A stretch of 64,000 nucleotides of DNA, from positions 1 through 64,000 of the forward strand of contig NZ_FNCA01000003.1 in NCBI RefSeq assembly GCF_900100715.1, read 5' to 3'. How positions within the stretch are numbered: position 1 is the first letter of the stretch; each line of letters begins with the position of its first letter. This stretch comes from Methanolobus vulcani (lineage in GTDB: Archaea; Halobacteriota; Methanosarcinia; Methanosarcinales; Methanosarcinaceae). Below the pieces are notes generated by a model, which made no database searches, was not told the origin of the DNA, and saw nothing but the letters and a program-made list of their open reading frames with translations. The position numbers and the translations under genes were made by a program. Of the stretch, positions 1 to 64,000 are shown piece after piece.

Positions 1-1
1 G

Positions 2-367
2 CAACAAAAAAAATATTGCTGGATCTGGATTGCTATTGATAGAGTTGGGAAAAGGTTCATCAACTGTTCTTTTGGCAGCAGAGGCACAGAAACTGGAATA
101 CAACTCTGGGACAAATTAAAGGATATTGAGATAAAAGAAGTCATGACGGATCACTGGAAAGCATATGCAGAGTTTCTTCCAGCGGCGATTCATACTCGAT
201 CCAAAGCAGAAACATATACTGTAGAAGGATATAATAGTATATTTAGGCATTTTCTGGCAAGGTTGAGAAGAAAGTCCAAGTGTTATACAAAGAGTATTGA
301 AATGCTGCGGTACTCTGTCCTACTGTTAATGAAATTCAGAAATAAAGAGCTAACTATGTTTGAGTAA
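2..367 (+). CDS. IS1-family transposase, C-terminal part (cut by window edge)
   Basis: The frame is open from base 2 to a TAA at 365-367. It reads as the catalytic half of an IS1-type DDE transposase: WIWIAIDR holds the first Asp, MTDHWKAY the second Asp and TVEGYNS the Glu, followed by a basic tail (LARLRRKSKCYTKS). The N-terminal zinc-ribbon/HTH half lies outside the window, so whether the element is intact cannot be judged. No convincing terminal inverted repeat is visible in the 175 bases after the stop. Family assignment rests on motif order and spacing only. Confidence 0.8.
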   Translation, partial: QQKKYCWIWIAIDRVGKRFINCSFGSRGTETGIQLWDKLKDIEIKEVMTDHWKAYAEFLPAAIHTRSKAETYTVEGYNSIFRHFLARLRRKSKCYTKSIEMLRYSVLLLMKFRNKELTMFE

Positions 368-542
368 CAATGCCGATTAAACATTAACACTACCACTTAT
401 TATCTCGTTTAAGGCCTATTGCAATAAATTTTTAAAAATAGTAAATAAATACTTGCAAAAGCAATTATTTGGTTAAAAAAATAGCAGCACACATGGCTGC
501 AAATAGTTCAAGTTGAATTTAAAAATATAACATAGTGTTCAT

Positions 543-1274
543 TTAATATGAATCAAAAGCTATTATATAATCTCCATCCTCATCACCTACAACATATAGC
601 TCATTGTAATAGTCTCCCAAAGTCAGACCATAACCACTGATGTATAGTCCCCATTCAAAATTACCTCTGCCATAGAATTTAGAGGTGGTGCCAGAGCTAT
701 ATTCATATGTGCCTTTTTCCCAGTTTGAAACTTTCCAAATTGCAGCGGCAAGAAACTCCTTCTTATACCATGAGTTGAGAAGGTGAGCATCTACAGTTTC
801 ACCATCATAGGTGAAGTATCCTTGTGTGTATAGAGTATAAACTTTTTGACCACCATATTTGGAGTACACTGCTCTCGATGCCAAAATATCAGATGTTCTA
901 GAAGTACTTTTTGTTACAATGCTAGTGTTCTCCGTTTCCTTAATATCACTTATGAAAAAGAAATTATCGTTTGGGAATGATATGTAAGACCCATCATTTA
1001 GTTCATATGTTCTTAAACTAATCGTCTTAGAGGAGGTGCTATCTTTTTTAATATAATCTGTGGATACTTGGTTTTTCTCAAAATAATCAGTAATTATAGT
1101 GTCTGTTGTCAGAATGTTACTTTTTGAATTCAATGCATCGATTAATCCTTGTTCAAAATCGGAAGGTGTTTCACTAGCTGTCAATACTTCTTGTGAACTT
1201 ACAGGTTGTACAATAAATGCACATACCAAAAGCATCGCAATAAGCAATATACTTGTTCTAAATTTAAGTGACAT
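543..1274 (-). CDS. Secreted protein of unknown function
   Basis: 243 residues. I chose the ATG at 1274 because a GGAGAT ribosome binding site lies 7 bases before it; an in-frame GTG sits at 1289. The N terminus is a classic export signal: basic start (LKFRTS), hydrophobic stretch (ILLIAMLLVCAFIV), then a VSSQ cleavage-like site. The mature part is Ser/Thr-rich at first and Tyr/Gly-rich at the end, as in many small extracellular beta-sheet proteins. No cysteines remain after the signal and no C-terminal anchor is visible, so it is probably released or held non-covalently. I recognise no family. It sits in AT-rich DNA between transposase remnants. Confidence 0.7.
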   Translation of the reverse strand: MSLKFRTSILLIAMLLVCAFIVQPVSSQEVLTASETPSDFEQGLIDALNSKSNILTTDTIITDYFEKNQVSTDYIKKDSTSSKTISLRTYELNDGSYISFPNDNFFFISDIKETENTSIVTKSTSRTSDILASRAVYSKYGGQKVYTLYTQGYFTYDGETVDAHLLNSWYKKEFLAAAIWKVSNWEKGTYEYSSGTTSKFYGRGNFEWGLYISGYGLTLGDYYNELYVVGDEDGDYIIAFDSY

Positions 1275-1603
1275 TTTATTTATCTCCACATTTTACGAGG
1301 AATATATCCAATTATTTTTAATTTTATATTAAAAAATAGGATATTTTCCAAATGAAAAGTAATATCTTAATCAAAAAAGATAATACTTATAGAATAAAAT
1401 ACATGAAGTAAATTATTTATTATTAACTGTGAGTAATTTGATAGTAAATAATGAACATAAAACAAGTATAATAACATACAATTCTAAGAGTAATACTAAA
1501 AAAGAATATTTACATAAATTTAAAAAAAAAAGTAAATGATATATAGCTACACAACAATTTAGTGAATATGTAGATAATATCATTCAGGAGGGACTAATTA
1601 ACC
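1275..1603. other. AT-rich intergenic region
   Basis: About 330 bases of very AT-rich DNA between the divergent secreted-protein gene and the 33-residue peptide gene. It must hold both promoters, but TATA-like strings are so frequent that none can be singled out. I see no gene or clear repeat in it. Confidence 0.5.
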
Positions 1604-1705
1604 ATGGACTTAATTAAAAGGATATTACAATTCTTTGTAATACTTGTGGCAATTATTGTCATAGCACTGATAATTGGATTTTTTGTATATGGAGGAACTC
1701 GATGA
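1604..1705 (+). CDS. 33-residue single-span membrane peptide
   Basis: ATG at 1604 to TGA at 1703-1705. A strong ribosome binding site (AGGAGGGA, 1587-1594) precedes the start by about 9 bases, better than most in this window. The product begins MDLIKR, then has one uninterrupted hydrophobic helix (FFVILVAIIVIALIIGFFV) and ends YGGTR: a basic N terminus, one membrane span and a very short tail. Such peptides can be toxins, membrane-complex subunits or regulators; nothing here decides between these. It is alone on its strand, with the secreted protein divergent upstream and a transposase remnant downstream. Function unknown. Confidence 0.55.
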   Translation: MDLIKRILQFFVILVAIIVIALIIGFFVYGGTR

Positions 1706-1740
1706 ACTCATTCAATATAGAACTAAAATATAAATAACAC

Positions 1741-2290
1741 ATGAATAAATCAAGTATTGTGAGTAATTTAACTGATTTTGCCCTTTATGGAGAATACAAA
1801 CGTCTTCAATCGATTGATCAAAAAATTGCTGAAATTGAATCATTAATCGATTGGAAAACTTTTAGATTAATCTTAGAATTGATAAATAGCAATAAAACAG
1901 CTTTATACGGCAGACCTGAAGCTGATGTTATTGTGATGGTCAAAATACGTGTTCTGCGACAATGACATGGTTCATCTGATCCAAACTTGAAAGACAATAT
2001 GTTGACAGAATATCTATTAGGAAATTCTTGTGTATCCCAGAATAAGTTCCTGAAAGCACAACTGTTTGATCATTCAGACAGAGAATTGCCGATAATGGTA
2101 AAAATCAAAAAATATGAGATTCATAGCCAGCTTAATGTCCTTGGGTTGAAAATAAAAAAAGGGAGGATCCAATAGATTCTAAAACTTATAAACCTGAAAA
2201 AATGATGCTAAACAATAAGAACCAGAAGTAGGACACCGGTAACAAAGGTGGTAAGTCTCACTTTGGGTACAATGTCATCACAAAATATAC
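1741..2290 (+). pseudogene. IS5-family transposase remnant
   Basis: A decayed transposase. The first 74 codons (RLQSIDQKIAEIESLIDW, then a GRPEADVIVMVKIRVLRQ-like end) match the N terminus of IS5/IS1031-type transposases. A stop follows, then HGSSDPNLKDNML, the counterpart of the usual WYGLSDPELE segment. LNVLGLKIKKGRIQ matches the strand that precedes the first catalytic Asp, and a second stop follows it. In another frame DTGNKGGKSHFGYNV corresponds to the KKGKKSHFGYK motif. At least two stops and one frameshift are present, and the C-terminal catalytic region is gone. Confidence 0.7.
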
Positions 2291-2357
2291 TATAACAAAA
2301 ATGAAATTAAGCATTATGAAATTTAGAGCATAAGTCACTCATAAATAACAAAAATCG

Positions 2358-2445
2358 TGGTGCGGGAGATGCGATTCGAACGCATGAACTCCTACGAGAC
2401 TAGGCTCTGAACCTAGCGCCTTTGGCCAGGCTGGGCAACTCCCGC
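2358..2445 (-). tRNA. tRNA-Leu (anticodon CAG)
   Basis: On the minus strand the 5' acceptor strand GCGGGAG pairs with CTCCCGC, followed by discriminator A and an encoded CCA. The anticodon arm is CTAGG-TTCAGAG-CCTAG, giving anticodon CAG for CUG codons. The long variable arm and 88-base length fit class II tRNA-Leu. The T arm contains GTTCGAATC. A TATA-like ATATATAG lies about 34 bases upstream (near 2475-2484). Confidence 0.93.
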
Positions 2446-2579
2446 ATTGTGAATGGTCATTAAATGGATTTATTCTATATATCCTTTATCGATTATTGGG
2501 TGTTCTGACCCGGAAAGAACAACGTTGACTCTGGTATTGGCTAATGACATATAGAGCTATCGCTATTAAATAAGGAGAA

Positions 2580-2615
2580 TAGAAGAAAAAATAGATAAGA
2601 CCGGTTATTCCGGTC
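2580..2615 (-). terminator. Intrinsic-type terminator after the PEF-CTERM gene
   Basis: GACCGG-TTATT-CCGGTC (2599-2615) forms a perfect 6-bp stem about 25 bases past the stop of the 2641-3300 gene. On the minus strand it is followed by a T-rich run (TTATCTATTTTTTC). Confidence 0.6.
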
Positions 2616-2640
2616 AATATTTGCTTACTAAGTTTTCTGA

Positions 2641-3300
2641 TTAGTCCTTACGGCGTTGGAACACAAATGCCAGACCGATGATTGCGGCAATAGGCAGTGC
2701 AACAGTTGGGAATTCAGGGATTTCCTGGTCACAGCTTATTTCCATTGGAACGTAATCACATGCTGGTGAGCTCCATCCCCATCCTATAGGATACTTACAC
2801 TGAAGATTATCAGGTCCTGGATTGTTGTCATCATCTATTACGATGTTCATTGCCCATCTGAATGATTCACATTCAAAGACCGTCTTATCAATCATTATAG
2901 TGAAAGTAGTTGCTTTTGTCAGATCTGCATTGTTACCTGTAACAGACATTCCTGCAGGAAGGACATTAGTTGCAGGTCCCCAGCCACTAGAATATTCTTT
3001 ATAAGCAGGTTGCGAGTCATCAATTCCACTTTCACCAGGCATTACACCAAGAATGAATACAGGAGCTGTCTGATCGGAAATCGCAAGTTGAACACCTGTT
3101 GCTGAACTTATTGGTGCAATTGAAGGATCGATCTCGACCACCCATTCAACATATGTTGGATATTCAGTTACTGTAACATCGAATTGACCTTCAGTACATC
3201 CGAAATCTGTTTGGTCTAGTTCTACAGTCGTTGCAGCTGATGCCATACCTACAAGAGATATAAGCACAGCTAGTAGCATAAATGTTTTCATCATTTTCAT
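2641..3300 (-). CDS. PEF-CTERM surface protein
   Basis: 219 residues with an N-terminal signal peptide (MKMMKTFMLLAVLISLVG, cleavage near ASA) and a C-terminal PEF-CTERM sorting signal: IPEFPTVALPIAAIIGLAFV then QRRKD. Proteins with this tail in Methanosarcinales are thought to be processed by an archaeosortase and left at the cell surface. The mature part is acidic with four to five cysteines near the end (CESF, LQCKYP, PACDYV, ISCDQE), perhaps disulphide-linked. It resembles a small cohesin-like/beta-sandwich exoprotein, but I cannot name its function. GGTGGT lies 6 bases before the ATG. A tailed paralog is at 23226-23735. Confidence 0.8.
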   Translation of the reverse strand: MKMMKTFMLLAVLISLVGMASAATTVELDQTDFGCTEGQFDVTVTEYPTYVEWVVEIDPSIAPISSATGVQLAISDQTAPVFILGVMPGESGIDDSQPAYKEYSSGWGPATNVLPAGMSVTGNNADLTKATTFTIMIDKTVFECESFRWAMNIVIDDDNNPGPDNLQCKYPIGWGWSSPACDYVPMEISCDQEIPEFPTVALPIAAIIGLAFVFQRRKD

Positions 3301-3350
3301 ATCGTTACCACCACTGTACGTTTAATACGTAATTATGTTCAGTAACAAAG

Positions 3351-3359
3351 TTATATAAA
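3351..3359 (-). promoter_or_regulatory. TATA box for the PEF-CTERM gene
   Basis: TTTATATAA on the minus strand, about 50 bases before the ATG at 3300. This predicts a leader of roughly 25-30 bases containing a small TACGT-ATTAA-ACGTA stem just before the ribosome binding site. Confidence 0.55.
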
Positions 3360-3374
3360 CCTGACCCAGTTAAT

Positions 3375-3411
3375 TGATAAAAATAGAAATCTCATAATTA
3401 TTATGAGATTT
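3375..3411 (-). terminator. Terminator after argF
   Basis: A perfect 11-bp stem (AAATCTCATAA / TTATGAGATTT, 3387-3411, loop of 3) lies 26 bases past the argF stop. On the minus strand it is followed by CTATTTTTATC. It ends the purD-argF unit and insulates it from the PEF-CTERM promoter. Confidence 0.7.
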
Positions 3412-3436
3412 GAAAAGTATTAAAGCCTACAAAAGT

Positions 3437-4342
3437 TCATGCCATCATTTTCATAAGAAGAGCTTTCTGGGCGTGCAGGCGGTTCTCTGCCTGGTCAAAA
3501 ACAACTGAATGAGGACCATCCATAACCTCTGCGCTAATCTCTTCACCGCGGTGTGCAGGGAGACAGTGCATAACGATGACATCCGGTTTAGCCTGCTCCA
3601 CCAGTTCATTATTGATCTGGTATGGTGCAAGGTCCTTCAAGCGTTTCTCACGCTCATCCTCATCGCCCATGGAAACCCATACATCAGCATAAAGGATATC
3701 TGCATCCTTTGCAGCCTCATTCGGGTCATTGGTGATAGTTATATTTCCGCCAAGTTCTCTTGCAAGCTCAACAATGTCCTCATCCGGCTCATATCCCGGA
3801 GGACATGCAACTGCCACCTCCATTTCCATCAGGGCACCGCCGATAATAGCAGAATTACAAACATTGTTTCCGTCGCCAACCCACGCATACTTCAGGCCGG
3901 CAATCTTGCTCTTATACTCACGGATAGTGAGAAGGTCGGCAAGTATCTGGCATGGATGTTCCTTATCCGAAAGCGCATTGATAACCGGAATAGAGGAATG
4001 CTCTGCCAGCTGTTTCACCGTTTCATGGCTGTAAACCCTTGCAATGATACCATAGAGGTATCTGGAAAGAACCTCAGAAGTGTCGCCCACAGTCTCGCCT
4101 CTGCCAAGCTGCATATCCCTGGCGTTGAGATAGAGAGCATGTCCTCCAAGGTCGCACATAGCAACCTCAAAGGACACACGTGTACGTGTAGATGACTTTT
4201 CAAAGATCATGCCGAGACTCTTATTCTTTAGCAGGTCTGTGACCTTACCTCTCAGGCGTTTCTCCTTAAGATCCTCCGCCATATCAAGTAACTCATTGAT
4301 CTCATCATGAGTCAGGTCTGCCATTGAAATCAGGTGCTTCAT
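3437..4342 (-). CDS. argF: Ornithine carbamoyltransferase
   Basis: 301 residues, the usual length. It converts ornithine and carbamoyl phosphate to citrulline in arginine biosynthesis, in the cytoplasm. The carbamoyl-phosphate loop STRTRVSFE lies near residues 50-60 and HPCQIL near 130. The ornithine-specific SMG loop (DVWVSMGDE) is near 230 and [10 protein letters not shown] near 265; the SMG loop separates it from aspartate carbamoyltransferase. The start is the first ATG, at 4342. It lies 30 bases downstream of purD on the same strand, likely co-transcribed, and is closed by a strong hairpin. Other arginine genes (argC, argJ) are 54 kb away. Confidence 0.96.
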
Positions 4343-4372
4343 ACTTAAACCCTCACTATATACCTAATAAAA

Positions 4373-5677
4373 TTACTGCCCGCGTATTTCATTCATGTGG
4401 TCAATACGTCTCTGAATAAGGAACGCTTTGCCGATATCACTTCTGTAATGAAGGTCACCGCAAAGATTCTCCAGAGCATTCTGGGCGATCTCTTCTGCTT
4501 CTTCAATTGAATCCGCAACACCTACAACAGCAACAGCCCTTGAACCTGTGGTGTACACCTTCCCATCCTTCTCGTAAACGCTTGAATAGAAAAGAATTGC
4601 ATCACCAATATCACCAACTGTTACTTCCCTGTCCTTTGTAGGATCATCAGGATAGCCTGCAGGAACAGCATACTTGCACACTGTTGCCTTATTGCTGAAC
4701 TTCACATCGATCTTATCAAGTGTACCACTTGCCATTGCAGCCAGCACATCAACATAATCTGATTCCAGAAGAGGCAATACGTTCATTGCTTCTGGGTCAC
4801 CGAAACGTGCATTGAACTCAATAACCTTTGGACCGTCCTTTGTGATCATGAACTGACCGTAGAGCGTTCCCTTATACTCCTGCCCGGTCTCCTTGTAAAG
4901 AGCCTTAATGGTGTCCTTCATGATCTGCTTTGAACCTTCAACATCCTCAGCGGTCAGGAACGGAAGAATCTCGCCTGCGCCGTTGTATGAACCCATACCA
5001 CCGGTGTTTGGTCCGAGGTCATTCTCAAATGCTCTCTTATGATCCTGGACTGTTGGCATGAAAGCAAGGTTCTTTCCGTCAACAAAAGCCTGAAGTGTGA
5101 ACTCCTCACCAACGAGGTTCTCCTCAACAACAACACTTCCCATATCAAGAAGACTTGATGCATACTCTTTTGCAGCTTCAACATCAGGTAACTGGTCACC
5201 CATTACCTTGACACCTTTTCCTCCTGTAAGACCTGCAGGCTTAATAGCAACATTTCCAAGCTCATCGATAAAAGCATCCATTGCAGCCTTATCTGTGAAA
5301 ACATCAAAAACAGGACAGCCTGCAATATTGTTGTTCTTCATGAAGTTGCGTGCCCATGCCTTATCGAACTCGAGCTGTGCAACCTTCTGCTTAGGACTTG
5401 CAACGCTGATACCTTCTGCTTCAAGGGCATCTGCAATGCCTACTGCAAGAGGAGCTTCCGGACCAACTACAACAAGTTCAATGTTCTTAGAAACAGCATA
5501 CTCGACAACTTTCTCAACGTTTGTCTCCTTCTCAAGGAGATAATCCTCACAAAGAGCAGCAATGCCCGGGTTCTTCTTTGACATCACCACATAGATGGAC
5601 GGGTCTTTTCTGCTACGTTCAATTGCTGCCACGATAGCATGCTCTCTTCCGCCGCCACCAACTACTAGTATATTCAT
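4373..5677 (-). CDS. purD: Phosphoribosylamine-glycine ligase (GARS)
   Basis: 434 residues, full length. It is an ATP-grasp enzyme that joins glycine to phosphoribosylamine, the second step of purine synthesis. The N-terminal nucleotide fold begins [15 protein letters not shown]. The ATP-grasp core includes [13 protein letters not shown] near residues 140-155, and the metal-binding signature is [17 protein letters not shown] near 288-305. It is a stand-alone PurD without fused PurN or PurM domains. It shares a transcription direction with argF (30-base gap) and is separated from pyrE upstream by about 200 bases with a strong hairpin. Confidence 0.96.
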
Positions 5678-5773
5678 TTATGAAACCTCATTTATCAAAA
5701 TTTGTCAGAAAAATCTTATCAAAATTGTATATGGTATTCGATTAATTAGAGATATTTTTGTTTGATTATAAGT

Positions 5774-5805
5774 AGGAATTAGAATATCAGAAAGTTCTAA
5801 TTCCT
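5774..5805 (-). terminator. Hairpin between pyrE and purD
   Basis: A perfect 11-bp stem (AGGAATTAGAA / TTCTAATTCCT) with a 10-base loop lies about 70 bases past the pyrE stop. The following minus-strand bases are AT-rich but without a long T-run, so termination is likely rather than certain. Confidence 0.5.
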
Positions 5806-5873
5806 GAAATAAATAACTTGTCTTTTATTCGGATGTTCAGATGATACTTCTGATGAGACTCTCAGTCAATACA

Positions 5874-6407
5874 TCAGATGAGATCACTTGCCCTGACAAG
5901 AGGCACAAGTTTCACACCGATATCACTCAGGCTCTTTTCAGCCCCAGACTCACGGTCAACGACAGTAATGACCCTGTCAACCACGGCACCTGCTTCACGA
6001 ATTGCCACAATGGCATCCATTACAGAACCACCGCTGGTGGTCACATCCTCAAGAAGCAGTACCTTTGAACCTTTCTGGAAATCACCAACAAAGCGTCCCC
6101 CAGTACCGTATTCTTTCGCAGATTTACGAATAAGTATAAGTGGAAGATCGGTCTCCATTGAAACTGCTGTTGCAAGTGGAACACCACCAAGCACAACACC
6201 ACCGACTGAATCGATATCCAGACCCTTTATGACCTTGCCTGCCTCCTTTGCTATAACCTTGAGGGTCTTAGGATCCGTGCTTGCTTTCTTTATATCAATA
6301 TAATAACTGCTCTTCTTTCCTGAAGCAAGTGTGAAATCTCCAAATTTGACTGCACCACATGCCTTTAATGCATCAATTAATGTACGTTTGCCATTCCCGT
6401 CAGACAT
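5874..6407 (-). CDS. pyrE: Orotate phosphoribosyltransferase
   Basis: 177 residues. It transfers the phosphoribosyl group of PRPP to orotate to make OMP in UMP synthesis. The PRPP-binding signature VLLLEDVTTSGGSV lies near residues 115-128, and DSVGGVVLGGVPLATAVS precedes it. I place the start at the ATG at 6407 because GGTGAT lies just upstream and the protein then begins MSDGNGKRTL; an in-frame start at 6434 would add nine hydrophobic residues without a better site. It lies about 70 bases downstream of carS on the same strand. Confidence 0.94.
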   Translation of the reverse strand: MSDGNGKRTLIDALKACGAVKFGDFTLASGKKSSYYIDIKKASTDPKTLKVIAKEAGKVIKGLDIDSVGGVVLGGVPLATAVSMETDLPLILIRKSAKEYGTGGRFVGDFQKGSKVLLLEDVTTSGGSVMDAIVAIREAGAVVDRVITVVDRESGAEKSLSDIGVKLVPLVRASDLI

Positions 6408-6477
6408 AAGATCACCGATTATTGCTAAAATCATTGCTAAATAGATAATTTGTTTGATAATTGTTAAACTCTGTCAA

Positions 6478-7035
6478 TCACCAGGGCTCGTTCTTTACCC
6501 CTATGAAATAACCAATAACGTTTGTTACAAAATGCAGCAGAGGAGTTATGATAAGCAGGGTAAGAACAATACTGGATGTGAAATTGCCCAAAAACCATGC
6601 AGGTGAAGTTATTAATGTCAGCAGCCATGCGCCCATGACAAAATCAAGCTGGTCAACACCTGGCAGGGCAGCACCTCTCTTGTATCCCATCCTGCGTTTG
6701 AAGTAACTCATGGACATATCACCCAACAGCGAACCGAATGCAAGGGTGAATATCACAAGCAAAGCACCCATACCCTCTCCAAAGGATGGCAACTCAACTC
6801 CAAATATGCTACTGCTTCTGCTAAGATAATACATCTGCAACATGCCCAGCAACATTCCGCACACAGTACCTGCAATAAGACCGCGCCAGGTCTTTCCATC
6901 CCCAAGCATGCGACGCCCATCAGACATCGTTCTGCCACCATCTATAGGACGGCCACCGCCAAAAACAGCAGCCATGGAGTTTGGAAGGTAAGCAGGAAGC
7001 ATCAGCCAGACAGCAGTGATGATTATCTCTATCAA
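6478..7035 (-). CDS. carS: CDP-archaeol synthase (DUF46 family)
   Basis: About 185 residues with 4-5 membrane spans. It attaches CMP from CTP to the unsaturated archaeal ether lipid digeranylgeranylglyceryl phosphate, making the CDP-activated precursor of archaeal phospholipids. The family signature LPNSMAAVFGGGRPIDGG sits near the N terminus. DGKTWRGL, GSLLGDMSMSYFKRRMG and LPGVDQLDFV follow, typical of CarS/CdsA-fold enzymes. I choose a TTG start at 7035 because GAGGG lies 7 bases before it and family members start at this point; a longer in-frame start at 7068 would add eleven polar residues. Confidence 0.9.
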   Translation of the reverse strand: MIEIIITAVWLMLPAYLPNSMAAVFGGGRPIDGGRTMSDGRRMLGDGKTWRGLIAGTVCGMLLGMLQMYYLSRSSSIFGVELPSFGEGMGALLVIFTLAFGSLLGDMSMSYFKRRMGYKRGAALPGVDQLDFVMGAWLLTLITSPAWFLGNFTSSIVLTLLIITPLLHFVTNVIGYFIGVKNEPW

Positions 7036-7128
7036 GTAACAACCCTCTTTGAAAACTCTTTTTTGCAATTTCCGTTTGCATATACGTTATTTAATATATC
7101 AAAGTACAACGGATAAAATAGCTCTAAC

Positions 7129-7136
7129 TATAAATA
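7129..7136 (+). promoter_or_regulatory. TATA box for the ccmF pair
   Basis: TATAAATA, 28 bases before the ATG at 7164, preceded by AAC as in many archaeal promoters. The spacing implies a very short or absent leader. Confidence 0.6.
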
Positions 7137-7163
7137 CATTGTACACATAAAAATTCCCGCAAG

Positions 7164-8219
7164 ATGAAAAACAAAATACCGAACCTGACAACTAGTAATA
7201 CCATGCTTGCGACTGTTGTCACTTTTCTCATACTGGCAACTATCATTACAATAGGGATGCTAACTCCCCTGATCGCAAAGCTTGTAAACGGCGTGAATCT
7301 GAGCCTTGACCCTGGATATTATAACACCAGATCTGCAATTCCTGTTGCTGTACTGGTGCTGCTTCTAAGCACATGCATGCTGATAGGATATGCAGATAAA
7401 AAATATATTATCCCCGTAGTAACAGGCTCAGCCTTGATTTCACTGATCTTTGCAGTGCTATCACCATTTGGAAATACTCCGATCGACATTTCCCTGCCAA
7501 TACTGATAGTAGCTCTCCTGGCAACGTTGTACCGCATATACAGAATGATTTCAAGTAAACAGAATACTGCAACTAAAGATAAGATACGTAAGATCAGCGC
7601 ACACATAATCCATGTTGGAATACTGCTTATCCTTCTCGGCATAGTACTCAGCTCCAACATGAAGATGGAAAGCTCCGCAGTCCTAAATTCAGGTTCCAGC
7701 GAGATCATAAGCTTCGACGGACAACACTACCAACTTAAAATGAACAGTATGAACTCATACTACAGCGGAGAAGCTTTCAGAAACTATCCAGCATCATCGT
7801 ACACAACAGAGGTCATTTTTGATATCTACAAAAATGGCAGATATTTCAAGGGCGGAAAAGTGAACTACATCACCGATTTCAAGTGGGGGCAGACATATAC
7901 AACCACTTACATAAACCGCGGACTCACTGAGGAACTTTTCATCGCTCCAAGAGCTATTGACGAATCTGCCGGTGAGATCGACCTCTACATGAGAACTGTA
8001 CCATTTATCAACTGCCTCTGGGGAGGTATCTACCTCATGATAATAGGCATCATTGCCCTTCTTCTGACTGACCGCGGGAACAAAGATAGAGCAATTGAAT
8101 CCAACAACACTTCAGTAAAAACCAGTTCAAATATTACAGACAGTGGAGATAAGTACGACCGAATGCTTCAGCAGGAAATAGAGAAGCGTAAAGCAAAAAG
8201 GGTGAAGGGAAAGAGGTGA
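7164..8219 (+). CDS. Cytochrome c haem-lyase CcmF, C-terminal half
   Basis: 351 residues; matches the second half of CcmF, the membrane haem lyase of system I cytochrome c maturation. Three to four spans at the N terminus (TFLILATIITIGMLTPL, then SAIPVAVLVLLLSTCM) correspond to the CcmF segment that follows the WWD domain. IIHVGILLILLGIVL carries the conserved His of the post-WWD helix. An outer-face beta-rich domain of about 110 residues follows, then a last span (GGIYLMIIGIIALLL) and a charged tail. The gene is followed 4 bases later by the N-terminal half, so the two halves are encoded in the reverse of the usual order. Confidence 0.8.
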   Translation: MKNKIPNLTTSNTMLATVVTFLILATIITIGMLTPLIAKLVNGVNLSLDPGYYNTRSAIPVAVLVLLLSTCMLIGYADKKYIIPVVTGSALISLIFAVLSPFGNTPIDISLPILIVALLATLYRIYRMISSKQNTATKDKIRKISAHIIHVGILLILLGIVLSSNMKMESSAVLNSGSSEIISFDGQHYQLKMNSMNSYYSGEAFRNYPASSYTTEVIFDIYKNGRYFKGGKVNYITDFKWGQTYTTTYINRGLTEELFIAPRAIDESAGEIDLYMRTVPFINCLWGGIYLMIIGIIALLLTDRGNKDRAIESNNTSVKTSSNITDSGDKYDRMLQQEIEKRKAKRVKGKR

Positions 8220-8223
8220 TGTT

Positions 8224-9285
8224 TTGAATTTTGGAATGATACTAATATGGATATCCTTCATCTGTGGACTGGGTGCCACATTTGCCTCAATAAGATATAA
8301 TTTGAATTCTGACCAGAGATCAGGAATACTGACAAAAAAACTGGAAATACTCTGCACGCTTGCCGTCACACTCTCATCCATGATCCTCATTATACACCTG
8401 TTGAGTGTGAACGCATCCTACGAATACGTGTATAATCACTCAAGCACCGATCTTTCATGGTTCTATCGCATTTCAGCATTCTGGGCAGGCCAGCAGGGTT
8501 CACTACTGCTCTGGGCGTGGGCGATCCTTGTGATGCTTATGTTCGTGCGATATACCGGACACACAAAGGAACTTTCAGAATCAAAGTTAATGGATATCAC
8601 CACAATGGTGACCATGGCAATTGTTTCTGTATTCCTGATACTGCTTGTAATTGACAATCCTTTTTCAGCTTTCAGGGTTCTGCCAACAGGTTCCATAGAA
8701 CCAACTAACTGGAATCCTTTTGCAACACTCTATAATGTGCCCTACGGCCAGGGAATGAACCCTCTCCTGAGAAACCCATGGATGGCTGTCCACCCCCCAA
8801 TGCTCTTCCTGGGATATGCAGCTTTTACCATTCCATTTTCTGCTGCCGTTGCCAACCTTATCACAAAAGACAATCGCTGGACACTAATATCAAGAGACTG
8901 GATGAGAATTGCATGGCTATTCCTGACACTTGGAATCGGTCTTGGAGGATTCTGGGCATACGAAGTGCTTGGATGGGGGGCATGGTACTGGACCTGGGAC
9001 CCCGTAGAAACATCTTCTCTTATACCATGGATAACTGCAACAGCATATCTTCATGCGCAATCACGTACAAAGTATGGAGAATATGGATTCCTGGCACCAT
9101 TTATGGCAGTGGTATCTTTTATTCTTGTTATATTCGCAACCTTTGTAACAAGAAGTGGCATCTGGGCTTCTGTACACTCATGGCAGGACTTCACAACAGA
9201 AGGACTGGTCATAGCCATATTCCTGGTACTTCTTACAGGAGGTAGTATATTCCTTCTGGGTAAGAGATATCTGGACGAAAATTGA
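8224..9285 (+). CDS. Cytochrome c haem-lyase CcmF, N-terminal half with WWD domain
   Basis: 353 residues. It starts at a TTG (8224) preceded by AGAGGTGAT inside the end of the upstream gene. The haem-handling WWD motif WGAWYWTWDPVETSSL lies near residues 250-265. Other CcmF/CcmC-type signatures are FWAGQQGSLLLW near 83-94, HPPMLFLGYAAFTIPF near 190-205, and FVTRSGIWASVHSW near 305-318. The protein ends just after the next span, exactly where full-length CcmF would continue into the product of the upstream gene. The two proteins probably form one haem lyase for c-type cytochromes. No other ccm gene is in view. Confidence 0.85.
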   Translation: MNFGMILIWISFICGLGATFASIRYNLNSDQRSGILTKKLEILCTLAVTLSSMILIIHLLSVNASYEYVYNHSSTDLSWFYRISAFWAGQQGSLLLWAWAILVMLMFVRYTGHTKELSESKLMDITTMVTMAIVSVFLILLVIDNPFSAFRVLPTGSIEPTNWNPFATLYNVPYGQGMNPLLRNPWMAVHPPMLFLGYAAFTIPFSAAVANLITKDNRWTLISRDWMRIAWLFLTLGIGLGGFWAYEVLGWGAWYWTWDPVETSSLIPWITATAYLHAQSRTKYGEYGFLAPFMAVVSFILVIFATFVTRSGIWASVHSWQDFTTEGLVIAIFLVLLTGGSIFLLGKRYLDEN

Positions 9286-9328
9286 AAAGGAAAAAGTAAC
9301 AGATAATTGCTTTAGAGCATTTGTCATT

Positions 9329-10108
9329 CTATTTTTTTAAGGCATGAACATTCAGACGTCTGAAATATTCAAAATAGGTTCCATCTTCCTGCTCAGCTAT
9401 CTTTTTTGCTTCTTTGATAACGCGCTTTGCGAAAAGAATAGCCTTATCCTCCGGGAGAAAAGATACAAAAGGAACAAGACTTGGTTGGTTTATCCATCCA
9501 ACATAAGATTCTTCATCAGGAAAATTGCGATCAGCGTTCTCTATCCACACACGGATGCTTTCAAAGCCTGCCTCGATAAGCAATTTTTCGTATTCTTCAA
9601 CACCGGGTATGTACCAAGGCCACTCAAATGAACTGAAATCATCCTTGAATTCCGGAGAATCCATTATTTCTTTAAGGACTGGAATCAGATTCATACAATT
9701 ACCTTCACCCGCAAACTGTACTCTCATGATTCCGCCACTTTTCATTGAGCGATTGATCTGACGCAAAGCAAGAGAATGATCTTTCACCCAATGAAGAGCA
9801 GCGTTTGAGAACACAACATCGAACTCATCCTCAAGGTCCATCCCGGTAATGTCACACAATAAGAAATCCATATTGCCTTTCTTGTGCTTTTTTGCCTGTT
9901 TAAGCATAGAAGGTGAACTGTCAATACCAGTTACTTTTCCATCCGGAACCTTTTCTGCAAGTTTTGCGCTGAGAAGACCATTGCCGCAACCAAGATCAAG
10001 GATGTGTTCATTGCCTTTCAGGGCAAGCTCATCCATTACTTTGCTGCCCCACTCCTGTTGTGGTGCTGAAAATTTCTCGTACTTCTCACCATCAAATCCC
10101 TTTTTCAC
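9329..10108 (-). CDS. SAM-dependent class I methyltransferase
   Basis: 259 residues. The Rossmann-fold methyltransferase motifs are clear: motif I LDLGCGNGLLSAKLAE near residues 38-53, an acidic residue after the next strand (TGIDSSPSML), and FDVVFSNAALHWVKDH near 95-110. The overall pattern resembles trans-aconitate/malonyl-type small-molecule methyltransferases, but the substrate cannot be read from sequence. The GTG start at 10108 has a G-rich site 6 bases upstream. It is convergent with ccmF and follows xseB on the same strand by 27 bases. Confidence 0.85.
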   Translation of the reverse strand: MKKGFDGEKYEKFSAPQQEWGSKVMDELALKGNEHILDLGCGNGLLSAKLAEKVPDGKVTGIDSSPSMLKQAKKHKKGNMDFLLCDITGMDLEDEFDVVFSNAALHWVKDHSLALRQINRSMKSGGIMRVQFAGEGNCMNLIPVLKEIMDSPEFKDDFSSFEWPWYIPGVEEYEKLLIEAGFESIRVWIENADRNFPDEESYVGWINQPSLVPFVSFLPEDKAILFAKRVIKEAKKIAEQEDGTYFEYFRRLNVHALKK

Positions 10109-10135
10109 AGAAATCCCCCTTAATTTTGGATGATC

Positions 10136-10441
10136 TTATTCTTCAATAAAGGTCTCAGTCTTCAGATTGCCATTCTCTTCTATCAGAATCTCGATCTTTC
10201 TTTCAGCTTTGGATAGTTTCTGGTTGCAGATCCTAGCAAGTTTCATGCCACGCTCAAATAGTCCCAGACTCTGATCAAGGGTCAATTGTCCTTTTTCAAG
10301 TTTCTCAACCAGAGATTCAAGTTCTACAAGGGAATCTTCAAAACTTATAGTCTCTGAATCTTCCAATCCGCTCATAAGATCACTCATCTGGCGCTTCCCA
10401 ACATCTGTCCTTTCTTCAGAACCTTTCCCAGTTCCTGCCAT
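10136..10441 (-). CDS. xseB: Exodeoxyribonuclease VII small subunit
   Basis: 101 residues. The core SFEDSLVELESLVEKLEKGQ followed by LTLDQSLGLFERGMKL is the XseB signature, a helical hairpin that wraps the large-subunit coiled coil. The ATG at 10441 is preferred because AGGAG lies 9 bases upstream; an in-frame TTG at 10450 is too close to it. About 20 extra residues precede the core compared with short bacterial XseB. It follows xseA by 24 bases, so the two subunits are co-expressed. The enzyme degrades single-stranded DNA to oligonucleotides and is mainly a bacterial protein. Confidence 0.9.
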   Translation of the reverse strand: MAGTGKGSEERTDVGKRQMSDLMSGLEDSETISFEDSLVELESLVEKLEKGQLTLDQSLGLFERGMKLARICNQKLSKAERKIEILIEENGNLKTETFIEE

Positions 10442-10465
10442 AAACTTCAACTCCTATTTTCAGCT

Positions 10466-11668
10466 TTATTTCCTTTCTCTGGCCTTACCCGTTACTTTGC
10501 ACTCTAGTGTACCATCTATTAACCTTACATCCACCAATTCATCGGTTTCCACGTCATCAACACGTCTGATCACAGCATGATCCTCATTTTTCAGAGCAAT
10601 ACTATATCCACGTTCAAGAGTGTTCAAAGGACTTACTGCATTCAGTCTGCCTGCAAGTCCACTAAGTGAAGCATACCTGGATTCCATTGCCCTCCCAAAA
10701 GCCATTTCCATTCGGGAACCCATCTCATCGATCCTCTGCATATCACGCCGCACAATTTCAGCAAATCTTTCCGGCTCTATGCGGGAATAAAGATACTCAA
10801 CATGATGCCGTCTGTCAGCAATAAGATGTATTGCTGCCTGTTGCATACGTGATGAAACAGATTCAACATGTTTTTTCAGGCCAGTCTTTTCAGGAACTGC
10901 AATTTCAGCTGCAGCAGATGGAGTTGGTGCTCTTACGTCCGCCACAAAATCTGAAATGGTATAATCTGTTTCATGTCCCACAGCAGATATAACAGGAATC
11001 TCGGAATCAAATATGGCTCTTGCAACAAGCTCTTCATTAAAGGACCAAAGGTCTTCCAAAGAGCCGCCACCTCTTCCCACGATAATCACATCTACATCGG
11101 TCTGGTTTAGATATTCAAGGGCTTTTACAATACTCCCTGCAGAGTTCTCACCCTGAACTATCGCAGGACTGAGCAGGACGTCAACAGGGAACCTGCGCCT
11201 GAGCACATGAAGTATGTCATGAATTGCTGCTCCGGTCGGTGACGTAATAACACCAATTCTGGAAGGATATTGAGGAATCTTCTTCTTGTGAACAACATCG
11301 AACAGACCTTCCTCCTGTAACCTGTTCCTGAGCTGTTCATATGCTTTGTAAAGCTCACCGATACCATCAGGACGCATATCAAGAACCCTAAGCTGATACT
11401 GACCTCGGACAGTGTACACGTCAACAGTTCCGAACACAAGGACTTTCATTGAGGATTCTGGTTCGAATTTCAGGGTCCTGTTGGTCATCCTGAAACTCAC
11501 GCAGCTTATCTGCGCGTTCCCATCCTTAAGTGTGAAATAATAATGGCCGGAGCTATGTTTCGTCAGGTTCGATATCTCACCGCGAACCCACACCTGCGAT
11601 AGTTGCGGATCGTTTGTCAGAACCTTTTTTATGTGCTCATTTAGCTGTGATACGGTGTATATACCCAT
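10466..11668 (-). CDS. xseA: Exodeoxyribonuclease VII large subunit
   Basis: 400 residues. The N-terminal OB-fold begins YTVSQLNEHIKKVLTNDP, with VWVRGEISN and YYFTLKDGNAQISCV, as in bacterial XseA. The nuclease core has GVITSPTGAAIHDILHVL, VDVIIVGRGGGSLEDLW and PVISAVGHETDYTISDFVAD near residues 140-245. A helical region and a C-terminal beta segment (NTLERGYSIAL) complete the family layout. The start ATG at 11668 is preceded by GGAGGT at good spacing. Its length is slightly below the bacterial norm (about 440-450). The pair was probably gained from bacteria (inference). Confidence 0.93.
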   Translation of the reverse strand: MGIYTVSQLNEHIKKVLTNDPQLSQVWVRGEISNLTKHSSGHYYFTLKDGNAQISCVSFRMTNRTLKFEPESSMKVLVFGTVDVYTVRGQYQLRVLDMRPDGIGELYKAYEQLRNRLQEEGLFDVVHKKKIPQYPSRIGVITSPTGAAIHDILHVLRRRFPVDVLLSPAIVQGENSAGSIVKALEYLNQTDVDVIIVGRGGGSLEDLWSFNEELVARAIFDSEIPVISAVGHETDYTISDFVADVRAPTPSAAAEIAVPEKTGLKKHVESVSSRMQQAAIHLIADRRHHVEYLYSRIEPERFAEIVRRDMQRIDEMGSRMEMAFGRAMESRYASLSGLAGRLNAVSPLNTLERGYSIALKNEDHAVIRRVDDVETDELVDVRLIDGTLECKVTGKARERK

Positions 11669-11899
11669 ACAGACCTCCGGTCTTTTAAGAGAATATGCTC
11701 CGGGAGTATTAAAACCAGTGGGAAGTAATGTGAAAGTATTGTATTAACGCTTGTTGCTGATATTTTCCCCCCGATACCTTCTGACAGCAAATATTTCTAA
11801 AAAATAAGTTTGTAAATAAGTAAATAGTTAAAATTTAATTTAGAAAAGTTTTAATATGTTCGTTTTTCATTTGAAAAAAGTTCATAGGTGGTGAAAAAC

Positions 11900-14569
11900 G
11901 TGGTACTGAAAAAAAGAAAAACTACCTGCATAGTGAATAGTGATCTAAATGACAATTCTGACGCGATAACAGATGTCATTGACTATCCGCAAATGCAAAT
12001 GGTCTTACCTGAGGAAAAGATGATAATTGCAGGCATTGTTGCCGCAAACGATCAAGAGAAAGATAAGACTAAAAATATGGTGAGCAAACTGGTTGGCAGA
12101 TTCAGCATTCTGGCTGGAAAGAAAGCGCAGCAGGATGAGATCTGCCCTTACAGATCCAAAGTAAACAGAAACAGCAGGAATATAACAATAGATTGCAGTG
12201 AATGTGAACACGGGTCCAGCCTGCAAAACGAACATTGCAGGAAGAATATTTTTGATATATTAAGAAAAGAGCCTGCTGTTGAGAGACTTACGCTTGCAAA
12301 ACTCTATGAAAGAGATTACGAAGGAAGATCTCTGGCTACAATTTATCACATGGCAGGCTTGCAGGACAAACTTATACCATACAGAAATTCCAGATTCACA
12401 AGTGAAAGCTGTGACAATTCCAGTCTCTGCAAAAAAGAGCACACCAGAATAATGGATTCAATCATTTCGGCTGCTGGAACTGATCCGTTAAAGACCTGTT
12501 ATTCAATTGAGAAACTGGTAGTATATAATGAAAAAAAAGACAGCTGCTTTGATATCCGGCATGAGTGTTCGATCTGCAGAAAGAGATTTCTCAACACTTT
12601 GCTGGAAATGAAAGCATTATCCGGACGAATAACCAGTAATATCAGGGCAGGAACTGCGAATTCCATGATCTGCTACATAAAGGCAGATGGTATAAGTGAC
12701 GAAAAATGTGCAATAGATTATGAGAGCCAGCTGCGTTCTTATGTCAGGCCTCCCTTTTCAACATCCCGAATATACACAGAACCACCTGACAATACTCTTT
12801 TCCTTGAATGTTATGACATCAGTTATCAGGATGAAAGACGACTGCCGGTAAATATCTACCAGCTGACAGACCGCCCGGAGAAAATGTACATCATCAATCC
12901 TGTGGAGTATTCGCTTGAGGAAAAGGAACTGAAACTAATAGAAAGGATCAGGATGAAAATGATAACTCACCGGCCTGCAGACTTGCAGTTCGCAGACCCG
13001 GGAAGTTCAAGAGAATATTTTCGCAGGCTTAGTAAACAGTTCCTGTATGAAGAAAAAGATGTAGAGGATATACTTACTGATCCTGCAAAGGTGAAACTCT
13101 GCTGCGACTTGCTCACTAAATATACAACAGGACTTGGCATCCTTGAGGATTTGCTGTCTGACGAGAGAGTTACAGATGTTTATGTAAATGCACCTGCGGA
13201 CCTGAATCCTGTTCATGTAGTGCTTGATGGAGAGGAATGTATTTCCAACATTTATCTGTCACAAGAAGATATGGAATCCATGGTTTCAAGGCTGCGTTCG
13301 ATAAGTGGAAGACCTTTTGGTGAAGCTACTCCTGTTCTTGAAATGTTTCTCAGGGAGTATGGAGTGAGAGTATCTGTTATCGGTGATCCTCTTAGTGCAA
13401 AAGGTATAGCTTATGCTTTCAGAAAACATGCAAAAGACCCGTGGACATTACCAAAACTCATCAACAAGGGTTCCATCTCACCACTTGCTGCAGGGCTTCT
13501 GAGCTTTATCATGGACGGCCAGGCGTCAGTGCTGGTTGCCGGTGGCGTAGGAGCTGGAAAGACCTCACTCATGTGTGCACTACTTTTGGAAATGCCACAG
13601 AAATACCGCATGATAACAATAGAGGACACACCGGAGATACCCATTGAAGAACTTCAGGAAATGGGATGGAAGGTGCAGGGACTTAATTCACAGTCAGCCA
13701 TAATGAAATATGGTGTGGAGATCGAACCGTCCGTTGCTTTACGTGCTTCCCTGAGGCTTGGTAGTTCATCACTTATTATGGGAGAAGTAAGGGGACCTGA
13801 AGTGGCAGTGTTGTACGAGGCTATGCAGGTTGGTGCGGCAGGAAACTCTGTCATTGGTACGATTCACGGATCTTCTACAGATGCAGTGTACGAAAGGATA
13901 GTCAACACCCTGGAAGTTCCTCCTGCATCATTCAAGGCCACCGATGCTGTGATAGTTTGCGCTAATACTAGACTCTCAGGTAGCATGACAATGAAAAGAC
14001 GTGTTATGCAGGTTGCAGAGGTTAACGAGAAATGGGATGAGAACTCTGGAAAGGTTTTCTCTGATATACTAAGCTACGATGCTTCAACTGACAGAATTGT
14101 GCCATCCGACCTCATGGACAGAGGCCAATCTGTCCTCATTGGAAAAATTGCAGATAAATGGGGCATATCCATGGATGATGCTGCTATGAATATCCGCATG
14201 AGAGCAATGATCAAAGGAAAGATAGCAGAGTTTGGACTGGAGCAGCCTCATCTGCTTGAGGCTAAGAATGTGGCAACAGCTAACAATATGTTCTGGGTGC
14301 TCATGGACAAAGAGATCACAGAACCAGATAGAATGAACTACCAGAGAGTCTATGATAGGTGGTATGAATGGTTCAGTTCATTTGCAGGAAGGAAAGATGA
14401 TACTGGAGAGAGGTCAAATGAAAGCAACGAGAGAGACATTGAAAGTGATGCGAACACTCTTTCGGAAAAAATGGCTGCACTCTCTTTTGATGATATTATT
14501 CCAGATGGACCCTGTGACCTGATCACGAATGAAGATTACTTCACAGAAGGTGGTCAGACTGTACAGTGA
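11900..14569 (+). CDS. Type II/IV secretion-pilus ATPase (GspE/TadA-like) with long N-terminal region
   Basis: About 889 residues. The C-terminal ATPase has Walker A GGVGAGKTS near residue 548, ITIEDTPEIP, and a Walker B-type LIMGEVRGPEV near 628, then TIHGSS: the hexameric ATPase family that powers archaella, pili and secretion. The 'GILEDLLSDERVTDVYVNAP' N2-type segment precedes it. The first ~350 residues are unusual, with Cys groups (C-x16-C-x2-C-x10-C near 82-113, another cluster ending HECSICRKR) that may bind metal. GGTGGTGA lies 5 bases before the GTG at 11900; a GTG at 11888 is also in frame. It overlaps the membrane platform gene downstream, but no pilin gene is nearby. Confidence 0.85.
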   Translation: MVLKKRKTTCIVNSDLNDNSDAITDVIDYPQMQMVLPEEKMIIAGIVAANDQEKDKTKNMVSKLVGRFSILAGKKAQQDEICPYRSKVNRNSRNITIDCSECEHGSSLQNEHCRKNIFDILRKEPAVERLTLAKLYERDYEGRSLATIYHMAGLQDKLIPYRNSRFTSESCDNSSLCKKEHTRIMDSIISAAGTDPLKTCYSIEKLVVYNEKKDSCFDIRHECSICRKRFLNTLLEMKALSGRITSNIRAGTANSMICYIKADGISDEKCAIDYESQLRSYVRPPFSTSRIYTEPPDNTLFLECYDISYQDERRLPVNIYQLTDRPEKMYIINPVEYSLEEKELKLIERIRMKMITHRPADLQFADPGSSREYFRRLSKQFLYEEKDVEDILTDPAKVKLCCDLLTKYTTGLGILEDLLSDERVTDVYVNAPADLNPVHVVLDGEECISNIYLSQEDMESMVSRLRSISGRPFGEATPVLEMFLREYGVRVSVIGDPLSAKGIAYAFRKHAKDPWTLPKLINKGSISPLAAGLLSFIMDGQASVLVAGGVGAGKTSLMCALLLEMPQKYRMITIEDTPEIPIEELQEMGWKVQGLNSQSAIMKYGVEIEPSVALRASLRLGSSSLIMGEVRGPEVAVLYEAMQVGAAGNSVIGTIHGSSTDAVYERIVNTLEVPPASFKATDAVIVCANTRLSGSMTMKRRVMQVAEVNEKWDENSGKVFSDILSYDASTDRIVPSDLMDRGQSVLIGKIADKWGISMDDAAMNIRMRAMIKGKIAEFGLEQPHLLEAKNVATANNMFWVLMDKEITEPDRMNYQRVYDRWYEWFSSFAGRKDDTGERSNESNERDIESDANTLSEKMAALSFDDIIPDGPCDLITNEDYFTEGGQTVQ

Positions 14570-16496
14570 GAACTGGTACTACCATGGATGTAAATTCATA
14601 TCTGCAAACTTCAACTGGCTGTTAAAAGACCTTGATTCATTCCGGCGAAAAGCTGACAATTCAACCAGCGAGGAATACAGGAATGCAATGGTCTACACTG
14701 GCATGGGACTTGAGCCTTATGAAACAGTTATGTTTTCCTATGTTGCGGCTGCCTGTGCACTTGTAAGCATACTGATATTTGATTATTTCCTGTTCAGGAT
14801 AACAAGCTTTGAAAGCTCAACATTGCATGCAGTTATCGTATTGAGCCTTTTGTTTCCCCTGGCCGTGATGCTTTACACTAGCGAGTATATCAAGCTTCAT
14901 GCAAAATGGATGAAGGTAAGCTCTCTAGGAGATATGCCGGAGATAGTGAGCTATCTGGTAATGTCCATGAAACTTGTGCCGAATATGGAAGTAGCCATCA
15001 GATTTGCCGCTGAGAATTCCGGCAGACCACTTGCAAAAGACCTGAAGAAAATGATATGGAACCTGCATGTAAGGGAATATCGTGGAATTGATGATGCGAT
15101 CCTTGAATTCTCAAATCTCTGGGGCAAGGACAGTGAATTCTTCAAAAGGGCATTACACCTCATTAAAAGTTCAACCAGCGAACCTGATGAAGCACAGAGA
15201 ATAATCACGCTGAACAGGTCTCTTGACCTTGTGCTTGAAAGTACGAAGAACCTGATGGACAGCTTTGCATCCAAACTTAAAACGCCCACTTATGTGCTTT
15301 ACTCAGTTTTCATCCTGATACCCCTTGCACTTGTGGCACTCATGCCTGCCATAACAGTTGTGGGTATAAAGTTTGGAATAGGTACACTTGTGATAGTGTA
15401 CGACGTTGTCCTGCCACTCTTCACATTCGCCTATGCGGAATATATACTCATGCAGCGACCTGCTGCATTCATACCACAGAATATTCCTGACAGCCACCCG
15501 GGACTTGAAGGTATCAAAAAAAGAAAACGTGAATCATTGATACTTTCCTTGTCCATTGGTCTTTTGATATCCTCACTCGGATATATATTAATCCTCAAAG
15601 GAAATCCATGGAATATTGTTTCTACCAATACACTTGAAGGAATAATCCCGCCTACGCTCTTTGTGATATGGGGGATTGTATTTGCAGTGGCAATCTATCT
15701 GAACATCAGCTACGCCCCATACAAGAAAATAAGAGACGAAATACGCAAGATGGAGAATGAGTTCTCAGATGCACTCTTCATTCTTGGAAGAAGGATATCA
15801 GAAGGAAGATCTGCAGAAGAGGCGTTCATACACACTGCAAGCACCATGGAAGGATCAGATATTGCGCCAGCATTTGAAAGAATATCATTGAATCTGATGA
15901 ATATGAGAACAGATGTTTACTCTGCAATATTTGATGAGAATTTCGGGGCTTTCAAAGACATATACTCAGAAAGGATAAAGACCACGATGAAACTGCTTGT
16001 GGAAAGCACTCATAAAAGCCATGAGATAGCAGGTGTTGCAATTGTAAAACTTGCAGACCACTTGAAGGAGCTTCAGAATGTGGAACTCAATATCAAACAA
16101 TCATTATATGACATGACTTCTACCATGCGTTCAACTGCGGCAGTCTTCGCGCCACTTATAGCTGGTGTCACCATCGCACTTTCTGAAGTCATAGCAAAGA
16201 TACTTCAGAATATATCTGACAGCATCAGGAGACTTCCTGAGAATTCACTACCCGGACCTGCACAAATATCACCCGATAATCTGAACCAGTCCATACCCTC
16301 TGATCTTTTCATGTTTGCGATAGGGATTTACATCATACTAATAACCGTTATATTGATACGATTTTCAGGAACAATAGAATATGGCGGAGATAAATCACAA
16401 TTGCGATATGAGATTGGGCAGATACTTCCAGTGACAATAATTGTCTTTACAGTTTCAACCATATTCTCAAGGATCATTTTCAGGGGAATGATATGA
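14529..16496 (+). CDS. Type II secretion/pilus membrane platform protein (GspF/TadC-like)
   Basis: About 655 residues with two T2SSF-type halves. Hydrophobic spans include VAAACALVSILIFDYFLF, VFILIPLALVALMPAI, LPLFTFAYAEYILM, LSIGLLISSLGYILIL, FAPLIAGVTIALSEVI, FAIGIYIILITVILIRF and a final pair at the C terminus. Cytoplasmic helical stretches such as DMPEIVSYLVMSMKLVPNM and FSDALFILGRRISEGRSAEE are the family's signature segments. It overlaps the ATPase gene by about 40 bases, so the two are translationally coupled and form the motor and its inner-membrane platform. The exact start is uncertain because no good ribosome binding site precedes 14529. Confidence 0.85.
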   Translation: MKITSQKVVRLYSENWYYHGCKFISANFNWLLKDLDSFRRKADNSTSEEYRNAMVYTGMGLEPYETVMFSYVAAACALVSILIFDYFLFRITSFESSTLHAVIVLSLLFPLAVMLYTSEYIKLHAKWMKVSSLGDMPEIVSYLVMSMKLVPNMEVAIRFAAENSGRPLAKDLKKMIWNLHVREYRGIDDAILEFSNLWGKDSEFFKRALHLIKSSTSEPDEAQRIITLNRSLDLVLESTKNLMDSFASKLKTPTYVLYSVFILIPLALVALMPAITVVGIKFGIGTLVIVYDVVLPLFTFAYAEYILMQRPAAFIPQNIPDSHPGLEGIKKRKRESLILSLSIGLLISSLGYILILKGNPWNIVSTNTLEGIIPPTLFVIWGIVFAVAIYLNISYAPYKKIRDEIRKMENEFSDALFILGRRISEGRSAEEAFIHTASTMEGSDIAPAFERISLNLMNMRTDVYSAIFDENFGAFKDIYSERIKTTMKLLVESTHKSHEIAGVAIVKLADHLKELQNVELNIKQSLYDMTSTMRSTAAVFAPLIAGVTIALSEVIAKILQNISDSIRRLPENSLPGPAQISPDNLNQSIPSDLFMFAIGIYIILITVILIRFSGTIEYGGDKSQLRYEIGQILPVTIIVFTVSTIFSRIIFRGMI

Positions 16497-16604
16497 ATTC
16501 GGGGAAATAGCACGTAATGAAGGAAAATTTGAAAGATAATTATCATATATCAACTGCCGCAAGATTAAAGCTGCTTTAATGCTCTTTTTTATATAGGTGC
16601 TATT

Positions 16605-17177
16605 ATGAAAAGATCAATCGGAGCAAAGACACTGGCATACCCTACTCCCGCATGGCTTGTAGGAACTTATGACATGTTCGGAAAAGCAAATGCTATGACT
16701 GCCGCCTGGGCAGGAATATGTTGCTCAGACCCCCCATGTATCAGCGTATCCTTAAGAAAGGCGACATACAGTTATGCCAATATCATGGAAAAGGAAGCTT
16801 TCACCATTAACATTCCGTCTGAGAACTATGTCAAAGAAACGGATTATTTTGGAATCGCAAGTGGCAGGGATGAGGACAAGTTTGAAAAAATGGGACTTAC
16901 ACCTGTTAAGAGTGATGTCGTGTATGCACCATACATAGAAGAATTCCCTGTTGTTCTTGAATGCAAGCTGGTACAGAGCTTTGAACTTGGGCTTCATACT
17001 CAATTCATAGGTGAGATCATGGATATCAAAGCAGATGAATCTGTACTGGACGAAAAAGGAAATCCTGTGATCGAAAAGATAAAACCTATCATCTATTCAC
17101 CTGAAAGAAGTTATTACGGACTTGGTGAGTTACTGGGTAAGGCATTTTCCATTGGCATGGAAGGAATAAAAAAGTAA
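16605..17177 (+). CDS. Flavin reductase family protein (flavoredoxin-like)
   Basis: 190 residues with the split-barrel FMN-binding fold of the flavin reductase/flavoredoxin family. Signatures are [14 protein letters not shown] near the N terminus, [20 protein letters not shown] near 28-47, and [20 protein letters not shown] near 65-84, followed by the [12 protein letters not shown] segment. Such proteins bind FMN and move electrons between ferredoxin-type donors and diverse acceptors. AGGTG lies just before the ATG. It is convergent with a small 2x4Fe-4S ferredoxin gene that could supply electrons (inference). Confidence 0.85.
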
Positions 17178-17209
17178 GTTGATGGCTAATCGGTTCTGGA
17201 ACATGGAAC

Positions 17210-17395
17210 TTATTCCATGTATACCAGAGCTTTATTAGGACATATATTCACGCATTTCATACAAAGATCGCATTTTCCATGGTCAACATTAACAAAACCG
17301 TTGATCCTGTAAAGTGCCCCATTAGGACAAATATTCTCACATTTACCGCATTTGCGGCAACCTATTGAGACAATAAAACCATCTCTTTCTTCCAT
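17210..17395 (-). CDS. Small 2x[4Fe-4S] ferredoxin-type protein
   Basis: At least 61 residues from the ATG at 17395. Two cluster-binding repeats are clear: CRKCGKCENICP and CDLCMKCVNICP, each C-x2-C-x2-C-x3-C, as in bacterial-type ferredoxins. The frame stays open upstream to 17581, but that would overlap the divergent radical SAM gene. A start in the basic stretch around 17396-17470 is possible and would add a helix (FKDILLQRVKAYLRF). The gene is convergent with the flavin reductase and divergent from the radical SAM gene, so it may donate electrons to either (inference). An 8-bp palindrome (17201-17220) spans the stop. Confidence 0.7.
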   Translation of the reverse strand: MEERDGFIVSIGCRKCGKCENICPNGALYRINGFVNVDHGKCDLCMKCVNICPNKALVYME

Positions 17396-17483
17396 CAGAA
17401 CAGATAAACGTTTGAATCTTAGATAAGCCTTAACCCTTTGAAGTAAAATATCCTTAAATACAAGCAGGTTATAGAAAGCCCTG

Positions 17484-18536
17484 ATGAGTAAGGTCACACA
17501 GGGAGAGGCAGGTTCTTTCCATTCTTTTCTTTCAGAAGGTTGTAAGCTCTGTAAACAGGGAGCAAAGATGGTTCTCTTCATTACAGGAATCTGCCCAAAG
17601 GATTGTTTCTACTGCCCCGTATCTGAAGAAAGACGTGCAGACGTGACCTACGTGAACGAAAGAAAGGTTATTTCAGACCAGGATGTTGTTGACGAAGCAT
17701 TACAGATGGATGCCTTGGGAACAGGAATTACCGGCGGTGAACCGCTCCTGAGAAAAGAGAAAGTTATTCATTATATCAGGCTCCTGAAAGATAATTTCGG
17801 GCATCAACATCATATTCACATGTACACATCCATGGCACCGGAGTTCGATACATTAAAAGAATTAGCAGATGCGGGTCTGGATGAGATAAGGTTCCATCCA
17901 CCTGTGAAAGCATGGAATGAACTTGAGAGGACGGACTATGCAAATTCTATCAAATATGCCAAGGAATTGGGAATGGAAACGGGCATTGAGATTCCATCTA
18001 TTGCTGGTGTGCAAAAAGTAGGACATTTTGCAAACAATATAGAATGTTTCCTGAACCTCAACGAACTGGAATTTTCAGACACTAACTCCGATGCTATGAT
18101 AAAGCTGGGATACTCTCTGATCGATGATGTATCAAATGCAGTAGAAGGTTCTGAAAAGTTTGCCCGTGAAGTGGCAAAGGATTGTGAAAGAATTCATTTC
18201 TGCTCATCAAGTTATAAGGATGCAGTACAGCTTCGCAAAAGGCTCATACGGATTGCAGGAAATACGGCAAGACCTTTTGATGATATCGGCGAGGAAGGTA
18301 CTGTTTATTACGGGAATATTGAATGCGCGGAGAATGACTTGGAATCTGTTTTAGAAGAACTGGTGCAGATGGAAGTTCAGGCAGACATGATGGAAACAAA
18401 ATCTAAAGGTGTTGATCTTGCCTGGTGGATACTTGAAGAAATTGCAGAATCTATTAAGAAACCAGGTAGAAAATTGTACATTATAGAAAGATATCCTTTT
18501 GAAGAGGGACTAATTGTTGAGAAAATACCCTTGTGA
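17484..18536 (+). CDS. Radical SAM protein
   Basis: 350 residues. The radical SAM cluster motif is ICPKDCFYCPV (C-x3-C-x2-C) near residues 36-46, preceded by GCKLCKQGAKMVLFITG. GTGITGGEPLLR near 78-89 is the GGE motif that contacts SAM. Later DEIRFHPPVKAW resembles pyruvate-formate-lyase-activase-like archaeal proteins. An extra Cys pair (GCKLC) before the motif is typical of this subgroup and may bind a metal. The C-terminal ~100 residues have no recognised domain. The substrate is unknown. The divergent ferredoxin gene could supply the reducing electron. Confidence 0.85.
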   Translation: MSKVTQGEAGSFHSFLSEGCKLCKQGAKMVLFITGICPKDCFYCPVSEERRADVTYVNERKVISDQDVVDEALQMDALGTGITGGEPLLRKEKVIHYIRLLKDNFGHQHHIHMYTSMAPEFDTLKELADAGLDEIRFHPPVKAWNELERTDYANSIKYAKELGMETGIEIPSIAGVQKVGHFANNIECFLNLNELEFSDTNSDAMIKLGYSLIDDVSNAVEGSEKFAREVAKDCERIHFCSSSYKDAVQLRKRLIRIAGNTARPFDDIGEEGTVYYGNIECAENDLESVLEELVQMEVQADMMETKSKGVDLAWWILEEIAESIKKPGRKLYIIERYPFEEGLIVEKIPL

Positions 18537-18643
18537 AAGGCCAAAATATATATGTGAGAATGATATAGATGGTACAATTTTCATATACAATACAGGTTTT
18601 AAAGCTATTGCAAATAAATAGTTTTATAAGATAAAATAACATA

Positions 18644-18967
18644 TTGAAGAAAGAGGTGTTTGTACTGGAAACGATTGAAGAGCGAGTAAGAGAAAGGCTT
18701 ATAAAATATCTTAGTCGCGATGATACAGGTATACGTAAAGTAGTTCTGAAATTGTTCCTTAATGGTGGTAAATTCACTACAGGAGACGTGTACGAGCATC
18801 TTCATGATACAGATTTTGATGTGAGTTACAGAGGTGTTTCCGCAATGGTTGGCCTCATGAACACAAGACTTGGAATTCTGAGCATTGATGTTACCGGTGA
18901 CCACAATATTTACTTACTTAAAGAAGATTACAGAGATATTGTCAGGAATGTACTTGATAACTACTAA
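18644..18967 (+). CDS. DUF2551-type small protein
   Basis: About 100-107 residues. RVRERLIKYLSRDDTGIRK and DVYEHLHDTDFDVSYRGVSA followed by MVGLMNTRLGILSIDVTG look like the archaeal DUF2551 family, which has a winged-helix-like pattern: helix, helix, recognition helix, then a beta hairpin (HNIYLLKEDY). A role in DNA binding and transcription control is possible but unproven. The start is unclear: TTG 18644 and GTG 18656 are in frame, and AGAGGTG at 18651-18657 would better serve a start near 18665. It stands alone between the radical SAM gene and uppS. Confidence 0.75.
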   Translation: MKKEVFVLETIEERVRERLIKYLSRDDTGIRKVVLKLFLNGGKFTTGDVYEHLHDTDFDVSYRGVSAMVGLMNTRLGILSIDVTGDHNIYLLKEDYRDIVRNVLDNY

Positions 18968-19047
18968 TTCCATCTCTTTTTTGTTTGATCATTTTTTCAA
19001 GTAGAAATTAAATGTGTATGGAAATTATTCTTACCTAACTTACGGGA

Positions 19048-19929
19048 GTGTCAAATATACTAAAAAACATACCCGGAATAGTCTATAAAGGATATGAACG
19101 TCTTCTAACTCAAGAAGTGAAGAGTGAGAAAGTCCCCCGACATGTAGCCATTATTATGGATGGTAACCGCAGGTATGCACGCAAACTCGGGCAGATCACT
19201 TCTTATGGACATGCCAGAGGTGCAGATGTAACTGAAAATGTTATGGAATGGGCCTGTAGTCTGGGTATTGAATATCTTACAATCTATGCATTTTCTACTG
19301 AGAATTTTAACAGGAATAATGATGAGAAAGATAAGCTTTTTGACCTTATCAGAGTGAAGTTCGATGAAATAGTAGTTGACGAAAGAACGCATGAAAGAAA
19401 AATGCGGGTTCATGCCATCGGTGATATTGATAAATTGCCAGAACCTCTTAAAGAATCAATTAAGAACGTAGAACTTGTAACATCAGAATATGATAGTTTT
19501 GTCCTCAACGTTGCTATTGCATATGGTGGCAGACAGGAAATCATCCAGGCAGTTAAAGAGATAGCTAGCAAAGTTGAAGCAGGAGATATAGAACCTGATG
19601 ATATAAATGAAGATATGATCTCCAGTCATCTTTATCCTTCCGGGAATTCTGCTTTGCCTGACGTAGATCTTATTATTCGTACAGGAGGAGATGAAAGAGT
19701 ATCCAATTTCCTCCCATGGCAAGCCAATGGAAATGAGTGTGCTGCTTATTTCTGTGCTCCATTCTGGCCGGAGTTCCGTAAGATAGATTTTCTTCGTTCT
19801 ATTCGCGTATATCAGGCCCGTATGAGAGAAAAAAACCAGCATACCACCATACGCGCAGCACATTTCCTAAAAGCTCTTGGAAAAGCGGAAATTCAGGAAG
19901 TAAGAAAAGCTAAAATTGAAAAGATATAA
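19048..19929 (+). CDS. uppS: Polyprenyl diphosphate synthase (cis-prenyltransferase)
   Basis: 293 residues. It elongates allylic diphosphates with isopentenyl units in cis to make the long lipid carrier used for N-glycosylation and surface glycans in archaea. IIMDGNRRYARKLGQ carries the catalytic Asp near residue 38. YLTIYAFSTENFNR near 77-90 and LIIRTGGDERVSNFLPWQ near 210-227 are the other family signatures, ending with AAYFCAPFWPEFRKID. The first 30 residues precede the core, as is common in archaeal members. The start is a GTG at 19048 without a convincing ribosome binding site. Confidence 0.93.
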   Translation: MSNILKNIPGIVYKGYERLLTQEVKSEKVPRHVAIIMDGNRRYARKLGQITSYGHARGADVTENVMEWACSLGIEYLTIYAFSTENFNRNNDEKDKLFDLIRVKFDEIVVDERTHERKMRVHAIGDIDKLPEPLKESIKNVELVTSEYDSFVLNVAIAYGGRQEIIQAVKEIASKVEAGDIEPDDINEDMISSHLYPSGNSALPDVDLIIRTGGDERVSNFLPWQANGNECAAYFCAPFWPEFRKIDFLRSIRVYQARMREKNQHTTIRAAHFLKALGKAEIQEVRKAKIEKI

Positions 19930-19964
19930 TTTAAAAAGTAAAAGAGTGAACTTTCCCGGTTGTA

Positions 19965-20120
19965 TCACTTATTCCAGTTTGCAGTTTTACCATCCGGCTT
20001 AATGTTCTTTTTTTCATTTTCTTCTATATTTTCTATTGCGTTCCTACGTTCGTCTGCTGTTGTATTATTGACACGCAGCTCTTCTATTTCCTCTTCGTCC
20101 TTTGTAAATTTCTTATCCAT
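19965..20120 (-). CDS. 51-residue highly charged protein
   Basis: ATG at 20118-20120, TGA at 19965-19967. GGAGAG lies 7 bases before the start. The product is very hydrophilic: MDKKFTKDEEEIEELR, then TADERRNAIENIEENEKK, ending KPDGKTANWNK. It has no cysteine or membrane segment and is probably helical in the middle and disordered at the ends. I recognise no family. Good codon-third-position behaviour and a proper ribosome binding site favour a real gene over the antisense frame. It is convergent with uppS (35 bases between stops) and lies 129 bases from the tRNA-Leu pair. Confidence 0.5.
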   Translation of the reverse strand: MDKKFTKDEEEIEELRVNNTTADERRNAIENIEENEKKNIKPDGKTANWNK

Positions 20121-20249
20121 GTTTACTCTCCACGACTTAAATTAGACATAACGCCCTTTAAAGGTGAGATGCTAAATTACATATATTTTTTCCTGGAAAA
20201 AAGGACTGTTATAATTGAAGAGGATTCGAAGAGTTACAAAATTAGAATT

Positions 20250-20337
20250 TGGTGCGGGAGGTGAGATTCGAACTCACGAACTCCTACGAGACTAGGCCCT
20301 CAACCTAGCGCCTTTGGCCTGGCTGGGCAACCCCCGC
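20250..20337 (-). tRNA. tRNA-Leu (anticodon GAG), copy 1
   Basis: The minus strand shows acceptor GCGGGGG paired with CTCCCGC (one G-U), discriminator A and encoded CCA. The anticodon arm CTAGG-TTGAGGG-CCTAG gives anticodon GAG for CUC/CUU. The class II long variable arm is present. It is identical over its full length to the copy at 20410-20497, 72 bases away. Confidence 0.95.
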
Positions 20338-20409
20338 ACAAGATATGCAGTTGAATTGTTAGTTTACAGGAAATTTGCCATTGACTTTATTCTTCTTTTA
20401 AGAAGAATT

Positions 20410-20497
20410 TGGTGCGGGAGGTGAGATTCGAACTCACGAACTCCTACGAGACTAGGCCCTCAACCTAGCGCCTTTGGCCTGGCTGGGCAACCCCCGC
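20410..20497 (-). tRNA. tRNA-Leu (anticodon GAG), copy 2
   Basis: Same sequence and structure as the copy at 20250-20337, including the encoded CCA. It is the upstream copy in the direction of transcription. An AT-rich 9-bp hairpin (20389-20408) follows directly after its CCA and could mark termination or processing. Confidence 0.95.
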
Positions 20498-20520
20498 ATC
20501 AAGTTGGATTTCCTATACTC

Positions 20521-20530
20521 AAATATAAAT
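20521..20530 (-). promoter_or_regulatory. TATA box for the tRNA-Leu pair
   Basis: ATTTATATTT on the minus strand, about 24-30 bases before the 5' end of tRNA copy 2 at 20497. No comparable box precedes copy 1, so both copies may be made from this promoter. Confidence 0.5.
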
Positions 20531-20532
20531 TA

Positions 20533-20553
20533 TTAGGAGAGTAAATCTCCTAA
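20533..20553 (-). terminator. Terminator after rpoD
   Basis: TTAGGAGA-GTAAA-TCTCCTAA, a perfect 8-bp stem 8 bases past the rpoD stop, followed on the minus strand by TAATTTATATTT. It abuts the TATA box of the tRNA pair. Confidence 0.65.
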
Positions 20554-20560
20554 AACCGTG

Positions 20561-21358
20561 TCAGAGGGACTCTAAAATCTCCCCTAACCGGCTGGCTTTC
20601 TCCTTAATAGTTGTTCCTGCATTTATAATTAACTGTTGAACCGTGTATGAACCATCAGATTCCATTGTAAAAATGAAAGAATTTTCATCTTCAGATACAG
20701 TTATTGCATCAATCTCGCAGACAGATGCACAAAGTTTGCAGAGAATACATTTCAGGATATCGTCACCGGATATTTCTGCACCGTTCGGACCAATGTGAAT
20801 AATGTTCTTAGGACATTCGTTCACACATGCACCACATTCGTCACAGTCATTGAACGTGACTATTGGCATATTCTTGTAGCCGCACGCCACACCAGCTTGC
20901 CATTTTGCGTGTTTGTAACCATAATTCATATGAGCAATGGCCTCAAGCACAACCTTCTGGCCTTCCTTCAGATCAATGATAGGAATGTTCTGGTCAGCTG
21001 CCTGCACCCTCTCATCAGATGATACGAGATCTCCTGAATATACCATTCTCGGACCCTCTGCACTGAGTGTAAGGGAAACCTTACATGCAGGACATTCGGT
21101 ACCGCCACAGGTGCACTCTTCTAAAGGTACGAACTCCTCAATGTCTGTTGTCAAAGGGATAAGGCCAAGCCTTAACGCTAACTGCTCGTCAAAGAGGACT
21201 GACGTATTGTTATAGATGTTCACATCATCAATAGCAAGAGTTGGTACGTCAGAGAGCGCCGCCCTTCTGACACCATTGGCAAATGCCGCACTTGCATTGG
21301 ATAATATGAACTTTGCAGACCTCTCAGACAGTTCAAGTATGTCTACTTCCATTGTCAT
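20561..21358 (-). CDS. rpoD: RNA polymerase subunit Rpo3 (D) with two 4Fe-4S motifs
   Basis: 265 residues; the archaeal counterpart of bacterial alpha and eukaryotic Rpb3, which with Rpo11 nucleates polymerase assembly. The alpha-like fold begins VDILELSERSAKFILSN and includes NGVRRAALSDVPTLAIDDV. A CTCGGTECPACK group follows near residues 83-94. The inserted ferredoxin domain near 173-225 keeps all eight Cys of two clusters: CDECGACVNECP and CILCKLCASVCE. Many archaea have lost one or both clusters. It is the last gene of the rps13-rps4-rps11-rpoD unit. Confidence 0.96.
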   Translation of the reverse strand: MTMEVDILELSERSAKFILSNASAAFANGVRRAALSDVPTLAIDDVNIYNNTSVLFDEQLALRLGLIPLTTDIEEFVPLEECTCGGTECPACKVSLTLSAEGPRMVYSGDLVSSDERVQAADQNIPIIDLKEGQKVVLEAIAHMNYGYKHAKWQAGVACGYKNMPIVTFNDCDECGACVNECPKNIIHIGPNGAEISGDDILKCILCKLCASVCEIDAITVSEDENSFIFTMESDGSYTVQQLIINAGTTIKEKASRLGEILESL

Positions 21359-21383
21359 GAGTTCATATCCATCTTATTTAGTA

Positions 21384-22332
<949 letters not shown>

Positions 22333-22345
22333 AAGATCACCTTAT

Positions 22346-22792
22346 TTACTTTTTCTTGCTTACGCCAATGGTAGAGCCACGCCTTCCTGTGGACTTTGTT
22401 CTCTGACCTCTGACCTTAAGACCTCTCTCGTGCCTGAGACCACGGTAAGCCCTGACCTTCTTGAGGTTGTTCAGGTCTTCCCTGAGAGTCATAATGATGT
22501 CTTGACCAAGAAGATGCTTGTCGTCTCCTGTTAATGGGTCTTCACATCTGTTAAGCATCCAGGTTGGGATGTTCTTTTCAAAATTAGCAATAGCATCATC
22601 GAGCTTTGCAACATCCTCATCGGAAAGGTAACCGATTGTTTCTTTTGGGTTAATACCCGTACTATCAACAATAATTCTTGATGTCCTAAGTCCAATACCG
22701 CGAATACCAGTCAGCGCGTACATAACAGGCTGACTACCTTGAAGGTCAGTATTCATGATACGGACTAAGTGTCTTATTTCTTCATCTGCCAT
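22346..22792 (-). CDS. rps13: Ribosomal protein uS13
   Basis: 148 residues from the ATG at 22792, chosen because GGAGG lies 7 bases before it and the protein then begins [19 protein letters not shown] as in other archaea. The open frame continues 23 codons upstream to 22861, but that stretch contains two perfect hairpins and is more likely leader RNA. Signature segments are [18 protein letters not shown] and [19 protein letters not shown]. It is the first gene of the unit. Confidence 0.96.
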
Positions 22793-22809
22793 TAGTTCTT
22801 CCTCCTTAG

Positions 22810-22847
22810 GGACGCATGCGTCCTGTAGCCCCGAAACATAAGTTTCG
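22810..22847 (-). promoter_or_regulatory. Paired hairpins in the rps13 leader
   Basis: GGACGC-AT-GCGTCC (22810-22823) lies directly before the GGAGG ribosome binding site, and CGAAAC-ATAA-GTTTCG (22832-22847) lies just upstream. Both are perfect. Their position next to the translation start suits control of translation, for example by a product of the operon. Confidence 0.45.
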
Positions 22848-23138
22848 ACACACTCCGACATTACGGAGCAGGCAATTCTAAAGATTAATAGAATAACTTG
22901 CCTGTCTATACCATTGTTCTTATTTAACAGTATTCATGTCACAGAAAATAGTGAAACAGGTGAGCACTCAGTACTAGTTAATTACATAAATACTTTCCCG
23001 TGAAGTAAAATTACAAATAAATCTACTATACATGGGGCACTACAAACTGAAAAATCATCAAGATATAACAATGTACAAAAATGGTATAAGGACTGTATAG
23101 CAGCAACAGTACTGAATAAAAATACAGACCATGATTAC
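22848..23138. other. Intergenic region between divergent rps13 and PEF-CTERM genes
   Basis: About 290 bases. A long imperfect hairpin (CAGGCAA / TTGCCTG with an inner TTCT / AGAA, about 22868-22904) lies upstream of rps13. The remainder is AT-rich spacer with no reading frame I would defend. Confidence 0.4.
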
Positions 23139-23148
23139 GTATAAATAC
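23139..23148 (+). promoter_or_regulatory. TATA box for the 23226 PEF-CTERM gene
   Basis: GTATAAATAC, with a start point expected near 23165. The resulting leader of about 60 bases consists almost wholly of hairpin-forming sequence. Confidence 0.5.
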
Positions 23149-23170
23149 ATAAAATTAGTAATTATAATAT

Positions 23171-23220
23171 GGGAAACTTTCCCGAAAAACGGGAAAATCC
23201 GTACAATGTACGGAGGGGGT
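23171..23220 (+). promoter_or_regulatory. Leader with mutually exclusive hairpins before the PEF-CTERM gene
   Basis: Three stems fit in 44 bases. GGGAAACTTTCCC (23171-23183) competes for the same bases as TTTCCCG-AAAAA-CGGGAAA (23178-23196). TCCGTAC-AAT-GTACGGA (23198-23214) then buries the first bases of the GGAGGGGGT ribosome binding site (23212-23220). The ATG is at 23226. Confidence 0.5.
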
Positions 23221-23225
23221 AAACA

Positions 23226-23735
23226 ATGAAGAAAATACTAATTGTATTTGCAATGTGTGCACTGTTAGTAGGTGTTGCATCTGCTGAGCCCTATGATGCA
23301 AATATATGGAATGCGGCAGGAACGGCAGCAGCGCCGAATCCAATAGTCATTCATCCAGGAGAAACGCTCACATTTAGCTACCATGGAGTTAATTTTGCAG
23401 CTGACAATCAAGTACTTCCATACTATTCAGAGGTAGTGGCTGTAAGTGGAGGAGCTGTAGATACGGATATGACAGTGACCATTAGTAAAGCAAATTTTGA
23501 ACCAGGAACTGCTGACCCATATACTGATGTAGGTGTAATTCAAATCACACTTGATGCAAATGCACCAGCAACTGGACAGTGGAGAGTTACCGTTGGAGCA
23601 GGAGAAGATGCAGTAACTAAAGATGTTGGTTCAGCAGCAAGAAATTTCCTAATTCCAGAGTTCCCAACAATTGCACTTCCTGTAGCTGCAATACTTGGAC
23701 TGGCTTTCTTTATCCAGCGCCGTAAGCAAGAGTAA
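23226..23735 (+). CDS. PEF-CTERM surface protein
   Basis: 169 residues. The signal peptide MKKILIVFAMCALLVGVASA precedes an acidic mature part predicted to be mostly beta strand. The tail IPEFPTIALPVAAILGLAFF then QRRKQE is a PEF-CTERM signal nearly identical to that of the 2641-3300 protein. It should be exported, processed by an archaeosortase and left on the surface (family knowledge). The mature domain has no cysteine and differs from the first protein. The gene is on the opposite strand to all surrounding ribosomal genes and has its own promoter, structured leader and terminator. Confidence 0.8.
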   Translation: MKKILIVFAMCALLVGVASAEPYDANIWNAAGTAAAPNPIVIHPGETLTFSYHGVNFAADNQVLPYYSEVVAVSGGAVDTDMTVTISKANFEPGTADPYTDVGVIQITLDANAPATGQWRVTVGAGEDAVTKDVGSAARNFLIPEFPTIALPVAAILGLAFFIQRRKQE

Positions 23736-23765
23736 GCATCTGCTTGCTCATCATTACTTTTTTTA
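23725..23765 (+). terminator. Terminator overlapping the PEF-CTERM stop
   Basis: AGCAAG (23725-23730) pairs with CTTGCT (23743-23748) across the stop codon, followed by TTTTTTT near 23758-23765. Confidence 0.5.
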
Positions 23766-23818
23766 CTGAATAGCAATCTATTGATTTGAAAAAGTAGAAT
23801 GCATTTACACTTCGTATA

Positions 23819-24106
23819 TCATCGTTTTGATAATACTTTGCCCAGGTCAAGTTCAAGTCCCTTCAACAATTCCTTTGCCACATGATCAGCAATCTTTTTG
23901 TTCAAGTTTTCTGAAGGATGTACCTGATCCAGAGTTTTGTTGCAGACTGGACAATCTATGCACTCAGCAAGTGCCATGCTATCATCCAATACATTAGAGA
24001 TTGGAACACTTATTTCACTCTCGCATTCAGGACATGTAACAATAGTGGTGCCATCATCATTGACATCCATGTTTTCTTTTATGTAGAATACATTAACATC
24101 AGACAT
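23819..24106 (-). CDS. Small zinc-ribbon-like protein of unknown function
   Basis: 95 residues. Two Cys pairs, CPECESE near residue 25 and CPVCNKT near 53, with an additional CIDC pair, look like a zinc ribbon. The C-terminal half (LNKKIADHVAKELLKGLELD) is helical and charged. No export signal. Zinc ribbons of this size often bind nucleic acid or act as adaptors; I do not recognise the family. It lies alone between the PEF-CTERM gene (convergent) and tRNA-Ser (same strand, 114 bases upstream). Confidence 0.6.
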   Translation of the reverse strand: MSDVNVFYIKENMDVNDDGTTIVTCPECESEISVPISNVLDDSMALAECIDCPVCNKTLDQVHPSENLNKKIADHVAKELLKGLELDLGKVLSKR

Positions 24107-24220
24107 AATTATACCCTTATTTAAGTCTCAACATTATAGAATCCAAGATACTATAGATTATATAGATTAATAACTGGTGAACAACTCAACTGCAAATGAT
24201 ATCGTAATTTAGAAAAAGTG

Positions 24221-24307
24221 TGGCGCCGAGAGGGGGATTCGAACTCCCGAGGGGCGGATGCCCCACAAGCTTTCCAGGCTTGCGCCCTACCGCTAGACTA
24301 TCTCGGC
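24221..24307 (-). tRNA. tRNA-Ser (anticodon GGA)
   Basis: The minus strand reads acceptor GCCGAGA / TCTCGGC, discriminator G and encoded CCA. The anticodon arm is CAAGC-CTGGAAA-GCTTG, giving GGA for UCC/UCU. The long variable arm (GGGGC..GCCCC) confirms class II tRNA-Ser. It starts 13 bases after the truB stop and is probably read through from that operon. Confidence 0.94.
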
Positions 24308-24319
24308 ACACGAGTTTCA

Positions 24320-25327
24320 TTATGTTTTTGCAGGCTTGCTGTGCCAGCCTTGCGCATAAGTGCCAGCATCCATTATTACTCTTTCGGTCGTAGCTATGAT
24401 TCCATGCTCATTTTGAAGAATTTCCTCAGAACCCATTAGAGATTTACACAAAGCAACAGCCTCTCCTTTTAAACTAAAGAGGCAAACATCATTGCCTTTT
24501 TCAATATTGCTGTCTAAACTTAGAATTCCTGGCGCCGCAATTGCCGCACCACAACATATAGCCTCAATAGCACTGTCACGAATGATGATACGAGGAAGAT
24601 GAGATAGACCTTCTTCCATTGGCCTGACAACCTTGCGCAGGAATGACTCATTACCATCCTCCTGCCAGAAAACATATGCATCCTTCAGTTCCTGAAGCGT
24701 TACTAGAGTATCTTCTCTGAAAGGACCGGTCTTTGTCCTGCGCAGTTCCTGCATGTGAGCTCCACAACCCAATGCAACACCTATATCATGACAAAGTTTG
24801 CGCATATATGTTCCTGCCTCACAGCCAACACGCATTAGAACTGATTTTTCTTTTACATCAAGAACTTCCAGATAATATATTTTTCTTACACGGACCGCCC
24901 GCTTTACTGCCGAAATAACAGGAGGCATCTGAAAAATAGATCCGGTGAACTGAGCACATACCTTGCGTACTTTTTTCTCAGGGACAGACTCATGCAATGT
25001 CATCAGACAGATATATTCTTTCCCTGAAAGACGCAGAGCTGCAACTGTTTTAGTTGCTTTGCCAAGCATGATAGGAAGCACACCTGTCACAATAGGATCG
25101 AGTGAACCTGAGTGACCGGCCTTGTTTAACTCCAGGATGTCCTTGACCCATGCGGTAACCTCGTGGCTTGTAGGACCTACTGGTTTATCAAGATTTACAA
25201 CGCCCATCTCAATGTATTTTCTCATAGGGCGATCATATGGGGAACAACCGTAAAGAGAACTGGTTGTAGCCTCCGCTTTGTGAAGTAATTCACGTTTTTG
25301 TTCAGAAGGAAGAATACACTTATTCAT
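24320..25327 (-). CDS. truB: tRNA/rRNA pseudouridine synthase (Cbf5/TruB family)
   Basis: 335 residues, the length of archaeal Cbf5. This enzyme makes pseudouridine in rRNA as part of H/ACA ribonucleoproteins and can act on tRNA U55. The catalytic motif HSGSLDPIVTGVLPIM, with the nucleophilic Asp, lies near residues 70-85. DKPVGPTSHEVTAWV precedes it, and CEAGTYMRKLCHDIG follows near 165. The C terminus is a PUA domain (ICCGAAIAAPGILSL). The ATG at 25327 gives the usual N terminus; a TTG overlapping the cmk stop is the alternative. It follows cmk in the secY operon. Confidence 0.93.
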   Translation of the reverse strand: MNKCILPSEQKRELLHKAEATTSSLYGCSPYDRPMRKYIEMGVVNLDKPVGPTSHEVTAWVKDILELNKAGHSGSLDPIVTGVLPIMLGKATKTVAALRLSGKEYICLMTLHESVPEKKVRKVCAQFTGSIFQMPPVISAVKRAVRVRKIYYLEVLDVKEKSVLMRVGCEAGTYMRKLCHDIGVALGCGAHMQELRRTKTGPFREDTLVTLQELKDAYVFWQEDGNESFLRKVVRPMEEGLSHLPRIIIRDSAIEAICCGAAIAAPGILSLDSNIEKGNDVCLFSLKGEAVALCKSLMGSEEILQNEHGIIATTERVIMDAGTYAQGWHSKPAKT

Positions 25328-25347
25328 AAAAATCGCCGGATATCCGA

Positions 25348-25875
25348 TCAAACATCTGAATAATTATCAATTGCAACGGAAATAATACTTGTTATCTGGA
25401 ACTGATCCCATTTCTGAGAGTCGATCACAAGATCGTAAACTGAAAGGTCGTTGATATCTATATCATATATAGACTTATACCTTATAGCTTCGGATGCTTC
25501 ACGTTCAATTGTTTCAGCTAGCTTACCATCAAAAGAACTGCCTTCTCTGCTGACAATCCTTTCTACACGGATATCCACGGGAGCCTTTATCCAGACTTTT
25601 AATGCTTTTTCAGCCATATGCCCTGCAAGGCGCCCTTCAAGAATGATATTGTCTCGAGTAGAAGCAATATCTTTCTGACGCTCATCTATTTTCAGATCGA
25701 TACTGTCATCGGATTCAGCAAGAGTACCAAATTCTGCTAAGGTCATTCCGTATTCTTTTGCAAGAGAACGGAAAACCTCACCTGCTGAGATCATTTCAAG
25801 TCCATATTTCTCAGAAAGTAAACGGGATACAGTGGTAGTACCACTTCCCGGAAGGCCGCTGATAGTCAGTAACAC
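25348..25875 (-). CDS. cmk: Cytidylate kinase, archaeal type
   Basis: 175 residues. It phosphorylates CMP and dCMP with ATP. The P-loop ISGLPGSGTTTVSRLL is at the N terminus, MISAGEVFRSLA near 30, and NIILEGRLAGHMA near 78, followed by the RIVSREGSS lid segment. I choose the GTG at 25875: it starts the protein at MLLTISGLPG as in relatives, follows the DUF106 stop by one base, and has GGTGGAG 6 bases upstream. An ATG at 25893 would overlap the upstream gene. Confidence 0.93.
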   Translation of the reverse strand: MLLTISGLPGSGTTTVSRLLSEKYGLEMISAGEVFRSLAKEYGMTLAEFGTLAESDDSIDLKIDERQKDIASTRDNIILEGRLAGHMAEKALKVWIKAPVDIRVERIVSREGSSFDGKLAETIEREASEAIRYKSIYDIDINDLSVYDLVIDSQKWDQFQITSIISVAIDNYSDV

Positions 25876-25876
25876 T

Positions 25877-26497
25877 TCAGACTCCACCAACATCCAGAGC
25901 CTTTCTTATCAATTGACTTACACCCAAAGAGACAATGAAATACCAGAAGATCCAATGCTGGAAAGGACCGATTGCAGGAGTGGTCAGTGCCTGCTCTCCC
26001 CAGAAAGGAAAAACAAGTGTAGCAAACTCAAGACTTTTTATATAGTGGTAAGCCCACATAAACAGTGGAAGAGAAATCACACTGATGTATGCCATGGGTT
26101 TGAACTGCTGCTTGGACATTTGCATTTGATCTTCCATCATCTCTTTACGCTCGTCTTCCATCTTCTTCATGAGAGCTGTATTGTTGGAAAGCTGTGCTTC
26201 CCTGAACTCTTTCTGAAATACCTTCATCTTTTCCTGGGTGTTGCGCATGAGATCCCAGTCAATTGTATATTTTTGGATGAGAGACGCATAAAGAGCTGTT
26301 ATGGATGCCATAATGAACAGAACAATGTGAAGGTTATCAGTTCCCAAGACACCCACTACAGGATCCATGATAACACTCATTGCTGTTCCAAGGGAGTCCC
26401 TGAAATCCTGACCAAGTATCATTATTCCCAGCATAAGGGAAAGTCCAAAAGCTAGAAGAAACTGGTCCAGCTTTTTCTTGAATTGTTCTGTAACCAA
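25877..26497 (-). CDS. DUF106/EMC3-type membrane protein, YidC-like insertase
   Basis: 206 residues with three predicted membrane spans (FLLAFGLSLMLGIMIL, LHIVLFIMASITALYASL, and a late pair around YISVISLPLFMWAYHYI and FQHWIFWYFIVSLGVS). A cytoplasmic coiled coil (MRNTQEKMKVFQKEFREAQ) lies between spans 2 and 3, with a Met-rich KEMMEDQMQMSKQQF segment. This is the archaeal DUF106 layout, related to YidC/Oxa1/EMC3 membrane protein insertases. Position between adk and cmk downstream of secY fits a role in protein insertion. The TTG start at 26497 has GAGAGG upstream. Confidence 0.88.
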   Translation of the reverse strand: MVTEQFKKKLDQFLLAFGLSLMLGIMILGQDFRDSLGTAMSVIMDPVVGVLGTDNLHIVLFIMASITALYASLIQKYTIDWDLMRNTQEKMKVFQKEFREAQLSNNTALMKKMEDERKEMMEDQMQMSKQQFKPMAYISVISLPLFMWAYHYIKSLEFATLVFPFWGEQALTTPAIGPFQHWIFWYFIVSLGVSQLIRKALDVGGV

Positions 26498-26518
26498 GGG
26501 ATAGCCTCTCTTAATTTT

Positions 26519-27166
26519 TTATTTGAATTGGTCCATTACCTTGCAAATATCTGCAAATACAGCATCTACTGCACCTGTACCATCTATGTTGACAAGAATA
26601 CCTGCATCATCATAATAGTTGATGAGAGGTTTTGTCTTTTCATTATAGACAGAAAGTCTCTGGCGTATGACCTCTTCTTTGTCATCATCTCTCTGATAGA
26701 GTTCAGCACCACATGCATTACAAACTCCTTCCTTTTCAGGAGGATTGAACACAACATGATAGCTTTCACCACATGTGCAACTGCGTCGTCCACTGAGTCT
26801 TTTTACAAGCTCATCATCGCTTACCTCAATGTTAATTACAGCATCAAGAGGTTTGTTGATGTCAGAGAGAATCCCAGTGAGTGCATCTGCCTGAGGGATA
26901 GTCCTTGGATACCCATCAAGAAGATAACCTGTCTCACAGTCAGGCTCTGTAAGCCTGTTTCTAATAAGTCCGATAAGGACCTCGTCAGGGACAAGTTCAC
27001 CCTTGTCCATATACTGTTTTGCTTTTAATCCCAATTCTGTTCCATCACGGACATTTGCTCTTAAAATGTCACCTGTGGATATATGAGGGATATTGTAATA
27101 TTTTGATAATTCCTTTGCCTGGGTGCCTTTGCCAGCACCCGGTGGGCCAAATAATGCAATATTCAT
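26519..27166 (-). CDS. adk: Adenylate kinase
   Basis: 215 residues, long (bacterial-like) type with a zinc lid. The P-loop ALFGPPGAGKGTQAKEL is at residues 4-20, ISTGDILRANV near 30, and GYLLDGYPRTIPQADAL near 80-96. The lid has four cysteines (CTCGE and CNAC, near 127-150), consistent with a bound zinc. It interconverts AMP, ADP and ATP. The ATG at 27166 follows GGTG and begins MNIALFGPPG as in the family; in-frame codons upstream add only three residues. It follows secY by 11 bases. Confidence 0.95.
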   Translation of the reverse strand: MNIALFGPPGAGKGTQAKELSKYYNIPHISTGDILRANVRDGTELGLKAKQYMDKGELVPDEVLIGLIRNRLTEPDCETGYLLDGYPRTIPQADALTGILSDINKPLDAVINIEVSDDELVKRLSGRRSCTCGESYHVVFNPPEKEGVCNACGAELYQRDDDKEEVIRQRLSVYNEKTKPLINYYDDAGILVNIDGTGAVDAVFADICKVMDQFK

Positions 27167-27177
27167 AATCAACACCT

Positions 27178-28656
27178 TTATTCTTGTCCGAAGAAGGATC
27201 TTATCATCGGATGCATTTCCATCATCTGTTCAGATGCTATATCCTCATACAGACGATATACGATACTCACCGCAAGCAAAAGTCCTGTACCACTTGTACT
27301 TCCCAAGGTACCAAGTAAACTTGCAATAAGTGTCAACAAACCTATGAAAGCACCACCGATAACAGTTACTTTTGGAATATATCTAATCATAACTTTCTCA
27401 ATACTTCCAATGTTTCTTCTGAAACCCGGAATCTGCATACCGGAATTAAATATCTTCTGAGCTGTTGGTTTTGCACCCATGCCAGTGGTTTCGATCCAGA
27501 ACAGTGCGAATATAATACCTCCGACTATAAGGAAAGTCGCATCAACAAATACGTGCAAAACGATCTGCCAGATTGCAGGCACTGGAGCACCATAACTTGT
27601 GAATGTCTCTCTTACCAGGGAAGGAATCCAATCATATGGACTGTGGATCGGTGCCAGATAGTACATAAGACCATTAATAGGCTTAGAACCACTAAACTCA
27701 CCAAGGAAAGTAATTCCTTTACTGCTAAGCAGAAGACCTATCATCTGGATATTTGCCTGCAATGCCCTTACAAGGATCATTGGCAAGACTGAAGCATAAA
27801 TAAGTTTGACAGGGAATTTACCCCTGGCACCCCTTACAGCACTGTGTGCCAGAGGGATCTCAATACGGGTACTTTCGACATAGACTACAAACAGGAAGAT
27901 CATCACTGTACTTATCAATGCGAGAATTCCACCTCTTACCAACATAAAGGTAATACCATCACCTGAAAAGAGGTAGTCTGCTCCCACGTTCTGCACAATA
28001 TAGATCCACTTAGGGAAGAGACCTGTTGGTAGACCACTGGAATCTGTGGCCCAATTAAACAGACCGGTTACTATTTGCTGGGAAACACCAGCCACGATGA
28101 AGAGACCGACACCTGAACCGATACCCCATTTTGATACAACTTCATCCATGAAGAGTACAAGGAGACCACCGATACAGATCTGTATGAATATGATAAAAGT
28201 GATTGCTCCAATACTTATTCCCAGAGTAGATGCAAGTGCTTGATCTGGCTGTATGTAACCTCCGGCTATCTGCGGCAGAGCCTCAAGTATTATCATTACA
28301 AAGACCATAAACTTCTGTGCACCCTGGAAGAATGCCTGGTCAGATGGATCGGACATGTCAAGCTTAATGACATCTGCACCAACCAAAAGTTGAAGGACGA
28401 TGGATGCGGTAACAATAGGACCTATACCCAGAAGCATCAAAGAACCCGAAGCTCCGGCAAAAAACGCTCTATAGGATTCGAAAAGGTCAATCGAATCCGA
28501 TGACAATCCAAACAGCGGTACATTTGCAAGTGCAAAATAGAGCACAAGAATTCCAAGCGTCCACATTAACTTATTTTTGAAATGGACATGCCCCTCTGGA
28601 CTTGCAACCGCAGGCAATTTATTAAAAATTGGTTCCAAACTATCCTTAAGACTCAT
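27178..28656 (-). CDS. secY: Protein translocase channel subunit SecY
   Basis: 492 residues and ten predicted membrane spans, archaeal Sec61alpha type. The plug/first helix region reads WTLGILVLYFALANVPLFG. VESTRIEIPLAHSAVRGARG is the cytoplasmic loop motif before span 7, and GMQIPGFRRNIGSIEKVM the loop before span 9 that contacts the ribosome. The ATG at 28656 has GGTGG at 6-base spacing; an in-frame start at 28689 is less likely. It is the first gene of secY-adk-DUF106-cmk-truB. A hairpin separates it from rpl15, and an AT-rich TATTTATTA upstream (near 28720) may be its promoter. Confidence 0.96.
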   Translation of the reverse strand: MSLKDSLEPIFNKLPAVASPEGHVHFKNKLMWTLGILVLYFALANVPLFGLSSDSIDLFESYRAFFAGASGSLMLLGIGPIVTASIVLQLLVGADVIKLDMSDPSDQAFFQGAQKFMVFVMIILEALPQIAGGYIQPDQALASTLGISIGAITFIIFIQICIGGLLVLFMDEVVSKWGIGSGVGLFIVAGVSQQIVTGLFNWATDSSGLPTGLFPKWIYIVQNVGADYLFSGDGITFMLVRGGILALISTVMIFLFVVYVESTRIEIPLAHSAVRGARGKFPVKLIYASVLPMILVRALQANIQMIGLLLSSKGITFLGEFSGSKPINGLMYYLAPIHSPYDWIPSLVRETFTSYGAPVPAIWQIVLHVFVDATFLIVGGIIFALFWIETTGMGAKPTAQKIFNSGMQIPGFRRNIGSIEKVMIRYIPKVTVIGGAFIGLLTLIASLLGTLGSTSGTGLLLAVSIVYRLYEDIASEQMMEMHPMIRSFFGQE

Positions 28657-28770
28657 TAATTCCACCCTTGAATGGAAAAATCCATGCAAATTTAGGTAAA
28701 GTACACCTTAATGGATTTACACATTAATAAATATGCACCCTTTAATTTGCAATATTATAAAATAAAATAG

Positions 28771-28790
28771 GTAATGCCAGATGGCATTAC
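28771..28790 (-). terminator. Hairpin at the rpl15 stop, before secY
   Basis: GTAATGCC-AGAT-GGCATTAC, a perfect 8-bp stem that includes the rpl15 stop codon, followed on the minus strand by CTATTTTATTTTAT. It looks like a terminator or attenuator dividing the ribosomal genes from the secY unit. Confidence 0.6.
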
Positions 28791-29242
28791 TCTTCTATCT
28801 CAGCTTCTATCTCAGTGCAAGATCCACCTGCACCTTCTATCTTTTCTTTAGCACTGGCAGAGAATTCAGCTGCTGTGATTGCAAGCTTCTTTGAAACCTT
28901 GCCTGAACCAAGTACCTTGTCGATATCAAGAACTGCAAGGTCGATGACATAAGTGCCATCCTGAAGTTCTGCAAAACCATCTTCAACAAGCTGATCAGCA
29001 AGCTCATCAAGTTCACCGACGTTTACAATTGAAGCATCCTTCAATACCTTCAACGGACGTGTGAAACCTCTCTGGTGTCCACGGCAGTATCCGAGCAGTA
29101 CTGCACGGGAGAAATGATGTTTATTCTCACCACTTCTGCCTCTACCACCACGGTTACCTGCACCACGTCTGTTCTTGGTTGTTCCACCACCACATGTGCG
29201 TGAACCTCTGAACTTCTTTGTGTTGGTTTTCTTAGATGTCAT
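28787..29242 (-). CDS. rpl15: Ribosomal protein uL15
   Basis: 151 residues. The basic Gly-rich N terminus ([20 protein letters not shown] then [17 protein letters not shown]) penetrates 23S rRNA. The C-terminal globular half includes [20 protein letters not shown]. The C terminus is acidic and ends within the terminator hairpin. Last gene of the rpl3-rpl15 run, 4 bases after rpl30. Confidence 0.96.
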
Positions 29243-29246
29243 GGAA

Positions 29247-29708
29247 TTACCTCATTTTCTTCAGTAATTTATTGATATCTTCGCCGTGGTTACCAAGTAC
29301 ACCGCCCTGCTGGACTGTTCTCTTGATACCTGCGTGACCTTTCCTTGGAGGATGGAGCCTGAATACAGGTTTCAGCTTTGGAACATCCTTAAGAGTTGCA
29401 TTTCCATCACAGACTGCCTGTGCAAATGACTTGATTGAGTCAAAGTCAGAGTTTTCTGCCACGTACTCATCGGTAAGTCTTACGTCACCTTCAAGTCTTC
29501 CACGGTTTGCAAGCACCTCTGCGAGTGCATCTGCATTAATTACACCAAATGCAACGTAGTCCTTTACCTTCTGGATCATTCCTGAGTTGTGAGGATTGTC
29601 AGCAAGGAGAACACAGTGGTTTACTTTGTGCAGACGGAGCATCTTAAGAGTATCCTTAATATTACCCCTGACATTTACGTCACCACGTACCCTGATCAAA
29701 GCGTACAT
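29247..29708 (-). CDS. rpl30: Ribosomal protein uL30
   Basis: 153 residues, the long archaeal/eukaryotic L7-like form. The ATG at 29708 has AGGAGG 6 bases before it and begins [20 protein letters not shown]. Signatures are [20 protein letters not shown] and the C-terminal [20 protein letters not shown]. An in-frame start at 29729 would overlap rps5 and is rejected. Confidence 0.96.
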
Positions 29709-29709
29709 T

Positions 29710-30345
29710 TTAAGCCTCCTTCTTGCCACGGTTTGCAGGCATTCTTACAACACATGTGTTTTCCAGCGCGTTAAATGTAGCCTTTGCGAAGTTCAGGGTT
29801 GTCCTTGTAGTACCTTCGGTTCTTGTCCAGACATCTTTAATGCCTGCCTTCTCAAGAACTTTCCTTGCAGTATCTCCTGCAGCAAGACCAAGTCCACGTG
29901 GTGCTGGTTTAAGCTCTACCAGGACACTGCCGGCCTTTCCACGTACCTGTGAAGGAACTGTGTGCTCAAGACCGCATGCACATTCCCATGAACCGCATCC
30001 ACGCTTTACCTTGATAATGTTGATCTTTGCATTGCTGATAGCCTTCCTGATAGCAGGTCCGACCTGAACATCCTTTGCCTGTCCAAGACCGACAAAGCCG
30101 TTTCCGTTACCAACAATAACTGTTGCTCTGAACTTTACACGACGTCCGGAGTCAGTCATTCTCTGGACCATGTTGATATCCAGAACCTCATCCTCAAGAT
30201 CAGGTAAAAGGATATCGATAATCTGGGATTCCCTTATAGGGAGACCTGAATCGATTACCTCGTCCATGGAAGTGATCTGCCCTTCTTGAACGAGTTTTCC
30301 AAGTCTGGTTTGTGGAACCCATTCGTCTTCATATTCATATGCCAT
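29710..30345 (-). CDS. rps5: Ribosomal protein uS5
   Basis: 211 residues. [20 protein letters not shown]-type segment ([17 protein letters not shown]) is the S5 double-stranded RNA-binding signature near residues 77-93; [20 protein letters not shown] follows in the second domain. S5 shapes the mRNA entry channel and decoding accuracy. It sits one base from rpl30 and 8 bases from rpl18. Confidence 0.97.
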
Positions 30346-30353
30346 GTAATCAC

Positions 30354-30875
30354 CTAATTGAACTCTGCAGAGATCTTTTCCTTAACTGCATCAAACAGCT
30401 CAGGCAGATTTGAGTCTTCCATGTACTCTGCTACGTGTTCTCCTCTTACTCTCTCATCTGAAGGAAGAACAGATGAGTCATGAGGAATCTCGAATCCTGC
30501 ATCTACGATGCCTTTTAAGGTTGCATACACACGTGATCCAGAGGATGATGCCTGGAGTCCTATGTCAAGAACGCCGTAATCATATCCCTTGCTCAGTGCT
30601 CTGTAACCGAATAACAGTCCTGTAAGATACGCTGCTGTTGTGTTTCCTGTTGGAGCATCATATCCATACTTCTTAAGTTCTGTTGAAATTGCAGCTGAAA
30701 GAGTTACATCTCCTTCAGGTTTTGGAGCTACAAGCTGGACCTGCATGTGCCTTGAACTTTTGCGTACTACCACACGGTCCTCCTTTGAAAGGAGTAACCT
30801 GAGTCTCTGGTGGTAATCAGTACGCCCTTCTCTTCGTCGCCTGAATGCGACTTTATATTTGGGTCCTGTTGCCAT
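30354..30875 (-). CDS. rpl18: Ribosomal protein uL18
   Basis: 173 residues, archaeal form binding 5S r[23 protein letters not shown] at the N terminus and [20 protein letters not shown] identify it, with [14 protein letters not shown] near residue 80 and the C-terminal [11 protein letters not shown] segment typical of archaeal/eukaryotic L5-type proteins. Confidence 0.97.
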
Positions 30876-30877
30876 GA

Positions 30878-31336
30878 TTATTCCTCGTGCTTAATGAGCT
30901 TCTCTGACTCAAGGTGTGCTTTAAGGTGAGCTACACTGCGGTATTCTCCACCCTTTGCCTTGCGGTAAACCTTACAATAGGTTGACCTGTCAAGTGAGCC
31001 ATCTTCACGCATCTGTTTAAGTTCCTTTCTCAGAGCACGGATCTTCTTCATCCACTGCTCCTTGCGAGGATTACGTGCGCCCTTCTTACCTTTTCTCTTA
31101 CCATGTCCTTTACGGTGACCGTACTTGCGCTTTGCATCTCTTTCTCTTGCACGTCCACGGCTTACACCTTTTGCCTGGATTACCTTGATGCTACCTGCTT
31201 CAATGAGGTCACGGACATCAGCTCTTGTGATAGCTACCGCAATATCTTCAGCTGCTTCAGGGTCAAGCCAAACTCTGTTGACACCACAGCCCATAACCGC
31301 TGCAGCAATCCTCTTCTGGTTTGTCAGATCGGTCAT
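30878..31336 (-). CDS. rpl19e: Ribosomal protein eL19
   Basis: 152 residues, an archaeal/eukaryotic-specific protein. The ATG at 31336 has GAGGTGA 5 bases upstream. The N domain contains [21 protein letters not shown] very basic central stretch ([20 protein letters not shown] then [16 protein letters not shown]) contacts rRNA, and a long C-terminal helix ([15 protein letters not shown]) extends from the subunit. Confidence 0.97.
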
Positions 31337-31337
31337 C

Positions 31338-31727
31338 TTATTCACCTCTTGTTGGGTTAAGGACCTTTATGGAAAGTTCTGCGGCTTTAGCCTCGATGAG
31401 TGCCTTCTTTCTTCCGCCGACCTTTGCAGCGATTCTGATAGCCTCTGCCTCTGCGTTGACATTGTCAAGCTGTGAAACAGTACAAACGAGAACTTCTGCA
31501 TATCCGGATGGGTGTAATCCCTTTACAGCAGCCGGGCTTCCGTAGCCTACCTGTGCCACAGCACCCTTTGCCTTGATGCCTCTGCGCTGTTTGCCCTGGA
31601 TACCTCTTGGACGCCTCCAGTTATCATCCAGACGCTTGTACTTGTGACTGTCTGTCCTCTTGAACTGAGGTTTCTTGTGCTTCTGGATTTTTCTTACCTT
31701 AAAAAGGCGTTTTACTTTATCATCCAT
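31338..31727 (-). CDS. rpl32e: Ribosomal protein eL32
   Basis: 129 residues. [20 protein letters not shown] and [20 protein letters not shown] are the family signatures. It is found in archaea and eukaryotes but not bacteria, and lies in its standard place between rpl6 and rpl19e. Confidence 0.97.
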
Positions 31728-31736
31728 TCAAATCAC

Positions 31737-32270
31737 CTACACTATCTTCTCTACAGTATATATTCCGTCCTGGAATACACGAGGGTCGAATCTCTTGATC
31801 CTTGTTGTCTGCTCGATGTTGGCAGCTGTCTGCCCTACATCTTCCTTGTTGTTACCTGTAACAACTACCTCGTCACCTGAAGCCTTTACTTTGGTCTCTC
31901 CGAGGATCTTGGCAGACCTTGGTTTTTTCTCTCCAAGGAAATTACCGATCATCAATCTGTCCCCTTCAACCTTAATCTGCATAGGGAAGTGAGAGTAAAC
32001 GACCTTCATACGATATTCGAATCCCTCGGTGACACCCTTTACCATGTTAGTGATATGAGATGCGAAGGTACCAACCATTGCTTTCTGAGTCTTCTTCATG
32101 ACTGTTGAGTCCACAATGACCTCTGAACCTACAACCTCTACCTTAACATCAGGGTACCAGAAGTTCCTTTCAATCTTGCCTTTTGGGCCTGTGACTGACA
32201 GGAGCCTGCCCTGCATTGTAACGGTCACACCTTCTGGGATTGTGATTGTTTTCTTTATTTCTTTTGCCAT
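31737..32270 (-). CDS. rpl6: Ribosomal protein uL6
   Basis: 177 residues. Two tandem L6 domains: [20 protein letters not shown] near the N terminus and [19 protein letters not shown] in the second half, ending [16 protein letters not shown]. It lies at the base of the stalk near the factor-binding centre. Confidence 0.97.
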
Positions 32271-32285
32271 GTGACATCACATCCA

Positions 32286-32678
32286 TCAGTACACATATGC
32301 AAGTAACTGTCCACCAACATTATTCTCACGGGCCTCGTACTGTGATATTACACCGTTAGATGTTGTAAGTATCAGTGTCCCGAAGTTCTTTGCAGGAAGG
32401 AACTGTTTTTCCCATCTCTCAAAGTCTGCAGCACCTACTGAATAACGTGGTTTGATAGCACCACACTTGTTGATCCTACCAATGAGTTCTACCTTGTAAA
32501 TACCCGCCTTACCGTCTTCGATAAATTCGAATTCACCAACATAGCCACGGTCCTGCATTACTTTCAGTACAGTGCCTATGAGTTTTGATGCGGGTTTAAT
32601 GATACAGGAATCCTTACCAATTGCCTCTGCGTTCTTGATTGTAGACAAAGCATCAGCGAGTGGATCTAATAATACCAT
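32286..32678 (-). CDS. rps8: Ribosomal protein uS8
   Basis: 130 residues. The ATG at 32678 has GAGGTGAAAG just upstream and yields [20 protein letters not shown], the usual N terminus; the longer frame to 32729 runs into rps14. [20 protein letters not shown] is the C-terminal RNA-binding signature. S8 is a primary 16S binder and in bacteria represses the spc operon. Confidence 0.97.
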
Positions 32679-32688
32679 TTCTTTCACC

Positions 32689-32841
32689 TCACGTATACTT
32701 TTCAAATCCCATATCGTGGGCAACTTCACGGAAGCAGTGTCTGCAAAGGTAAATACCGTATTTCCTTACAAGACCCTGTTTTCTTCCACATCTCTTGCAT
32801 TCGCTTGCTCCTCTTCCAAAGCTCTTTGTGGTTTGTACCAT
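32689..32841 (-). CDS. rps14: Ribosomal protein uS14 (zinc type)
   Basis: 50 residues, ATG at 32841, TGA at 32689-32691. The zinc ribbon is intact: CKRCGRKQG and [11 protein letters not shown] (two C-x2-C pairs), with [12 protein letters not shown] and FEKYT at the end as in archaeal S14/S29. The start codon directly follows the rpl5 stop, whose last codons supply the GGAGGTAA-type ribosome binding site. It is too short for default gene finders but essential. Confidence 0.97.
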
Positions 32842-33354
32842 TTATATTACCTCCACGGAATATGTGTCTTTGAAGAAAGCAATTGTATCCTCTTTTGTAA
32901 TTCTGTGAGATGATGGGATCTTCCTCTTGACTATCCTTCTTTTACTGATCCTGTAACCTGGACGGTTTACAACAACATTGATATCCATTCCAAAGATACC
33001 GATGTTCGGATCGTATTTCATGCCTGGGAAGTCTGTATGTTCTTCAATACCGAAAGCAACGTTTCCGTACTTGTCGAACTGGGATGATCTGAGCTTGCTC
33101 TCTACAATATCAAGTGCTGTCTTAAGGAACTCTTCTGCCTGGTCAGATCTGAGTGTGACCTTGCATCCAATTGGTTCATTCTTCTTGATACCAAATGCTG
33201 GAAGAGTTCTCTTTGAATAAGTCCTTACAACGGTCTGACCGGTAATCTCACCAAGAATTCCCTCAGCATCTACAAGGTGCTGACCACTTTCGCCGACACC
33301 CATGTGAACAACGACCTTTTCAACTACAGGTGTTCTCATTGGATTACTCAACTG
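32842..33354 (-). CDS. rpl5: Ribosomal protein uL5
   Basis: 170 residues from a TTG at 33354, which gives [20 protein letters not shown], the usual archaeal N terminus; GGTGGTGA inside the end of rps4e is its ribosome binding site. The ATG at 33339 would lose five conserved residues. [20 protein letters not shown] and [20 protein letters not shown] are family segments. L5 binds 5S rRNA and the P-site tRNA. The gene overlaps rps4e. Confidence 0.95.
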
Positions 33355-34054
33355 CCTCACCACCTAGTTTGATCTCAGGTTCCTTCTCGCCGATCACAAC
33401 TACAAAGTCCTCGATTGTCTCGAACTCATAGTCGCCGGAGATTGAAACTGTGTTATGCCTGGAACTTTTTACTGTGTTGATCTCCTTGATGGTTCCTATC
33501 TCGCCAGTGTGTCTTCCACCTACGATCATAGCAAGGTTACCTACCTCATACTTGATATGCTTGACAATTGACTTGTCAGGCAGTGAGAGGATAAGTGAAT
33601 CCTTTGTCTTGTAGTCGTTAGAACCTACAAGGTTTGTACCGTCATTAAGATTAAGCTGTACAGCTCCGCCTTTTAATACAGTCTTACCGCTGATCCTGCA
33701 AAGCTTGTTTGCATTTACATCTTCAAGCCTGTGAACCTCAAGTCTTCCCTTGCGGTCCAGAAGCATACGGTATGCTACATTTTCAAGAGGGATTGTAATT
33801 ACATCCAAAAGACCTACAGGGAACCTGAGATCCTTTCTGATGACACCATCAACAAGCACATTACCTTCGGAAAGAACGCGCTTTGCTTCTGCACGAGTGT
33901 CTACTACACCCAGCATGTCTCTGAGAACTACACCCAGAGGAATGCTCTGCTGCTTGTTATGTGGACCTGGCCTTGTTGATGTGATCCATTTGTTGGATTT
34001 CTTTGATATCTGCCAGCTGTTAGGGACAGATATTCTTTTCTGATGTTTGCCCAC
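33344..34054 (-). CDS. rps4e: Ribosomal protein eS4
   Basis: 236 residues, archaeal/eukaryotic type. [20 protein letters not shown] begins the protein; an S4-like RNA-binding domain and a KOW motif near residues 175-200 ([20 protein letters not shown]) follow. The C terminus is acidic and overlaps the rpl5 start. Confidence 0.96.
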
Positions 34055-34058
34055 AAAA

Positions 34059-34412
34059 TCACCTGTTATTGATTACTTCTTCTCTGCGTTTGTCTTTCAT
34101 ATCGAGGGTTGTGATCATCACATTTGAAGGGTAGACCGGTCTTGCAACCTCAGTTCCATCTGCTTTGGAAACTGTAACACCTTCAACAACGATGGTTCCG
34201 TGCTTAAGGGAAATTGCCTCTACCTTACCGGTTGTCCCTGCATGGTCGCCACGCATAAGTTTTACTGTGTCGCCAACGATAACATTGGCACTACGGCGCC
34301 CATATTTATCACGGAGATCCTTAGAAAGAGGAGCACCCATATACTTCTGTTTGATGTGCAGAGGAGCGGTAAACCTTGCTTTTCTCTGTTTTCTTGGCTG
34401 ATTTGATACCAT
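34059..34412 (-). CDS. rpl24: Ribosomal protein uL24
   Basis: 117 residues, archaeal L26e type. [20 protein letters not shown], then [20 protein letters not shown] and a KOW motif ([20 protein letters not shown]). It is an early 23S rRNA binder near the exit tunnel. Confidence 0.97.
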
Positions 34413-34422
34413 TATTCACACC

Positions 34423-34821
34423 TCACATTACCATAGATGCAGTTGTACCGATCTTTGGATACCTTTCTGCAGCCTCTCTGGCAACAGGACCCTTAAAATC
34501 GGTTCCCTTTGGAATTCCATCCTTGTCAACAATGACTACTGCATTGTCTTCAAAGGAAACCCTCAGACCATCTGGACGGCGAAGCTCCTGCTTCTGACGT
34601 ACAATCACTGCGAGGAGAATCTGTTTACGCATCTCCGGAGTTCCTTTCTTCACGGAAACTACGCACATATCGCCTACACCAGCCCTTGGGTGTCTGTTCT
34701 TAACACCTCTGTAGCCCTTTACAGAGATAATCTCAACTACACGTGCACCTGTGTTGTCCACACAGTCTATCTTAGCACCTGCGTTGAGTGCACGTGGAAC
34801 GGTGGATCTTATACCCCTCAT
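34423..34821 (-). CDS. rpl14: Ribosomal protein uL14
   Basis: 132 residues. [20 protein letters not shown] and [20 protein letters not shown] are the signatures, with [14 protein letters not shown] following. It lies at the subunit interface. Its ATG overlaps the rps17 stop by four bases (ATGA), so translation is coupled. Confidence 0.97.
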
Positions 34822-35150
34822 TCCTGTGCCTCCTCCTTATTAATGACTACATATGATTTTGTCTTACTAAGAGGTCTGCATTCTGCCACGGTTACAACAT
34901 CTCCAACCTTTGCATCAATGCATGGAGGGTTGTGTGCGTGGATCTTGGATTGCCTCTTCTCGTATCTCTGATACTTTCTGATCAGCATTTCATGTTTACG
35001 CTGGATGACCACTGTCTTGTCCATTTTGTCGCTGACAACGGTCCCTACAAGAACCTGTCCGCGAACAGGGAGTTCTCCGTGGAAAGGACAATTGACATCA
35101 TCGCACTCCTTTTCAGGAGCAGGGACATCCAATCCAATATCTTTAACCAT
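34818..35150 (-). CDS. rps17: Ribosomal protein uS17
   Basis: 110 residues. An archaeal N-terminal extension with [20 protein letters not shown] precedes the OB-fold core ([18 protein letters not shown] and [20 protein letters not shown]). The product is a primary 16S rRNA binder. Confidence 0.97.
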
Positions 35151-35155
35151 GATTA

Positions 35156-35467
35156 TTACCTCATGTGTACTTTTCTTATGTTCTTTGTTCTGTTCTCAGG
35201 TTGTGAGAGCAGAAGGTTTCCATTTACTTTGACATACCTCTCAGCATGTTTACCGGACAGATGGGCAGGTATCTGAAACACAAAGGTTGTACCGTTTTTT
35301 TGAACCATTTTCTCAGTTCTTTCCTTTGTTTGAATTATCAGCATATTCCTTGTTTCGTCGACCACTTTTCCACTTATGGCTTTTAGCGCAGAGTTTGAAG
35401 ACACTGCAACTTCCACCTGTAATCCGATCAGTTCATGGAATACCAGATTTGAAGGAGTAATCTCCAA
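35156..35467 (-). CDS. rnp1: RNase P protein component 1 (Rpp29/Pop4 family)
   Basis: 103 residues. Sm-like barrel of archaeal Rpp29: [40 protein letters not shown] and [20 protein letters not shown]. It binds the specificity part of RNase P RNA with Rpp21 and helps process tRNA 5' ends. Location between rpl29 and rps17 is the standard archaeal arrangement. Confidence 0.94.
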
Positions 35468-35468
35468 G

Positions 35469-35672
35469 TCAGATCTCCTTCATTTCCCTCTGGACGGTCT
35501 TTATCCTTGCAACGGTTTTCCTGAGTTCCCCAATCCTTCCGGGGTTGTCAGGAGCACCACCTGCAGATGAAAGAGCACGCTCGCGAATAAGCTCATCTCT
35601 CATCTTTTCAAGTTCGTCCATTCTTTCTTCCGGGGACATATCCCTGATCTCGTTCATGTGAAGAATTGCCAT
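35469..35672 (-). CDS. rpl29: Ribosomal protein uL29
   Basis: 67 residues, a two-helix coiled coil. [20 protein letters not shown] and the C-terminal [19 protein letters not shown] are typical. It sits by the exit tunnel at the SRP docking site. Confidence 0.96.
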
Positions 35673-35675
35673 TAA

Positions 35676-36602
35676 TTATCCCTCCTTATGAACACGTGCG
35701 ACAGGGTGCCAGTAGTCATAGCCTTCATGCTTGTGCTGCCATACACCGTCAACCAGCCTACGCTGTTCATCTCCGAGATCCTCTACCGGAATTGAATCAT
35801 CAGATTCAGATGCCTCTTCTGCACAGGATTCTTCCTCAACTTCCTCAGCTGAAGCTTCTTCTGTGACTCCTGCTTCTGCAGCCTCTTCGGCAACTTCCAC
35901 TGCTTCCTCTTCGTCTGCAACCTCACCTTCTGATTCCTTGCCAACAAGTTCTGTAACATCAGCCTTTACAGCTTCTGGTGCAGCTGTTTCTATGACCTCG
36001 TCCACAACATCGGTTCTGATATCAAAAGCATCAGGAAGTACAACTCCTGGAGAAATGATCCTTACTTTACATCCAAGGGTTCCCAGCTTCTTGACAGCTA
36101 CTGCGAATCCCTCATCAACCATATCTTCAGCAGGTTTTCCAGCGTGCTTGATGTATCCGTCAACGAGTTTTTCAACCCTTGACCTTGCACCTGTCAATTT
36201 ACCTGAAATAACGATCTCACAGCCCAGTGCACCGGAGTTCATAATAGCCCTAAGGGTATTATGACCAGCTTTTCTGAAATACCAGCCTCTTTCAATGGAA
36301 GAAGCAAGGCGGCTTGCCATCATCTGAGCATTAAGTTCCGGCTTTCTGACTTCCTGTGCATCAATTTGTGGATTGTCAATGTCGTACATCCTATCAATAT
36401 CACGTGTCAGCTTACGGATAACCTTACCAGCTTTACCAATGACCATGCCTGGCTTCTCAGCATATACAGTGATCTGGGTTCCCATAGGAGTACGGTTGAT
36501 CTCCATTCCACCGTAACCTGCTTTGCTGAGCTGTTTTGCGAAATATTCGTTCATTGAAGCTTTTACGTATCCTTCCTGAACGAATTTCTTTTCTATTGCC
36601 AT
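35676..36602 (-). CDS. rps3: Ribosomal protein uS3 with long acidic extension
   Basis: 308 residues. The KH domain ([20 protein letters not shown]) and the C-terminal S3 domain ([20 protein letters not shown], then [20 protein letters not shown]) fill the first ~200 residues. About 60 highly acidic, Ala/Glu-rich residues follow (near 213-275), then a conserved-looking aromatic tail [20 protein letters not shown]. Such tails are known in Methanosarcinales S3 and in halophile proteins. S3 forms the mRNA entry channel and helicase site. Confidence 0.96.
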
Positions 36603-37057
36603 TAGCGCACCTCATTCAAAATAATCTCAACGTTTACAGTCTCTGTGTTACTTGGACTGCCGCGTCCGCGTGCTCTTGGTCTCATACCATGGATCACACG
36701 TCCGCGTTTTGCAGCAGTATGTACAATGTACATGTGCTCAGGGTCAAGTCCCTTGTATTCGGCATTGCTTCTGGCATTTTCCAGTATTTTAAGGAATGCT
36801 TCAGCAACCTTTACAGGATACCTGCCAGTTGCCATTGGACCTTTTCTGTGACCTGAACCATCACAGTGCCTCTTGAAAGGTACTGCCTGTTTCATAATCA
36901 CTACATCTTCAAGGTACTTCTGGGCAACACTTGTACGCATGCCTTTGATCGCTTTACAGAGTTCACGTGACTTTTTCGGAGAGATGTGAAGCTCAGCACC
37001 CATTGCCTTTGAGCTTGACGCAGGGTCTATTTCAATTGAATATCCAATTCTTGCCAT
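36602..37057 (-). CDS. rpl22: Ribosomal protein uL22
   Basis: 151 residues, archaeal L17e-like. [20 protein letters not shown], then the C-terminal hairpin region [20 protein letters not shown] that lines the exit tunnel. Its stop overlaps the rps3 start (TAATG). Confidence 0.97.
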
Positions 37058-37067
37058 CTATCTCACC

Positions 37068-37481
37068 TTACTTAAGTGGCACGAACTTGCTTGAACGGGT
37101 TGCTCCTACACCAGCGCTACCGTGGGAAACCTTTGGTCTGGTTGGTGCAAATTCTCCGAACCTGTGTCCGATCATTTCCGGCTGTATCTCAAATGCCACA
37201 AATGACTTACCGTTGTATACTTCTACGTTCTTGCCGACCATATCAGGGAAGATAATGATATCCCTGTAATGAGTCTTCAAGTTGTCTTTACCATCTTTGA
37301 GCTTCTGGACAACATCCTTCCTACCTTCTGTGTAGCCCCTCTTAAGAGTACGGCGTTCACGTGCAGGAAGCATACTGATAAACTCATCCATATCCAGAGC
37401 CTGGAGTTCTGCTACCGTCTTTCCACGGTAGGTATATTCACCTTTTCGTTTTGGTAATCTTGATGATGATTTCTTTGCCAT
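37068..37481 (-). CDS. rps19: Ribosomal protein uS19
   Basis: 137 residues. FTYRG-like N terminus ([20 protein letters not shown]) is archaeal; the core has [19 protein letters not shown] and [20 protein letters not shown], the 16S-binding signature at the head of the small subunit. Confidence 0.97.
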
Positions 37482-37495
37482 GTATTAGCCTCCGG

Positions 37496-38209
37496 TTAAC
37501 GCTTTCCGGTCCTGCGTGCTGCTATCTGACCTACCTTACGTCCAGGAGGTGCATTCCTTCCAACTGTTGTTGGCTTACCAGGATGCTTGCGGTTACCTCC
37601 ACCGAACGGGTGGTCAATGGCGTTCATAGCAATACCTGATACACGAGGATACTTTGCAGCTCTTGTCTTCATCTTGTGGTACTTCTTACCTGCCTTGAGG
37701 AAAGGTCTATCTACCCTTCCACCACCAGCAACAATACCGATTGTTGCACGGCATTTAGGATTTAACCACTTCATTTCACCTGATGGCATCTGGACAACTG
37801 TCTTACCACGGTCGTGGGAAACAACAGTTGCATAGGTACCTGATGCACGTGCGAAGTGTCCGCCATCATTTGGCTTGGACTCAATGTTACAGACTGGAAT
37901 ACCTTCCGGGATCTCTGCAAGAGGCAGGATGTTACCGGGTTTGATCTCAGCTGAAATTCCGCAGGCGATCTTCTCACCAACTGCTATACCTTCAGGAGCA
38001 AGGATAAGGCGCTCTTCACCATTCTCAAAAGATACTTTGACGATTGGTGCTGAACGAGCCGTATCGTGTGTAATCTCGATAACTGTACCGTACAATGTGC
38101 CTTCTTCATCGACACGTGGGTGTTTAAGTGCAGCTTTGTACTTGTGTGATGGAGCCCTGTATGTTGGAGATCCGCGACCTCTGTTCTGTGATATGATTCT
38201 CTTTGTCAT
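37496..38209 (-). CDS. rpl2: Ribosomal protein uL2
   Basis: 237 residues. [20 protein letters not shown] begins the protein. The peptidyl-transferase-proximal end contains [20 protein letters not shown], with the conserved His, and finishes [19 protein letters not shown]. One of the primary 23S binders. Confidence 0.98.
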
Positions 38210-38220
38210 TTACGTCCACC

Positions 38221-38469
38221 TCACATCAGGCCAATTCTGGTTGCGATCTCGTGAGCTGCATCGATTCCTTCGAAAGTTACCACAGCTTTCTTAAGACCTT
38301 TCATTGTGCTCATTGTGCAGACAGATGATACAGGGAACCCATACATCTTCATTACATCGGCCTTGATCTGCTTTTTGTTTGCGCGGGAATCAACAATAAA
38401 CTGAAGTTTGTTGTCTTCCAGCAGCATCATTGCTTTTTCAGTAATAAACGGATATTTGATGACGCTCAT
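38221..38469 (-). CDS. rpl23: Ribosomal protein uL23
   Basis: 82 residues, the short archaeal form. [20 protein letters not shown] and [20 protein letters not shown] identify it. It forms the SRP and translocon docking site. It overlaps rpl4 by four bases. Confidence 0.97.
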
Positions 38470-39227
38470 TCGAACATCCCTCCAAGTGAAGAGATTGCAG
38501 ATTCTGTCCAGACTGTCAGCCTACCTGCATGTGTACCTGGTGCGAGAACTTCAGCGCTCAGTGAATCGACTGAAACTACATCCACGCCTGCAAGGTTCTT
38601 TGCAGATTTCATGATAGGACTGTCGCATGTTGCAACTATAAGAAGACTCTTCTTGTTCTTGAATCTCCTTCCTCTGAGCTTACCCTTTCCTGCACGAATG
38701 TTCCTTCCGTCCTTTGCACGGAGTACATCATCGTAAAGACCTGCATTCTGAAGGAAGCTTACTACATCCCTGGTCTTTTCAACGTTCTCAAATTCATTTG
38801 CAGCGACAAGAGGAAGCTGAGCTTCGAACCTGTGGCCACGTGCCTTTACAAGATCTGCATCGCATGTTGCAGCAATTGCCGAGCGGATGGCCATACGTCT
38901 TTCCTTCTTGTTGACCTTTTCAGTTCTGTCTGCTTCAGGCTTTGGTGGGTGTGCCCTCCTACCGCCTACTGCTTGAGGAATTCTTGCTGCACGACTGCCA
39001 TTTGCAATCCTTGGGAGCTGTGCTACGCCTCTTCCTGAACCCCAGGAGCGTGCAGACGTATCCATACCGGAGTACATCCTCGGACCATATGGCTGGTACC
39101 TGTTACCCTGAGCTGCGAGAACTGCTCTTTTAATAAGGTCTGGTCTGTATACTTCATCGAACACAGCAGGAAGTTCAACTTCACCCTTTGTGTTTCCTGA
39201 TAAATCTATAATATTTGCTGTAACCAT
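38466..39227 (-). CDS. rpl4: Ribosomal protein uL4
   Basis: 253 residues, archaeal L1e type. [20 protein letters not shown], then the tunnel-lining basic loop with [20 protein letters not shown] and [20 protein letters not shown], and the globular domain with [20 protein letters not shown]. In bacteria L4 represses its own operon. Confidence 0.97.
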
Positions 39228-39232
39228 TCAGT

Positions 39233-40246
39233 TCACCCCTGCTTGGACTGTGTGCTTACGTGAACGATCTCCGGTTCACCCATAGCAGGTACCTTGGACC
39301 TCATCGGATCTCTAAGCCTTACAAGCCTCTTTGAAGGACCTGGAATGCTGCCTTTGATGAGGATGTATTCACCGCGTACAAGACCGTAGTTAAGGAAACC
39401 GCCGGCTGGAGTGATCTCATCTCCATTTTCGCCTACCTTAAGGATACGCTTGTTGTATTCGGTTCTCTGGTGGTAACCCATCTGACCCATTTGTGGAACT
39501 GTCCATCTGACAATGGAAGGATGGAACGGACCGAGAGTACCTATCTGTCTGAGGCTTCCCTGACGTGAGTGCTTGTTCTTAGCCAGATTAATACCCCATC
39601 TCTTTACAGGACCCTGAGTACCCTTACCGGTTGTGATAGCTGCTACGTCAACAAATTCGCCTTCATTGAATACATCAGTAATTTTGATCTCTGCACCAAG
39701 CACGGATTTTGCGTACTCGAGCTTTGCCTTTACATCAGAACCACTTACTGCTGTTTCCATAATATCAGCGTTCTTCTTTGGAACACCTGTAAGCTTCTTT
39801 GGTAAAGTGTATGTGATTACCTTAACGTCCGTAACCTTACCTTCATCAACAAGACTTTCGAGCTTACCAAGAGCCTCTTCAGTGTTTGACTCTTTTGGAA
39901 GTGCAATTGTCTTCCCAAGACCCTCATCAAGATCAGCTGCCCATGCTTCAGAAAGCGCCTTCTCACCGTGTGTGGATTTCCCGTAAGCACGAATTGCAGC
40001 AACACGAACAGCCGGAGTTTCTACAACAGTTACAGGAACTGATATCTCCATACCTTCTGTGAGGCTGTTCTTTGTGTCATCTATCATTACCACATGAGTC
40101 ATACCTACCTTATAGCCTGCAAAATCCTGGAGCTTTGGTTCTCCAGCTGCCTCTGGCCATGAGTTAAACCTTGGTACGTGGCTTTTTGCTCTTACGCGTG
40201 GACTGAAAGCGAGTGATCCTCGTTTTGGTCTATGTCCTTTTGCCAT
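39233..40246 (-). CDS. rpl3: Ribosomal protein uL3
   Basis: 337 residues, archaeal form. [20 protein letters not shown] starts the protein; the finger reaching the peptidyl transferase centre includes [20 protein letters not shown] and [20 protein letters not shown]-like residues ([20 protein letters not shown]). It is the first ribosomal gene of the S10-like operon. AGGAGAAT lies just before the ATG. A 58-codon frame and a hairpin occupy its leader. Confidence 0.97.
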
Positions 40247-40282
40247 TATTATTCTCCTAATTTACACATTTTCTTCTTGGCA

Positions 40283-40306
40283 GGTCTATGCAATTTTGCA
40301 TAGGCC
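40283..40306 (-). promoter_or_regulatory. Hairpin in the rpl3 leader
   Basis: CTATGCAA-TT-TTGCATAG is a perfect 8-bp stem, extended by two more G-C pairs beyond one mismatch. It lies 37-60 bases before the rpl3 ATG, just after the stop of the small leader frame. No T-run follows on the minus strand, so translational or processing control is likelier than termination. Confidence 0.45.
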
Positions 40307-40309
40307 AAT

Positions 40310-40486
40310 TTACGCGAGAAAGTCAGGCAGGAACCGAAAACAATCAGGAAAAAGACTAGATAAGGCGGACTCCACGTATTCATATGATACGCATTCAACG
40401 CCAAACCTGTACAATATTCCAGTCATCACCGGACCTTCGTAGCCCAAAGGAACTACTGAGGGGTCATCTCGAAAAGATTTAAACAT
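40310..40486 (-). CDS. Candidate 58-residue leader protein upstream of rpl3
   Basis: ATG at 40484-40486, TAA at 40310-40312, on the operon strand. The translation looks protein-like: MFKSFRDDPSVVPLGYEGPV, then MTGILYRFGVECVSYEYV and a hydrophobic end FPDCFRFLPDFLA. It has no match I recognise. The start has only weak Shine-Dalgarno matches (AAGGTG 16 bases upstream). It may be a short protein, a leader peptide controlling rpl3, or a chance frame in a long structured leader. The local base composition is less AT-rich than the flanking spacer, which favours some constrained function. Confidence 0.35.
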   Translation of the reverse strand: MFKSFRDDPSVVPLGYEGPVMTGILYRFGVECVSYEYVESALSSLFPDCFRFLPDFLA

Positions 40487-40640
40487 CCCAGTATTTTAAC
40501 ACCTTATGTGTAAGCGGGCATTCTTGAAGAGGCCCAATTATACTTCATGTTAAATCCGACTTTTTCGCACTGTAATCTTAATACATGCAGAATTACATAT
40601 TCCTATGTAATCTACGCTGCGCCATTAAAGGAACATATTA

Positions 40641-40649
40641 TATATAAAA
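40641..40649 (-). promoter_or_regulatory. Candidate TATA box of the rpl3 operon
   Basis: TTTTATATA on the minus strand. It predicts a start near 40615 and hence a leader of about 370 bases containing the 58-codon frame and the hairpin. A second, weaker box (TTAAAATA near 40494) would give a shorter leader. Confidence 0.4.
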
Positions 40650-40843
40650 CCTTTGCAAGAAAACAGATAAAAATACAAAGGCTATAGATTATTGAAAACA
40701 TACTATTGTTCAATAGGAAATTGATTATTCTGATCGTATATCAATGCTATGTACAATCCACAAAAAGAACAATTCAAATTGTTTTACCGAATTTCACATG
40801 ATAAAGTTGATGAAGTGAGTTCAGAATAATATTGCATGTATAG

Positions 40844-40853
40844 ATTATATATA
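40844..40853 (+). promoter_or_regulatory. TATA box of galU
   Basis: ATTATATATA, about 76-85 bases before the GTG start of galU; the start point should fall near 40878. Confidence 0.5.
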
Positions 40854-40928
40854 CATAAAGTTCATCAGAGAAACAACATATAATAACAAATTACCATTCA
40901 CAATAGAAATAAAATAAGGAGTTAAAAA

Positions 40929-41792
40929 GTGGAAATCAAAAAAGCTGTGATACCTGTTGCAGGAATGGGCACAAGATTCCTGCCTGCTACAAAATCCATG
41001 CCAAAAGAGATGCTACCTATAATTGACATACCAGTGATCCATTACGTTGTAGAAGAAGCAATAGCATCCGGAATTGACGACATTATATTCATCACAGGTA
41101 GAAGTAAACGTTCTATCGAAGATTATTTTGACGACTCACCCGAACTTGAGAACCACCTTCGCCAGAAAAATAATGAGAAGCTCCTGAAAGTCGTACAGGA
41201 TATATCTTCTATGGTAGATATACACTATATCCGCCAGAAAGAACCCAAGGGACTTGGAGATGCAATCCTAACTGCCAAGAAACACATAAATGAAGAACCA
41301 TTTGCTGTTCTCCTTGGTGACGACATAATAGTAAATAAAAAACCATGTACAAAACAGCTTATTGATAATTTCATGAAATATGGCCGTTCGACTATTGCAG
41401 TGGAAGAGGTCCCTATGGAAAAAACCGGAAGTTACGGAATTATCAAGGGACAGCCACTGGACGATTCACTCTACATTCTAGAAGATATAATAGAGAAGCC
41501 ATCTCCACAGGAAGCACCTTCAAACATTGGTGCAATCGGAAGATACGTATTCACACCTGAAATACTGGATTGCATAAAACAGACCGACAGAGGAGTAGGC
41601 AATGAGATCCAGCTAACCGATGGGATACGTCTTCTAAATGAAGAACAAAAAGTCTATGCTTACAAGTTCACGGGTAAAAGATATGACACCGGTGACAAAG
41701 TAGAATACGTAAAAGCAGTGATTGACTTTGCCCTGAATAAAGAAGATATGAGAGAACAAATAAAAGAGCACATCACAGGTATCAACCTGTGA
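40929..41792 (+). CDS. galU: UTP-glucose-1-phosphate uridylyltransferase
   Basis: 287 residues. It makes UDP-glucose from UTP and glucose 1-phosphate, feeding surface polysaccharide and glycan synthesis. The nucleotide-binding signature VIPVAGMGTRFLPATKSMPK followed by EMLPIIDIPVIHYVVEEA is at the N terminus. PFAVLLGDDII carries the metal-binding Asp near residue 138, and EKPSPQEAPSNIGAIGRYV is near 190. The start is a GTG with AAGGAG 6 bases upstream. It is monocistronic: its own TATA box in front and a terminator overlapping its stop. Confidence 0.95.
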   Translation: MEIKKAVIPVAGMGTRFLPATKSMPKEMLPIIDIPVIHYVVEEAIASGIDDIIFITGRSKRSIEDYFDDSPELENHLRQKNNEKLLKVVQDISSMVDIHYIRQKEPKGLGDAILTAKKHINEEPFAVLLGDDIIVNKKPCTKQLIDNFMKYGRSTIAVEEVPMEKTGSYGIIKGQPLDDSLYILEDIIEKPSPQEAPSNIGAIGRYVFTPEILDCIKQTDRGVGNEIQLTDGIRLLNEEQKVYAYKFTGKRYDTGDKVEYVKAVIDFALNKEDMREQIKEHITGINL

Positions 41793-41800
41793 CCTTTTTT
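41773..41800 (+). terminator. Terminator overlapping the galU stop
   Basis: TCACAGGT-ATCA-ACCTGTGA (41773-41792), a perfect 8-bp stem whose 3' arm contains the stop codon, then CC and TTTTTT. Confidence 0.75.
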
Positions 41801-41885
41801 ATATAGTGTATCATATCCTGCCACTCTGTTCACAGCATGCACAGTATAATATATTAGGTAAGGACGTAAGTTCACAACACACAAC

Positions 41886-42131
41886 TCATTGTGAACTTCG
41901 TTTAACAACTTTTCTCACAGTCCTTCCCCTGAAATTCACACCACCTACAAGAAGAACGCCAGGTCTGCGTTTGATAAGTTCAGAATAATCACCATCGAAT
42001 GTGGCAATTATAGTCTTATTTGCAATAACGTCTACTCGACCACCTATACTTACAAGGGCTTTTAGTATCCCTTCTATCTGAGAAGGAGTTGCATTGTCTG
42101 CAACCCTTACAAGATGTGTTTCAACTGGCAT
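41886..42131 (-). CDS. Small protein resembling a protease propeptide/inhibitor domain
   Basis: 81 residues from the ATG at 42131, 4 bases after the PASTA gene stop. The order of elements is strand-helix-strand-strand-helix-strand: THLVRVADNATPSQIEG, ILKALVSIGGRVDVI, KTIIATFDGDYSELIKRRPG, VLLVGGVNFRG. The 'GG-x-V ... ATF ... L ... PGV-xxV' pattern resembles inhibitor I9 propeptide domains of subtilases, here free-standing and without an export signal (inference, low confidence). A very basic tail (RTVRKVVKRSS) follows. It is the last gene of the four-gene operon. A longer frame to 42203 overlaps the PASTA gene and is not preferred. Confidence 0.55.
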   Translation of the reverse strand: MPVETHLVRVADNATPSQIEGILKALVSIGGRVDVIANKTIIATFDGDYSELIKRRPGVLLVGGVNFRGRTVRKVVKRSSQ

Positions 42132-42135
42132 CCTA

Positions 42136-43206
42136 CTACTTCCGTAAAACGGATCTCCTTGTAGAACTAATCCTGGTGGATATATCAGACGTTGTTTTAT
42201 CAACGGACCTCGAAATTATCGGATTTACAGTTGTCTTTCCTGAAACCGCAGCAAACTCAATCTTTGAACTTGCAACAACGAGATCTATAGCAGAACCAAT
42301 ATCCGTATAGCTACCTGCCTCAACAGATTGACCTATGATTGTGCCTGCCTTCATAGAATTTATTTCTTCAGTGACATTACCTACAGAGAGACCAATATCT
42401 GCCAGTGATTTCTTAGCAGCTGCAAGAGTATTACCAGTCAGGTCAGGAATCTCTACAGAAGTGATCTTTGAGATCACAAGATCTACGGCATCACCTGGTT
42501 TTGCAACGGAACTGCCGGACGGGATCTGTGAAAGTACCGTACCCTGTGCAAGCTCACTGTCTTTTTCGATAATCTCACCCTGTACAAAACCTGCTTCTTT
42601 AATGACAGAAAGTGCACTTTCAAGTTCAAGTCCCACAACACCAGGCACATCTTCAAAACTGGCAAGTTCCGGAGCCTTTGATGATGAAGTGATAGTGAAT
42701 TCAACCTCACTCAAATTACTTGCAGGAATGACATCATCAGCTTTTGGTAATTGGAAACGAAGATCATTGCCATCCATGGCGATATTTGTCTTAAGTTTAA
42801 TGTTCATGGAACTAATGCTATAGTTTACCCTTGAGGAACTTCCTTTAAGAGAGGAATCCATACTCTGAAGTGAATCACTGAATGCCTTTACCAGATTCGT
42901 GGATGAAAGCTCTGATCTGGTGCGGGATAATTGTTCCAGCTTCTTCTCGATTTCCAGCTTCTCGTTGATAATGTCCTTCACACGGCTATCAAGTATATTA
43001 TACTCCTGTTTTAAAGCCAGATTCTCTTTTTGGAGCTTTTCAAGGGCATCTGTTTTTGATATAAGCTCTTTGTTGATAGTATCGACTTCAGATTCAATTG
43101 TAGCAATACTCCTTTCAGTTAGAAGATAGCTTTTTCTTTTAGATGCAGCAGTAGTTGCTTTGTTCAGACTTTCAATATTCTTCCTGAGATCAGTAATATC
43201 GACCAT
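42136..43206 (-). CDS. Coiled-coil protein with two PASTA repeats, no export signal
   Basis: 356 residues. Residues ~35-100 form a long coiled coil (TINKELISKTDALEKLQKEN and EYNILDSRVKDIINEKLEI). Residues ~105-175 are a separate beta-rich segment (SSRVNYSISSMNIKLKTNIA). Two PASTA-like repeats follow, ~186-247 (VPGVVGLELESALSVIKEAG) and ~252-313 (IPDLTGNTLAAAKKSLADIG), and a Ser/Thr/Arg-rich tail ends the protein. PASTA repeats are normally extracellular parts of bacterial Ser/Thr kinases and PBPs that bind cell-wall fragments; here there is no kinase, signal or membrane span. Third gene of the operon, 12 bases after its neighbour. Confidence 0.75.
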   Translation of the reverse strand: MVDITDLRKNIESLNKATTAASKRKSYLLTERSIATIESEVDTINKELISKTDALEKLQKENLALKQEYNILDSRVKDIINEKLEIEKKLEQLSRTRSELSSTNLVKAFSDSLQSMDSSLKGSSSRVNYSISSMNIKLKTNIAMDGNDLRFQLPKADDVIPASNLSEVEFTITSSSKAPELASFEDVPGVVGLELESALSVIKEAGFVQGEIIEKDSELAQGTVLSQIPSGSSVAKPGDAVDLVISKITSVEIPDLTGNTLAAAKKSLADIGLSVGNVTEEINSMKAGTIIGQSVEAGSYTDIGSAIDLVVASSKIEFAAVSGKTTVNPIISRSVDKTTSDISTRISSTRRSVLRK

Positions 43207-43218
43207 TCCACTCCCCCT

Positions 43219-43626
43219 TTAGTCTTCTGTTACACGATAGGATGGTGGTACGGATACGATCTTGGCCTTCAGGACACTTGAGCCTTCGACATCATAGGAA
43301 TTGAGTGACTTGTAAGATGCATTCAAAGGTGCTGCATTAAGAATGCGTTTGTATCCACGAACACGACCCTTGGAATCTTTTTCTTCCTCATATGACATGG
43401 AAAGGGTCATTTTAAGTTCAATATCCACTTCCGGAATGTGATACCATGTAGCTTCCAGGTTGTAATCCTTGAGTACTTCATCACTTGAAAGTTCAATTTG
43501 AGTATCAATGGAATTACGATCAAGTGCTCTCTGGGTCTGGGCAATCGACTTACCCATTTCACCAAGGATCGTTGAAAGTGGACTGACAAGGACCTCTTCG
43601 ATATTTTCACTACTAATGGATGGCAA
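43219..43626 (-). CDS. DUF2589-like protein, short paralog
   Basis: 135 residues, cytoplasmic. The N-terminal helix SPLSTILGEMGKSIAQTQRA then LDRNSI matches PFGDMIKEMAFAIAEGQTAL then DMNSI of the upstream gene product. Further shared blocks are VDIELKMTLSM (VIEVKMTISM in the paralog) and the ending NASYKS...GSSVLKAKIVSVPP. The layout (helix with Q-A-L, then a proline-aromatic strand EATWYHIPEVDIELKM) resembles DUF2589 proteins, of unknown function (inference from memory of the family). 72 bases after the upstream paralog and 12 before the PASTA gene. Confidence 0.6.
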   Translation of the reverse strand: MPSISSENIEEVLVSPLSTILGEMGKSIAQTQRALDRNSIDTQIELSSDEVLKDYNLEATWYHIPEVDIELKMTLSMSYEEEKDSKGRVRGYKRILNAAPLNASYKSLNSYDVEGSSVLKAKIVSVPPSYRVTED

Positions 43627-43698
43627 TACAATACCTCCTGATTATTTTGAAAAAAGATTACCAATGCAGGAATTCTGCATTGATATCAAATATCCACC

Positions 43699-44313
43699 TT
43701 ATTCTGAAGATGTGCTCTCTTTTACCCTTACGGTAGGAACAGCTCTTTCAGGTGCAGGCACTGGCTTTAAAGTGGTCCTCAGAAGGCTTGTACCTTCTTC
43801 GCTGAAGGTGTACTTTGACTTGTATGTTGCATCATAAGTAGATGTGTATGCAACATTTGTAGTGTTCTCAAAACTTGTCTTGGCTTTACCAAAGAGAAGA
43901 CCTGCAAGTCCGCCTGAATTATAGCTTCCCTTGATCTTGGACTCATTGGTAAATTTGAACTCTCTACCGTATTTCCTTTCTGTAGAATACTCCTTCTTCA
44001 TTGAAATTGTCATTTTGACCTCAATGACAGATTCAGTAAACTCATAGAAACGGGGCTCAAGACCGTATGTTAATAAGGACATTGGTTTGTCGTTGGTAAC
44101 AACATTACTTGCAGTAACGTTACCGTCCTCATCTACAGTTTCTTCTATGTATAAAATTACACTTCCAGCCTCTAGTTCTGTCTCTGCAAGAGCCTGCGCA
44201 ACATTGATAGAGTTCATATCAAGTGCTGTTTGACCCTCGGCAATGGCGAATGCCATTTCTTTAATCATGTCCCCGAATGGAACATCTAATAGTTTTTGAC
44301 CAACTGATACCAT
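43699..44313 (-). CDS. DUF2589-like protein, long paralog; first gene of operon
   Basis: 204 residues with no signal peptide or membrane span. It has the helix DVPFGDMIKEMAFAIAEGQT, a beta-rich middle (FYEFTESVIEVKMTISMKKE), a Gly/Ser loop (SYNSGGLAGLLFGKAK) and a late block (ATYKSKYTFSEEGTSLLRT) shared with the 43219-43626 product. Compared with that paralog it carries extra inserts near residues 45-75 and 125-150. The start ATG at 44313 has GGAGGG 7 bases upstream, and a TATA box lies about 45 bases upstream. Function unknown. Confidence 0.6.
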   Translation of the reverse strand: MVSVGQKLLDVPFGDMIKEMAFAIAEGQTALDMNSINVAQALAETELEAGSVILYIEETVDEDGNVTASNVVTNDKPMSLLTYGLEPRFYEFTESVIEVKMTISMKKEYSTERKYGREFKFTNESKIKGSYNSGGLAGLLFGKAKTSFENTTNVAYTSTYDATYKSKYTFSEEGTSLLRTTLKPVPAPERAVPTVRVKESTSSE

Positions 44314-44356
44314 AGTTTACCCTCCAAAATTTATGGTGCAATATAATATAGGACAA

Positions 44357-44368
44357 TATAATTTAAAG
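44357..44368 (-). promoter_or_regulatory. TATA box of the PASTA/DUF2589-like operon
   Basis: CTTTAAATTATA on the minus strand, 44-55 bases before the first ATG at 44313. It suggests all four genes start from here. Confidence 0.5.
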
Positions 44369-44575
44369 ACTTTGCTAAAAATAACACAGTAAATATAAAA
44401 AAGATATCTGAGTATGCCTGCACACATCGAAATAAATAATACGACACTAAAAATAAAAACACTGTAAATAATAAGTACCAAGACCCATGCTGAAATGATA
44501 TAAAAGAATATATTCTATCAAAAAAAGAATCAAAAATGATATTATGGCATGAATATGCACAAAATAATAATTAAA

Positions 44576-44611
44576 TTAAAAAAATTGATGAAAAGGATGA
44601 TTGAATCATCC
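44576..44611 (-). terminator. Terminator overlapping the iorB stop
   Basis: GGATGAT-TGA-ATCATCC (44595-44611) includes the iorB stop codon and is followed on the minus strand by TTTTCATCAATTTTTTT. Confidence 0.7.
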
Positions 44612-45202
44612 CTGAGTAACATATCTACCCATCTCAAAAGCCTTTACGTTGATGGCAATAGTTTTCTGTGGAACAAGTTCCCTCACACATTCCACAAGAG
44701 TATCAACAGAAACCGGCAGATAATTTGAGACTGCGCCCACCATGACAACGTTCATGGACTGTGGATGACCAGCCTCTTTTGCAAGCTCGGTTGCATTGAA
44801 GGCTTTTACTTTATGAGATTCTTCCAGCTTTGCAATAATCGCATCAACATCAGGATAAGTACAGAGTCCTGAGGTCACAGTTACCGGGAGAATCGGGTCT
44901 GTGTTTACTATAATAATACCATCATCGGAAAGGAACTCAAGATACCGAAGTGCCTCACTTGGTTCAAGTGCAAGTAGTACATCAGCACCTTTCATCGGGA
45001 TCATGGAACCAAGTTCACAGTCAAGCCTGATATGATTGACAACTGAACCTCCACGCTGTGCCATTCCATGTGTCTCTGCTGCACGCACTGACATGTTTTC
45101 CTTAACGGCGGCCTTGCCGATTATATCAGATGCAAGTATAGTACCCTGTCCACCTACACCGGCGATGACAAGATCGAATTTTGATATTCCTTCTGCACTC
45201 AT
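44606..45202 (-). CDS. iorB: Indolepyruvate:ferredoxin oxidoreductase, beta subunit
   Basis: 198 residues, the gamma-type domain of the 2-oxoacid oxidoreductase family. LVIAGVGGQGTILASDIIGK near the N terminus, SVRAAETHGMAQRGGSVVNH near 35-54 and a long Rossmann-like core. With IorA it oxidatively decarboxylates aryl pyruvates (indolepyruvate, phenylpyruvate) to aryl-acetyl-CoA, reducing ferredoxin; in methanogens it can also work in reverse to make aromatic amino acids from arylacetates. Its ATG overlaps the iorA stop by four bases. Confidence 0.94.
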   Translation of the reverse strand: MSAEGISKFDLVIAGVGGQGTILASDIIGKAAVKENMSVRAAETHGMAQRGGSVVNHIRLDCELGSMIPMKGADVLLALEPSEALRYLEFLSDDGIIIVNTDPILPVTVTSGLCTYPDVDAIIAKLEESHKVKAFNATELAKEAGHPQSMNVVMVGAVSNYLPVSVDTLVECVRELVPQKTIAINVKAFEMGRYVTQG

Positions 45203-47028
45203 TTCTTCACCTCCGTAATGGCATCAAACTTACACAAGGCTGCACATACTCCACACCCAGTGCACATCGCATTTATGGATGCTTTCTTGGTTGTTGTGTC
45301 AAACTCAATTGCAGGACAACCAAGATTAACACAGAGTTTGCATCCGACACACTTTTCGGCATCGATTGAAAATGGCTTCCTGCGAATACCGGAACGCTTT
45401 GCATCAATGACACAGAACTGCCTTGTGATAACAACTGATGTTCCCTTGTATTCTTTTGCCCTTTTGAAGACCTCTTCTGCCTTTTCAAGATCGTATGGAT
45501 CAACTGTTTCAACAAATCCTGCACCCATGCCCTTACATAATTCCTCAAGGGAAACTTCAATGGTTGGCTCACCTGTTGCAAGCTTACCCATTCCAGGGTT
45601 TGGCTGGTGACCGGTCATTGCAGTGATGCGGTTATCTACTATAGTAACTGTGATGTCCGCTTTATTATAGATAGCATTGAGAAGACCATTCATTCCAGTG
45701 TGGAAGAATGTAGAATCACCAATTGAGCAGCATATAGGTTTTTTCTCTCCTGCCTGATACATTCCGCTTGCCACGGTTATACTTCCACCCATACAGAGTG
45801 TTGTATCAACTGTGCCGCTCTGAATTCCCAGTGTGTAACATCCAATGTCACTTGGAAAGATCGCATCCTTGCCGTAGACCTTTTTCATGACATGGAAACT
45901 TGCCCTGTGAGAGCATCCAGGACACATGACAGGAGGACGCATTGGCAGGTCTATCCTGCACCTGTCGTAATCGAAATCCTCTGCAACTTCTGCAGGAACA
46001 TCCGGTCTTTCAAGTTCAAGAACCTCTGCAAGAACGTCTGCACAGATATCAGTGTTCAGTTCATATATCCTTGGCACCGGACCTGGCATCTTGCCGACTA
46101 TCTCTACAGTTGAACCGGTCTGCTGTGCAATAATCCTAACCTGTTCCTCAACTATTGGCTCCATTTCCTCGAAGATGATTATCTTATCTGTGTTCTCCAT
46201 GAGGGTGCGGATCTTATTCTCCGGGACAGGATAGGTTCCGATCTTGAGGAATGATGCGTTGATTCCCTGTTGCATTACGGCTTCCTTTGCATAAACAGAA
46301 GCAATGCCTGATGCTATGACTCCGACCTTTGCGCTGTCAACGAGTTCAAGAGAGTTCCAGGGTGAATTCTCCAGTTCTTCCTGCATGGTTTTCTGTATCT
46401 CAAGAAGGTGAGGATGTTGTATCCTTGCATTCTTTGGAACCATGACCCAGCGCTCCAGCTCCTTTACGAACTCTGCTGTAGGTCTGGTTTCTTCCACCGG
46501 TCCGAGCTCAATATCGGATTTTCCGTGGGAGATACGGGTTGTTGGCCTGAAAATCACAGGCATCTGAACCTTGTTCGAGAATGCAAATGCGTAGGGAATC
46601 ATGTCCTTGGCTTCCTGTGGTGTGGAAGGATCAAGACATGGTATGAGTGAGAATTGTGAATATCTGCGGGTGTCCTGCTCGTTCTGTGATGAATGGCATG
46701 ATGGGTCGTCTGCTACTATTATTATCATGCTGCCTTTGACACCTGTGTAAGCAAGTGTGAGTAAGGGATCTGCTGCTACATTCAACCCGACGTGTTTCAT
46801 TGTAACTACTGAACGCACGCCAGCCATTGCAGCACCGGCTGCTACTTCAAGGGCAACTTTCTCATTGACCGACCACTCTACGTAAAAGTCTCTTTCCTTC
46901 ATTCCTGCCAGTGTACCGATGATCTCAGAGGATGGTGTTCCCGGATAACCGGATATGACCTGTCCGCCTCCTTCTACGATACCGCGTGCAATTGCAACGT
47001 TTCCCAGCATGTACTCGCGTGTGCTCAT
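45199..47028 (-). CDS. iorA: Indolepyruvate:ferredoxin oxidoreductase, alpha subunit
   Basis: 609 residues. The N-terminal pyrimidine-binding half has ISGYPGTPSSEIIGTLAGM; the TPP half has CPGCSHRASFHVMKKVYGKD and GDSTFFHTGMNGLLNAIYN. Two 4Fe-4S motifs close the protein: CVGCKLCVNLGCP and CTGCGVCAALC. The ATG at 47028 has GGAGAT 5 bases upstream and begins MSTREYMLGNVAIARG; an in-frame start at 47049 adds seven residues without a site. It forms an operon with iorB, ended by a hairpin. Confidence 0.95.
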   Translation of the reverse strand: MSTREYMLGNVAIARGIVEGGGQVISGYPGTPSSEIIGTLAGMKERDFYVEWSVNEKVALEVAAGAAMAGVRSVVTMKHVGLNVAADPLLTLAYTGVKGSMIIIVADDPSCHSSQNEQDTRRYSQFSLIPCLDPSTPQEAKDMIPYAFAFSNKVQMPVIFRPTTRISHGKSDIELGPVEETRPTAEFVKELERWVMVPKNARIQHPHLLEIQKTMQEELENSPWNSLELVDSAKVGVIASGIASVYAKEAVMQQGINASFLKIGTYPVPENKIRTLMENTDKIIIFEEMEPIVEEQVRIIAQQTGSTVEIVGKMPGPVPRIYELNTDICADVLAEVLELERPDVPAEVAEDFDYDRCRIDLPMRPPVMCPGCSHRASFHVMKKVYGKDAIFPSDIGCYTLGIQSGTVDTTLCMGGSITVASGMYQAGEKKPICCSIGDSTFFHTGMNGLLNAIYNKADITVTIVDNRITAMTGHQPNPGMGKLATGEPTIEVSLEELCKGMGAGFVETVDPYDLEKAEEVFKRAKEYKGTSVVITRQFCVIDAKRSGIRRKPFSIDAEKCVGCKLCVNLGCPAIEFDTTTKKASINAMCTGCGVCAALCKFDAITEVKK

Positions 47029-47226
47029 TTTAATCTCCTGCCAAGTCATACAAAATGATTATTGATAAAGATATCTGGACGGATGTTGTGTGTTAACACA
47101 TGTCACTGCATGATGATTTACCAATAATTGAACACGAGAGATCCAAAAGTCAACAGCTTCCTGTAAAGGTTTATAAGCTTACATTGTAGAATATAAATTA
47201 TAGTTCTCCACGGGAAGACAAAATCC

Positions 47227-48288
47227 ATGATAACGATTCGTTTTTACAGGATATATGACATCGGACTGGATATCGACCTTGACTGGCTTGAAAAGGAACT
47301 TGCCAGCAGCTTTACAACGGCAAGAGCAAGCTTTGTGCGTGTGAGGCCCACATCTATTATAATGGAAGTTCCGCCACTGCTAATCAGACTCGGGCAGTGC
47401 GGTGTGGAGAAGGATGGAAGGAAATTCAATTTTTCTGTCTTTGCACGTATTTTCCGGATTGGTGCCATCAGCCTGTGTTTTGCATATGAGAACGAAGATG
47501 CTGACTTTGAGTTCCTTGAGAATACAGCATTATTATTCTCCGAGCAGGAAGGGCTTGAGGATCTGTTCCTTTCACATCTAAATACCCTTGCAGACATACT
47601 CAAACCTCACATCAGGGGATTTGAGATGACCCCTGATTTCTTTGAGGACTATACAATCTACCATATGAACTGGATTGACGATTCCATTGACCTGCTACCA
47701 CTCCTTGCTGGCGAGAAAATAGATTTTTCGCCGCAGATGAGAGAGGAAATCCTCAAAGGTACGCATAGTTATACTAAAAATGACCGTGCTATTTTTTCCT
47801 GGGACTCTGCCCTTATCTGCGATCCTGGCACACCTACAGACCTTTTTGACCTCATTGAGTTTGCAAATGTACAGGTCTTTGAACTGCGTTACTATGACAG
47901 GGAATTGAGCAGGAGCATGGAAAAGATGTATGAGGACATTGCCCTTGCAGACAAACTCTCGTTCTTCAAAAGAAGGAAATTGTACAGGACAATTATGACT
48001 AAGCTCATGCAGGACAATGCAGCACTTTCGGAGGTCACCGAGAAGGTCAACAATCTTATCAAGGTCACTGAGGACGTTTACTATGCAAGGGTATATGAAA
48101 CTGTCCTGAAAACACTAAGAAGCGAGCAGTGGAGCGAGAGTGTGAACCATAAAATAGAGGTCATACGAGACAATTATTCAATGCTCTCCGACGAGGTAAG
48201 GATCCAGCACTCCAATTATCTGGAATGGATAATTATTGTGCTGATAGCTATTGAGATTGTTATGGCTGTGGTGGATAGGATTGTTTGA
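47227..48288 (+). CDS. RMD1/DUF155-type membrane protein
   Basis: 353 residues. The second half carries the pattern of the RMD1/DUF155 family: DRAIFSWDSALICD, LIEFANVQVFELRYYDRELS, RVYETVLKTLRSEQWSESVN with KIEVIRDNYSML, and a C-terminal tail anchor LEWIIIVLIAIEIVMAVV. The soluble domain would face the cytoplasm, held by one C-terminal span. In eukaryotes relatives are mitochondrial membrane proteins; the archaeal role is unknown. A TTTATAAG box lies about 57 bases upstream. A degraded copy of its 3' part lies at 49648-49800, on the far side of the Fic gene. Confidence 0.7.
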   Translation: MITIRFYRIYDIGLDIDLDWLEKELASSFTTARASFVRVRPTSIIMEVPPLLIRLGQCGVEKDGRKFNFSVFARIFRIGAISLCFAYENEDADFEFLENTALLFSEQEGLEDLFLSHLNTLADILKPHIRGFEMTPDFFEDYTIYHMNWIDDSIDLLPLLAGEKIDFSPQMREEILKGTHSYTKNDRAIFSWDSALICDPGTPTDLFDLIEFANVQVFELRYYDRELSRSMEKMYEDIALADKLSFFKRRKLYRTIMTKLMQDNAALSEVTEKVNNLIKVTEDVYYARVYETVLKTLRSEQWSESVNHKIEVIRDNYSMLSDEVRIQHSNYLEWIIIVLIAIEIVMAVVDRIV

Positions 48289-48316
48289 AGTTTGTGGTTT
48301 TTGCTCTAACTTTAGT

Positions 48317-48412
48317 TTGCTTTACTTAGAGTGAAATGGAGGATTCTAAGTAAAGGATGCTTTGCTTAGAATAGAAGATAGCATTTTAAGTAAAGAAGGC
48401 TTTACTTAGAAT
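48317..48412 (+). promoter_or_regulatory. Repeated palindromes before the Fic gene (operator candidate)
   Basis: The unit TAAGTAAAG / CTTTACTTA recurs. Palindrome 1 (48343-48372) is ATTCTAAGTAAAG-GATG-CTTTGCTTAGAAT with one mismatch. Palindrome 2 (48384-48412) is TTTTAAGTAAAG-AAGG-CTTTACTTAGAAT. A half site GCTTTACTTAGA is at 48319-48330. Centres of the two palindromes are about 41 bases apart, near four helical turns. The sites lie 75-170 bases before the Fic start. Confidence 0.65.
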
Positions 48413-48488
48413 GAGATTTAATTTTTAAATTAAGATTCCTTAATTTAGATATTGAATATATTCTTTGTTTAGTTTGGAGGAGGAAGTC

Positions 48489-49640
48489 GTGAGTGAAAGA
48501 GCAGGAAAGTTTGTACTGACACCTAACGGATATAGGTCGTTCATACCCAAAGAGTTGCCACCAGAGCCTCCAATTGACTACGATGATGAGCTAAGACTTC
48601 TTTTATCGAAAGCTGATAGAAATTTAGCAAGGCTTGACGGGATTACTTCAGTGCTTCCAAATCCTGATTTGTTCATTGCCATGTATGTGAAGAAAGAAGC
48701 GCTTCTCAGTTCACAGATTGAAGGCACTCAGGCATCTCTTGAAGGAGTGCTGGAATTTGAGGCAGACCTTGTTCCAAAAGAAGACATCAATGAAATCAAA
48801 GAAGTAGTGAACTATATTTCAGCTCTTGATTATGGAATAAACAGACTGAAAGAGACTTCAATGTCTATTGAGCTGATTAAGGAGATCCATAAAATCCTGC
48901 TTGAAGGTACACGAGGGGACGGACTTAATTCCGGCAATTTTAAAACCTGCCAGAATTACATCGGAACTCCAGGTGCTTCTATCATGGAAGCAATATTTGT
49001 TCCCCCCACTCCAGAAATAACTATCCCTGCAATCGAAGGACTTGAAAGATTCCTTCTTGAGAAAGATAACATACCGGCACTTGTGAAGATTGGACTTATC
49101 CACGCACAGTTTGAAACAATCCATCCTTTCCTTGATGGGAACGGAAGGATTGGAAGACTTCTGATCACGTTCGATCTCGTCTGGAAAGAGATTCTTTCAA
49201 AACCCCTGCTGTACCTGAGTTTCTACCTGAAGAACAACAGAAGCGAATACTATGACCTGCTGATGAAGGTTCGTACCGAAGGTGCATGGGAGGACTGGCT
49301 CAAGTTCTTCCTCAAAGGAGTGAGCGAAACCTCAGAGGAAGCTGTGAACACTGCAAGAGAAATCATTAAATTAAAAGATGATATGACAAAACTCCTCTAT
49401 GAGAAATCAGTCTCAAGCATCCATGCAATAAGACTTATTGACCTTCTTTTTGAAAGCCCTCTTATAAGCAATGCTGATGTTGTGGAAAAACTCAACATCA
49501 CATCCGTAACCGCAACCAGCCTCATGAACAAATTCGAAGAGATCGGCATTCTGACCGAGATCACCGGCAAGAAGAGATATAAGAGGTATCTGTTTACGGA
49601 CTATGTGGATATTATAAGTAGGGGTACGAATAATATTTGA
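48489..49640 (+). CDS. Fic-family protein (AMPylase-type) with C-terminal winged helix
   Basis: 383 residues from the GTG at 48489, which has GGAGGAGG 5 bases upstream. The catalytic loop HPFLDGNGRIGR (near residue 212) is complete, with the catalytic His. LLSSQIEGTQASLEGVL near residues 72-88 contains the S-x-x-x-E-G inhibitory helix motif of class II Fic proteins, which blocks ATP until displaced. The last ~70 residues (SPLISNADVVEKLNITSVTA then TSLMNKFEEIGIL) form a winged helix that could bind the palindromes upstream. Such proteins transfer AMP, or another nucleotide, to target hydroxyls. Flanked by a DUF155 gene and its remnant. Confidence 0.88.
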   Translation: MSERAGKFVLTPNGYRSFIPKELPPEPPIDYDDELRLLLSKADRNLARLDGITSVLPNPDLFIAMYVKKEALLSSQIEGTQASLEGVLEFEADLVPKEDINEIKEVVNYISALDYGINRLKETSMSIELIKEIHKILLEGTRGDGLNSGNFKTCQNYIGTPGASIMEAIFVPPTPEITIPAIEGLERFLLEKDNIPALVKIGLIHAQFETIHPFLDGNGRIGRLLITFDLVWKEILSKPLLYLSFYLKNNRSEYYDLLMKVRTEGAWEDWLKFFLKGVSETSEEAVNTAREIIKLKDDMTKLLYEKSVSSIHAIRLIDLLFESPLISNADVVEKLNITSVTATSLMNKFEEIGILTEITGKKRYKRYLFTDYVDIISRGTNNI

Positions 49641-49647
49641 GAGTTTA

Positions 49648-49800
49648 TTTCCCTTGCAGACAAATTGTTATTCATCAAAAGAAGACAACTGTACTGGGCA
49701 ATTATTCAATGCCTCTAACGAGGTAAGGATTGAGCATTCCAATTATCTTGAATGGATAATTATTGTGCTGATAGCTATTGAGATCGTGATGGAGAAGGTA
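49648..49800 (+). pseudogene. Remnant of the DUF155-type gene
   Basis: Two stretches match the 47227-48288 gene at nucleotide level. CCCTTGCAGACAAA and the following ~45 bases match positions near 47940-47995, and the last ~90 bases match positions near 48178-48265, including an almost identical segment encoding NYLEWIIIVLIAIEIV. About 180 bases between are deleted and the frame is broken. It is the end of a second copy, now on the far side of the Fic gene. Confidence 0.8.
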
Positions 49801-49802
49801 AG

Positions 49803-50576
49803 TTACGTGTAACTTGTAAGAATCAACTTTTCCCTAAACTCATCAAGATCATTCTCTAGTTCTTTCAGCTCTGCTATTAAAGGAAGCAACCTATCTAGTC
49901 CTAAATAAATATTATGGATCCACAATCCGATATCTTCAGCTTTATCAAAATCCCTGATATTGACAACTATTTTTTCATTTGCACAAGCTGAATCTATTAT
50001 TTCTTCGAATATATCAGTAATACACACTCTCAAATTCGAAAACAATTCAGGTTTAAACTCTTGAATTATAGAGCCAAATTCATTTTCTAGTTCATTTAGA
50101 TTTTCTAGGATGCCTAAAAGGTATAACATAGACATACTATCAATATCATAATTCATATTTGAACTACCAATTGGAGAACAATATAAACTTACATAACTAC
50201 ACTTACCTTCTCTAAAAGAAACAAGTATTAGACCCTTGTTTTCAATTGATATTTCTTTATTATTTTCTAAAGTAATATCGGTAGAAGTTTCAACTATAAC
50301 AGTATCCTCCTTATGTTCATAAGATGTTGAAATAATATCTCTACCCAAAGAATCTAGTTGATAGATAGTATCTTCGTCATCTTTAGGGACAGTAATTTTG
50401 TAAAACCTATGAATATCTTTTAACAAGCCATCGTTAATTTTTGTTGATAACAACTTAAGCTTCTCTTTTTCTTTAAGCCTTTTTTCAAGGTTCTTCTGTT
50501 TTATTATAGAATACAAAGCTAAAGCTACTCCTAAAAACCCAAATGTAAATCCTATTATTTCAGTTGTTAACGACAT
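49803..50576 (-). CDS. Membrane-anchored orphan protein
   Basis: 257 residues from the ATG at 50576 (GGGAGT upstream); an in-frame start at 50600 is possible. One N-terminal membrane span (IIGFTFGFLGVALALYSII) is followed by a charged coiled stretch (KQKNLEKRLKEKEKLKLLS) and a ~200-residue soluble domain of mixed strands and helices, ending in a long helix (LIAELKELENDLDEFREKL). I recognise no family. Its codon use is markedly AT-richer than the flanking metabolic genes, which together with the adjacent remnant suggests acquired DNA. Confidence 0.6.
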   Translation of the reverse strand: MSLTTEIIGFTFGFLGVALALYSIIKQKNLEKRLKEKEKLKLLSTKINDGLLKDIHRFYKITVPKDDEDTIYQLDSLGRDIISTSYEHKEDTVIVETSTDITLENNKEISIENKGLILVSFREGKCSYVSLYCSPIGSSNMNYDIDSMSMLYLLGILENLNELENEFGSIIQEFKPELFSNLRVCITDIFEEIIDSACANEKIVVNIRDFDKAEDIGLWIHNIYLGLDRLLPLIAELKELENDLDEFREKLILTSYT

Positions 50577-50698
50577 TGATACTCCCATTACAATATTCAA
50601 GATAATAGCAAATAACTAAAAAGAGTTTTCTTTGAATAAAATTATATCTAAAGCATAATCGACAAATATAAAACCAAAGAACTATGTGCAATACCTCT

Positions 50699-50711
50699 AT
50701 AGTATATAATC
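50699..50711 (+). promoter_or_regulatory. TATA-like box for proA-proB
   Basis: TATAGTATATAAT, about 40-50 bases before the proA ATG at 50750. Confidence 0.4.
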
Positions 50712-50749
50712 TGACATCACTGTTTTAAAAAACCCAGGGTGGTTTATTC

Positions 50750-52105
50750 ATGGTTCTTGAAATTGAAGAAAAGGTCATTGAGGCAAAGAAGGCGTCCATC
50801 ATTCTTGCAAGTGTCAGCACAGACACAAAGAATGCAGCCCTTGAAGCAATGGCACAGGCACTTGATGATAATCGCGATAAGATACTCGAAGCAAACAAGA
50901 AAGACATTGAAGCAGCAGAGAAGCTCAAAAGGAAAGGCGAACTTTCCCAGGCTCTTGTAGACAGGCTCAAGGTCAACGACAGCAAGATCAGCGGAATGAT
51001 AGATGGCATCCGTGACGTAATCAAGCTCGAAGACCCTGTGGGCAAAACCATTGATGCTCTTGAACTTGATCAGGGACTAGAACTCTATCAGGTAAGCTGT
51101 CCGATCGGACTTATCGGAGTAATATTTGAAGCACGTCCTGATGTAGTGCCACAAGTCATGTCCTTATGTCTTAAAAGCGGCAACGCAACCATATTCAAAG
51201 GCGGAAGCGAGGCACTAAATTCAAATCGTGTAATCTTTGACTTATTAAATGAAGCTGCGGAATCCACAAAAGGAATGCCATCCGGTGCATTCCAGCTCAT
51301 GGAAACAAGGGAAGAGGTCAACGACATCCTGAGCATGGATGCATACATCGACCTGCTCATTCCAAGAGGCTCCAATGCATTTGTCAAATACATGCAGGAC
51401 AACACCAAGATCCCGGTCCTCGGACACGCAGACGGTATCTGCCATGTTTATGTTGACGATGAAGCAGACCTATCAAAAGCATATGATGTCTGTTTTGACT
51501 CAAAAGTACAGTATCCTGCTGTATGTAACGCAATGGAGACATTGCTTGTCAACGAGAACATAGCTGACAAATTCCTGCCAAAGATGGCAAGAATGTATGA
51601 TGAAGCAGGTGTCCAGATGCGCTGTGACGAAGCATCCTTTGAGCTACTCGGACAGATCGACTTCCTTAAAAGCATAGCAAGAGCCATTGAAGATGACTGG
51701 AGAACAGAGTACAACGACCTCACACTCTCCATCAAGATAGTAGAATCAATGGATGAAGCCATCGAGCACATCAACAACTACGGTTCACATCACACTGACG
51801 GCATAATCACAGAGAATGACCTCAAGAAGAAGAAATTCACAGAACTTGTGGACTCATCCAGTGTAATGCTTAATGCATCAACCAGATTCGCAGATGGTTT
51901 CCGTTATGGAAAAGGAGCAGAAGTCGGAATAAGCACAAACAAGATCCATGCACGTGGCCCAGTAGGAATGGAAGGGCTCCTCATCTACAAGTACATACTC
52001 GTAGGCAATGGAGACAAAGTTGCAGACTATGTCGGTCCTGAAGCAAAGAAATACACACACCGCACGCTCAATAAGAAAGTCGGTGATGCAGTTTCCAGAA
52101 AATAA
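50750..52105 (+). CDS. proA: Gamma-glutamyl phosphate reductase
   Basis: 451 residues. It reduces gamma-glutamyl phosphate with NADPH to glutamate semialdehyde in proline synthesis. The catalytic Cys lies in YPAVCNAMETLLVN near residues 256-269. Other family segments are GLIGVIFEARPDVVPQVMSL and SHHTDGIITEN near 345, plus FADGFRYGKGAEVGIST and HARGPVGMEGLLIYKY near the C terminus. The first ATG is used. proB follows 31 bases later, so the two form an operon making the proline precursor. Confidence 0.95.
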   Translation: MVLEIEEKVIEAKKASIILASVSTDTKNAALEAMAQALDDNRDKILEANKKDIEAAEKLKRKGELSQALVDRLKVNDSKISGMIDGIRDVIKLEDPVGKTIDALELDQGLELYQVSCPIGLIGVIFEARPDVVPQVMSLCLKSGNATIFKGGSEALNSNRVIFDLLNEAAESTKGMPSGAFQLMETREEVNDILSMDAYIDLLIPRGSNAFVKYMQDNTKIPVLGHADGICHVYVDDEADLSKAYDVCFDSKVQYPAVCNAMETLLVNENIADKFLPKMARMYDEAGVQMRCDEASFELLGQIDFLKSIARAIEDDWRTEYNDLTLSIKIVESMDEAIEHINNYGSHHTDGIITENDLKKKKFTELVDSSSVMLNASTRFADGFRYGKGAEVGISTNKIHARGPVGMEGLLIYKYILVGNGDKVADYVGPEAKKYTHRTLNKKVGDAVSRK

Positions 52106-52136
52106 GAAAGGTTAACAACACGCAGGGGCATCACTT

Positions 52137-53261
52137 TTGCATAACAGGAAAGAGCTCTTCAAAGATGTGAACAGGATCGTTGTAAAGATAGGAACATCAT
52201 CCATCAATACCGAAGACGGCAAACTTAACAGGGATTTCATGGAGAACATGGCTGCACAGGTTGCCGAACTCCATGAAATAGGAAAAAAAGTCATCCTTGT
52301 AAGTTCAGGAGCCATCGGGATCGGTATTGACATTCTTGATTTTGACAGTCGCCCCAAAGAGATACCGGTCAGACAGGCATGTGCTGCTGTTGGCCAGAGT
52401 GTGCTCATGCAGGAGTGGTGCAATTCTTTTGCAAAACACAACCTGAAGGTAGCTCAGATACTCCTGACATACGAATCATTCTCAAACAGACTCACCTATC
52501 TCAACCTCAGGAACAGTATTTCCACCCTGCTTAGTTATGGAGTCATACCGATTATCAACGAGAACGACAGCACATCCGTTAACGAGATAGAAGCAACATT
52601 CGGCGACAACGATAAACTTTCCGCAATGCTTGCCAGCAAGATGGAAGCTGACCTGCTCATAATCCTTTCAGACATTGACGGCCTTTATGACAAGAACCCA
52701 AAACGCAATCATGATGCCACACTTCTGAGCCTTGTGGAAGAAATAACTCCCGAGATCGAAAGTTACGGAGGCAGTCCCACAAGCATGAAAGGTGTGGGCG
52801 GCATGAGAACCAAAATAGAAGCCGCCAAGATATGTTACATGTCAGGCTGCTATATGATCATCACTAACAGCGCTACTGAGAATGTAGTCACAAAAGTACT
52901 TTCCGGGGAAGATATCGGAACGCTTTTCCTTGCCAACCAGGAAGTTCACAAGAACAGGATACGCTGGATACTGCTTTCAAAATCATGTGGTTCCATTGAA
53001 GTAGATACAGGTGCAAGAGAAGCCATACTTAACAGCATGAGCCTGCTACCTTCAGGAGTTACTAAAGTCAATGGTGAGTTTGACAGAGGAGAGATAGTAG
53101 AGATAATCTGTGAAGGCAAAGTCTTTGCAAAAGGCATAACTGACTACACATCCGATGAACTGGAACAAGTCAAAGGGCAGCATACAGACCTGATAGTTGA
53201 CATTCTTGGTTATAAGAACTATAACCATGTAATGAAGAAAGAGAACATCGGTATTTGCTAG
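52137..53261 (+). CDS. proB: Glutamate 5-kinase with PUA domain
   Basis: 374 residues. It phosphorylates glutamate, the first and usually proline-inhibited step of proline synthesis. The amino-acid kinase domain has RIVVKIGTSSIN, VILVSSGAIGIGIDIL and INENDSTSVNEIEATFGDND, then MKGVGGMRTKIEAAKI. A C-terminal PUA domain (near residues 275-365: GSIEVDTGAREAILNSMSLL, FDRGEIVEIICEGKVFAKG) is present as in bacterial ProB. The start is a TTG at 52137 with a G-rich CAGGGG about 10 bases upstream. Proline synthesis of this bacterial kind is patchy in archaea. Confidence 0.94.
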   Translation: MHNRKELFKDVNRIVVKIGTSSINTEDGKLNRDFMENMAAQVAELHEIGKKVILVSSGAIGIGIDILDFDSRPKEIPVRQACAAVGQSVLMQEWCNSFAKHNLKVAQILLTYESFSNRLTYLNLRNSISTLLSYGVIPIINENDSTSVNEIEATFGDNDKLSAMLASKMEADLLIILSDIDGLYDKNPKRNHDATLLSLVEEITPEIESYGGSPTSMKGVGGMRTKIEAAKICYMSGCYMIITNSATENVVTKVLSGEDIGTLFLANQEVHKNRIRWILLSKSCGSIEVDTGAREAILNSMSLLPSGVTKVNGEFDRGEIVEIICEGKVFAKGITDYTSDELEQVKGQHTDLIVDILGYKNYNHVMKKENIGIC

Positions 53262-53368
53262 GATACCTTTTAACAGCTACGAAAGTTCTTGCTAACTTTT
53301 TTAATGATATCTTCATTACTTTATTATAACTAGTCCCGCTTATAAGGATTCAAATCACAAGATCAAAA

Positions 53369-54715
53369 ATGACACTCGAAGAACAGGTACTTGAAAAAAT
53401 AAAACCCAGTCCTGCTGAAAAAGAGAAGTTGCAGGAAGTTGCTTCAGAATTACTTGCAAGAGTCAGTACCATTGCAAGAATAAAAGGAATAGAGGGCATC
53501 ATCCCAAAGCTTGTAGGTTCTGCGGCCAGAGACACATGGATATCAGGCACACACGACCTTGATGTCTTTATCTCATTCCCGGAAAGTGTGAGCCGTGAAG
53601 AACTGGAAGAGAACGGCCTCCTGATCGCAAGAGAAGTTGCAAGAAATGGAACCAATGTTGAAGAACGCTATGCTGAGCATCCTTACCTTAACATGCATTA
53701 CAAAGGCTTCGATGTTGATCTCGTACCCTGTTTTGCCGTTGAATCCGCATCAGAGATTAAATCTGCTGTTGACAGGACGCCATTCCACAACGAATTCATC
53801 AAAATGAGCATCCCCGGAAGAGAGGACGATGTACTCATGATGAAACAGTTCATGAAAGGCACCGGCACTTATGGTTCAGAACTTCGGACACAGGGTTTTT
53901 CTGGCTACCTTACTGAACTGCTCATAGTACACTATGGCTCATTCCGCAACCTGATACGCAATGCCTGCACCTGGAAACCAGGACTTGTAATAGATATGCT
54001 GGAACACGGTACTCTCAGGCACGAAGATCCTCTGGTTGTCATTGATCCCACTGATCCTAAAAGAAATGTAGCAGCAGCACTTTCCCTGAACCGTTTTGCG
54101 CAGTTTATCGATGCTTGCAGGGCTTATTCTGATAATCCTTCAGAAGAATTCTTTTTCCCAAAAGCAAAGGAACCAATGTCAGATTATGAGATAAGAAACA
54201 TGATGCAATCCAGAGGAAGCTCATTTATAGCAATTGTTTTTGAAACTCCTGAACTTGTGGATGACATACTCTATCCGCAACTTGATAAGATGGAACACTC
54301 AGTCCATGCACTTCTGGAAGATTACGAGTTCCAGGTTCTCAACTCAGGATACTGGGCGAATGAACAGTCCATAGTTGTTGTCGAGCTGATAGCATCTGAA
54401 CTCCCGGCTGTGAAAAAGCACAGAGGACCGCCGGTATGGGTAACGGAACATGCAAAAGGATTCAAGACTAAATACAGCAACTCTGATGAGCTGTTTTCCA
54501 TGTACATTGAAAACGGGTTCTATGTAGCTGATATAAAACGTAAGTTCACAACTGCAAAAGAACTGCTTCAGAAAAGAATGCAAACCTGTTCCCTTGGAAA
54601 ACACCTTGGGAAAGCCGTATTGGAAAGCTTTACAGTTCTTGAAAATAATGCCATCCTTGAGATAAAAGATCCTGGTTTCAGGGTTTTCATGAGAAAATGG
54701 GAGCAGGGTAAATAG
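53369..54715 (+). CDS. cca: CCA-adding tRNA nucleotidyltransferase, archaeal class I
   Basis: 448 residues. It adds or repairs the 3' CCA end of tRNAs. The nucleotidyltransferase motif VGSAARDTWISGTHDLDVFI near residues 48-68 contains the catalytic Asp pair, with a third carboxylate in GFDVDLVPCF near 112-121. The archaeal class I body and tail domains follow (LRTQGFSGYLTELLIVHYG). All four tRNA genes in this window already encode CCA, so the enzyme may serve mainly repair. TTATTATAAC about 45 bases upstream may be the promoter. Confidence 0.95.
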   Translation: MTLEEQVLEKIKPSPAEKEKLQEVASELLARVSTIARIKGIEGIIPKLVGSAARDTWISGTHDLDVFISFPESVSREELEENGLLIAREVARNGTNVEERYAEHPYLNMHYKGFDVDLVPCFAVESASEIKSAVDRTPFHNEFIKMSIPGREDDVLMMKQFMKGTGTYGSELRTQGFSGYLTELLIVHYGSFRNLIRNACTWKPGLVIDMLEHGTLRHEDPLVVIDPTDPKRNVAAALSLNRFAQFIDACRAYSDNPSEEFFFPKAKEPMSDYEIRNMMQSRGSSFIAIVFETPELVDDILYPQLDKMEHSVHALLEDYEFQVLNSGYWANEQSIVVVELIASELPAVKKHRGPPVWVTEHAKGFKTKYSNSDELFSMYIENGFYVADIKRKFTTAKELLQKRMQTCSLGKHLGKAVLESFTVLENNAILEIKDPGFRVFMRKWEQGK

Positions 54716-54761
54716 GCCTACACCCGACACTTTGTATTAGCAAATTCCAGGGGGATTTAAA

Positions 54762-55598
54762 TCAGAGTCCTTCAAGTCTTTTCTGATAGAAGAAATACTG
54801 CTGCGCATAGCCGCAGTAGCGTCCAAAATACATTCGTCCCCAGTTGCCAATTTTACTTTTGGTTGCATTCCCATTGAAATATTCATGGTGACCGTAAATT
54901 GTTTTCACAACTTTTTCAACATGAGTATCTACAGGAAATGCTTCCATCTTCTCAAATGCAAAAAGGAGGATACAATCCGCAACTTTCTCACCGATGCCCT
55001 CAAGGAACATCAGCCTCTGTTTGGCTTCCTCGTAGTCAACTTTAAAAATATCATCAAGAATTAGATTACCATCCTCTACATGCTTTGCAGCCTTAATGAC
55101 ACGGCCACCTCTGAAGCCTAGTTTGCAGGCCCTCAGATCATCATCACATGCATGAACAAGTGCATGAGGTTCAGGAAAACTGTAGTAACCATCTTCGATC
55201 TCTTTTCCGTAATTCTTACACATCATGGAAATTGCACGCTTAATATTAGGAATGCTCCACGCCGTTGCAAGCATATAGGATATTAAACACTCCCAGGGGT
55301 CCTGCCTGATAAGACGCAGACCCATATACTTGTTAATGGCTTCGTCCATGAATTCATCCTTATTCACTTCCTGAAGAATGGAATCAAGGTCATCGTCAAA
55401 ACGGAAGTAATTCTCAAAGAAACTTTTTGGCAGGGAGCAGTCTACAAGAACTTCACGGCTGTTTTTGTCCTGCTGCAACCTCGCAATATGACCATTCACA
55501 ACCCCGGTCCACCAACCATCAATAAGGTCCCAGCGGAAGACCTGCCCGCAATCAAGAGTGTAGTCAAGATTGAAATTCTCAGAGAAAAGAGTGTACAT
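54762..55598 (-). CDS. 8-oxoguanine DNA glycosylase/lyase, OGG1 type
   Basis: 278 residues. An OGG1-like N domain (FNLDYTLDCGQVFRWDLIDG) precedes the HhH-GPD core. LEGIGEKVADCILLFAF near residues 205-221 holds the helix-hairpin-helix and the catalytic Lys (GEKVADC); FPVDTHVEKVVK near 227-238 has the conserved Asp. QDPWECLISYMLATAWSI resembles the OGG1 NNN/ DPWE motif region. It should excise 8-oxoguanine from DNA. The ATG at 55598 begins one base after the stop of the upstream kinase gene (TGACATG), so translation is coupled; a TTG at 55616 inside that gene is the alternative. Confidence 0.88.
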   Translation of the reverse strand: MYTLFSENFNLDYTLDCGQVFRWDLIDGWWTGVVNGHIARLQQDKNSREVLVDCSLPKSFFENYFRFDDDLDSILQEVNKDEFMDEAINKYMGLRLIRQDPWECLISYMLATAWSIPNIKRAISMMCKNYGKEIEDGYYSFPEPHALVHACDDDLRACKLGFRGGRVIKAAKHVEDGNLILDDIFKVDYEEAKQRLMFLEGIGEKVADCILLFAFEKMEAFPVDTHVEKVVKTIYGHHEYFNGNATKSKIGNWGRMYFGRYCGYAQQYFFYQKRLEGL

Positions 55599-55599
55599 G

Positions 55600-57003
55600 T
55601 CAGGAACTGAGTTCAAGCTCCCTTAAAAAAATGGCGGCTGATATAGTGTCCCCAAGTCCCACGGTTGAAACCGGTTCATCACAGATACGTGTCGGCACAA
55701 TGGTCACCTGGTATGAATCATGCATTCCGCACACGGTGCTGCACTTCAGTTTATCCCCAATGTGCTGTGCCAATTTCGAACATTCATTTTTACCAAATTC
55801 ACTTTCAGGAATCTCAGATGCAATTTCAAGTAATGAATTCCTGTCAGCAAGTTTACCGGAACATGCAAAAGCTGCAGCGCATCCGGCTCCGAAGTTCATC
55901 GCTTCGATTATAATTTCAGGGTCATCATTTTTCATGCACGAAACTGAAACAACAAATTCTCTTGTATGAACAAGCATCCTGCAAAGTCCAGAACCATTGC
56001 ATAGAGAAATTGCAGCATCTGCAATTGCTACAGAATCCATTTCAAGAATAGATTTCGAGTCAATGCCATTTAATCCTGCAAGCATGGCAAGTTCATCCTC
56101 GTTCATTCCTATACGATCAACGATTGGCGAAAGTTTAGAGAATGCATATAATGCAATATCGTTTGATGAAAAATGACCGAATTCAACATGGATGTGCAAA
56201 TCCTTACGGATATCTTTCCAGCTTTGAAGTTGATCTAAAGATGAATTCAGTTTTTCCTTGTACCCTGAAGAAGCTTTTTCAGAGCCAGCTGGTAAAGAGT
56301 CAACCTCATTCTCATGAAGCATATGATAACCGGAAATTATAGCCCCATTCATTTCCGATACATGGTCCATTGAATAGTTCCTGAATTCCTCATCCATATG
56401 AAGCTCAAAATTCAACGGATCATAGGTTGCTATGAACCTGTTCTCCCTTGGAACTTCAAATTCCTGCCCTGAAAAAGAGACCACATCACCTTTTCTAAAA
56501 TCAAAAACAAAATGTATTAGCTCTGGTTGATTGTTATTTGCGGGAAGAAAATTTTCCAATTCAGCGCTTTTGTAAAGCTTCCCTTCAAATGGATGATAAA
56601 TGGCTTTATTGGAAAAAAATGATAGTTGTAACTTTGATAAACTTGCTACATTAGGCACAACTCTGGAAGCTCCAAGTTCTGAAAGGACGTTTGACATTAT
56701 TCCCATGTTGCCGCCCATTCTCATAAAAGAGCCATCGATGAACGTGTTCTTTATCCATTGGAAAACATGTGAATCTTTAATCATCCACTCTGCACCTGTT
56801 CCTTTACGCATACAGGTGATAAGCCCTGCTAGAAAATCAGTCTTTGAAGAAATCGAACCTGGGGATGAAGTGAGCTTTTTTTGAAGCTTATCTGAAAATA
56901 CGGAATCATCTGCGTCCAATTCTCTTATCATGTGGGATAATTCACTGCCATCTATATGGTAAATTGAATCTATATTGGCATTATAGGCACAAAGAATATT
57001 CAT
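55600..57003 (-). CDS. ADP-dependent sugar kinase family protein, divergent paralog
   Basis: 467 residues of the ADP-dependent glucokinase/phosphofructokinase family. The catalytic STVGLGDTISAAIFL near the C terminus holds the general-base Asp of the GxGD motif. The N terminus reads MNILCAYNANIDSIYHIDG, with the substrate-binding N-x-D, and MRMGGNMGIMSNVLSELGA and HVEFGHFSS match conserved regions. It is shorter and more divergent than its neighbour. Substrate is uncertain: glucose, fructose 6-phosphate, another sugar or nucleoside. It follows the ADP-PFK gene by 3 bases and is coupled to the DNA glycosylase downstream. Confidence 0.85.
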   Translation of the reverse strand: MNILCAYNANIDSIYHIDGSELSHMIRELDADDSVFSDKLQKKLTSSPGSISSKTDFLAGLITCMRKGTGAEWMIKDSHVFQWIKNTFIDGSFMRMGGNMGIMSNVLSELGASRVVPNVASLSKLQLSFFSNKAIYHPFEGKLYKSAELENFLPANNNQPELIHFVFDFRKGDVVSFSGQEFEVPRENRFIATYDPLNFELHMDEEFRNYSMDHVSEMNGAIISGYHMLHENEVDSLPAGSEKASSGYKEKLNSSLDQLQSWKDIRKDLHIHVEFGHFSSNDIALYAFSKLSPIVDRIGMNEDELAMLAGLNGIDSKSILEMDSVAIADAAISLCNGSGLCRMLVHTREFVVSVSCMKNDDPEIIIEAMNFGAGCAAAFACSGKLADRNSLLEIASEIPESEFGKNECSKLAQHIGDKLKCSTVCGMHDSYQVTIVPTRICDEPVSTVGLGDTISAAIFLRELELSS

Positions 57004-57006
57004 CGA

Positions 57007-58494
57007 TTACTCCGTTATTCTGCATATGTTTATTTTTGGCATTTTTGCCAGTAAAGCGATGAACGCACCTGCTGAGATGGCATCACCAATTCCTACTGTT
57101 GCAACGGGGTCCTTTACGACCTTGGAAGGAATGATTATGAGATTATGATCCAGAGCACTTATGCAACCATCTTCGAAATCTTCGGCTGAGCATATGTTGT
57201 TCCTGACAAGGTGTTTTTCAAGTTCTATCAGATCCCTGTAACCCTCATCATAAACCGGCACTCCAAGACCTATATCTATGTCATCGATACCTGTGATGTT
57301 ACCGGTTGCAGCTTGTGTTGCTGCCACGGCCGATGCGAAAAGTAACGCCTGACGATGTGCATCTGCATCAAGAGGATGGTCCTTTGAGACCACACAAATG
57401 TAGAATCCTAGTGAATGAATATGTACTCTCTGGAGTTCCAGTTCCCTGAGCAGCATTACAGCGCCTTCGTAAAGTGAAACAATGCTGTTCTCTCCTTTAT
57501 TGATAACAGAATATGCAAGTTCCTCATAACCAAGGACATTGAGAGCGTTTGCAACTTCCACGGTGTCAAGACCAAGAGAGGTTACATGCTTTTTTACAAT
57601 CTCAGCGAGCAATGCTTTGCGAATAACCTTATTCTGTATGGATGTGAATTCCACATGAAGGCGCATCTGGGGATTGCATCCTTTCAGGCGTTCTATGACT
57701 TTGACAGCACGCTGAACATAATCCTTGTATGTGGTGCCGTCATCATATTCTTCCTTGATCATCTGGTAACCTGAAAGTATGGCACCGTCAATGTCTTCCC
57801 TGATATCTGAAAGTTGCTCGTACATTTCAGGACTCATATCAATACGAAGCCATTTTGGTCTTGATGAAACAATAAGTCGGTTGTCCCTTGGAACTACGAA
57901 CTCCTCACCAGAACAGCGGAAACGCATGCCTTTAGAGAATTCAAGTATCCAGTTGATCTTGGGTTTTTGATTAGGATCGTATGCTTCCTTTGGGTGTTTG
58001 AGATATAGCTTGCCGTTCTCTATTACAGGATGTTTCAGGTTGGGAGAATCTACAAAATAGTCCGCCTGATCTTTTGAAAGCCAGGGAACATATGTTATTA
58101 CGTTCTTCACGCCAAGGTTTGCAAGTAAGTTTGAGATTATTCCTGCCTGACCTCCCATGCGTGCAGAGTCAAAGACCATGTTGTCCATGAGCCACTCATG
58201 AAGGTCAGATGTATAAGTTGGAACCTCGGCGGCTTTCCCATCACGCATAGCGATTATAAGTCTTGCAAGAAAATCAGCCGGTTCATTGATCTCACGGGGA
58301 TAAGCGATTATTCTTTCCCTCACATGCTCATAACCAATGATATTTGTGAGCTTTTTAATGTCATCTTTGCGAACATGTTTCATGGCATCAACATTGCTGT
58401 TATAAGCCACAAACACACCCTGTACGTTCCCAAGCTCTCCCTTTACATTGGAAACAGCTTCAGAATAACGTTTCTCCCATTCCTCGATCTCCAT
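57007..58494 (-). CDS. ADP-dependent phosphofructokinase/glucokinase
   Basis: 495 residues from the ATG at 58494 (GGGTGA 4 bases upstream). It belongs to the ADP-dependent kinases of the modified Embden-Meyerhof pathway found in Thermococcales and Methanosarcinales, which phosphorylate fructose 6-phosphate or glucose using ADP. ATVGIGDAISAGAFIALLAK holds the catalytic Asp; GVFVAYNSNVDAMKHV near the N terminus, ARMGGQAGIISNLLANLG near 135 and LHVEFTSIQNK near 290 are other conserved parts. In methanogens it probably mobilises stored glycogen. First gene of a three-gene unit. Confidence 0.92.
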   Translation of the reverse strand: MEIEEWEKRYSEAVSNVKGELGNVQGVFVAYNSNVDAMKHVRKDDIKKLTNIIGYEHVRERIIAYPREINEPADFLARLIIAMRDGKAAEVPTYTSDLHEWLMDNMVFDSARMGGQAGIISNLLANLGVKNVITYVPWLSKDQADYFVDSPNLKHPVIENGKLYLKHPKEAYDPNQKPKINWILEFSKGMRFRCSGEEFVVPRDNRLIVSSRPKWLRIDMSPEMYEQLSDIREDIDGAILSGYQMIKEEYDDGTTYKDYVQRAVKVIERLKGCNPQMRLHVEFTSIQNKVIRKALLAEIVKKHVTSLGLDTVEVANALNVLGYEELAYSVINKGENSIVSLYEGAVMLLRELELQRVHIHSLGFYICVVSKDHPLDADAHRQALLFASAVAATQAATGNITGIDDIDIGLGVPVYDEGYRDLIELEKHLVRNNICSAEDFEDGCISALDHNLIIIPSKVVKDPVATVGIGDAISAGAFIALLAKMPKINICRITE

Positions 58495-58611
58495 TACTTC
58501 ACCCAATTGATATTAATTATGTTTATAGAGTATTTATAAACGATGGATGGAGAGGAAATATAAAAAAATTAAAGAATTAAAAAGTCAAAAAAGAAAATAA
58601 CAAAACCAATC

Positions 58612-59553
58612 TCAAATGAGACCGGTCGTTTCATCCATGCCAAGCATGATGTTCATGTTCTGTATAGCAGCACCTGATGCACCTTTTCCAAGGTTGTCCA
58701 GACGTGAGATTACCTGGATCTGCTCATCGTTGCCGTAGATGTAAATGTCAGAATAATTCGTGTCGTTGCTTCCCTGAACATCGAAAGCATTGTCCACAAG
58801 GTCATCAGCCTCATCAACTTTGTGGACCCGGACGAATATTGAATCACCGAAATACTTCTGGTAGATCTCATACAGATCCTGCTTTGTTACAGGTTTTTCC
58901 AGGTCCTTCACTGAAAGAGGTAATGTAACTGCAAGTCCCCTTGGGAAATTAGAAACAACTGGCATGAGGATCGGATTTACGCTCAGACCGGCACGTACCT
59001 TTATCTCTGGAACGTGCTTGTGTGTCAGGCCAAGAGCATACTGCCTTGGAGCTTTGTAAGCTCTCTCTTCTGTGGTTTCGTATGTCTGTATCATCTGCTT
59101 TCCACCACCTGTATATCCAGTGATTGAAAACAATGGAACTGCTGTGTCCTTTGAGATGATTCCTTCTTCTATAAGAGGATAAAGTGCAACTATGGCCGCT
59201 GATGCATGACAACCAGGATTGGAAACCCTGATTGCTCCGGCTACATTCTCCCTGTGTTTAGCAGAGAGTTCCGGTAGTCCGTAAGCCCATGAATCGTTTG
59301 TACGGTTGGCTGTGGATGCATCAATTATCCTTGTGTCAGGATTTGTGACCAGATTGACAGTGTCTGCGACAGCTTCATCCGGCAGGCACAGGAATACAAG
59401 GTCTGCCTCGTTGAGTAGCTTTGTTCTCAGTTCCCTGTTGTGACGCTCATCGTATGGAATCTCAAGTATCTCTACTTCCGGATGCTTTGCCAGACGCTCA
59501 TTTACCAGTAATCCAGTCGTTCCGTGTTGACCGTCCACATATATCTTGTACAT
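58612..59553 (-). CDS. argC: N-acetyl-gamma-glutamyl-phosphate reductase, type 2
   Basis: 313 residues. It makes N-acetylglutamate semialdehyde in arginine synthesis. The N terminus YKIYVDGQHGTTGLLVNERL is that of the shorter type 2 ArgC common in proteobacteria, not the longer IGASGYTG type. The catalytic Cys is in VSNPGCHASAAIVALYPL near residue 117. SITGYTGGGKQMI follows near 148. The ATG at 59553 has GAGGAAG just upstream. It follows argJ by 65 bases on the same strand. Type 2 in a methanogen suggests bacterial origin (inference). Confidence 0.93.
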   Translation of the reverse strand: MYKIYVDGQHGTTGLLVNERLAKHPEVEILEIPYDERHNRELRTKLLNEADLVFLCLPDEAVADTVNLVTNPDTRIIDASTANRTNDSWAYGLPELSAKHRENVAGAIRVSNPGCHASAAIVALYPLIEEGIISKDTAVPLFSITGYTGGGKQMIQTYETTEERAYKAPRQYALGLTHKHVPEIKVRAGLSVNPILMPVVSNFPRGLAVTLPLSVKDLEKPVTKQDLYEIYQKYFGDSIFVRVHKVDEADDLVDNAFDVQGSNDTNYSDIYIYGNDEQIQVISRLDNLGKGASGAAIQNMNIMLGMDETTGLI

Positions 59554-59618
59554 TATCTTCCTCGAAATCAATAATTGTCAGTTAAATTAATAATTAGATT
59601 AGTAATCAGGTCGAATTA

Positions 59619-60803
59619 TCAGGTTGTGTATTCAGCATTAATCCTGACATAATCGTAAGTCAGGTCACAACCCCATGCTGTTGCACTCTTATCACCCATG
59701 CCAAGGTCGGTGATGATGTAAATTTCATCTTCTTCCATGATGGCTTTTAACTGTGAAAGGGTTTCCTCATCGTTTCTGACGACCTCACCGTTCTTTACAA
59801 GCTCCACAACCTCGGTTCCTGCTGAGAATGAAAGAGAGATCTTTTCAGGATCCATATTGGCACCGGAGTAGCCTGCTGCTACTACGATACGTCCCCAGTT
59901 TGGATCCTGACCGAATATTGCGGTTTTTACAAGTGGGGAACGGACAATTGCTTTGGTTACAAGACGGGCATCCTCTTCTGTTGCTGCACCTGTTACTTTG
60001 GATTCAATGAGTTTGGTAGCACCTTCGCCGTCAACTGCTATCATCTTTGCAAGCTCTGTGAGAACATAATCAAGACCTGCCTGAATGTCAGAAACTTCAG
60101 GAGTGATGCCGGATTGACCTGTAGCTGTTACAAGAACCATATCGTTGGTGCTTGTGTCACCGTCTACTACTATCATGTTGAAACTCTTGTCAACGGCAAC
60201 TGTCAGGCATGACTGTAATACATCAGGGTGAACTTCCGCATCGGTATAAACGAAAGCGAGCATTGTACCCATGTTTGGCTCGATCATTCCAGCACCTTTG
60301 GCAATTCCTGCTATGCGGATGCCACAGTCCATTTCAATCGCGATTTCCTTTGGGACTGTGTCGGTTGTCATGATTGAACGTGCTGCTTTCATGCTAGCGT
60401 CGCCGTCCTCGCCCAGTGATTTTAGAACTTCGTCGATGTGGGCAGTAATCCAGCCGGTGTCAAGTTTTCGGCCTACAACACCTGTAGAAGCCACACCAAT
60501 AAACTCCTCGTTGACACTCATCTTTGATGCGAGAGCGGATGCCATGATTCTTGCATCCGCAAGACCCTGAACACCTGTGAAAGCATTGGCATTGCCGCTG
60601 TTCACAATTACACCTGAGAGTCGGCCGGTCTTTGAGATATGCTCCCTTGTTACTACCAGAGGAGCTGCTATGACCTTGTTCCTTGTGTAAACTCCGGCAG
60701 CATTTCCTTCTGCCTGGATGATTGCCAGTCCCATCTTTCCGGGTTTGATTCCACCGGCACGCACGCCTTTTACAGCACAGATACCGCCTTCAATGAATTT
60801 CAT
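59619..60803 (-). CDS. argJ: Glutamate N-acetyltransferase (ornithine acetyltransferase)
   Basis: 394 residues. It transfers acetyl from N-acetylornithine to glutamate, recycling the acetyl group; some members also use acetyl-CoA. The autoproteolysis site is in GAGMIEPNMGTMLAFVYTDA near residues 177-196, where the Thr of GTMLAF becomes the new N terminus and nucleophile of the beta chain. VNSGNANAFTG, SFNMIVVDGDTSTNDMV and DPNWGRIVVAAGYSG are other signatures. Upstream of argC, forming an argJ-argC operon. Confidence 0.96.
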   Translation of the reverse strand: MKFIEGGICAVKGVRAGGIKPGKMGLAIIQAEGNAAGVYTRNKVIAAPLVVTREHISKTGRLSGVIVNSGNANAFTGVQGLADARIMASALASKMSVNEEFIGVASTGVVGRKLDTGWITAHIDEVLKSLGEDGDASMKAARSIMTTDTVPKEIAIEMDCGIRIAGIAKGAGMIEPNMGTMLAFVYTDAEVHPDVLQSCLTVAVDKSFNMIVVDGDTSTNDMVLVTATGQSGITPEVSDIQAGLDYVLTELAKMIAVDGEGATKLIESKVTGAATEEDARLVTKAIVRSPLVKTAIFGQDPNWGRIVVAAGYSGANMDPEKISLSFSAGTEVVELVKNGEVVRNDEETLSQLKAIMEEDEIYIITDLGMGDKSATAWGCDLTYDYVRINAEYTT

Positions 60804-60903
60804 AATATGCCTTCTACTTAATTTGAATATGATTTTGTGATTGTGATTGCCAGAATTTAGTTTTAAGAGTGATTTTCAGACTTAATTTAAGATTTGGCCG
60901 GAC

Positions 60904-61371
60904 TTACAATTGCCCGAGACCGCTGATGATGTCACCGCGTGTTACAATTCCAACAAGCGTGCCGTCCTCGTTCACTACAGGGAGACGATTTATCTTATGT
61001 TTGCTAAGAATTGTGGAAGCATCCTCGATAGATGTATCAGGACCTACTGCGTAAACACTCTTGGTCATTATTTCCTTAATTGGTTTTGAACCAAAGTCCT
61101 CAAGCATGTCCTTGGTCTCTTCCCAGTTGAGAAGCTCGCGGATAGGTACTTCGATAACCTCAAAAGGACTTGGCAGCCAGAGACCACCATGTTCCGGAAC
61201 CTCAAGCAGTTTGAGAATGTCCCCCTCTGAAACGATTCCAACTACTTTACCGTCATCTACCACTGGAAGACCACTTACCTTATTTTGCTTCAGGAGTTGT
61301 GCTACCTCCCTGATAGGTGTTTCAGAGGAACAGGTTACAACGTCAGTGTTCATTACATCTTTTACGTCCAT
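60904..61371 (-). CDS. Tandem CBS-domain protein
   Basis: 155 residues made of two CBS domains: NTDVVTCSSETPIREVAQLL...GLPVVDDGKVVGIVSEGDIL-type blocks near 8-55 and VYAVGPDTSIEDASTILSKH with RLPVVNEDGTLVGIVTRGDI near 105-152. A ~45-residue helical insert separates them. Such stand-alone pairs bind adenosyl ligands (AMP, ATP, SAM) and act as sensors that control partner enzymes. The partner is unknown. It lies 100 bases upstream of argJ on the same strand and could be co-transcribed. Confidence 0.92.
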   Translation of the reverse strand: MDVKDVMNTDVVTCSSETPIREVAQLLKQNKVSGLPVVDDGKVVGIVSEGDILKLLEVPEHGGLWLPSPFEVIEVPIRELLNWEETKDMLEDFGSKPIKEIMTKSVYAVGPDTSIEDASTILSKHKINRLPVVNEDGTLVGIVTRGDIISGLGQL

Positions 61372-61608
61372 GATTATACCTTACTTTACTATGATATTTC
61401 AGGATTTGCACCTCAAGTGAGGGCAGAATTCCACATAGTCCATGCTTTTTTGAATATAAGGTGAAAAAGTGGTTGCAGGGGTATAATGGTTGCGCTTTGG
61501 TGCAGATTAGGAAATGGATATGTGTTTTCAGATTTCCCATAATAAAGGAAGGCAATTAAAATTTTCAGAAAATAAAAGACAATTATAAAAATAGAAAGGA
61601 GATGAATA

Positions 61609-61947
61609 TTATCTCTTTGTAAATAGATCTATTAACTTATTTTGGACCTCTTCCATTTTAGCTGCATTAATTTTTGCTACTTTATATTCAATTAAATCTT
61701 CTGCAGCTGTAAATATTTTATTTGTCCGAATAAGGCTTTCTACTCTTAAAGAGCCTTCATCTAAATCTGTTTCACTTAATGTTACAGCATATTCGTCTTG
61801 TCGATTAGAAGAAGTTGTTATTTGACTTAGTATTACATCTTCTCCTTCTAAATCAGCAATTACGAGTGCAGGACGTTTCTTAGTGTTCGTCAAATCCGTA
61901 AACGGAAATGGAATTACTACTATCGATCCTTTTTTCCAGTGACTCAC
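61609..61947 (-). CDS. PemK/MazF-type endoribonuclease toxin
   Basis: 112 residues. MSHWKKGSIVVIPFPFTDLT, the KKRPALVIA block and VILSQITTSS are typical of the MazF/PemK beta-barrel, which cleaves mRNA at short sequences. The start is a GTG at 61947. It lies 23 bases after the antitoxin gene in the usual antitoxin-toxin order. Confidence 0.9.
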   Translation of the reverse strand: MSHWKKGSIVVIPFPFTDLTNTKKRPALVIADLEGEDVILSQITTSSNRQDEYAVTLSETDLDEGSLRVESLIRTNKIFTAAEDLIEYKVAKINAAKMEEVQNKLIDLFTKR

Positions 61948-61970
61948 TTTTTTTCCTCATATTTTGTTGT

Positions 61971-62216
61971 TCATAGATAGTTCCATGCTTCATCTTCTTC
62001 GGGAGTATCCCAAAGTTTAGAAAGGGCTTTTTCTGATGCTATCGCTGTATCCATCCGTGTCTCAATATCATCTAGTGGACGAATTTCAATACGATCTTTT
62101 TTGGCTATGACTGCAACTTTATTTCCGACTTCAAAAAGCCCTTTTCGCATGGCAGATGGGATTACAATTTGTCCCTTGCTTGTTATTGTTGCAGTGCGAA
62201 TGTCTATTACAGACAT
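61971..62216 (-). CDS. AbrB/MazE-type antitoxin
   Basis: 81 residues. The N-terminal SpoVT/AbrB swapped-hairpin domain reads ATITSKGQIVIPSAMRKGLF with VGNKVAVIAKKDRIEIRPL; the acidic C-terminal tail (LWDTPEEDEAWNYL) would wrap the toxin. GGAGG lies 8 bases before the ATG. It should bind its own promoter and repress the pair. Confidence 0.9.
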   Translation of the reverse strand: MSVIDIRTATITSKGQIVIPSAMRKGLFEVGNKVAVIAKKDRIEIRPLDDIETRMDTAIASEKALSKLWDTPEEDEAWNYL

Positions 62217-62415
62217 GTATATTTTCCTCCTGAAAGTTTTTGTACCACACGTCCTTACATGTAATATCTGTAAGACACGTAAGATATAATTTGTTTTTTT
62301 GCTATAAATACTTAAGCACCATAAATCTCATAATAAAGGAAGATTGCACAAAAAAGGAATGATTGGTACCTAAGAGGATAGAATCCTCTTTGGTTTGTAT
62401 GTTAAGTTCTTTTGC

Positions 62416-62511
62416 TTATTTCTTCTTATGATATCGTGCAATGATACGGCTACCATAATCAGCAATCTGAATAACTTTTAATGCGATTATTAACGCAAAT
62501 TCGATATCCAT
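62416..62511 (-). CDS. 31-residue amphipathic peptide (candidate)
   Basis: ATG at 62509-62511, TAA at 62416-62418. TGAGGC lies 7 bases before the start. The product is MDIEFALIIALKVIQIADYG then SRIIARYHKKK: a short hydrophobic helix and a strongly basic tail, as in small membrane-active or membrane-associated peptides. No family recognised. It stands alone in a 950-base region without other genes, upstream of the toxin-antitoxin pair. Confidence 0.4.
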   Translation of the reverse strand: MDIEFALIIALKVIQIADYGSRIIARYHKKK

Positions 62512-63174
62512 GGCTATGCCTCATTTTAATATGCTGAGAACTTAAAACAAGTGCGATCATCGCAACCTATATTAATTAATTGTTACAATGGTAACATGTG
62601 AAATTGGCTTGTTTTAAGCTATCTTTACAGCAGGCACTGTGAATGCCTGTAATCCATTGTATGTAGCTTTTACAGAGCTGCATACTTATTATTTTCCTAC
62701 TTATTAATCATCTCGCAATTCTATGTTTGTGCCATCCTGTATTTATTTTTGTTGTCACTGTTGATACGAATATCTACCATATTAATATCAACTAAAAGAG
62801 ATAAAGTGGTGCAAACATTAATTACTTTTCCTGAATATTGGGTAATAAACCACCCAGTAGAGGAAATAAATAACAAGGGGCACTTATATCTCAACAATTA
62901 AAGAAATGTGTGGTCATCTACTTCTAGCAGTTTCTGCCTTGGAAGCTATTCTGTTACATGGAAGCTTCCCGAACCACCCATAAAAGAAAAACTTCCAACA
63001 ACCGCTATTAAATCTCTTTTTTGTTTATATGCAATCTCGGATTTTGTTGAATCGGTAGAAGGTGTGGAAATTAATTTCCTATTATGCTGACTAATAGGAA
63101 GTTCGGATTCTAAAAAACGCTCCAAAAAACAGAAAACAAAGAATGGTTAAAAAAACCACCCTCAAAAATCAATC
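62512..63174. other. Long gene-poor region
   Basis: About 660 AT-rich bases. Visible structure is limited to an inverted repeat TGTTAC-AATG-GTAACA (62581-62596) and a hairpin CAGGCA / TGCCTG (62631-62649). Open frames around 62900-63110 on either strand have no convincing start or composition. It may be decayed mobile DNA, but I find no recognisable remnant. Confidence 0.4.
63120..63158 (-). terminator. Terminator after the 63175 gene
   Basis: TGGTT-AAAAA-AACCA (63144-63158) followed on the minus strand by TTCTTTGTTTTCTGTTTTTT. Confidence 0.5.
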
Positions 63175-63633
63175 TTAAAATCCAAACAATGACGTTACGT
63201 CCATTACTACACTGGCAACGGTATATTTCACAGTACTTGTAATACCCACAGGTTCCACAACTATCTCACCGTTGTCTTTTGCTGCGATGAACTCTGTCAA
63301 CGGATCAGATGACCTGAGAACTGACCTTACAGTGAATGCATTGGCACCGACAACCATGGTCGCACCAAAATCCTCATCTCCATCTACTTCTTCAAATGTT
63401 GTGATTTTGGCACCCTCTGTAATGGCTTTTATGTAGACCTTATCTCCGTCATCATCGACTATTACAAGTTTAATGGTCTCATCACCCAGAAGAGTTACAA
63501 GATAAGATGGGACAGCAGCCACATTCGCATTATATTCGGCTACATCAGCCTTAAGATCAGTAACGATGTCAGCACTGGCAACCGGCATCATCATTGACAT
63601 CAGCAGCATTAAAATAACTATTATTTTTTTCAT
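63175..63633 (-). CDS. Secreted protein of unknown function
   Basis: 152 residues. The signal peptide KKIIVILMLLMSMMMPVASA is clear, with cleavage likely after ASA. The mature part is acidic (DDDGDKVY, EEVDGDEDFG) and resembles a small alpha/beta or SCP2/heme-free sensor-like fold: a helix (DLKADVAEYNANVAAVPSYL) followed by strands and a late helix (PLTEFIAAKDNGEI). No anchor or cysteine remains. It may be a periplasmic-like or surface-associated protein. Function unknown; no obvious operon partner. Confidence 0.65.
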   Translation of the reverse strand: MKKIIVILMLLMSMMMPVASADIVTDLKADVAEYNANVAAVPSYLVTLLGDETIKLVIVDDDGDKVYIKAITEGAKITTFEEVDGDEDFGATMVVGANAFTVRSVLRSSDPLTEFIAAKDNGEIVVEPVGITSTVKYTVASVVMDVTSLFGF

Positions 63634-63888
63634 CCGCTTACTCCATTCCTATTTATTGTTTACAACACATACCTGAAAACTTCATATCAGGAAATATGCA
63701 AATTCTATATTTATTATTTATACACACATACGTAATAAATCTAGCCATACTTTTTTACAGTATAATTAAAAATAAGTCAACTGTTATAAACAAAAATAGA
63801 CAAATTGAACACTTCATTATTCTATAAAACAGAAACAACATCCTGTGAAAAATAGTTATCAGAGACTATGACAATTAGGAAGGAATGT

Positions 63889-64000
63889 TCAGCTAAACCA
63901 TCCTTTGGTTCTCAGGCATATCCTCACAAGCATCAGCATAACAGGAACTTCGATAAGAACACTTACAACAGTTGCCAGCGCTGTACCGGAAGACAGACCA
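63889..64000 (-). CDS. ACR3-type arsenite efflux transporter, C-terminal end
   Basis: Partial; the frame runs from the window edge to a TGA at 63889-63891. The visible residues [20 protein letters not shown] then [15 protein letters not shown] match the final span and ending of ACR3 (ArsB-type) arsenite exporters, which typically end ATVVGVLVEVPVML...RGW. The substrate and integrity cannot be judged from 36 residues. Confidence 0.7.

Follow-up and report, generated by a model that had tools for sequence, protein, structure and literature searches.

Four adjacent minus-strand genes between galU and iorBA in a 64,000-nucleotide stretch of Methanolobus vulcani DNA (the window) make up one unit that, judging from comparisons among related genomes, appears to be accessory and to come and go as a block. 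Two of the proteins, P1 and P2, are paralogs allied to the DUF2589 superfamily, the third, P3, joins a coiled coil and a conserved domain to PASTA domains, and the fourth, P4, is small. The reading that we prefer, held at slightly below even confidence, is that P1, P2 and P3 would form a cytosolic hetero-oligomer with a conserved core and exchangeable PASTA or helix-hairpin-helix (HhH) arms, with P4 acting as a helper.

The operon and its transcription signals

The open reading frames place the four genes as an earlier note on this DNA had described them, with intergenic gaps of 72, 12 and 4 bases, between the convergent galU (40929–41792) and iorBA (44606–47049). The distance from iorB to galU in the window is 2.8 kb, and its close named relatives are Methanolobus. 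The features are as follows.

43699–44313, minus strand: P1 (gene 1), 204 aa, ATG start, DUF2589-superfamily protein
43219–43626, minus strand: P2 (gene 2), 135 aa, TTG start, shorter paralog of P1
42136–43206, minus strand: P3 (gene 3), 356 aa, N-terminal coiled coil, conserved middle domain and two PASTA domains
42676–42924, minus strand: P3 middle domain, residues 95–177, shared by all relatives read, whether or not they carry PASTA
42271–42657, minus strand: the two P3 PASTA domains, about residues 184–312 (Pfam)
41886–42131, minus strand: P4 (gene 4), 81 aa, ATG start, modeled as beta-alpha-beta-beta-alpha-beta, with a conserved basic tail
44355–44380, minus strand: BRE/TATA-like promoter footprint upstream of P1, from an alignment of 12 upstream regions
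43659–43685, minus strand: hairpin and T-run in the P1–P2 gap, a possible partial terminator or processing site, from an alignment
41772–41793, minus strand: terminator-like hairpin 3′ of P4, overlapping the 3′ end of galU and readable in both directions

The TTG start of P2 has AGGAGG immediately upstream. The four open stretches run to 360, 204, 140 and 109 codons, whereas the maxima in 500 Markov shuffles average 84, 70, 63 and 58. Between the window and three Methanolobus relatives, dN/dS is 0.035–0.19 for each of the four genes. We take the genes to be real because every one of them falls in this range, which indicates that purifying selection acts on all four. The absence of export signals from all four proteins, another point of the earlier note, is borne out by hydropathy: no transmembrane segment or signal peptide is likely in P1–P4, and the best 19-residue Kyte–Doolittle mean is 1.38.

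A single conserved BRE/TATA-like block, AGCAAAGTCTTTAAATTATAT (about 44376–44355), lies 5′ of P1 in 12 aligned loci. It corresponds to the shared TATA box claimed earlier and is compatible with one BRE/TATA promoter for the whole operon. A second element had been overlooked: in the 72-base gap between P1 and P2, the inverted repeat ATCAATGCAG...CTGCATTGRT has a T-run after it. This hairpin is kept across Methanolobus-type loci with variable loops. In the alignment, 97.3% of cells are paired, compared with 15–55% in slid controls, and two pairs have changed on both sides; with a stem that varies so little, the shuffle control is weak. The hairpin occurs only once in the genome, which rules out a genome-wide repeat or a shared operator. 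Its natural reading is a partial terminator or processing site that would raise P1 over P2–P4.

Inheritance and distribution

Intact P1 is present in 28 of 101 sampled Methanosarcinaceae genomes, counting one (G077) in which the gene is cut by a contig end. The same 28 carry P4, and P2 and P3 lie between P1 and P4 at every locus that could be read. Besides these, two loci have decayed, one with a broken P1 (G078) and one with P4 only (G086); G032 and G007 retain only remnants of P1 and P2. The earlier note had held that its proposal would be refuted if the four genes did not co-occur in other genomes, and they do co-occur.

In most Methanolobus and Methanosarcina-like genomes the operon lies by iorAB or the ribosomal L3 operon. 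It is also intact at unrelated sites, in G006 (L040), G003 (L049) and G267 (L159) and at L037. Seven Methanolobus genomes are without it, and there iorB almost abuts galU or only a short interval separates iorB from L3 (galU is complete in six of the seven and partial in one, and the gaps are about 50–120 bp where measured). The seven empty sites, the unrelated locations and the joint presence of the genes together point to an accessory cassette that is gained or lost as a block. A chance neighbourhood of unrelated hypothetical genes might be suspected, since three of the four proteins are without known function. This explanation has almost no chance of being right, as it is refuted by co-inheritance at different sites, by absence as a block and by a gene order kept across families.

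Additional copies and relatives occur near some of these loci. G062 has a degenerate second copy of P1 and P2 about 35 kb from its intact operon (L045:9566–9828). Just upstream of P1 at another locus is a second P3-like protein of 1324 aa with many PASTA-like repeats (L041:10750–14724), and L042 encodes a large protein related to it.

When 295 genomes of the phylum were searched with the P1 profile, relatives turned up in 25 of them, spanning at least eight families, and the order P1-P2-P3(-P4) is maintained in further archaeal families. L159 and L160 have P1-P2-P3-P4, and L161 and L162 have P4-P1-P2-P3. P1-P2-P3 with a single PASTA in P3 is found at L163, whereas P3 at L165 follows P1-P2 and has no PASTA. 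At L164 the order is P1-P1′-P2-P3, with PASTA and HhH in P3 and a P4-like gene in addition; L166 is similar. Candidate homologs of P4 outside Methanosarcinaceae are very diverged, at 10–33% identity. In genus g10 the set is rearranged. One protein there fuses DUF4332, a P2-like domain and PASTA, in that order, and the neighbours of the fusion gene are two P1-like genes, a separate coiled-coil/P3-domain gene lacking PASTA, and TPR genes. At L051:7232–14103, L052:830–6512 and L053:7097–12894, rearranged clusters combine DUF4332-P2-PASTA fusions with two P1-like genes, TPR proteins and a protein that is disordered and rich in repeats. In a genome of genus g7 that is without the operon, a distant P1-like protein of 308 aa is encoded close to one of 243 aa whose C-terminus is of the DUF4332/Cdd1 type (L056:7896–10235).

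A comparable set is found in a bacterium. On a plasmid of Sphaerotilus sulfidivorans, a betaproteobacterium (NZ_CP035710.1, L134:11643–14422), five adjacent genes annotated as hypothetical share the layout of the operon and are read as P4-like, P1, P1′, a small protein resembling the P3 domain, and a coiled coil with a P3-like domain; only the P1 match is significant, and the other four were assigned by layout and by eye. The plasmid P1 is 60% identical to the archaeal P1 of L164, a likeness that is likely to reflect gene transfer between domains.

Protein families and candidate systems

The profiles of P1 and P2 align with an hhalign probability of 99.0% (E 2.5e-18), giving solid sequence support for the earlier claim that they are paralogs. 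Their description as DUF2589-like holds in profile comparisons but escapes the Pfam model. The Pfam DUF2589 model (PF11655) matches neither P1, P2 nor 16 diverse P1 relatives at its gathering score, and a narrow, family-level P1 alignment reaches only 51% against DUF2589. A diverse P1 profile, however, aligns with archaeal DUF2589 at 93.7% (E 1.8e-7) and stays in register for almost its full length, and the P1 proteins of L163 and L165 are intermediates that match both profiles. Direct comparisons of P2 with DUF2589 profiles are not significant; P2 is tied to DUF2589 through P1. Placing P1 in the DUF2589 superfamily is thus right at that level, although it falls below the Pfam criterion. An AlphaFold model of P1 built from eight sequences failed (mean pLDDT 32.5) and was not used.

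Tandem DUF2589 paralogs are accompanied by a third, partner gene, a feature that the operon shares. In such triplets, the C-terminal domain of the third gene (family f6) matches the 80-residue domain of P3 (67%, E 5.2e-5), from which it follows that two paralogs with a third partner are a recurrent combination. Examples of DUF2589 pairs or triplets include the AF0414–AF0417 cluster of A. fulgidus, which is up-regulated on lactate (PMC3949148) and in which, as in the operon, paralogous superfamily genes lie side by side. The operon differs from these clusters in that P1 and P2 are below Pfam detection, its third gene has a long coiled coil and PASTA, and there is an extra small fourth gene. DUF2589 clusters are nevertheless the closest known kind and themselves have no assigned function, which leaves the operon far from any understood system.

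An alignment of 21 copies of P3 gives an architecture of a coiled coil, the 80-residue conserved domain and PASTA. The earlier description of a coiled-coil/PASTA protein is secure: two stretches match PASTA (PF03793) at 8.8e-23 and 80.5 bits, against a cut-off of 23.2, and the coiled coil is at the N terminus. PASTA stretches number from zero to four per P3 relative (Pfam), and relatives add DUF4332 or HhH. Comparison of the P3 domain with P1 and P2 reveals no significant kinship. P3 has two clear PASTA domains like those of PASTA proteins generally but, unlike PASTA kinases and penicillin-binding proteins, is cytosolic and has no kinase, transpeptidase/penicillin-binding or transmembrane part.

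These properties bear on an envelope or stress device, in which an assembly beneath the membrane would bind an envelope precursor or polymer through its PASTA arms. Bacterial PASTA domains bind cell-wall material, and galU, a sugar-nucleotide gene, adjoins the operon in Methanolobus. However, Methanosarcinaceae methanogens are not known to have peptidoglycan; the four proteins are without a transmembrane segment or signal, and the galU neighbourhood is lost where the operon has moved. We regard such a device as quite unlikely, even allowing for the bacterial DUF2589 pairs near N-acetylmuramidase genes (see below) and for the response of A. fulgidus DUF2589 genes to growth substrate (PMC3949148).

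Modeling of P4 gave a βαββαβ fold with a mean pLDDT of 73.5. Its best Foldseek neighbours in the PDB are mostly subtilisin and PCSK9 propeptides, with TM scores (by query) of about 0.49–0.62 and E values of 0.017 and worse. The model shares its order of elements with the subtilisin propeptide/peptidase inhibitor I9-like fold. In contrast to I9/subtilisin systems, P4 has no I9 match in Pfam (the only hit is DUF5615 at 0.026, below the cut-off), the operon has no subtilase, and ferredoxin-like folds are common anyway; no PDB sequence matches P4 below E 0.1. The earlier label of an inhibitor-like protein therefore stands as a resemblance of fold in the model, with no sequence match behind it and a structural E value that is at best 0.017 and not significant. 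A propeptide-like or inhibitor-like role is a suggestion only.

The earlier note had also stated that the genes match no known system and form an unrecognised functional unit, and both points agree with our searches. Nothing above chance was found for P1, P2 or P4 in Pfam, NCBIfam, PHROGs or PADLOC, and solved structures gave no convincing sequence match to P1, P4 or archaeal DUF2589; no curated defence, phage or solved-structure family accounts for the operon. PADLOC 2.0 defence models gave only PASTA-driven and coiled-coil matches. Among these, PD-T4-6 was rejected as an identity for P3, PASTA alone being responsible. The Trypco2 domain (PF19631) of ternary conflict systems is a small helix-plus-strands domain with a layout similar to that of the P3 domain (PMC7159879). 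After archaeal Trypco2 proteins had been collected and the profiles compared, the identification was rejected at a non-significant 26% probability. The Trypco2 systems differ in addition in their partners (PMC7159879), as peptidase, MoxR, vWA and NTPase genes are all missing from around the operon.

In a conflict or defence system, P1, P2 and P3 would be adaptors whose PASTA/HhH arms detect an invader or a damaged partner, and P4 would be an inhibitor that can be released. We consider this unlikely. The operon is accessory, patchy and repeatedly decayed, its relatives are found on plasmids, in phage contigs and with an integrase, the arm domains are shuffled, and the P3 domain has its weak likeness in layout to the Trypco2 adaptor domain. 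However, the neighbourhoods read have no nuclease, NTPase, peptidase or toxin gene, the defence library is silent except for PASTA and the coiled coil, the Trypco2 match is not significant, and P1 and P2 are under strong purifying selection.

DUF2589 pairs also occur in mobile elements. In IMG/VR viral contigs (L198–L202), pairs of about 150 and 202 aa are encoded directly beside terminase or portal genes, and L197 has a pair with a third gene and an integrase. An unverified phage clone (L196:144–4015) and a deltaproteobacterial plasmid (L192:5140–9422) each have a pair near a PF11860 N-acetylmuramidase gene. It is clear from these records that mobile elements carry the superfamily, but this does not make the methanogen operon a phage module. 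A domesticated structural module from a phage or mobile element, such as a virion-associated DUF2589 pair, would account for the pairs beside terminase and portal genes, but we judge it very unlikely. Searches of phage records and viral contigs at the sensitivity used returned no relative of P1, on which ground we rejected the idea that the operon came from a phage; PHROGs is silent, none of the operon copies has a virion gene nearby, and gene order is kept across families. On the same evidence, the phage-tail-like function offered earlier is not supported.

A proposed cytosolic assembly

Of the functions that the earlier note had offered, an assembly or scaffold is the best fit, and it is one that we infer. 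The data beneath it are the unit and its co-inheritance, the paralogy of P1 and P2, the profile-level kinship with DUF2589, the domain content of P3 and the P1–P2 hairpin. The assembly model is favoured because inheritance is all-or-none, with intact copies at unrelated sites and clean empty sites, the paralogs lie side by side, gene order is kept, a counterpart exists on the Sphaerotilus plasmid, two paralogs recur with a third partner in DUF2589 triplets, a P2-like domain is fused with DUF4332 and PASTA in one lineage, and the hairpin is present. Two points weigh against it: the P3 domain has no significant kinship with P1 and P2, and the candidate P4 homologs outside Methanosarcinaceae are strongly diverged.

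According to the assembly model, P1 and P2 would co-assemble in the cytoplasm into a hetero-oligomer. P3 would then join them, its coiled coil multimerising and its 80-residue domain docking on the P1/P2 core. The hairpin would provide an excess of P1 as the main subunit, and P4 may aid assembly or cap the complex. The C-terminal PASTA domains of P3, joined by DUF4332 or HhH in relatives, would serve as exchangeable target-binding arms. We read a constant core and a variable arm because dN/dS is lower for P1 (about 0.04–0.05) than for P3 (0.14–0.16) and because the count of PASTA stretches differs so widely among P3 relatives. It is possible, though doubtful, that a new multi-protein machine is represented here, a closed or filamentous cytosolic assembly of paralogous subunits of the DUF2589 fold with exchangeable PASTA/HhH recognition arms and a propeptide-like assembly factor, distributed among archaea, bacteria and phages.

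DUF2589 genes are found in archaea, bacteria, plasmids and phages and are hardly mentioned in the literature searched. The operon gives them a defined gene set, in which P3 is a conserved partner whose binding domains can be recognised and to which a small fourth gene is added. Relatives of the operon are present in genera with cultured strains, and closely related genomes with and without it exist; such paired genomes open the function of the whole superfamily to test.
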